Source: Beroe ovata (taxonomy: Eukaryota; Ctenophora; Nuda; Beroida; Beroidae). From it: 61,678 nucleotides of DNA. This document shows positions 1 through 61,678 of this stretch, one piece after another. The notes under the pieces are model-generated. The model did not search any database. It was given only the letters and a program-made list of their open reading frames with translations, and was not told where the DNA came from. Position numbers and translations under genes: made by a program. Where the stretch lies: assembly GCA_946803715.1 (NCBI GenBank), contig CAMPET010000017.1, positions 93,687-155,364 on the forward strand, read 5' to 3'. Numbering within the stretch: the first letter of the stretch is position 1; each line of letters starts with the position of its first letter.

Positions 1-2163
1 CCCCCCCCCCCCTTCTAGCAGAAACACCATTGGAACATTTACTAAGGGCTAAATAATGTACATGTCACTCTTTGATCCACTTGTCTATGTTTTTCATTAC
101 AAATGAGTGGATATTGTGCTGATTAGTAATGATTATGATGTAATGAATAAATAAATAAATAAGAGTAATGAGTATTTGTCACACGCTTAGACATTATCAA
201 ATAAGTTCCTGAAAGGTTAGGTAATTAATTATTTTAGCCATTTAAGCGTGAGCATGTCACAAAACTAACGTTTTTATTCAAAAAAGAGTCACTGTCAAGA
301 GATATTTAATCAAAAGAGAAATTGTGCATGTAAGGCTTACGCCACATCAGCAAAAGCAACTCTGAAATAATGTGTTTTCAGGCGTGTTTTGAATTGACCC
401 CCGATGCATCTCAGTTCATATGACAAACTATTCCATGTTTTTGGACCATTATATTGAAATGAGCCTTCAGTTCAATATAATAGGGGAGTTCAATATAGTA
501 GGGGAGGGGGCGATCATGATTGGCTTGACAGTTTATTTGACTGAACCACCCTGAATAAAATGGATTGTTCCAATATCATGACAATCGCCTTGGATAGAGC
601 GTTATAGTATACACTATACACGCGTGTTGTTTGTTTATGTGTCATTTTGTGATAGAAATTCAAAGAGATCGACTCGAACCCAATTTATTTCCAAATCCGA
701 CAAAAATGCAAGGTCTATTTTCGATTCTAATGATGTCAGATTCCCTGTTCGTATGAAGTGGATCTCGACACACTGGTTGGACATGTCACGACTGCAAATC
801 GAAAGTGGGTTAAATACTTCAAAATGACTTGGAGGGAAAATCGGGAAAGAGAGATCCGGGCAACTGCTGTAAATTTTGAAAGTTACGGTGAATTGTAAAA
901 TTTACTGGACTGTATATATAGATGAATTTATTGAAACCCGCAGCTGATATCGATATCTTAGTGTCATGATCTGTCTGGTCGAGAGAGAACTCGGAATTAA
1001 ATGTCACAATATTATGTTCCACTGAACAGCAAGTATTTATTTGGTTGTTCACGTGTGCGATATTTCGATTACGGCAATTATAACCACACGTGATACTGAA
1101 TCACGTGATATCAGACACATATAGTGTGGCGCGCACTAACTCGAAATTATTTGAGTGTATGTCACGCTCCACCTGATTTTTATAGATGCACCTTCATAAC
1201 TCTCTTCTTAGATTACCTAATCGTCAAAAAACTTTTTTCGGCGAGGAAGTACAGCAGTAATCACGCCGAACCACGCCAGCTACTCTCAGTGGTGTTGCAC
1301 CTGGTGATTCATGGCGCAGGTGATTTTCTGTTCAAGTAGTTATTATAGTCATGGTTGGGAGCACTTCATGTATTATTCGATACGTTCTAACGATAGATGA
1401 GATAAAAATAATAGTTGAGTTAAATATCTCGAGTAGGTCAAAATTAATAATCTATTATCACTGTAACACAAGCTGTGGAGTGTGGATGATGTGTTCTTGT
1501 GTTGCGAGTCTACCATGACAGGAATCATATTGTGAGGCTATGATGTGGTACTGAAACAGAGAGCTGTAAATCAATCATATGTCATCGATCATGACGTGTC
1601 ATCATGTGTTATCATGTGTCATCATGTGTTATCAATCATGTGCCAATGTGCCATCGCGCATATGACATAGGTATCTTAGCAAGAGGCAATGTGAAAGTAA
1701 AGACCGTCACATAAATTAGCTGGACTGGCGTGAATATTGAATAATTATGAATCCTGCAGTATTTCATAATTACAATCTAAACCAGAGTGATTTTCATAGG
1801 TATATGAAATTGAAATAATCCTTATCCATGAAAAACGCTCCGCAATTTGCCGAGAGCTCAGTTTCCATTTATTTCATGCGAAAGCGCAAGAAAGTCTGAA
1901 ATTTGCCACTCTTTCGTGGAGAGGAGTTTAGGAGACCTAGTCAGACTATTATATTCTATTGCGTTGACCAATCACGGTCGTTTTCAACTAGCGAACGTTA
2001 GAAAATCGCTGAGACTCGGCAATGGACCTATATTGTGAGTGTACCTGCCGCTAAGAGAGCAAAGAGGATAGAGTTGGTATTGCTAAAGAGTGATTACTGG
2101 GCAGTGGTGTCAATTACGGTGTCAATATGAGTATTCTCACCCACAAATCGACGTCACAACCCA
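1..2163. other. No gene recognised
   Basis: The stretch opens with a run of 12 C and is otherwise AT-rich unique DNA. There is a short AATA repeat near 145-165 and an imperfect ATCATGTGT repeat near 1590-1640. Open frames here are under 75 codons and show no family signature or good splice pattern. It may be the 5' flank of the ankyrin gene that follows. Confidence 0.5.
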
Positions 2164-2206
2164 ATGGGTAGAATGGATATTCTGCGCAGCTTCAACCAAA
2201 TGCAAG
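2164..2206 (+). CDS. Possible first coding exon of the ankyrin gene (weak)
   Basis: ATG at 2164 opens a 14-codon frame (MGRMDILRSFNQMQ) that runs into a good donor, AAG|gtaatg. The next convincing exon, at 4620, needs phase 0, whereas this one ends in phase 1. A further unseen exon of 3n+2 bases would be required between them. I list it only as a candidate. Confidence 0.18.
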
Positions 2207-2379
2207 GTAATGAACTGAATTATATAATTGCGATGCTCTGGTATTGAAGCAGAGTGAGGGGGAGAGCGTTGGTAGCGCGTGAGTAAGAAACTGGAGTGAG
2301 GTTCGAAGATTTATAATGGACTATGCGAACTAGCGTACTGTGTGCTGGATCACTTGATTTGTGAACCACTATATAACAC

Positions 2380-2490
2380 GGACGCACAGACACAGACGCA
2401 GACCGCAGAAATACACGCAGACACAGACACAGACCGCAGAAATACACACAGACACAGACCGCAGAAATACACACAGACACTGACAAGCAT
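2380..2490. repeat. Minisatellite, CAGACACAGACCGCAGAAATACAC-type units
   Basis: About four imperfect copies built from CAGACACAGAC and CGCAGAAATACAC blocks. The array is non-coding and lies 5' of the LINE remnant. Confidence 0.8.
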
Positions 2491-2710
2491 GAATCACGCT
2501 GGATTACCAGTGATCGGAGTCTGTCATTGTATGACACTGTGTAGTGTGCAAGGATCGACCTGAATCGCTTCTTCAATACTATAAAGTAGTACTATAGAGT
2601 ATAACTATAGTGTGATGTGAGGATAGTCTGGAGTGTACGTCACTCACTGTACACTACACCACACCCTACACTCATACAGTGATACACACCCAGTCACCGT
2701 GAAATACGGT

Positions 2711-2754
2711 TACACACACACGCACACACACATACACACACACACACACACGCN
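2711..2754. repeat. CA microsatellite ending in an undetermined base
   Basis: An (AC)n run with CG and AT interruptions ends at the N at 2754. The LINE-derived reading frame starts directly after it, so the junction may be a collapsed or misjoined assembly point. Confidence 0.85.
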
Positions 2755-3211
2755 GCGGATAAGCTCACACGACTTGGAGATCGAATGCGGTAGGTATAAC
2801 AACATACCCAGAGATGCCCGCTTTTGCTTCTGGTGCAAAACTGTTATGGGTATTGACACCATAGAGGACGAAAGTCACCTAATCAACGAATGCGATCTCT
2901 ATGCTTCTCTTCGCAGCAAGCTCATCTGTAGGCTTAACAGTGATCCCATCCCTCACCCTGCTCTCAGCATCGGCAAAGACCTTATCAGAACTCAACTCAA
3001 CTCACTCCTATCACCTCACTCACCCATTCTCATCCCCAACGATCATGACTACAACTCACCCTCGTCACACTACATAATCAACTGCATTTGCACGTTCATT
3101 TGTCGTGCAATGGAAAAAAGACAAAAGTTCATGAAGGAGTTACGTGACAATCAAAAGCTAAAGAACACCCTGCTCATCCGCTTCACCAATAACGCTGGTA
3201 TTGATAGATGA
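2755..3211 (+). pseudogene. 5'-truncated LINE (non-LTR retrotransposon) ORF2 C-terminus
   Basis: The frame reads about 150 residues to a TGA at 3209-3211. It begins with the pattern seen after the reverse transcriptase domain of many animal LINEs: an S-H-x-L-x-I-E-x-G-R-Y block, then R-x-C/F-x-x-C (FCFWC), an E-D-E-x-H segment and a downstream Cys, followed by Y-x-x-L-R. The catalytic FADD box, fingers/palm and endonuclease are absent, so this is a dead 5'-truncated insertion, which is the usual LINE outcome. The family (CR1-, RTE- or L2-like) cannot be told from this piece. No poly(A) tail is obvious after the stop. Confidence 0.7.
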
Positions 3212-4619
3212 AAGCACGGCCATCTTCACGCCAACCAGTAACCTCTACCCGGTATCACTCTAGCACCTTGACACCCACACAGACCATCCTCACTAATCAA
3301 TGGCTCACCCCACCTCCCTTAATCCCCTCTCCTAACCCCGGCTTACTTTGACTTTCTTGAGTGAATGTTTTTTGCTTAAAACGAAGTCTTGAATAGGTAT
3401 GATAGGTATGGAGATAATAGTCAAGATTTTTATCTGTTCGTTTGTCTATGTATGATATGACGACCAGCGTCAGCAGGTCAATATCGAATTCTAAACCTTG
3501 TAAACCTTGTAAAACCTTGTAAACCTTGTACACACACTCACACACACAGCTACACACAGACACACACACACACAAATATATACACACAGACACACAGACA
3601 CACACACACACTCTCTTTCTCTTACACTGAGTTGCATGATTTTCACGAGACTGATTAATGACTGCAGGCTATAGGACTGCAGGCTATAGCTTGTTGTCAT
3701 GGTAGCACATCACACTCATCACACATCATCACACTCATCACACTCATCACACATCACACTGGTAAACAGTAAGATCACAGTTGACAGAACTCTCATGAAC
3801 CTCCACCGTTCACTCTCATGAGTAACGATATATCTCACGCATGATAACTGTCTGTCTGACACATGTCACATTGCTATCAGAAGACCGATGTTTCTAGCCT
3901 GTCATTATATTTGAGGGTGACTTTTTAATGGAATTCACTGATTAGTCTGTATCAGACATCAGTTATTCGCGTTGGATGATGACCAATGTCGATACTCGAC
4001 AGCAATAACGCGGGACTACTTGCTGAACGCCGCATGTTTCAATTACTTCTAACATAATTAGATGATTGCTACTGTACGTCAACTTTAGATCAACTCGTTG
4101 GGAAAGTATCCAATAGAATAATAGCCTCAGGAATCAGTCCCGACAACATTGATTTCCCCCATTATGCTCTATGGCGAAGCTTGGAAACGTTCCCACGATG
4201 ATTTGAGAGAGACTTAGTGGCATTTCAATTTCCCCGACTCTGTGCATCAAGTTACACAGTTTACTTCATGTCTACCACTTACCTTCGCAACTAAAGCATC
4301 TACTGTGGCGTTGACAAGGAGATGGTATCTAAGTAACTCAGTAGAGTGGCGGCGCTAGAATTGTAAGAGAACCAACACCTAGGAATAGGATAGCGGAAAT
4401 CTTTCTAAAATCCAACTCTTCTTATGGTGTAGGACCATGGTTTACAGCTACGACCGACAATAAGTTGAATTGGGACACAGTGGAGCAGTGCCAATATTAT
4501 AGTCAGTAGCTTGAGCTGCAATAATTATAAATNATCTCATTGGTCTGGTAAAACTTTACCGATCTAATTATAGCTTTATAGGAATTCATGACAATTGATA
4601 GACTTTTTCCTCTCCACAG
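3212..4619. other. Gene-free stretch with simple repeats
   Basis: It holds an AAACCTTGT repeat (3493-3530), interrupted CA runs (3531-3616), an ACACTCATC repeat (3711-3765) and one N at 4533. No exon with supported splice sites was seen. It is probably an upstream intron or flank of the ankyrin gene. Confidence 0.5.
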
Positions 4620-7600
4620 GCGAGACTCAATCTTCTGATATCGGTGGACGACAGTGGGAAAACACCTGTCCATTTGGTGAGTGAGCAGTACAACTTTGAA
4701 ATATTGCATTGATTGGGCGTGTATAAGCTATTTCACATTCCGCTCGACATTCGACAATACATGAATATTCCTGGCTCCGAGGAGCAAGTTTCTGTCGATA
4801 TGAAACTTGATTGTATTGGGGCATTCTTGTGACCAGTTAAATCACTGATCACTGAGATGAAATTGCTACTGTCCCGGTTATAGGCCAGCATGGGTTTAAC
4901 TAGCTTCAACTATATCATGGTTATAGAGTGCTTATATAATACGGAATACCCAACTTCTAGAACACCCAATGTCGGAAATGCCCAACGTCGCGAATACCCA
5001 ACTATTAAGATAAGAGACTGCAATGACATCATACCCGGAATAGTGAATACCCAAGGTCGCGAAATCGCGAATACCCAACAATTCATTCCACTTCCAGGCA
5101 ATTTTTCAGAGATATCGTGCAACTATATTAGCTAATTTAATCATGCAGCTAATTAAATAATATTCATGAAGCTAAATTTTAAATTGGATCCTTATTAAAT
5201 CAAAATTTTCATTTACGAATTCGTGACAAAAGTCAACTAATTGCAGCTGTTCGACAGCAGTTTCAGATGGAATTTTTCCATTCTAACAGCCAAAATTGCT
5301 AAAATTTTCAACTGACACACATTGGTCTGGGATATGGACCTACTCCCAGAAAGTTGCTCAAAGTATTTTGAGATTGTTTCCAGGTTTCCTATCCCATATC
5401 TCCTAGATTATGATGTCATGAGGACATATGTGTACCCCTTCCTCCACCCTTTTTCTCAAAATCCAATGTTGTCACTTGATAGTACAAATGGAAAAAATAG
5501 TTTTTTTTCTGTATTTCCACAATGAAATGAGCGCTGTTTCCAAAAAACACACACTCAAATCTCCTCTCAAGTCTCTTTGACTCTGCACGCTTGACACTGC
5601 GCCGATGGTCGGTGATCTTTCGATATTTAAATTTCTATGAAATCGTTGTATCAATCGTTGTATCAATCGTTGTATCGGTAAATTTCTGATAGCAAATAAA
5701 ACATTGGTTTGTTTAATGATTATGGCGACCGTTTTGTTGCCAAAAATCTTTTATTTTCAAATTTCTTTGTTATAATTGATATGCCGGCATATAAGGATGT
5801 TCAAAGAAAAAAGTTTGAAATTTAGAAACCGGTTTTATATTAAAGTAACAATCATTAACTTTGAAGTCCGATCATCGAGTCAAAATAAGTATATTTAAGA
5901 GTTTAACTTTTTCTTCCAATCACTTGTGAATGTGTGAATTTTTTCTCAAGGTCATATTATGTTTAGCTACTAAAAAAGCACGAAAAACTTGATGACCTAT
6001 ATCATGAGTGACGAAATATTAAGTAGGACATGATATAATTGTGTTGGTGACAAGCTGGACGATTAGATTTTTGCTTATCTAAGCACAGGCGTGAATTGTG
6101 TTATAAAAATGACGGGTAATGCTTGACGAATGATCCGATATTTTTAATACTGAAAAATTGAGATGGTCTTATAGTAATTTATCAATTTAACTCAAATAGA
6201 ATTTCAACTCACGTCAATACTCGATATTGAATATTTGTGACTTCAGCTAACACAGATGTGAATAAATTAACACGCAGTGAATTAATTAACACTGGCAAAC
6301 CACTATTAAATGTGAATCATGATAGTGGTACTGGTGGCACACTGCAAGTCACCAGGAAAGTGACGAGCGCTCTATATTAGTTGGGATAATATCTGTCTAC
6401 AAGGGTGGCCCGTTTACTTTTCGAATTTCGTGGAAAATGTTGTTAAATAGTGGATCTAACTGCTTGAGCTGTTTCACCTGAGACGCATTAATGAAAATCA
6501 GACTGCCCGGGACAGAAATCGCAGACATATCCGTGTACAATATATCCCAGTGGGTATTGGGTATAGGATATTTAGTATATCATGCAAAAATGGGCATTGG
6601 GGATTGACCAAGTCTCTTAGACGAAAAGCTATATGTTACGGTCGGAACACGCTCTAAAGTGCTTCCACTTTCCATGGATCGCCTCAAAGCAAACTATACG
6701 TAATCCCTTGATTTTTCAATTTTCATTAAACTTGACAGTCTTTATGCCAACTTGGCAACGTGACAGTATTGGCAACGTGACAGTCTTTATATGCCAACTG
6801 AACATCATTATACCTACAGACTTGTCAGTCTGTCACGCATATCTGTAGTGCCGTAGTGGGGAGGCTAGCGTGAGTCGAGCAGTATGTAATATATTTCCCC
6901 CATGCCAGTTTCTCCTATTTCTGCAATCAGACTGGGATCAGCTGAGTTTTGTTGAGAAGCAGTGATTTGTGCGCGGTGCATCAAGATCAAAGTTATTGGT
7001 AAAACACAGTGGGATAATTAATGCTGATTTAGGATATTGAATCGTACAAGTCGTATATTCTTTGTGATATTCCGTGCAATAAAATTCTGAACAAGAAGTC
7101 ACGTGATCAAATGATGCTATTCACCAGTATAACTGTTCCGCTTGTGTATTGGGATCATGGTACAATAGTGTGGGCATATTATGGAGCTGTCCGGTGATAC
7201 TATGCACTTGCAGGTGTGCTACATAATAACGGTGTAGTTCCCACATGCAAGGTATAAATAATGGTATTGATTAAACCATTAATTAATTAATCATATCTTG
7301 TCTATGCTGTATGAAGAATCTGATTATTGCGATGTTCAGGCGGCACAAAGCGGGAGTTTGAACTGTTTGCACTGGATGCTGGAACTGGGCGTCGAGCCCG
7401 ACATAACCGACAGTAAGTACGAATCATCACTTACCCGGTCATGATACACAATGTTTGAATAATTCAAGTCTTTTGTCTCATGATTTGATAAGTATTCATT
7501 CTCCAGACGATCTGAACACCCCGCTTCATTCTGCTGCCAAGAAATCTCAGATCCTGGCTTACAGCTGTTTACTCTATCACGGAGCTTCCCAAAGTGATCG

Positions 7601-10600
7601 CAACTCAAAGGTTGGCTCGTGTGCGACTTGTCCTGTCCAATGTTGTCATTCTCCTACAACACAACGACCTCAATTATATTGATTTTACTAAGAGCCTTTC
7701 GTCACACGAGTTTTAGCTAATCTTCATATTTATCCGAAAATTCTGCTCTAATATGGAGTAACAAACAGGAAGAAACGCCGATGGATGTCGCACGAAAAGT
7801 TGGGAGTCCGTTCGCTGTGGGGAAAGCAGGTAACTAGAAAAACCCTCAGCATTTGGATAGGGGTTATTTTCAAGAATCGCATAATTGCTTAGAATTTGGA
7901 GGATATTTCTGGTTATCCTATGGTTGCGAACTCAGACAATTGTAACAGTGTTAGTGTTTAATTGGAGAATTAAAGACTAACCACCGATTCAATTGTCTGA
8001 GTTCGCAACCATAGGATAACCAGAAATATCCTTCAAATTCACTCCCTCGACAAGTCCAATTATATTGGTGATCCTACATCTTTGTACTGAGGGAGTGTCA
8101 CAATTTGACTCAATATCCATGGTTACCCAATCATAGCTTGATGGTGAATGGTAATGCGCGCTGCTCCCTTGACGGTTTAAAACCTGAAGCCCTGCTACCT
8201 CCCAGCCTCATGCTCGTGATGGAACCATTGTAGTAAATATGTGTAGAGATATTATAGAGGACGCTCACCAATAGAGAGTAGTAGAGCAGAACCAAAATCT
8301 GCTAATGGTAGTGGATGCTTGGCGTTTACGTCAATAACAAAAAATCAGGGAATCCGCATAAACTACGGTCTAATAACTACGGACTGTAACGGGAAGTAGA
8401 TTTTAGAACTCTATGTTAATTATTCGTCTCAAGGATAGTAGAATTTCCTGCAAGTAGAAACCAAAATCAACGGTATGCGTGGCTTAATAAAGACTTTTAA
8501 ACTCACATTAAATCTAAATTCCCCCAACAGTAATCTAGACTATGTCGAAGATATAAGTTTCGGTTTATTCACTGATATAATATCATCATTATCTCCTTAA
8601 ACTCTTTACACACAATCGTGACACTCTAATTCATGCAAAAGTCACGTTATTTCAACACAAATTCGTATCGAGATGAGTCCTGATAAGCAGCTATAATAGC
8701 TGAACGCTGAGTGGTGTTATGACTAATTATAATAGCAATTTACAGCATTATTTGTCATTTTGAACAGCACTGATTTATCACGTGACTGATATGATTTACT
8801 GCTGTGTATGTGGAGAAATATACAGAATATTGAACCACTCACATAGCAGGATGTCAGAGCTGTGGGAATATAATTTCGACACAAGTAAAGGAGCGAGATG
8901 CAGAGTTAGTGCGAAATAAGGTGAAGACTATCTAGGCACAGTGCACAGTGCACTTAGATTACTGCAAGGTGTTTCGTGGTGGAAAAGGCAGTGTTTTTAA
9001 TGAGTTACCAACATCAATTAAGGTACGGCACCGAATTGTCTGCACTCGTGGTAACCGAGTGACGCAGTCACGAGGTAGCAGTCACATGATAGCTGATAGC
9101 TAATAAGAGCTGCTATGTATGATCGAGATCTAAACCGGTTTCCGGAATCACAATCAAACGTCAATTTGTGCCGTACCATAAGCATGTTATAGAACTACTG
9201 ACATAACTCGTGCCTTCGGCACTCGTTGGGTCAGCAGTTCCGTAACCTACCTTAAAGTATCTATGGTATGTTTTCCCTTACCAAGTCCATGATCCTACTA
9301 TTGGGTATTATAGGTGTGATGGTTGCTGAGCGTTATGCAATTTGTTCTATCAGAACAGAATATTGAACAGGGGTACTTATTATAGCTGCTAAGATGTACA
9401 GGAAATTGGGTGTATATATGATGATTTACCACCTTGTCAAAATGAATCGAAACATACTCTCATATTATATGATACCAGAACTCCATTCTCCATAGCAACC
9501 CAGACATTCACAGCATGTCATAGTGTCATACGATACCTACTGGTCATCTCATGAGACGTGAGAAGCATCATTTACTCGAAAAACAACGCACTCCAATCCA
9601 CACAACAGCGATTAGTTTTAGTTCCGCTTATCTCTATATTCATTGATTCCTTCCTGATGCAAGTTGTACTTGTTAAGGAGATGACGATTGAATCGATATT
9701 GCAGATCGTATTGTATTATAGGAGGGCATTGGAGAGTATAGGAGAGCATTGGAGAGTATAGGAGGGCATTGGAGAGTATAGGAGAGCATTGGAGGGTATT
9801 GGAGAACATTGGAGAGTATAGGAGAGCATTAGCTCTGAGGGTGTGAGAGCTAAGTTGTAATGCGTGTCCACTCTCTATATGGTTGATGACCACATGCAAC
9901 TGTTGAAATTTTAATCAAGGAGCCCTTACCATATTACCAAGACGAGCATGTAGTATTAGTATCGTATCGCTAATATCCATCAGTTGCATGTAAACCTTAT
10001 GAGCCCAATGAACCTAATAAATCATTTCTATTCGGGCATTTCAGTGAATACCCAATACCTACAGAATATCTAGAAATTGAAGTTGTTGGAGTCTTTCTGA
10101 ATGCTTTCATATAAAAACATTCTTCTCAAGACTGCGCCGCGCGAAAAACTATCGTATAAAAAGTTGCGTTTCAGCATTTAGTGAATTCACGTTTAGTGAG
10201 TTCATTATTATTCATTTATTTGTTGATCAATTATTGCATGGTCAACTGTTTATCAATTATCATCAACTAGCCTGACGACTGACCAGCTACGACCTATACA
10301 GTAGACTGAGCTAGACTGAAAACTGAGCATTGGCCCTATGATAGTATCATTGATCTACTCATTGATCTACTCAAATCCTCTCGTGATCGCGAAGTGCCAA
10401 TTTCTGATATTTCTTTTAATCTCATCCCTGATGGAATGAAAAGTGGTGCCATCTTTTCGTGATTCAAACGTCATCAACTTTTGATGGGTTTCGAAGGATA
10501 TCAGAATGAATTGCTGTTGAAATGTTTTATCATTGATCTACAGGGTGTGTGAAAAATATGTGGGCAAATGTAAACGTCCATATCTCCTCTTCTGCTCGGA

Positions 10601-11886
10601 GCTAGCATATCTCCGCGTTTTTTAGAATTATTCTCGAATATTTGTTTGTTGAGGAGGGTTATGTTGAAGTCGGCATTAATTTTCTTGGCCCAGATCGCTG
10701 ATTGTGGCTCGTGCGATGTCGATGAATGAAGTTGACAAAAGCAGTTTTGTTGTTTCTTGTCAATTTCTCCGTCAATTTTTGGGGCTGAAACTTGAATTTT
10801 TGAGCAAGTAGGTGTTAGTGATGTCTATCTACACTGCAAATTTCATCGTGAAACTCAAAACAAGACAAAGAGCATAGGCTGATAACTCGGGCATTTTTGA
10901 GCTAGGAGCTTGAAATTTTGATGGAAAAACTTATGGCAAATACCTACCTATCAGAATTCTTAATTTCATCCAGAACGTCCAATCAGAATCTGGGTCAATA
11001 GCGTCTAATTTTGTCCCTTTTTCGACACACCCTGTATCATACCTATTGTTCATTGAAATTGAATGAATAGAAAATGCGTTATCGACTTACATTGAGTGAA
11101 CTGACTACCAAATACCCATCTTGTCACCATAATCAATAATGTGATAATATATCGATTGCCTAGTGCCTACATTCCTTCCTGTACCTAACGCTGATCTATC
11201 TTATCTTTCAGTATCGGGTGAGAAAAAGTGTCCCAAATGCAAGCAGAAAGGATTGGACTTGGCGTGGGAGCACAAACACAGCCCATCTGATATTATGGTC
11301 GCCATTGAATCTAGTAAAGATCTTCTCTTCAACATTACACAAGAGGGCAGGTAGGTACTGAACACGGTAACCATGGTGTGCTGGACACAGTGACTTTGCG
11401 TCCACTATCATGATTGCAGCAGTCGACTGTCGACAGCAGTATAGACAGCTTCTTATTTGGCTAATATAAGGGAATATGCGCCAGCACTGACAGCTAATTA
11501 TATTCTCATCCAACATATAATATTATCCTCACATGAACCTACTATAATGGCATGTTTTTCATATTTTATTGCTGCAATAATGAACAGTGTTGGTCACGCA
11601 ATGTGTGAACACGCAAATTACCCCTAGAGACGGCCATTTAACAGCCGCTGAGTACAATTATTATACTGGTACAATGTTTGATAGCTGTACTATTAGAGTA
11701 CAATTATACTGGTACACAATGTTTGATACTCTATTGCTCTCCCTCAGGCCGGCTAAAGTCCGGGTGGATGAGGGGGGAAGCGAGCACTCTCTCATATCTT
11801 CCCCCTCCACCAGTAGTTCCACCAGCATAACCCAACTACCAAAGAGAAACATTGCTGCCAAGTACTTTGGAAACTTTGTCAATTGA
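4620..11886 (+). CDS. Ankyrin-repeat protein (5' end not found), six exons
   Basis: Six exons join in phase: 4620-4676, 7340-7412, 7507-7610, 7769-7829, 11212-11350 and 11748-11886 (TGA). Each has AG/GT borders, giving 190 residues. The first four encode ankyrin repeats: SGKTPVHL followed by AAQSG, then NTPLHSAAKKS and ETPMDVARK are classic TPLHxAA helices. The fifth exon has a CPKC pair (one half of a possible zinc site) and an acidic/hydrophobic helix. The last is Ser/Thr-rich and ends KYFGNFVN. Ankyrin repeats bind other proteins; the partner is unknown. Start exon(s) upstream of 4620 are missing. The 3.4 kb intron 7830-11211 is much longer than is usual here and is filled with repeats. 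I could not match it to a named ANKRD family member. Confidence 0.8.
4677..7339. other. Long intron of the ankyrin gene
   Basis: It contains AATACCCAA(C/T) units around 4945-5085 (several CGCGAATACCCAA copies) and a TCAATCGTTGTA triplet repeat at 5648-5685. The rest is AT-rich with no exon recognised. Confidence 0.55.
7891..8040. mobile_element. MITE-like hairpin, 51-bp arms
   Basis: The left arm 7891-7941 starts GAATTTGGAGGATATTTCTG and the right arm 7990-8040 is its near-perfect reverse complement, ending CAGAAATATCCTTCAAATTC. About 48 bp separate the arms. There is no coding capacity. The terminal inverted repeats run almost the whole length, as in short non-autonomous DNA transposons. 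No clear target-site duplication was found. Confidence 0.75.
8041..10540. other. Intronic sequence without exons
   Basis: Part of the 3.4 kb ankyrin intron. Apart from the minisatellite at 9718-9835 I see no exon, RNA gene or strong repeat. Confidence 0.5.
9718..9835. repeat. Minisatellite, ~20-bp GGAGAGTATAGGAGAGCATT units
   Basis: About six copies alternate GGAGGGCATT, GGAGAGTATA and GGAGAGCATT decamers. The array lies in the large ankyrin-gene intron and is non-coding. Confidence 0.85.
10541..11034. mobile_element. Tc1/mariner-like MITE, 494 bp, TA target duplication
   Basis: The left end is CAGGGTGTGTGAAAAA and the right end is TTTTTCGACACACCCTG, forming ~17-bp terminal inverted repeats. 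Both ends are flanked by TA (10539-10540 and 11035-11036). TA duplication with CAGGGTGT-type ends is the hallmark of IS630/Tc1/mariner elements. The interior has no transposase frame, so it must be mobilised in trans or be dead. It sits just 5' of the penultimate ankyrin exon. Confidence 0.75.
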
Positions 11887-12421
11887 CATGAATCATATGG
11901 CAGTGAGATGATGACTACCGACTGGTCAAGTGATTCCGTGTCAACGATATTTGTAATTGTACCGACTATAAAACCCGTTAAAAAGATTGCCAGCGCCAAC
12001 GCGCAACACTGAAAGTGAAACACATACAACATTACAAAATTACAACAACATTGAATTTGAAGAACAACTTTTCAAACAATACGGTAATTCGGTCACTTCT
12101 TCAGAGCAAAATCAGTGTTCAATTTCAAATTTGCATGGCAGTGCAATGGCACCGCCAAAGATGCAGATAGTTTTTCATCTTGTTCCGTTGTTTAACTTTA
12201 ATTTAACTTTTTTTGTTTCATTTTTCATCATCATTGATCATGTTGATGTTTAAATATAATGCATATTTGCGTTAGTGTAGCACTAGCACAGCAGTATAAT
12301 TCACGTAAGCCTGAAATAAGTATAAAAAAATGTTGTTTTGTTAATTGTAGGAATTCTTATATGTTGAATTGTTCATGATCTGGATCATGCATGAGTTTGT
12401 CGATCGCATCGTTGCGTTGTC

Positions 12422-12524
12422 GGGCGATGCCAGACCGCTGATGCAAGCCGCGAAGCGGCTAGGCTTGCGTCAGCAAACTGACGCAAGCCGCTTCGCGGCT
12501 TGCATCAGCGGTCTGGCATCGCCG
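12422..12524. repeat. GC-rich palindrome with ~50-bp arms
   Basis: Arm 12422-12473 pairs with 12478-12524 around a CAAA loop. The arms contain GATGCCAGACCGCTGATGC and a CCGCGAAGCGGCT core. The same ACTTGCTTCGCGGCTTGCATCAGCGG-type text recurs at 45617-45633 and 53000-53025, so this is part of a dispersed family. Confidence 0.85.
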
Positions 12525-12574
12525 CGCCCGACAAACAAGAGATTGATTGCGTTGATTTGCCGGATGTTTATAAT

Positions 12575-13125
12575 CAACGTGTGCACAACCATGACTCATA
12601 GGTAGAGAAAAATTCAAAAACCGGCCAGCTACAAAACACTGCACTTCGTCACTTCATAGTACATGCAATGCAGTTGCACACTTGGATCATAATTCATAAT
12701 GGAATTGGATATAAACTAAAACTTTATATCTAATTCCATTATGAATTATGATCCAAGTGTGCATTGCGTGTACTATGAATTGACGCGGACGAAGTGCAGT
12801 GTTTTGTAGGGCCGGGTTTTGAATTTTTCTCTACCTATGAGTTTGTCAGATGTTACCTGACCTGTTTCTCGCGCGAGCGCGCCTTCATCGAAGGCCGAAA
12901 CAGGCCTCCGATGAAGGCGCCTCCGATGAAGGCGCCTCCGATGAAGGCGCGCGCGCCGCGCGCGAGAAACTGAGGTCAGATAAAATCTGACAACCTATGA
13001 GTCATGGTTGTGCACACGTTGCGCGGCGCGCCCCTGTTCTACTCAGTGAACTGAGAAGTCGTAGAATTGAAAGGAGACGCGCAGCGCGCGCGAAGTATAA
13101 GTATTTGGGTCACGCAGCGCGGGAG
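12575..13125. mobile_element. Nested fold-back element (copy A of a GC-rich palindromic family)
   Basis: Three inverted repeats are nested or adjacent. A perfect 28-bp pair at 12575-12602/12994-13021 contains ACGTGTGCACAACCATGACT. A long hairpin has arms 12593-12715 and 12723-12843. A GTCAGAT...GTTTCTCGCGCG palindrome lies at ~12845-12990, its centre holding tandem CTCCGATGAAGGCG units. A shared ~115-bp module follows at 13009-13125: TGTGCACACGTTGCG, then CTACTCAGTGAACTGA, GTCGTAGAA, and TTTGGGTCACGCAGCGCGGG. No protein is encoded. The family recurs at 45.6-46.5 and 52.9-53.4 kb. Confidence 0.8.
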
Positions 13126-13479
13126 CAGTCATGATCATGGTCATAGTATCGACATTCAGCGGCCTAGCATCGCCAGACACTAGATTTTATCCGAACTCTG
13201 CACTCTGTATAAAAGCTGGCTCACCACCTTGGCAGAGCGTAGATTATGAGGAGATCTAATTGAAACATCCAAGATTGTCAATGATAAGGTAAATTATGGT
13301 CAGAATTTATTTAAACTTGGAAGGACAAAGGAGCTGAAGAAATCTCATAATTTCTAGGAAACCTTTTTGCAGGGTGAATAAGAATTGATGAAAGGTTTTT
13401 TCAAATGGCTGTGAATGTTTCTTTTCAGTGTTTTAGAGAATTGAGATGGTTAAATACCATTGGTTAAAATACCATTATC

Positions 13480-13720
13480 CTTTTATTTATTTATTTATTT
13501 TATGTTATCTGTCCACTGTTTCTTGCGCGCTTATGTCCCTTATGGTCTGTTTGAAGTCACAGCTATATGCATCATACCAACAAACAGCCTGCTCAACCCT
13601 GTATTCAACTATGACATTCTCAATTCTATCAAGAAGCTGATCAGGACATTCGACCTCTCCGTATTGGCCCAGGAGTTTCAACTGGAGAATTTTATTTATT
13701 TATTTATTTATTTAATTTAT
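13480..13720 (+). pseudogene. GPCR transmembrane-7-like fragment between two TTTA repeats
   Basis: One frame reads about 50 residues including IIPTNSLLNPVFNY followed by a basic amphipathic stretch (NSIKKLIRTF). It resembles the P-x-N-S-x-x-N-P helix 7 plus helix 8 of rhodopsin-type receptors, especially LRR-containing ones. It is flanked by (TTTA)n on both sides (13482-13502 and 13692-13715). Its left edge is TGTTATCTGTCCACTGTTTC, the same text as the small palindrome at 46263-46321. No other receptor part is present. It looks like a captured remnant rather than an exon of SHOC1. Confidence 0.35.
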
Positions 13721-14265
13721 TTGTTTGACAATTGACATTGCCTTGAAGAAGCGAAGTTTTGGACAGATGAAATTATCTGAACTCCTTGTAAAGTTGTAAT
13801 TGCCTTGAGAAAGATAAAAGGCATTTTTGTGATGAACTGAACTTCTATTTATTGCTGTTATTGCTGCCTGATGCTATGGCGAATGTGCTGACAGAAGATT
13901 TTAATCTCATATGAAAAGGTTATGCATCATTGGCGTGTTGGTTTCCTGTGGGTCAAGTCGCCCAAAGGCTGGGAGGCTAAGCTTGTCTTTTTGGTTTGCT
14001 GATTGCTCCCACTCGAGGGTTAGATCGTTTAGGGATTTGCTTTATGTTGCATATTGTACAATGTACAAAGTCATGCAATATTGCTTTTATCATATTTTAT
14101 AGTGCATTATTTAATTATCCATAATTGTAGGTACCTTGTGAGAACTGTTAATAATACCCATTTGCTTGTAGTATACAGAAGACTGGAACTTTTGGTTTTA
14201 AATCAAAAATATGTGCCATGTGGAATGGATATTTTCTCTCATTTCTTACCATTTCAGGTTTTCAA

Positions 14266-17157
14266 ATGCCTAAGTTCAGATCAACATGCTTTTTTGAAGA
14301 TAAGATCCATAAATGGCAAAAAAGGTGTGGACTACAGTTTTTGAGTCAGCCTTTGCTTGAGAGTTTAGAATGGGATGGTTCTACTCTGTCTGATGATATA
14401 TACAGGAAGCCTTGGGATTTCATTTCCTTGAACCGAAAAGATTTAACTAAAAATTCATGTATAACCATTTTGGATGAGGAAATTGGAAAGTTCTCTTGGA
14501 AGCCAGAAGTTTGCGATGATCTTGGAGAGGAGTATGTTTCAAAAGGAGACAAGCCTGAGATTTATAATGGAGAACAAAACCATGTATCAACTAATTCAAA
14601 TGAAGTCTCTGAGGCACATTCATCATACGAAGAAGTGAACCAGATTAACCAGCTCCCTGTATCAAAGCATCAATATGACCAAGCTATTCAGCAATTATCT
14701 TTATTAGAGATGCCAAACATTGCCTTGTATACTAAGTATGCTGATGGAAATGTCACTGATGACATCGATAATTTCAACCCAGTTGAACTCAGTGAAGAAC
14801 CACTTGACTTGTCGATTTGGTGTAAATGTCTTATTGAGAGATTTGATCTAGACAGACAAAGTTTGGTATTGACACCACCAGAAATAGCTGATATTTCATT
14901 TCCTTGCAGTAAACATGTGAATGATGTTCTTCCATCAAATCCAGTTACAACAGGTCGAGAAATTTTGGATCAATTAGTTTGGAATCCATTCAAGCTTGAT
15001 TTAGTTTCAAAGAACATTAGTAAAACAATCAAAATGCTGAATGAGCAGTGTGAACCCGAAACTGAAGATGTGCTTGACATGACTGAACAAGAACCAATTA
15101 AAAAGGGCATTATTGACTATTGTTCACGACCACCAAGTGCAGTGAATCAGAGAAGCATGCAAGTTGATCCCCTAAATTCTGGGGATAATATCAAGGACCT
15201 CTCAACACCTGTTATACCTGTGGTTTCATTACCCAAAATTTCCTCTGGGTTAAACGATTCTGTAGACACTTTTATGAAACTCAGGCAGAAAAACTCAAAC
15301 AATAAAAGTAAGTATTATCAACAAACTCTAAACATCGTTGTTTCAGAAAATAAAGATAAGCCAATTATCCATGATATTGAATGTGAAATAGATGAATATT
15401 CCATGAAGTTCATCAATAGGATTTATGAATATTGCAGACCAGATATCAATACTCTGGTTTCCAAGGCTATACTCACGGATCAGAACGTTGTTTTCTCCAT
15501 TGAGGAAACTTACTTAGACTTCATCTTGAAAGAACAAATCAAGAATGACAACAAACTTGCTTGTGAAATTCTACTGAGGCTTATACCTCTGAAGAGGGCT
15601 GTCACAATTGCTGCTCAGTTAGACACGGAGTCAAGTTTAGAATATTTGAAATGCTTGCAAATGCAAGACAACAGATTCCAATTGTGTGTGAGAGACTTGT
15701 CAGCCATTCAGTTTGAGATAATCTACTCTGGTCATAACACTTCAAAAATGATGAAGCTATGTAATATTCTCAAAGAAAATAAAGAGGATAAGTGTTTAAT
15801 CCTACTTAGTGAAGCACGAAATAGCAAAACAGCATTGATGGAAACACTGACCAAAATAACAGGCATTGCTGTCGCTCCCGCACTTTCTTTTCCCGATTAC
15901 AAATGTTACATCATCAATGGCGAAGATATTCATTCAGAATTTCCATGGGGTAGATTTTCATCTGTGATTGAGTATAATCAATCAACACAATTGATTGAGG
16001 ATATGATATCCGATATCAACATCAAACATTACATTCTACGTACAATCATCCCTCCTCAGAATTACTTGTCTTCCATTACAAACAATGAAGAATTTAAAGT
16101 TATCGGCTATTCTTCACTGGACTTCAAGGTACTGCAATGTTTGGAGACGCAACACAACTTTGTGGTTTATCAACGACAAGCAACCAGTGATTATTCCAAT
16201 GAAACCATAGTCATTGATGAGAGGACATGCATTGTAATCATTAGAAATCTGAACGAAATCAAGAATGTCAGAGAGGTTTCTTCTCTTTTCATTGCAATTT
16301 CTCTCAGCTACAGTGTATTGAATGTAATTTTCGATGTATCGACCTGTCACTATCCTGACCTTTTCTCTGTAGTTGTAGCCTCCCTTGCACACTTCAGCAC
16401 AAAAAACCTCAATATTAAGCTATTCTATTGCCTCTCAATAGAGGACACATGCAAGACAATTGTCAAAATAGCACACCAAGCGAGATCAAATATAAGCACC
16501 CAATGGAAATCAACTGAACTCTGGTTGAAGCGTACTTGGCTCACGGAAGAACAGAGTAACCATGAGAAATTGCTATCTCGAATTCCTTGTATCAATGTGT
16601 ATGTTGCCCAGATAATGCTCACCACCTATCCTCTTATTGATCTCATGAATTTACAATTACAAGAAGTCATTGACAACATATCCGTTGTCCCAGTAGAAAT
16701 ATTGAAGACATTCCACGAGTGTATCCATAGGAAATCCTCGGAACAACCAATCAGTTGCAATGACAGCTGCAGTAATAACAAGACGGTTCAGTTTGATTCT
16801 GTAACCAGTGTTCAGGAATACACACCAACCCAGATTGAACCAGCTTCGCCCTATCAACGCACATCACTCCCTCCCTTACAGACATCATTTGACCTCGGTA
16901 AAGCGGTGAGCCAATCGTATGAAACTCCACGACTTGCAAGGGTTAATAAGTTTACTGATGTGACTAAAACACCTATAAAACCAAAGAATGTTGTAAAACC
17001 CTTTATCAGTGGTGAAGTTTGCAGTTCTCGGACAAAACGAGCTGTAGAAGAGTTTCACAAACACTCGTTTAGTTTCAGTAAGAGACGGAAAGTGCTGATT
17101 GAGAAGAATCATAATTTAAATGATGGGGGCCAAACGACCCTCTTCATAGAGCAATAG
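14266..17157 (+). CDS. SHOC1: SHOC1-like meiotic crossover protein (degenerate XPF family)
   Basis: The frame gives 963 residues from ATG 14266, all in one exon. A strong acceptor (ttcttaccatttcag|gtttt) lies at 14257, so a 5' UTR or a short coding exon probably precedes it. Near residue 648 is a degenerate XPF-type nuclease strand (IVIDERTC), which lacks the ERKx3D active site. Residues ~768-825 form a tandem helix-hairpin-helix: RIPCINVYVAQIML followed by VPVEILKTFHECI. The end has KRRKV...DGGQTTLF, matching my memory of the vertebrate SHOC1 tail (KRR...DGQT.L). In known species SHOC1/Zip2 pairs with SPO16, binds branched DNA and promotes class I crossovers with the ZMM proteins. Mammalian SHOC1 is ~1,400 residues, so this one is shorter. 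The lack of introns contrasts with its neighbours. Confidence 0.85.
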   Translation: MPKFRSTCFFEDKIHKWQKRCGLQFLSQPLLESLEWDGSTLSDDIYRKPWDFISLNRKDLTKNSCITILDEEIGKFSWKPEVCDDLGEEYVSKGDKPEIYNGEQNHVSTNSNEVSEAHSSYEEVNQINQLPVSKHQYDQAIQQLSLLEMPNIALYTKYADGNVTDDIDNFNPVELSEEPLDLSIWCKCLIERFDLDRQSLVLTPPEIADISFPCSKHVNDVLPSNPVTTGREILDQLVWNPFKLDLVSKNISKTIKMLNEQCEPETEDVLDMTEQEPIKKGIIDYCSRPPSAVNQRSMQVDPLNSGDNIKDLSTPVIPVVSLPKISSGLNDSVDTFMKLRQKNSNNKSKYYQQTLNIVVSENKDKPIIHDIECEIDEYSMKFINRIYEYCRPDINTLVSKAILTDQNVVFSIEETYLDFILKEQIKNDNKLACEILLRLIPLKRAVTIAAQLDTESSLEYLKCLQMQDNRFQLCVRDLSAIQFEIIYSGHNTSKMMKLCNILKENKEDKCLILLSEARNSKTALMETLTKITGIAVAPALSFPDYKCYIINGEDIHSEFPWGRFSSVIEYNQSTQLIEDMISDINIKHYILRTIIPPQNYLSSITNNEEFKVIGYSSLDFKVLQCLETQHNFVVYQRQATSDYSNETIVIDERTCIVIIRNLNEIKNVREVSSLFIAISLSYSVLNVIFDVSTCHYPDLFSVVVASLAHFSTKNLNIKLFYCLSIEDTCKTIVKIAHQARSNISTQWKSTELWLKRTWLTEEQSNHEKLLSRIPCINVYVAQIMLTTYPLIDLMNLQLQEVIDNISVVPVEILKTFHECIHRKSSEQPISCNDSCSNNKTVQFDSVTSVQEYTPTQIEPASPYQRTSLPPLQTSFDLGKAVSQSYETPRLARVNKFTDVTKTPIKPKNVVKPFISGEVCSSRTKRAVEEFHKHSFSFSKRRKVLIEKNHNLNDGGQTTLFIEQ

Positions 17158-17596
17158 ATAGGTAGAACCTGAATCAGAATTTTATTTTTGTCCATTATAG
17201 TTGTTTGACAATGAAGTTGTATCAATAGTAGATATAATCAGATGATTTTTGTGCAGGAGTGAATAATTTGTAAGATAGATTTATCATCAATTTTATTATT
17301 GAATTAAGTTGATCAACAACTTATTATATCCCTGTTCCAACTGACTTTTTCACTCTTCATCATATCTTCAACCAACTAATTGCTACTGGGTTTTTCATTG
17401 GGATATTTTGCTGTTTTTACCTGATTCATATCCTTGCAGTTTGTATGTCTTGAGGCAAGTTCAAGGTCATATCATCATGTTTCATGTATGTAAGTGACCA
17501 CTTAACGCTGAGAAGTCAAGTCAAGTGAACACATCTACACTGCCACGGCTGATGTGAAGATTGAGAGCCAGGCGTCATGTTTCTCTCACTTAACAG
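17158..17596. other. SHOC1 3' flank and upstream part of the PH gene
   Basis: AT-rich DNA with no exon proven. The frame of the PH protein is open only from 17512 and has no ATG. A donor-like TAT|gtaagtg at 17489 could end a tiny exon, but its phase would create a stop on joining. Confidence 0.4.
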
Positions 17597-18387
17597 AGCA
17601 GAGGGAGCAGCGGAGATATTTTCACTGGGGTGTGTGTTTGTGGAAAAAGCCGGGCAGGTGGAATGTTCGAGTAAAAAAGCGAGTTTTCGTAATTCTTGAC
17701 AAGGTCCCCAAAGTCATGTTCATTCACAAGGATGAGATGTCCCGCACTTTTGACCCTGATGTCGAGATTCACGACAAATGTCTGGAGATCGTTCCACTAT
17801 CGGGTGCAGGGGTTGTGGCACGTCCTGATTGGGATAACGTTAGGAAACGGCGCTTTTATTTCAAAATTTACAATGTTCCCGGTCAGCTGCGACCTTTTTA
17901 CATATTCCGTAGCCAAACTTCAGCTGAACGGGACAAATGGGTCGAGAGGATCGAGTTTCTGACCAATTTGGCCGTCGACGTGGATGTTCTTCTGTCTAAT
18001 TGTGATATGTTGCAGCGGAAACTCTTCAGTGCAACGACCCTCCTGAAAATGAATATTGGAGAAGTGCTCCTGGAAAATATGTTGAACGGGACATATAAGA
18101 AGGGAAGTAGACGATATAGGGAGGTGGCTGGTCACTTGGGGGAGTTTTTCAAGATCTGGGAAGATGTCATGAGCAAGAAAGTGCAAGTTCACAACCAGAT
18201 GCTCTCTTTTGTTGAGAACGGGTCGTGGAAAACGAGGCGGAAACCGGAAGATGATGTGCTGTCATTGAGCGATGATGATGTAATTACACCCAGGGACAGA
18301 ATTCTTAATCGGGTTGTCAAGTCGATTAGGCATGTGAGAAGGAAATCCATCACTTCTGCCGCTGCTGATGACGAGTTTTGTGTTTGA
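17597..18387 (+). CDS. PH-domain protein, 3' exon (start exon not found)
   Basis: A polypyrimidine tract and acceptor (tttctctcacttaacag) precede 17597, and the frame runs to TGA 18387, about 263 residues. No in-frame ATG lies before the domain, so the start must be in an unseen upstream exon. The first ~115 residues look like a pleckstrin-homology fold: basic early strands (KKPGRWNVRVKKR), FYFKIYNV in the middle, and a closing helix with the invariant Trp (SAERDKWVERI). PH domains bind phosphoinositides or proteins at membranes. The rest is helical, then acidic/Ser-rich, ending with a basic stretch (RHVRRKS) and DDEFCV, a possible C-terminal PDZ ligand. I do not recognise the family. Confidence 0.6.
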
Positions 18388-18803
18388 ATCCCACTTGAAA
18401 AAAGAGAGTTAGTTAGATTTCACTACGAGTTAAATTTCGACAAGCCCATATTATCCTGGCCTCGGTTAAGCTTATATTCAATATTTATGTCTTCTCCCTC
18501 AGTTTTCCTTTTTCTATATTGGGCACTATGACTGGTATTTATTTCAATATATATGACTAAGAATTGATCATTGATGTTTCATGTTTGATAGTGATATGTT
18601 ACAAAGTGAACCATATTGGGACAATATTAAATGAATCACTAAATATACTAGCAGAATAGCTCTTCAAAGCTATCGAAATCTGATTTCAGCAATCACCGCA
18701 ACATTAAGGTTGCCGCGCATGGCGCGCCTTATAACTCACGTTCTATTGATGCATTACAATTGTTATTTCACCTCACCCACCTTTTTCACAGTTGTAGAAG
18801 CTG
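18388..18803. other. Intergenic/5' UTR before the dynein gene
   Basis: An acceptor at ~18790 (cacctttttcacag) suggests a spliced 5' leader for the dynein. An in-frame TAG sits between this acceptor and the ATG at 18804. The GGTTGCCGCGCATGGCGCGCC patch at 18708-18727 is GC-rich. Confidence 0.45.
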
Positions 18804-40907
<22,104 letters not shown>

Positions 40908-41974
40908 ATGACAAATTTGAACTGACAATTTCTATGCAAATTCCTAATCCGTCTCTTTTTTCGATTTAAGAGCATACATACCAGTATCAATATATAGGTG
41001 TTTTTGTGGTTCGTACGTTTGGTGTGTTAATATTAATTAGTGTAACTTATCGATCATATTATCTATATTTACCTACCATTATTTACATGCTATTCGAATA
41101 TTGGAGTAGTTGCTATTAACTACGTTTCTTCAAATTTAAGTGGGCCGTGGGGCAATTATCTACGACCCATTTTTAAATATATCATCCACTCTGTATTTCC
41201 ATGAGATTGTACAGTTTTCTCTCTGGTTATCGTAGCCGCATAATATCGAGTCTTGCTGTGTTGAAAATCGCCCCATGATCACTTCCTCTATGTGCGTGCG
41301 CGTCGCGGAATTTGTGATCCGCGCGGACATCTCAAATATTCAGTCTCGTGTCGATGGCGCGTGAATTTGCTCCCAGATGTCCCCTTGTGACCCCTAGACG
41401 TGATATCTAACGACTTACAATCATTTCCGAGACCCACGTCACGTTTTTGCTACACATTTGTTACACTTTCGTCACATGTCACGAAAAACATCAACTCACG
41501 AGTAATGCCCTTCGAGCCACACGCGTATTTCGTGTAAAATCTCATGTTGATCATACCTCAATTATCATCCTATTTTATAATTAAAGTTAATTTAATGGAT
41601 TCCTCATGAAAGTTCCCCATAGTATCTCTAAAACAGGGCCAAACTGCGTGCTTATTCTCTCTGATGCCACCTCCCTGAGCACACATTCATTACTTTAATA
41701 CCCAGTTATGATTTATTGCTACCACTGCATCACAGTTCTCATCACGACTTGTCGCACTGTTTCCGTGAGCAATTTGCGATTTGTCTCCCCTAATTTGCAA
41801 TTTATTTTATAGTTGCAATATTTTGACACTTGTGCCTCATTTTTGCTTATAATGGCCATTTCATTTATACCAATTCCACCTCATTTTAGTCTACTGTTCT
41901 CCTCGTTGCTCTGATTGCAGTTTGTATAGTTATACAATCTTTAATTTGATATCTGAACTTCAATTACCAGTTGA
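40908..41974. other. Intergenic region and 5' UTR of the fusion gene
   Basis: AT-rich, except for a CpG-rich patch at ~41287-41365 (GTGCGTGCGCGTCGCGG, CCGCGCGGAC) that could mark a promoter. An acceptor-like ctctgattgcag at 41909-41920 suggests a spliced 5' leader. Confidence 0.4.
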
Positions 41975-44509
41975 ATGTATCTCTGGTTGATTGGTGGCTA
42001 TGGCAGAATGATAGCATACGTCAGAATCCCAAATCCACTTCGCCGCTTCATAATCTATGCCATCATCGGTCTATCAGTTTGGGGTATAATGTGGACCATC
42101 GAATCAACCATGACCAAACATAATCAGGCTCATAATGCTGTTCTTGGCGGCACTCAGACTGGCAATGATATGTACCGATTCCCGCCCATGGAGAACATTG
42201 AAACTGTGAAGGGTAGTTTTGATGAAGATTGGGATAATATGGACAATCCAGGGGTTATGGAGGCTGTTTCAGAGGAAATGTCCCAGAGGGTTCGATTGCT
42301 AAGAGAGCAGTGTGGGTATGAGGCTCGGGAGGAAAATCCTCAGCCTTACCAATTTTTCATGGATATTCCAGAGATAAAACTGAGGTGGTGTAAGATTTCA
42401 AAAGTAGGATCAACAAGTTGGGATTCGTATCTGTCTCAGTTTGCACCCCTCTGCAAAAAGGAAGATGTGTGGATCAAGTATTGTGTGCCAGAGCAATGGG
42501 CTTTGCAGTATCCTCCCAAATCTGACATTGAACAATGGAAACAGGAGGGCAAACGACCGGATTTCAACATTGACACTTTAAACTTTTTGATTGTCCGACA
42601 CCCTTTCCAGAGAATTGTTAGTGCATACAGGAGTAAGTTCGAAAACAACAAATTCAGTGGAGTCAAGTACTTCGACTTGTTGGGTAAAGATGCCATGTTC
42701 AAATATAGAAAAGTGTCAGGCAACCTAACAGAGGAAGACAAGTTATCACTTCTACATGAAACAGAACAGTTCATAAAATCGGGAATGACGACTCCAAAAG
42801 ATCCAAATAATCCATATCAGAATCCTCCATGGCCAACATTCTCAGAGTTTTCATCCGCTGTTCTCCTTGATGGCATCTATGAGAGGCATTGGTGGCCAAT
42901 ATCAAACCTATGTCTCCCTTGCTCTATCAATTACACAGCCATTGGCCATATGTCAACATTGGATAGAGATAGTGCATATGTGATGAAAACCCTCAAACTC
43001 AGGAGGCAAGGGTGGCCTAGCCAAACTAATGCGTCCCCAGGGGCATCGACTGATGAAATTTGGAAGGAATATTTTAGTTTATTGTCAGATGAATTATTGG
43101 AAGAATATAAATCATATTATCAGTCAGACTGTCGCCTATTCAGCTTTGATTGCAACACATCCAACATAGAAAAGACCAGAGTCGATCTGCAGGAGTACAC
43201 TAGACAGTTTTTCCCAGATGTCAACTTTTCAGCATCTCAGCACACTATCTTTGGTACATGTACTCCATATAGCTATGTTGCAGGGGACATATCGAAGCAT
43301 AACTTCAGTTCTAGGCCTTCTGCCATGTTTAGCTTCCAAAGGCATGGTAGAAGCAACTTTATAGGCCGAAAAGTCTTCAGAAAGTCCCTTTCAGATTTTT
43401 TTGGAAGATTGAAAACTTATTTAAAGACTAACAAACCACCTTCAGTTGACATGGATTGGTTCAATAGCTTTAAGTATAAACTGGTTTACAATGAAAACCT
43501 AGCATCAGAGGGGTATTTGCAAATGATTAGAAAAGGTGAAAGATTCATGGACGCATTCCCTGATTTGCTTGAGGACCCCCAGAGAGTAAAGGTTACATCA
43601 GCTGAGAAGGTCAGAATGATAGAATCAGCTTTGAGCTTCCTTTATGGTGCTTTTAAAGACTCATATTACTCCTCAAATTCTAGCATCATTCTTGGAGGTG
43701 AAGTCTACAGGGTGCTAGGTAATGTGACTCAGAAATGCAGCGGGAAAAAGTTAGGCCCTGTTTGCACTGTATATAAACAACTTTTTCATGAGCAGAAAGA
43801 TAGGAGGCCACTGAAAATGTTCAGCATAAACAGAAACAGGCTGAATAATTACTTTACCGAATGTGAAAATTGTAGAATTGAAAAGAATTATGCTCAAAAT
43901 GAAGGAGATGAGATACCTGAGAGCTTTTACAATTATCCGCTCTTTGCAAGAATGACTAACAATGTCAGTAATAGGCTAGGGATGGAATTGAAATTTCAGG
44001 ACATGAAAGTGTTGCACACTCTCTGCACACAAGAATTGACTATACCCAGACTTGTCCCTGGAGGTAAATTTTGCAGTTTATTCAGAGGAAATGATTTGCA
44101 GGTGCTAGGGTACTATATAGACTTGTTACAATATACAAGTTATATGAACCCAGCAAGAAAGAGAGCTGGTTGTATTGTGATGAGGGAAGCTTTGCAGGTT
44201 TTACAAAACAAAGAAATTGGACTATATTTCACACACAGACAAGCATTCTTCCCTCTTTTGGAAATTCTTGGGATTGTTTCTATTCCACTGACAGGATGGA
44301 GCCACGACGTAAATGATCGGGATTTCTATGGTGATTTATTACCTCATGGTGCTGACATAACGATGTTAAGAATGGACATTGCTAATAGTGTGATTGTGCA
44401 AGCATTTCTCAATGAGAAGAAAATAGAAATTCTGGGTTGTGGCAACCCCTGCACACTTCAAAAGCTCGAAGAAATGTTCCCACCAAATAAATGTTCCTTC
44501 CATGAATAA
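41975..44509 (+). CDS. Golgi carbohydrate sulfotransferase fused to a MINPP1-like pseudo-histidine-phosphatase
   Basis: A single exon encodes 844 residues; a TGA directly precedes ATG 41975. Residues ~25-42 are a signal-anchor helix after a basic N-terminus, as in Golgi type II enzymes. Residues ~130-395 are a Sulfotransfer_2 domain: the 5'-phosphosulfate loop SKVGSTSW (142-149), the 3'-phosphate site VRHPFQRIVSAYRS (207-220) and the conserved WWPISNLCLPC segment. These are features of the CHST8-14 group, which sulfates chondroitin/dermatan and GalNAc. Residues ~425-840 follow MINPP1: GTCTP (427), RHG (456), TSAEKVR...SALSFLYG (541), PGGKFCSLF (695) and HRQ (754). MINPP1 has RHGTRYP and HAE; here these read RHGRSNF and HRQ, so phosphatase activity is probably lost. 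The whole frame is open, so the fusion is genomic, not an assembly join of two broken frames. Confidence 0.85.
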   Translation: MYLWLIGGYGRMIAYVRIPNPLRRFIIYAIIGLSVWGIMWTIESTMTKHNQAHNAVLGGTQTGNDMYRFPPMENIETVKGSFDEDWDNMDNPGVMEAVSEEMSQRVRLLREQCGYEAREENPQPYQFFMDIPEIKLRWCKISKVGSTSWDSYLSQFAPLCKKEDVWIKYCVPEQWALQYPPKSDIEQWKQEGKRPDFNIDTLNFLIVRHPFQRIVSAYRSKFENNKFSGVKYFDLLGKDAMFKYRKVSGNLTEEDKLSLLHETEQFIKSGMTTPKDPNNPYQNPPWPTFSEFSSAVLLDGIYERHWWPISNLCLPCSINYTAIGHMSTLDRDSAYVMKTLKLRRQGWPSQTNASPGASTDEIWKEYFSLLSDELLEEYKSYYQSDCRLFSFDCNTSNIEKTRVDLQEYTRQFFPDVNFSASQHTIFGTCTPYSYVAGDISKHNFSSRPSAMFSFQRHGRSNFIGRKVFRKSLSDFFGRLKTYLKTNKPPSVDMDWFNSFKYKLVYNENLASEGYLQMIRKGERFMDAFPDLLEDPQRVKVTSAEKVRMIESALSFLYGAFKDSYYSSNSSIILGGEVYRVLGNVTQKCSGKKLGPVCTVYKQLFHEQKDRRPLKMFSINRNRLNNYFTECENCRIEKNYAQNEGDEIPESFYNYPLFARMTNNVSNRLGMELKFQDMKVLHTLCTQELTIPRLVPGGKFCSLFRGNDLQVLGYYIDLLQYTSYMNPARKRAGCIVMREALQVLQNKEIGLYFTHRQAFFPLLEILGIVSIPLTGWSHDVNDRDFYGDLLPHGADITMLRMDIANSVIVQAFLNEKKIEILGCGNPCTLQKLEEMFPPNKCSFHE

Positions 44510-44699
44510 CATCAATTCATTCTTATCACTGACATTTACTATTTATATATTAAGGTTTTTATGAAATGAAGTTGGATTGATCAACAAGCAAAGTGTATAT
44601 AGTTACTACCATAAAAAGACCAAACATGTGACAAGGGATTTCAACTGTACATAAAAGTTTGGGCAGTGAAATGACTAAAACTTATTGGTAAAAGGGTCA

Positions 44700-45490
44700 T
44701 AAGATTTGTAATTGTGTCCAATGTCCATTGTGTCAATCAATAAGAAAATTTCTAATGCACGTCCATTAAACACTCCACTCATCTTGAAAATTTGGTACTT
44801 TTGTCTATTGTACACCAATGGGCACATTAGACACAATTTGTCCATTTTCAATGTCCAATGGACATGTTCAATGGACACAATGGACATCAATCTTGTGCAC
44901 CTTGGTGGGCACAATGGACACATCTACAAATCCGCTCTTGTTGATGGACATCAAACTGGTATTTTAGTCTAATGGACACAATGTACAAATATTGACCAAT
45001 GGACACAGTGTGTCCAATACACATGTACATTGGACACACTTGATACATTGTGTCTACTGGATTCATCGTGTCCGCTGAACAAGATATGTCTATTGTTCAC
45101 ATGACGTCCACTGCGCACGATAAAACGCATGTCTAGTGTGCACAATGTGTTTATTGTACATAGTTTGTCCATTGGGCACAACATGTCCATTGGACACAAT
45201 ATGTCAATTGGGTTCGGGTAAGGGTTAGAGTTTCCCATGGAAATATAACATCCAATAGACATTTTGATCTTAATGGGCATATTTCGTCCAATGGTCACAT
45301 TTTGACCAGTGGAAATGCTGTGTCCATTAGACACACTGTGTTCAATGGACATTTGTGTATCCAATGGGCCTATTACATCTAATGGGCATATTATGTCCAG
45401 TGGATATGCTGTGTCCAATGGACATGATTATTGGACACACTGTGTCCATTGTGTTTATTGGTCAATATTTGTCCTTATGCCCATTTGCAT
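44700..45490. repeat. Degenerate minisatellite of TGTCCA/TGGACA palindromic words
   Basis: About 800 bp are built from GTCCANTGGACACA(A/T)TGTGTCC-like words on both strands; TGTCCATTGGACACA-type units are themselves palindromic. Copies are diverged. It lies just 3' of the fusion gene. Confidence 0.8.
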
Positions 45491-45577
45491 TACATTGCCC
45501 AACAAGGCCAAGGATGGGTCAGGAAACCTAAAGGCGAAAAAGAGATAATTCATGTACAATGTAAATGTAATATTGTA

Positions 45578-46600
45578 ATAAAGTTAGGGCGATGGATTTA
45601 GTAAGTGTTAACTTTGCGGCTTGCATCAACGGTCGCGGTTTCTTGTGCACACGTTGCGCGCCCCTGTTCTACTCAGTGAACTGAAAAGTCGTAGAAACCA
45701 CGGAGACGCGCAGCGCGCGCGGAGTATTTGGGTCACGCAGCGCGGGAACACGGTTTCTGGGTTCGAGACTTGATCGAGGTCTTCCATCGCCAAACGAAGC
45801 TAAGCTTCAGCTTCCTACGCCGTAGAAATCCTACGGTCGAGTCGTCGAGGTCGGCGCGGCTTGTCAGAATGTCAGATCACAGATGTAATTACATCATACC
45901 TGATCCTGACCTGTTTCTTGCGCGCGCGCGCGGTCAGGTACGGTAACATCTGACCAGTGACCAGGCGCGGCGCAATTTCCAAATTTCGATTCCGCGCGCC
46001 CGAGTTGTCAGATTTTATCTCATTATCTGAGTATCTGACTGCTGACATGGACATTCTAGCCTCTGCCTGTTCATGTTTCTATAAGCGCGCGCGAGAAACA
46101 GAAGTCCTGTCATGGTCAGATTTCTTTGTTCCCGGGCGCTGTACCACCGCACGTCTAGACGCCTCTCTTTTCGCGCTCTACGACTTTTCAGATCAGTAGA
46201 TCATAGAGTAAAACTAGAATATAGGGGCGTCAACGTGTGCACAGATTTCTTGCCGGATATGATGTTATCTGTCCGCTGTTTTTTGCGCGCGGCGCGCAAG
46301 AAATAGTGGACAGATAACATCCGGCAACAGATTTCTCTCGACCCAGTACCCTCACTAGCGGGATTTTTCCCTGGCAGGCCGCTGAATAAAAATTGCGGGG
46401 CGCCGACGGTAGGCCAGAAAACCCTGTTCCCGCGCTGCGTGACCCAAATCACAAATACTCCGCGCGCCGTGGTCTCCTTTCTACGACTTTTCAGTTCACT
46501 GAGTAGAATAGGGGCGCGCAACGTGTGCACACTCACAGAAAACCCCTACAAATAAAATCTGACAACGCCAAGGGCTCTTACTCCATCGCACTAACTTTAT
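45578..46600. mobile_element. ~1.02 kb fold-back element (copy B of the GC-rich family)
   Basis: The outer ends ATAAAGTTAGGGCGATGGA and its inverted match at 46582-46600 form terminal inverted repeats. Inside them the shared module occurs twice in opposite orientation (45645-45750 and 46425-46531). It contains GTGCACACGTTGCGCGCCCC, CTACTCAGTGAACTGAAAAG and TTTGGGTCACGCAGCGCGGG. The centre has further CG-rich palindromes, including the small hairpin 46263-46321 (TGTTATCTGTCC...GGACAGATAACA). There is no transposase frame. Confidence 0.8.
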
Positions 46601-46666
46601 CACGTGACTTATGTTTTTTCGGTTTCCTGACCCATCCCAAACCCTAGCCAATGGTTAGTACTAGTA

Positions 46667-46762
46667 GCCAGTAACCCTAACCCATAGGATACTTCCAAAC
46701 CCTAACCCTGACCATAACCCCTACCCTAACCCTGACCCAAACCCTAACCCGAGGGTTTAAAA
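46667..46762. repeat. Interstitial telomere-like repeats (CCCTAA)n, degenerate
   Basis: About ten AACCCTA/ACCCTGA words, for example AACCCTAACCC at 46672 and 46742. These are the C-rich strand of the metazoan TTAGGG telomere repeat. They sit next to the fold-back element in mid-contig, so they are internal rather than a chromosome end. Confidence 0.75.
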
Positions 46763-47504
46763 CGCGATCGGCGATTCAGTGGAAAAATGTCTGGTCACGT
46801 GACCAAATCAGTTTTTCGCCGAAATGGGAAGCATTTTGCCCTAAATCACATGGGGTGATTCCGAATTCGGAATCAGCGCCTAAAAATACGTCGATTCATG
46901 TCTGTTTTACTGAAAAAGAGACAAAAATAAGAATTCAAAAAATTAGGGCGATGAATTAAGTACGAGTGGCGCCAAAGGGTAGTATCTGTAGGGTAATAGC
47001 TACATATAGGCCGTATCTGTATAGTTGACAGTTGTTCCCACGCTGCGTGACCTGCGTTAACCTACCGCACCGTATTTCAGGTCACTGGCCGGCCTGCAGT
47101 GAAATGGGTGGCCATGGCTGACGCGAGCTGAGAAGCTCTCTGTCGCTATCATCATCTATGATCTACATTCTGCCATTCTTACCCGGCCCTGGCCCTGATT
47201 GTTGATCAGGGTAGGGAATAGTCCTGCATCTTCTGTATTAGAAAAGAATCATGAATCAAGATGTGTGATGGAATTCATTTGTCCTTATTCATCAATAATG
47301 GAAATTTACAAAACTATTCTCTCAATTGGTGTTAAAATGAACCGTTCTTCATCTTTATAGATAAATTGATAGGAAAAGAATCAAGCATTAAAATTTAGAA
47401 TCATGCAATTCAACTTGAAATTGGAAATCTTATAGTTTTTGAACCGAACTCATATCACATAAGTCGAATATCGAAAGATTTATAACCACTTACAAGTTTT
47501 CGAG
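46763..47504. other. Intergenic, convergent 3' ends
   Basis: It contains a perfect 18-bp palindrome GATTCCGAATTCGGAATC (46857-46874) and a partial end of the TTAGGGCGATG-type repeat (46945-46965). Another partial module, GTTCCCACGCTGCGTGACC, lies at 47034-47052. No exon is evident. Confidence 0.5.
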
Positions 47505-50500
47505 TCATGTTACTTTTCGACGTTTGGCGTACTTGGGTTTGGGGGGAGAAAACTGAAGTAGGGTCGAATTTTGGTTTTCTTTCCTTTCACTGTTGCTTTG
47601 ACCCTTCTTGGATGTTTCTTCTAATCGTTTCCTACTCCTATTCAAGAATAAGATCGTGAAAATGTTTCATTAAGATTCGGAGAAAAAGGAAATAATCTTG
47701 ACCATCACCCGAATTAAAAAAATTGATTTCTGCCACTCAAAATGGGACTGATAGACATTGAATTTTGAATCACCTCGTTTTAGGAGAATTGGGGATCTCA
47801 AATGCGGTATTGGAAGCGTGCGAGTGACCACCGCCGCAATGAAGAGCTCCCCTCGTTATCCGACCGGATGCCTCCATGTTTAGAGTTTTCTCGTAGTACT
47901 GAACTTCCGTCGGATACGTTGACCTGAGACCATTAGATGTCTTGAAGATGTTTCCAAGTCATACCAGGCCGTTAACCCAGTCAAGAATTAGAAATTTCGC
48001 ATCTGTGCTTTATCATAAATTCCAAATTCTTTATCTTCAATGCGACTCCTACTAAATACCCCAATACTCCAACTCAACGTTAACCCAATATTTCTTGTTT
48101 GTCAACTGCAACTGTATCATGTGGAATAAGAAGCCCATGGACAACGAACCTGAGGTGCGGTGGTGCAGCCTGATTCCTCTTAGACATTTCTTCAATTCTT
48201 GCATCATCGACATCACTAGTGAAGCTTTTCTTTGGCGTCTGAAAGTGAGGAGTATCACTGATTCCAGTCAAGTAATTAGACTGATTTTGACCAATTTCAA
48301 ATAAACCTTTTAAATAGAGTGTTGTGAGGACCGGACTCACTGATATACAGGACAAGAGGAGTTTCGGAGAAATTATGCACATATATAGCTCGGTCTTTGC
48401 GCGCGCGTATTCAATCTTCCATCAGCGCGAGTATCATCACAGATTTTGACAATATCGCTAGTGAAAATAGCAACTTTCGGAATGAGCGCCAAATTCAAGT
48501 TTGGTTGTGTGAGTTTTCTCACCCAATTTTTGGTATGTGTCAATTCAAGATATCGTATGACCGTATGTCATCTGGACATTTTCCACAAGTTCTCCGACAA
48601 TTATATTATTGTGATACATACCAGCAATCTAGGGATGTGTGAGGGTGTCTTCGGAGCACGTCTTGATACAACGGGAGTTTTGATAGTAAGCGAGGTGTCA
48701 GATGGGGAATCTGGATCAAGCTGCTGCTTCTGCGCTGCAATGGTTCTCTCAAGTTTTTTTATTGTGTTCTCCTGAGAATGACAATATTGTTTGAAAGTAA
48801 TAAGGTACACTATCCACTGATTTCGATGCTATTATGCTATGAACTCACTTTTTCAATGCTACTCTTTTTAGCGATAAACAATTCCGCATTGAGATCCGCT
48901 TTCATTTTACAGAATTCCTGTCTGTGTTCGTGAACAATGTCATCCAATCTGAGGACGAAGTCAGCAGCTGACAATCACCACTCAATTACACTATAACCAA
49001 CACTCAGGGACCGTTCACATATTACGTAATCAAAATTTCGGCATTTTTACCCCCCTTCCCCCTCCGTAATCATCCGTAATCATTGCTCAAACCCCCCTCT
49101 TAGAAGGGAAATATTACGTAATCACGGACCCAACCCCAAAAATGACTTTAGACTTGCTCTGCTGTCTGCTAGTGTTCAGATCCCTATGTCGAGGGCAACC
49201 TACAACATTTTGATCCAGGACTCGACAGACATGCCTGTAGGATGATCACAGACTTGCTTAGACTCGCCCTACAGGCTGCTTTCTGCTTTGATTACGTTGT
49301 ATGCTGGCTGTTATTCACAGTATTGTATCCAGTGGAGCCTGTTGGCCATTTTGAATGGAGTACTGAGTTTATAAGCTCAGTAGAGAGGATACACAGTAGG
49401 TGTCAAGTGATATATGCTTCCTTGAAGGTAGTACAGCACTTTGAAGGGAGTACTAAGATGTATACAGTGAGTATACGCTCAGTAGAATGAAGCACAGTGA
49501 GTGCTAGCGATACACAGTGAGTATAGGCTCAGTAGAATGAAGCACAGTGAGTGCTAGCGATATACAGTGAGTATACGCTCAGTAGAATGAAGCACAGTGA
49601 GTGCTAACGATATACAGTGAATATACGCTTGGTAGAATGGGGCAAAGTGAGTGCTAGCGATATACAGTGAGTATACGCTCAGTAGAAGGAAGCACAGTGA
49701 GTGCTCGCGATATACAGTGAGTATACGCTCAGTAGAAAGAAGCACAGTGACTAGTGAGTGCTAAAGATATACAGTGAGTATACGCTCAGTGGAGTGGAGC
49801 ACGGTGAGTGCTAACCTGCATACAGTTACTTACTTACATCTTATACTAAGCCACGTGGGTTTAACTTGTGTTTCAAACCGGTGCTTAATAAGCTCATTAC
49901 ACACTGCTGAAGTGTCACGTGATCTGCTAATTACAACCGTGATATACCACGTGACCCGCAAGAGGTATACACACATACTATAAACCTAATCAGAGAAAAT
50001 GATGCATGTCAAACTTTGGACTTGCCGTCTGACAGGCGTTGAGAATTTTAAAGATGTCTTGATTACGTAATCAAGGTCAAAACCCCCTCCCCCCTCCGTA
50101 ATCAAGCGTAATCATTTGGAAACCCCCTCCCCCCTCGGCTGATAAAGTTAATATGTGTACGGTCCCTTATGCACATGAACTTTAGTTTAGCGTGACAACA
50201 CTTTTATTGAAATTGGTTCGCTCTCACACCACTTACACATGATACCATTTGCTGTATTCATATTTTCACAAAGTACTCATTACTTACTTAGTATCACTCT
50301 CGAATTTCAACTTCTTGTACATTGCTTTCCAAGAGTCCAGTTTTTCTGTTGCAGTCTTCAACTGCAACTGCACCTCCTTGAGTTCATTCCTCTGTTTTGT
50401 GATTTCCTCAACCTGGGAGTTGAGTGTTTCCTGCATCACTTTCTCTCCTATCTCATAGTTGTCAATCTTGCTGACGAGCTCTTCTTTTTCCTTCTTCATC

Positions 50501-51932
50501 TGCTCCACCTCTTCGTTAGACGGTATCCCTTCTGCCGCCAAAAGCTCGGACGCAAGGGATGGCATCGCCTCAAAACTCATGTCAGCAGTGTCGTTAAATC
50601 GGGGGAGCAAACTCTTGCGTCGCTCCTGCCTCATTTTCTAAGAGAGAATAGTTTAGTTGGATTGCTCTCTGTGACTCTAACATTATCAAATGATTTGAAT
50701 ATATTGAAGATTATAATGAAGAGAGTCAGAATCTTTCTCTTATGGAAAACCTCTAGATCAGCTTGAAGCTGGTCATGTAAGTTTTGCAGTGTTTTATTCT
50801 CTGTTTGAAGCCTTACTTTCTCTTGATATTCTTTTCTGTACTTCTGTCTAGAGGAGAATATCCAAGTCACATGGGAGCAAAGGTAGAAAGGGTCTGCACA
50901 GGTGAATTAACAATTTTTTGAGGAAATGTAATATAATCAAAAAAAATAATGATGCATACTTGGCTTCCTGGTTCTCAGCATTTAATTTCTCCAGCTGAAC
51001 AATCTGATCCTTGAGTTTATTGTTCTCAGACTCCTGTTCACTGATAGCATTTTCTAAGTCACTTGCATTCTTGGCCTGAAGAACGAGAGGTTTTTCTTCT
51101 TCCATCTAACTATCATATGGAATTGATACGCAAACCTCATATATCTGCGATGAATTATAACTTACCATAGTTTTCATCTTTGCTATGGTAGATCTAGCTT
51201 TGTCCAACTCGTTGACAAGGTCACTGTTGGAGACTTTGTAGTCATCAAGCTGAAGCTTCATGGTTGCTTTTTCAGAGAGTTGGTTCTGAAAAACAAAAAA
51301 GTTTTGATCCATCTGTATTCTGTAACAATTATCAATCAGTTTTTCAAATTCTGTTTCTCCTGTAATTATGAGAACTAAACCAATGACACTTTTGATATCT
51401 GCATCTTCATCAGTAACTCAAATTTGATAGCAAACTTATCATAAGTGGCATTGATAACATATGCAAGAAAGCAAAATTGGAAAAATTTCAACAACTTATT
51501 GATCTTTTATATGTTACACCATGAGTTATCTTATTCAGGAAACAAAATATCTTATTCATAAACGTTTGAAATGAAACTCTGTTGAACCTGAAGATGGGAA
51601 TTTTCATTTTTCAAGAGAGTGACTTCCTCATAGCACTGTTCCAACCTCTCATTCAACTCCTCTATAATTGCCTCATCAGTTACATGTTGTCTTTGTAAGA
51701 CAACATATCGGTCTCTAAGTCCCTGATAGAAAATTTCTGATGAAGTTTTATCATAAAACCTATTTTGCATGTATAATATTTGATGTTGTAAAACTTTGTT
51801 GTCATGTTATGCTTAAACTTTTGTCATCTCACTGATAATTTAAATGGGGGAATATCAAATCACCTCAACTGTGTCATCATTTAGCTCATCATAATCTTTA
51901 TCGCTACCAGATTGCATCTTAGTAAATGGCAT
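47505..51932 (-). CDS. NUMA1: Short NuMA-like coiled-coil protein with SxIP and LGN-binding-type motifs
   Basis: Eleven exons join in phase on the minus strand: 51932-51864, 51722-51588, 51285-51166, 51075-50960, 50847-50751, 50637-50288, 48948-48849, 48771-48622, 48280-48150, 47923-47774 and 47637-47505 (TGA). The product is 516 residues. Residues ~24-345 are coiled coil. Residues 370-377 are KTPSHIPR, an SxIP end-binding (EB1) signal in a basic context. Residues 407-429 (RIEEMSKRN...PPHLRSTYP) parallel the NuMA RIAELQQRN...PPHLKTCYP segment that binds LGN/Pins. Later blocks GRITRG and AFEIPNSPK parallel NuMA GITTR and AFSILNTPK. The tail is basic (KRRK). NuMA tethers dynein to the cortex for spindle orientation. 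Vertebrate NuMA is ~2,100 residues with an N-terminal hook domain; this one has a short coil and no hook. The frame 5' of the ATG has no immediate stop, so a longer N-terminus is possible. Confidence 0.75.
49006..50167. mobile_element. Non-autonomous DNA element (~1.16 kb) filling a NuMA-like intron
   Basis: The left end AGGGACCGTTCACATATTACGT and the right end ...AATATGTGTACGGTCCCT form inverted ends. Subterminal C-rich blocks with CCCTCCGTAATCA and ATTACGTAATC repeat on both sides. There is no transposase frame. It makes up most of the 1.34 kb intron between exons 6 and 7 and contains the 50-bp minisatellite. Confidence 0.7.
49456..49812. repeat. 50-bp minisatellite, ~7 copies
   Basis: The unit is GATATACAGTGAGTATACGC followed by TCAGTAGAATGAAGCACAGT and GAGTGCTAGC. 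One copy has a CTAGTGA insertion, and divergence between copies is a few percent. It lies inside the element at 49006-50167. Confidence 0.92.
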
Positions 51933-52959
51933 AGTTAGCTTACAGAACTTTTGTTGATCATAAATCAATGATAATAAACTCGAGAATGATGTTCTTTGAC
52001 ATAACTCAATGCATAAATCAACACAAGATTAATTGTATTTAACCATTACTTCTGATTAAAATTATCTTACGTTTCAGTTGAGACAATACCTATCAACACG
52101 CAGATTTAAACTCATCAACACTACTTAATACAATCTAATTTGGGTGAGAGCCACACTTTGTGGAGATCCTGAGGAAGAGACTACAATATTACATTCTATA
52201 AATGGTAAATCAAGCAATAAACTGTGTGTTATAATCTTATTTATTTGCCCTGTGGTATTTCAATACCTTTATCCTAACATCTTATTCTTTATTAGGATTA
52301 TGACATTCTAGGTCATTGACATTTCCTATTTACTGGTTCGATATCTTCCGCCTCAGTGGTTAGTTTGTCTTCAAATTAGGAGTTTCTATTTCAATGTGTT
52401 TCATATGTCCGTTCTTATATATTGTATTGATTGTTTCTCATTTCAGATTGGTATATCCCGAACTTTGTGTTTCATTCCAGTTGCTATTTCACACTGTGGT
52501 GGTATAAAATCTGAAAATCTAAAATTTCTTCCCCCTCTATCACTCTAAAATTTCTGTGATCATTAAATCACTTATGTAAAGGTTGGTCCATCTTACCAAC
52601 AAACTACTAACTGTACATTGAAAATAGTAAATAATCTACTCCTACAATCCCCACCACTACAACCCATCTCATACCAATCTTCCCCCTCTTCCGACTTGCT
52701 TCCTCCCACTGATGCCCCCTGATCCTGATGCAGCAGAGTTTTGATGACTGTTTAACTTCAGATCATTCTGTCTGGAAAGAATTGATGTAATGTAGTATTT
52801 GCCCTGTCCTAAAGACTGTTATCACAATTGTTGAGTCTATTTCGCTGAACGAAGGTGATGCTGTCGATTGCTGAAATTGTGAATTGGGAGTCACCGAGAA
52901 TACGAAATATAATAAGTGGAAGGAAAATACTTGTCGATCGATGATACTGATAGACCCTG
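51933..52959. other. 5' flank of the NuMA-like gene
   Basis: AT-rich DNA with no upstream exon found on the minus strand and no coiled-coil-coding segment. It is probably promoter and intergenic DNA. Confidence 0.45.
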
Positions 52960-53520
52960 TCGAGAATTTCGTCGCGCGCGCGCAACTTATTCTCAGACTT
53001 GCTTCGCGGCTTGCATCAGCGGTCTAGCATCGCCAGACAAGAAAATACGTACAGTTGTACAGCTTGACATGCTTGATTTTGCCGGTAAATATGTCCAATT
53101 AGTAATTACAAAAACAGGCCTGTTTCAGCCTTCGATGAAGGCGCGCGCGCGAGAAACAGAGGCCAGATAATGTAAAATCTGACATGGCTGAGATGTCGAT
53201 GGGCAGTGCAGTGATAGCATAGCCTCAGTCAGAAATTCCATTGCGCTCCGGCGCTCGTGCAAATTATTTTCATCATGTTATGTTCCCGCGCTGCGTGACC
53301 CAAATACTCCGCGCGCGACTTTCTACGACTTTTCAGTTCACTGAGTAGAACAGGGGCGCGCAACGTGTGCACATCATGTTATTATTTTTAAAAAGTGAAA
53401 TGAAACTTATTTTCCATTTTCGCTAGCGAAGTAGGGATTGCCGCTTCGCGGCCGCGGCTCGAAAGTCGCAAGTCTGCTACTCTGCTGGCTGGGCCAGCTA
53501 GCCGGTAGCATCGCTAAGCG
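52960..53520. mobile_element. Copy C of the GC-rich palindromic family (partly decayed)
   Basis: It carries GCTTCGCGGCTTGCATCAGC (53000-53019) and a CAGGCCTGTTTC...CGCGAGAAACAG segment (~53115-53158). The shared module is at 53281-53373 in the same orientation as 46425-46531. The core palindrome is less complete than in copies A and B. Further CG-rich text with GCTTCGCGGCC and CTAGCGAAG follows to ~53520. Confidence 0.75.
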
Positions 53521-54284
53521 AAGCAGTTTTGAGTTTTCCAAAATTAACTCAAATGAAATGATATCATTGTTGATCCCGATCCATGATAGACCCTGTGGGC
53601 ACATCCTTCACAAATTCCATGAAGCACCTAGAAACATTCAACTTAGTGAAAGAATTCTTGAATCTTGAGCAATTGTTCATATAAAATGGAAAAATTATTC
53701 ATATAAAGAATGCTTTTATAAAAATGTTGAAGCTCTGAACTTAGCAGATTTTCTATGAATTTCGATGTCCAAAATTACCACCCCATGTCCAGAATAGCCT
53801 CTGTCCAAGATTGCCCCACCCCACCCTAGTCACTGTAGTTTCAGGTAACAAACAAACTAAAAATCGGAAAATGATTGGATATTCAAAAAATCTTTCATTT
53901 TTGAAGTTCAAATCCAGTAACTTCATTAGATGACACCTTTAAAAATCACATGCAATTACCAATTCCCTTTCTAAGAACTACTCAAGATGGTCCTATTATA
54001 TATTAGGACATAATATTCAAGCCAACAGCAGTTCATCTTTGCTCAAATTTTTGTATAAAGAATGAGCTTCAACCTCAATGGCTATTTAGTATTTGGTTCT
54101 AGGTTCTATTTCCTATTATTCCTATCATTCAACTACACAATACTGAAGGTGATGTAGTAGCATCTAATGATGAACTTTCCAATATTTTCTGTTACTAGAT
54201 CTTATCTTTATCTTCACCACATTCCATACGAGATGATCATTTTCAAGCAACTCCTTTCTGGGAGTAATTCTTCTTCTCTCAACC
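53521..54284. other. Intergenic/3' UTR of the receptor gene
   Basis: AT-rich DNA with no coding exon supported. It lies downstream of the minus-strand receptor stop codon. Confidence 0.5.
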
Positions 54285-57200
54285 TCACTCTTGTCTCGTT
54301 GCATAATCATATGCATTGTCAGGGGCAGGGAAGGGGGGAGGACCATGATTTCCTTGCATCTCCTCGTATATCAAGCTGTTAGTTCTTGCATTGTGTGTCT
54401 GATCATCCAAGATTGGTTGATAGTTGTTACCTGAATAGAGTATTGTATTGATGGTAAAGTACCCATGCTTCATTTATCCCTGAAAATTCACTGTAGGTTG
54501 TGTTATAGGTATCACGTTTACTCACCAACCCTACTGTACAATGGGTTACAAGCCATGTTATTTGGGAGATTCCCGTATGAATTAATCATTGGTGGAGGCA
54601 TTGGTGGGCGGTTTCGGGTCAACGATTCCATGCAAACTGACTGACAGCCACTGCTTTGACATCCATTGGGATAGTTTCCATTTCTATCAACAACCTAAGT
54701 AAGTGAAAGTTAATAGATTGACAGTTTCAATCATTCTCCATTGACTGTACTGATGGATTGATTGGGCTGGTGAAACTGAGTATGACTATTTCATGGACCT
54801 ACCTCATAAAGATCTTCTGCTGCACTGAGAGCCTGAGCCTCAGGCGGAAGTGCCAGGTTGCTCCGAGCTTCCTTCTTCTTCTTACCTTTCTGAAATGAAA
54901 GGTAGGTTTGTTCTCATAATCTAGACTTGGTTTCTCATGATCTAAACTCAATTCAATACCTATAGCAAATATTCTCAAGAGTTTTACCTACCTATCTACT
55001 TACCCTCATTAGCAGTACACAGGTGATCACAGTGAGGATTGTGATGGTGAGAATGGCTGTAACTGCAATCACAATCCATATCCACCAGTCTCTGAGGAAG
55101 TTGTTGCTTTCCACTCCTGCACTCTTTGACCCTGTAGTGATATGTTTTATGTATGTTGGCCCCAAACTATGATTTCTTTAATGATAATATTGCATGGCTT
55201 TCCTCCAAAATAGTAATGCAAATTATTCTCTCACCGAAACAGCGAGTGTTTTTATTGGTCCATCCATATGGTGTACACTGCGCTTCTGTAACGCCATCCA
55301 AACTGTAACCAGCATCACAACGAATCTGGAATTGAGGATGAAATTGAACCGTTTTCTGAAGATCTTGCCCATGGTTTTGGAATATTTTCTGACAATTGAT
55401 GACACAAACCTGTACTGATTCGCCACATCTAGCACCGACAGCTGAGAGCACTGCCTGTCCACCAAATGTGAGAGATCCATTTCCAGGACTGTCGAGGTCA
55501 CCACACGTGAATTCTGATACAGATATTGGTGTTAGTCAAATGGGAATACGGTATTCTCGACAAACTATCTATACTTGGTACCTAACCTATAGTCATGACT
55601 CATTAGTCATGATCTATGATAATAGTCATAATAATTGTCATGATCGTGATTGTCTTTCCCAACTCACCTGCATCTACACAAGATGGCGGCTGCTCTGACC
55701 ATGATCCCGACCTACAGATGAGGTCTCTGGAATGCGAGGGTATCTCACACTCATTGTCACACTTGAATGTCACCACGGTTCTGTCCTCGGTTAGACCGGT
55801 GCTGGGACGGGCGGTGGTTCTCGGTAGTTTTGGGCACGCTGTGGAGAAGGGGATGAGTGAACACTAACAGGAATAGACTTCATTTATGATGTTAGCGACG
55901 TGATTAAGAACTAACCTTGGGCATTGACACACTTCGTGTCCAAGTTATCCCATCCGTTAGCCAGACAATTAGCCTCCCGTCTCCCCACAAGATCAAAGTA
56001 GGTGTTGCAGTGAATCTGAACAACACGATGTCGTAATCAAACACACTGTAATCGAAGATAGATCTAAGTAAGAGCTTCATGATCAGCTATATAGTCAATA
56101 CCTCGAGACTTTGGCCACAGGTTGCCCCATTCACTGAGTATCTGACATTGTTGTTGAATAAGATTGTAGCATTGCCTGGACCATCAAACCTTGGACAGGT
56201 GTACCCTGAAGTTGGTAGAATTATAGACCTTAGTAAATATTGAAACGTTTTCACCAGTTATTTCATATCTCTAGCTGATAATGTTCTAGGTGGTGTTGGC
56301 GACAAATAATGAGATTATTTAGTAATAAGTCTGTGCATGTTTATCGTGAGCCCACTATATTACAAGGAGATTGTTGTATTCTCTACTTCTCTATGAGCGG
56401 ATAGAACTGTGACATTACCTGCGTTACTGCAGGTCGGAGGCTCATCTGACCAAGTGCCGGAGTCACACACAAGAGCTCTGGAATGTGACACCGTGTGACA
56501 CTCATTCTGACACGAGAAATTCACGACCGTCCTATCCTTTGCGAGGAGTGTGCTCGGTTGTGCGTTGGTCCTCATCAATGGTGGGCAGCCTGCAGAGGGG
56601 AGTTATGTAAGTTTTCCTGGAAGCAGAATGGAAGCCATGGTTCACATGTTCGTGGTAACGATGGAAATCATCAACAGGACGATCAATGATCGGTCCTGGT
56701 ATGTTCGATGTCACTAGTGGTTGATAAAAGGGAGGACTTGTTAGGAAATGATATTTATCGGTCAATAGGTACAGGATCCGACATTCTAACCTGTACGCGG
56801 GACTATTGGAGTCGATATTCTCTGGAGGGGTCTCCCAGAGTACTTAGCTGCAAACTGCAGGTGAAACGTGAATTCTGGAACTGTTATCTCTGCCAGATAT
56901 CCTCCTTGGAATTTCTGAAACCAGATTATGATAATTCAAGATGTTTGAGGTCGCAGTCAAATAGTCAGCTGAAATATAAGTAGTAATAATCGAGTTGCTC
57001 ATTCTATTGACTACCTGTCTTCAAACCTACCTTCATTGAATGAGATGACCCGGGATGGTTTGAAACAACTGCTGTCACCTCCACATCGTAAACTGCTTCA
57101 CCAAATGTGACAAAGACCAGTGCAGTTGTTCCAGAGTCCAGGGTGTTTGTCATCACCAACTTGCTATCAACCTTAAGGGGGCTTCAGGTCATCGAGGACA

Positions 57201-60200
57201 CAATCATTGAGGGATAAGCATTATTAAAAAATCAGATGTTGACTGAATTCCTGCACCAGTATACCTACTGACATCAGTCCCATCTTTCCACATGATGTTC
57301 TATTACCTCTGGGACGAAGAAGAGGTAGTTGAATCTGATGTCGGAGAAGATATTTGCTGTGACTTGTGCTGTTCCTCTTTCTTCACATGACAGGGTCAGG
57401 TCAACGTATCCTGCAGGTTTTCCTTTGTTAGAGTCGGTCTAAACACGTTATTAACTACTTAACTTTGGGGGGCTAAGGGGGACTTTGGGAAAGTCCCAAG
57501 GATTTCTTAACTTCCCCTAACTACCTTAAGTTTCCCCTAACTACCTTAAGTTTCAATAGTTACTGCCACCCATTTTTAAAAACTCAGAAGTCGGTTTAAA
57601 TTACAAAAAGGACATGATACCTACTCCATAGACTTCGTTTAGTCAAAACGTCTAGCACAGTATGTCTAAAATCTCCATGCTAGCAAAGTTTGCCGAATAC
57701 GATATATAAATTCCCCCGGTAGCACAATTAGCGCGGGGATGGTATCTTGTTAGCGGGTAATTATAGTTGTCGGTGTCACCTGACAGAGCCGGACGTAGGG
57801 AAACTGTCACCATGTCAGATAGACTGGAAAGTCTTTGATACCGCACTTCATTTCCCTTATCATCCTGGAGCGAATGTATCTCTATGCCCTTGCAAAGTGC
57901 CGTGATGGTCATTCGTTGAGATCCATGATCACAGGGTATCTGCAGAGGGAGGGGTTAGGGTGGGTGGAATTGGTAGTTTCCTCTTTGAGGTTATCTGCCG
58001 ACAAATTATCTGTTTAAACCAAGGAACCAGCGCAACTTATATGCTAAAATCCATATCATATTCAATCTTTTAACTTTGGAGAAGCTATACTTCACTCGGT
58101 TCAATTGCTGTTTCAAAAAAGTTTAACATAAAATGCATCATATATATCCTGTTGAAATGTAGGTAACTGATATAAGCTTTATGACAAACTGGTTTCACCA
58201 CTTCTTATTAGCCCTCGCTAGTGTTGACGTACGCCCTATCATAGTGCATGCAATCACCACTAAAAGGTTAAAATTCACTTAACTTATATTCATGAGTTCA
58301 ATGTTAAAAAAGCTTCATCAATAACACGGACTAAACGACTTGAGCTGACACTTCATACTAGCATGATGAAATGTATCAGTTGTTATCACATGGTTAGAGC
58401 TGAACTGACCAGTACGACCATCATATTTTGAACTTGGTATTACCCGGGGGTGCCAGTTAGTAGTGCCCTATCTTTAAAATGATCGACTGCCATTGTTCAA
58501 CAATCAACATACACGTTCATTCTTCCATTGAACCTCATTTATGTTGAACGATGGAAGTTTATGCAAAGCATTAAAATTTTCAACGTTAATCGGGTTGGTA
58601 CAATCACTCCGGAGAATGGAGATAGTCTGGATCGTGCATTACCTGGATAGTGACCGGAGTAGCCGGGTCATTCACAGCTAGGTCCTTGTAGAAAGTCCTA
58701 TCACTCATCTTGAGACCCTCCTCTACCAGACTTTCCACCTCTCGGACACTGCTCTTGTCGGTTGTTGACACCATCTGTGGAGGAATACATGGTGTCATGA
58801 CCGATGCGAGGTGTCATGACCCATGTGGGTGATATGAATTAAAACAGGCTTATCAGCTTAGACTGGACGTAGCGGTAAGCGGTGTCACAATGTGAGTTGT
58901 TGGCACCTAAATGCAACTGAATCAATATATCATTGACTGTATGTTAGAACCACCCCTTTTGAAGTTACCGAAGGACTAATTATTACTCAATTAATTTTTT
59001 CTTGCATTGAAGAACCTAACCATCAACACGGAAACACCTTAGATACTGCGAATTATATAGTTCTAAGAAAAACCATTTACCATTCCCGTGTCTAAGAAAA
59101 AACATTCCCATGTTTCCTATGAGTATCAGTAATGACTATAGCAACCTGCAACATGTAATACTTTAATAGCGGAAGTTCCAGCACATTTCCCCCTCTGGAA
59201 TAGGCCCCTCAATTAAAAAGAAACTCACAAATCCTCCGGTTGCCTCCGCTATTTCATGGTAGATGGCTTGGTCCATCAGCTGGTTTTCCCCACAGAATCC
59301 CGTGAGGACAAAGTCTATCTTGATGCGTTTCTCCGTGGCAGTCTCTATGATGTTCGTCTTCTTCTCTTGCTCCTTGCTACCTGAGGAATGTTGACAATGG
59401 GTGAGATAGCTCATCATTGTCGCTATTTAGTATTACAAGACACTTTTACACATCCCATCACAGACTCTGAGTGACACATTGAAGACAGTTTCTGGAATAG
59501 ATACAAGAATTCAAAATGTTTATCAGTCTGAGATTGACAGGTCTGGAATGTGTGATCTCAATTGATGTCTACCATGCGAGAAGAATGCTCAATTAGATTG
59601 TCAAGAATTACGTTGGCACAGGCAAGCTGCTTCGAATTGCAACATGGGAAACAGTCGGTAGGTATATAAAATCTTCATGAATTGCATTTTATCCAAGTAT
59701 TCAAATCTGTTGCTCTATTCATAACCAATGATAGAATAGGGAGGATGCAATATGGTTTCTTTTTTGTAGTATTAGAGTATTAGACATTATTACAGATGAA
59801 TGAAAGAATCTTCTAAACTCTGTCACTCGAAATTCTCCACGAAAAAGTTTCATCAATTCGTCATAGATTTACTCACTGGCGTCTGTGAAGACGAAAATGT
59901 GTGAGGAGGGATAGCTAGAGTAGATAGCTCTTTCAATAGCAGCTAGCGATAGTTCAGGGCAGTCCTGTCAAGAGTGGTTAAATGGTGGAGAAGAAAAGTT
60001 TCATTGATGAAGGAGCAATGGTCCTTGATAAGGGACCCTTATTTAGAGTAGTGATTGGTATTATGTAGAGAGCTGCACTCACCATTCCGCCACTTGCCCC
60101 GTGATCATTGAGAAAGCCGAGATGTTTAACCAAGTCAGATCCGTTGAAGGAATCAATTGGCGGGTAAAAATCCGGGTCGTTAAATGGAATGAGCACGTAA

Positions 60201-60939
60201 TTTATTTCCTGATCCGATGTCTGTAGATTGGATACAATAGCCACTGACATGTCGTAAATCTGAAAGTGGAAAAGTTTCACCCCTTGAAATTGCTATTGTT
60301 CCATATACATCTTGCAGGATTACTCCCTACCCTCGCTGGCGGGAAATGGAATCAAGTTTGCGCGGCGCCCAAGGTAGGGAAAACCCTACAATATACCACA
60401 TGTACTCTGACTCTCGGGAGAAAGATCTGTTTTAAACCAAGCTCGCCGGTGTAAAGAATTGTTCAAAGGTGTGTGTCTGGAATTCTTATCCCCAGGTGTC
60501 TAAATGATATCTTGTTTTTTTGTGAAAATTGATTTAGAATGTTTGGGAGAAGCCTTTCAATCTTAGGGGAATGATATATCTCCGTCACGAACTTTTCCCA
60601 TGCCAGCTTTTCTAACGTCAAGGACAATTCTGTTCGTTGCTAGACGAATGGAGATGGAATTGCAGTTCTCAGCTCATTGATAAGAAGCCATGATGAAAAT
60701 CCTAGAACTTATTCTAGAAAGTGGTAGCTTTTGTGAGGGGTTTTTACTTTTTTAGTTCTTCATTAACCCTCACCATCATATTTTACCTGGCTGATTTCAG
60801 TGGTCATGTGAGTGGTCGTATCTAGAACAATGGTTAGGGACCGTGCGCTTGTGTTCCTATCCAGACACTCAAACTCACTGAGGTTCGTCCACACACTTCC
60901 TTTGCAAGTTGAGAGTACCATTTTGCTCCCGCAGTGAAC
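54285..60939 (-). CDS. Transmembrane receptor: hemicentin-like VWA, sushi domains, tyrosine-rich tail (5' partial)
   Basis: Nineteen exons join in phase, from 60939-60787, 60259-60083, 59964-59877 and 59380-59229 down to 54694-54526 and 54430-54285 (TGA); at least 833 residues. The first exon ends a sushi module (CKGSVW) and starts a VWA domain (SLTIVLDTTTHM). VWA continues with IFVFTDASSK and IDFVLTGFCG...YHEIAEATGG, close to hemicentin. A ~280-residue hemicentin-like beta region follows, then sushi/CCP modules in exons 56589-56419, 56205-56102 with 56015-55916, 55838-55668, and 55513-55410 with 55325-55235. The membrane helix is in exon 55131-55004 (WWIWIVIAVTAILTITILTV), followed by KGKKKK. 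The tail has DLYE, NPLYSRV, SLIYEEM and AYDYA. Its role is probably cell-surface adhesion or recognition with tyrosine-based signalling or endocytosis. The MIDAS reads DTTTH rather than DTTGS. The signal peptide lies outside the window. Confidence 0.85.
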
Positions 60940-61616
60940 CTGATTGAGAGGTATTGATGTTTTTTTGGTCAGCGGGTTATATTGTCTTATTGTGATGGAA
61001 GCTGTGGATTGGACAGTGGATTTGAAAGCGAGTTCCTATTGGTCGGTTAGCTGAGTGAATGAAAGCAAGTCTTTCATTGGTCGTCATGCCATATTTAATG
61101 TTATTATGCAAGTATTTCGCAGCAATGACAATTTTGATGGATAAAATCGGGCGATTCCCTGGTTCACTGACTAATCCGGACATGTTTTTACCCTTTTGGC
61201 GACTTACTTCCTAATGATGCATTGGAATGTTAGAATATTCTCCCATTCACCAATTAATAAACACCGGCTATGACGCCTATAGGAGGACTTTCGAGGTGAA
61301 GTCTCCGTGAAACGCCCAGATAATATAGTCCTTACAATGGCTGAAGTCCTTCAACAAATGCCCGAGCCAAACTCACAGTTTAGTGAAAACTATAGGTAAT
61401 GATTTACCATAGGGTGAAGTTCCCGTACGCAACATTTCCAGTAACAAGCCGATGTGTCATGTAATAGCGACTCTCATCCTCCGACTTATGTCACGTGACC
61501 GCATTGTGAAAAGTCACATGGTAACGCGTGTGTTACCAAGACTACCACCCGTTCCCATGAAGCAGTGTGGCAAATACTAATAGTCCTGTCACATAGTGAC
61601 TGTACTATGTACAAAA
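60940..61616. other. Intron or 5' flank of the receptor gene
   Basis: The exon at 60939 begins with a proper acceptor (ctcaatcag), so this is intron. No further exon of the gene is evident before the window ends. Confidence 0.5.
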
Positions 61617-61678
61617 CATACACACACACACGTCACACACACACACACACCCACACACACACACACACACGCACAACA
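61617..61678. repeat. CA microsatellite at the window edge
   Basis: (AC)n with CGT, CCC and CGC interruptions runs to the end of the window. Confidence 0.95.

Follow-up and report, generated by a model that had tools for sequence, protein, structure and literature searches.

A sulfotransferase fused to a histidine-phosphatase-like domain with altered catalytic motifs in Beroe ovata, one member of a small gene family

For the phosphatase half of the gene described here, BlMINPP offers a catalytic pocket for comparison. According to the available text on that enzyme, His-45 is the nucleophile that attacks the scissile phosphate, which three arginines (44, 48, and 142) keep in place, and the presumed proton donor is the Glu of an HAE motif; the mutant E401Q is inactive and was crystallised as a phosphohistidine (PMC7762957). 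The same pocket also binds InsS6, a sulfate ester (PMC7762957), and the part of the work on BtMINPP that we draw on likewise describes that protein with InsS6 bound (PMC3969271).

The gene analysed here lies in a 61,678-nucleotide stretch of DNA from the ctenophore Beroe ovata (the window). In it, a histidine-phosphatase-like domain follows a sulfotransferase domain within one reading frame. Its features, in window coordinates, are as follows; relatives named in the list (C6, C13, C198, P0002, and P0007) are described below.

41975..44509, + strand: single coding frame of 844 aa, sulfotransferase plus histidine-phosphatase-like domain (Pfam; domain order common to C6 and P0002)
42008..42010, + strand: Met12, a second ATG that may be the true start and has A at -3 (start context; the hydrophobic stretch is kept from either start)
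42047..42103, + strand: putative type II signal anchor, a run of 19 hydrophobic residues at 25-43 (Kyte-Doolittle 1.72)
42365..43150, + strand: Sulfotransfer_2 domain (PF03567), residues 131-392 (Pfam, E 3.1e-30)
42389..42421, + strand: CKISKVGSTSW (Lys143), which we take to be the 5'-phosphosulfate-binding motif (motif and alignment)
42593..42628, + strand: VRHPFQRIVSAY (Arg208, Ser216), presumably the 3'-phosphate-binding motif (motif and alignment)
43241..44506, + strand: histidine-phosphatase branch 2 domain spanning residues 423-844, with 486-770 matched by Pfam (Pfam, profiles, and alignment)
43331..43333, + strand: codon Ser453, site of a phase-2 intron in C198 and C13 and end point of P0007, intronless in the window copy (gene models)
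43340..43354, + strand: altered nucleophile motif R456 H457 G458 R459 S460, where RHGxR is expected; Arg to Ser (alignment)
43613..43615, + strand: Arg547, probable counterpart of BlMINPP Arg-142, Arg in eight of eight alignment rows (matched by motif)
44234..44242, + strand: altered proton-donor motif H754 R755 Q756, where HAE is expected (alignment)

The frame is open through all 844 codons (41975-44509, + strand), with zero internal stops, and an in-frame TGA lies immediately 5' of its first ATG. Because the second ATG has A at -3 and the first has T, the 844-codon frame is the longest reading, its start being unproven; the N-terminus of the C6 protein aligns at about residue 8 of the window protein. 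Both Pfam matches are far above chance. PF03567 reaches 106.6 bits against a cut-off of 22, and PF00328 (His_Phos_2) reaches 53.1 bits against a cut-off of 23.6 (E 4.5e-14) over residues 486-770; besides these two, no Pfam family matched the window protein at E <= 1. The preliminary description of this DNA had proposed such a fusion from the letters alone, and with both families present in one frame, the proposal stands. The structural landmarks that it listed are likewise present, namely GTCTP (residues 427-431), TSAEK...SALSFLYG, and GGKFCSLF, together with SKVGSTSW (142-149), VRHPFQRIVSAYR (207-219), RHGRSNF (456-462), and HRQ (754-756). Nine N-glycosylation sequons lie, every one, beyond residues 25-43, a placement that together with the hydrophobic stretch fits a putative type II lumenal protein. 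AlphaFold2 gave low-confidence models, with a mean pLDDT of 30.2 from three alignment rows and of 33.2 from two rows for the phosphatase half. Elsewhere in the window, a Sushi repeat, a DUF5587 protein, and a dynein heavy chain are encoded, which together with the GT-AG introns of related genes suggest an animal-like genome.

The preliminary description knew of no animal CHST with this domain; it can be refined in that the fusion does not stand alone, since the genome contains two more fusion genes and a protein collection contains the relatives P0002 and P0007. The window protein matches 16 places in its own genome (77.8 Mb, 534 contigs), in which a search for COX1 found nothing. C6 is an open frame of 846 codons from stop to stop, with PF03567 followed by PF00328, and C198 is a third fusion, of 808 residues in eight exons (a model made from joined GT-AG exons; PF03567 E 1e-8, PF00328 E 6.7e-10 in Pfam). 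Standalone phosphatase-like genes without a sulfotransferase are found at C88 (L003) and C10 (L004). A third such gene, at C13 (L005), has a hydrophobic C-terminal end and a start that by eye looks like a signal peptide. Of the HxE enzymes, the one that PF00328 matches most strongly occupies two near-identical places, C227 and C480. Judged by hydropathy, an N-terminal hydrophobic stretch similar to that of the window protein occurs in C6, C198, and P0007, and one over threshold occurs in L003, unlike L004; P0002 has none by the same measure, so its start may be incomplete.

P0002, P0007, and P0008 come from two protein searches in which 4369 and 4419 candidates were scored. In a collection of 5.8 billion proteins, P0002 (834 aa, 53% identity) has both domains in the order of the window protein, and P0007 (476 aa) is a sulfotransferase that runs on into just the opening residues of the phosphatase part; P0008 is a distant relative with the sulfotransferase only. 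Neither P0002 nor P0007 is among the 16 genome places matched by the window protein. In a further protein search, with the phosphatase region of C6, no candidate out of 4787 scored E <= 0.01, and even P0002 was missed; a search this insensitive says nothing about absence. Pattern matches were confirmed as relatives in 0 of 43 cases among bacterial and archaeal genome contigs and in 0 of 191 among viral contigs. An RHGTRYP DNA pattern met at least 117 stretches of bacterial and archaeal contigs, and because the best in-frame piece among the 80 loci examined reached only E 0.07 against the family profile, we take these as chance matches. NCBIfam and PHROGs gave no match, and the titles and abstract openings listed in a literature search, whose coverage is incomplete, include no such sulfotransferase–phosphatase fusion.

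The recurrence of the architecture also bears on whether two genes could have been joined by misassembly or by a mistaken reading. We put the chance of this at next to nil and reject it: a single frame spans both domains, no stop lies between the halves in the window copy, C6, or P0002, and the domain order is repeated on two other contigs of the genome and in P0002.

In the sulfotransferase half, the PAPS-binding motifs had been described as intact, and the alignment agrees, as Lys143, Arg208, and Ser216 are all present in the window copy. The alignment used for the lysine, for which 20 of 27 Pfam places were fetched, has 31 rows; 20 are gapped at that column, and of the other 11, 10 (the window copy included) have Lys and C6 has Asn. 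C198 has Ser at the PAPS lysine and Gly at Arg208, and P0002 and P0007 keep both residues. Since the PAPS lysine is lost in two of the three fusion genes of the genome, sulfotransferase activity is probably not constant across the family.

In the phosphatase half, the signature had been called damaged at both ends. Both alterations, RHGRS and HRQ, are indeed seen, but only the N-terminal one is specific to the window copy. There, the arginine of RHGxR is kept in five of six clade members and Ser occurs in the window copy only. The PF00328 match of the window protein begins at residue 486 (profile position 36), which means that the profile misses the damaged RHG motif; in C6, P0002, and C198 it begins at profile positions 5-8 and includes that motif. 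The C-terminal change is clade-wide. All six readable clade members have HxQ as the donor motif (HRQ in the window copy; HSQ in C6, P0002, and C198; HFQ in L003 and L004), and two outgroup rows keep Glu (HTE in L005, HEE in C227). The HD donor motif is absent as well, given that Asp directly follows the His in none of the six. RHG, the later arginine (Arg547), and His754 are kept in all six. Identity over the phosphatase domain is 36-48% among the four fusions compared, and the constancy of the Gln across the clade in spite of this divergence makes it look kept rather than drifted. Judging from the alignment, the HxQ change is old and kept, and it is, by correspondence of motifs, the same substitution as BlMINPP E401Q.

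The likeness to E401Q raises two further readings of the pocket. First, the clade domain might be a single-turnover phospho-carrier or sensor, in which the His, for want of the acid, would keep its phosphate as a long-lived phosphohistidine that would alter the sulfotransferase or hand the phosphate on. To our knowledge, a stable lumenal phosphohistidine would be unprecedented, which counts against this idea. It is in keeping with a family-wide change equal to the one that trapped the phosphohistidine in BlMINPP (PMC7762957, as far as the text is available) and with an intact RHGxR in five of six members. The window copy has lost that arginine, however, and there is no known phosphate donor, so that we give the idea a small chance. 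Second, hydrolysis might persist with some other proton donor, such as water or a carboxylate nearby, leaving a slow or specialised phosphatase. AppA D304A, without its proton donor, is described in the accessible part of its report as still acting with altered specificity (PMC9181005), but BlMINPP E401Q is called inactive (PMC7762957) and the window copy lacks the RHGxR arginine as well; we find persistence of hydrolysis barely credible.

Taken together, the motifs of the three fusions of this one genome are complementary: on alignment, the window copy alone has its PAPS motifs complete, and its phosphatase motifs are the most altered of the three; C6 and C198 show the reverse. This pattern could arise if paralogues formed mixed complexes in which the window copy supplied sulfotransferase activity and C6, C198, or C10/C88 supplied a phosphate-gripping pocket. 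The window copy keeps Lys143 and loses the RHGxR arginine; PAPS residues are replaced in C6 (Asn for Lys) and in C198 (Ser for Lys, Gly for Arg208), both of which keep RHGxR; and C10/C88 are without a sulfotransferase, all of which would suit such a division. But independent decay of duplicates yields the same pattern, and P0002 holds PAPS motifs and RHGxR in one chain. The prospects of mixed complexes as an explanation are, in our judgment, slim.

As to the kind of phosphatase, a PDB search with a profile of six rows (two of them outgroup) matched 1qfx (E 1.6e-21), 4fdt (E 2.6e-7), and 6rxf (E 0.015), thus ranking a fungal acid phosphatase and phytases above the MINPPs. A profile of P0001, P0002, and P0007 matched only 1qfx (E 4.9e-7) and none of the sulfotransferase structures in the PDB. 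A single-sequence PDB search with the window protein gave 11 weak matches (E 0.32-0.7), mostly on the hydrophobic N-terminus. Relatives of the HxE kind occur in the genome at L005 (HTE) and L009/L010 (HEE). The phosphatase half is probably of the MINPP kind; the earlier label of a MINPP1-type domain is likely but unproven, because the profile matches other PDB enzymes better than it does the MINPPs.

Gene structure offers some guidance on how the fusion came about. C198 and C13 share, in their gene models, two intron positions together with their phases, the first a phase-2 intron in a serine codon just before xxRHG and the second a phase-1 intron after a WIL motif. The end of P0007 coincides with the intron that splits the phosphatase part of C198. 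In the phosphatase tree, a split with 100% support has the fusion clade and L003/L004 on one side and L005 and the C227 gene on the other; inside the clade the order is unsettled (supports of 44, 57, and 80), with the L003/L004 pair at 100. In the simplest history, as we infer it, a phosphatase gene with introns acquired a sulfotransferase exon at its front, and introns later disappeared from the window and C6 copies, perhaps via retroposition.

The two halves have not evolved alike in the window copy. We counted private changes, meaning sites at which one copy of a pair departs both from its partner and from a reference. With P0002 as reference, the ratio of window to C6 changes stands at 16:54 for the sulfotransferase half and at 73:58 for the phosphatase half (Fisher p 7e-6); with C6 as reference, that of window to P0002 changes is 16:38 and 73:40 (p 2.9e-5). 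The control, C6 to P0002 with the window copy as reference, is even, at 54:38 versus 58:40 (p 1). Tests against C198 run in the same direction (p 5e-10 and 1e-6), their low p values being driven by the fast sulfotransferase half of C198, and all of these tests share sequences and hence are non-independent. Four-taxon trees point the same way: the sulfotransferase branches are 0.20 for the window copy, 0.39 for C6, 0.40 for P0002, and 2.09 for C198, and the phosphatase branches are 0.79, 0.65, 0.34, and 0.97, respectively. The window phosphatase half is fast relative to its own sulfotransferase half, and that of C198 is faster still. In the comparison of the window copy with C6, pN is 0.24 in the sulfotransferase and 0.38 in the phosphatase versus saturated pS values of 0.92 and 0.81, so both halves are under purifying selection. 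Constraint on the window copy is strong in the sulfotransferase and weaker in the phosphatase.

A count at single columns gives a more qualified picture. At 101 phosphatase columns constant in five relatives, the window copy departs at 19, including H455Q, R460S, and C548M. The same leave-one-out count gives 19/101 for C198, and the 19 departures are therefore not peculiar to the window copy; it gives 8/90 for C6, 6/88 for P0002, 4/86 for L003, and 1/83 for L004, the last two being low because they are near relatives of each other. These figures speak to an alternative to which we allow a modest chance, in which the phosphatase half is a structural remnant, or a folding or oligomerisation scaffold, whose pocket is idle and drifts in the window copy. 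The skew of private changes against C6 toward the phosphatase half and the 19 altered columns would fit such drift. However, C198 is altered at just as many, all six members share RHG, Arg547, His754, and the Gln, the phosphatase pN stays well under its saturated pS, and L003 and L004 keep the domain without a sulfotransferase at all.

On balance, we consider the best reading, with roughly even chances of being right, to be a sulfotransferase of Golgi type that carries a module for binding anions without hydrolysis. The gene product would be a CHST-like carbohydrate sulfotransferase of type II topology, and its sulfotransferase half would sulfate a glycan with PAPS. Its C-terminal histidine-phosphatase branch 2 domain would be unable to complete phosphate hydrolysis and would most likely hold a glycan bearing phosphate or sulfate close to the sulfotransferase. 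In favour of this reading are the two domains and their recurrence in C6, C198, and P0002, the clade-wide HxQ with its inactive BlMINPP counterpart, the binding of InsS6 by MINPPs, the intact PAPS residues of the window copy, purifying selection on both halves, and the precedent of NDST1 (below). Counting against it are the PAPS lysine lost from two of the three fusions and the lack of an N-terminal hydrophobic stretch in P0002. A binding role had been suggested in the preliminary description and is plausible, but the loss of the RHGxR arginine and the faster phosphatase half mean that, in the window copy, decay or scaffold use fits as well as binding does.

A bolder account, which we think improbable, extends over the whole family. 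In an old fusion, a natural Glu-to-Gln change would have turned the phosphatase pocket into a module that grips polyanions; duplicates would then have split the work, the window copy keeping the chemistry and its sisters the pocket, within a mixed Golgi complex. If the anion-binding reading is right, a phosphatase fold would have been re-used as the charged-glycan-binding part of a sulfating enzyme, matching in nature the E-to-Q trap made in the laboratory, in a small gene family where each half is kept or eroded independently. It would also make possible a direct test of the way in which Golgi enzymes, on recognising charge already present, add more sulfate.

Several known systems can be set beside this one. 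With the Sulfotransfer_2 carbohydrate sulfotransferases, among which we presume the window sulfotransferase to be of the CHST8-14 / HNK1ST kind, the window protein shares a whole PF03567 domain, the PAPS motifs, and an N-terminal hydrophobic stretch, and it differs from them by a second, 422-residue phosphatase-like domain. With the MINPP / HP2 phytases (BlMINPP, BtMINPP, and the Aspergillus pH 2.5 acid phosphatase), it shares PF00328, RHG, the later arginine, and the His of the donor motif. In contrast to these enzymes, the fusion clade has Gln for the donor Glu, the window copy is also without the RHGxR arginine, and the domain is fused to a sulfotransferase. Human NDST1 has a sulfotransferase that belongs to a different Pfam family. 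It is nonetheless a precedent, being a type II Golgi protein in which, according to the available text, a sulfotransferase is combined with a second catalytic domain, a hydrolase (PMC10864358). The hydrolase of NDST1 is of another kind, and both of its catalytic domains are active. PXYLP1 is akin to the histidine phosphatases and, as far as we know, is not fused to a sulfotransferase. This 2-phosphoxylose phosphatase (XYLP) acts in, and tunes, glycosaminoglycan synthesis in the account available to us (PMC12110425). It had been offered in the preliminary description as a functional precedent, and it serves as an analogy, although nothing that we found ties the window domain to linker xylose phosphate. 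The likenesses to NDST1 and XYLP are analogies. PXYLP1 is a separate, active enzyme.

The third fusion gene of this genome lies on contig C198:

G000 C198:61500-70500, L037, third fusion gene, eight exons in the gene model

In its sulfotransferase half the PAPS residues are gone, with Lys replaced by Ser and Arg by Gly at the positions aligned with Lys143 and Arg208 of the window protein, and in its phosphatase half the RHGxR nucleophile motif is retained together with a proton-donor motif that reads HSQ. Judged by these motifs, both halves look catalytically unable. Outside the fusion clade, a histidine phosphatase of the HxE kind is found at two near-identical places in the genome (L009 on contig C480 and L010 on contig C227), which are perhaps two haplotypes separately retained in the assembly.

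Directly 3' of the fusion gene in the window, the words TGTCCA and TGGACA are dense, with 23 of the window's 62 occurrences falling at 44600-45500. Downstream of the C6 paralogue there is no such enrichment, its 3' flank having 2 in 1497 bases. Other features of the window are as follows:

14158-17154, open frame of 999 codons with a DUF5587 domain match (E 3e-12)
17515-18381, open frame encoding a PH domain (E 9.4e-7)
31290-38701, dynein heavy chain gene in pieces, with matches to AAA_7, AAA_8, Dynein_heavy and AAA_lid_11
49461-49813, tandem array of a 50-base unit, 6.9 copies
55170-55535, minus strand, Sushi repeat (E 1e-5)

The dynein pieces lie upstream of the fusion gene, and the DUF5587 frame is presumably kin to SHOC1.
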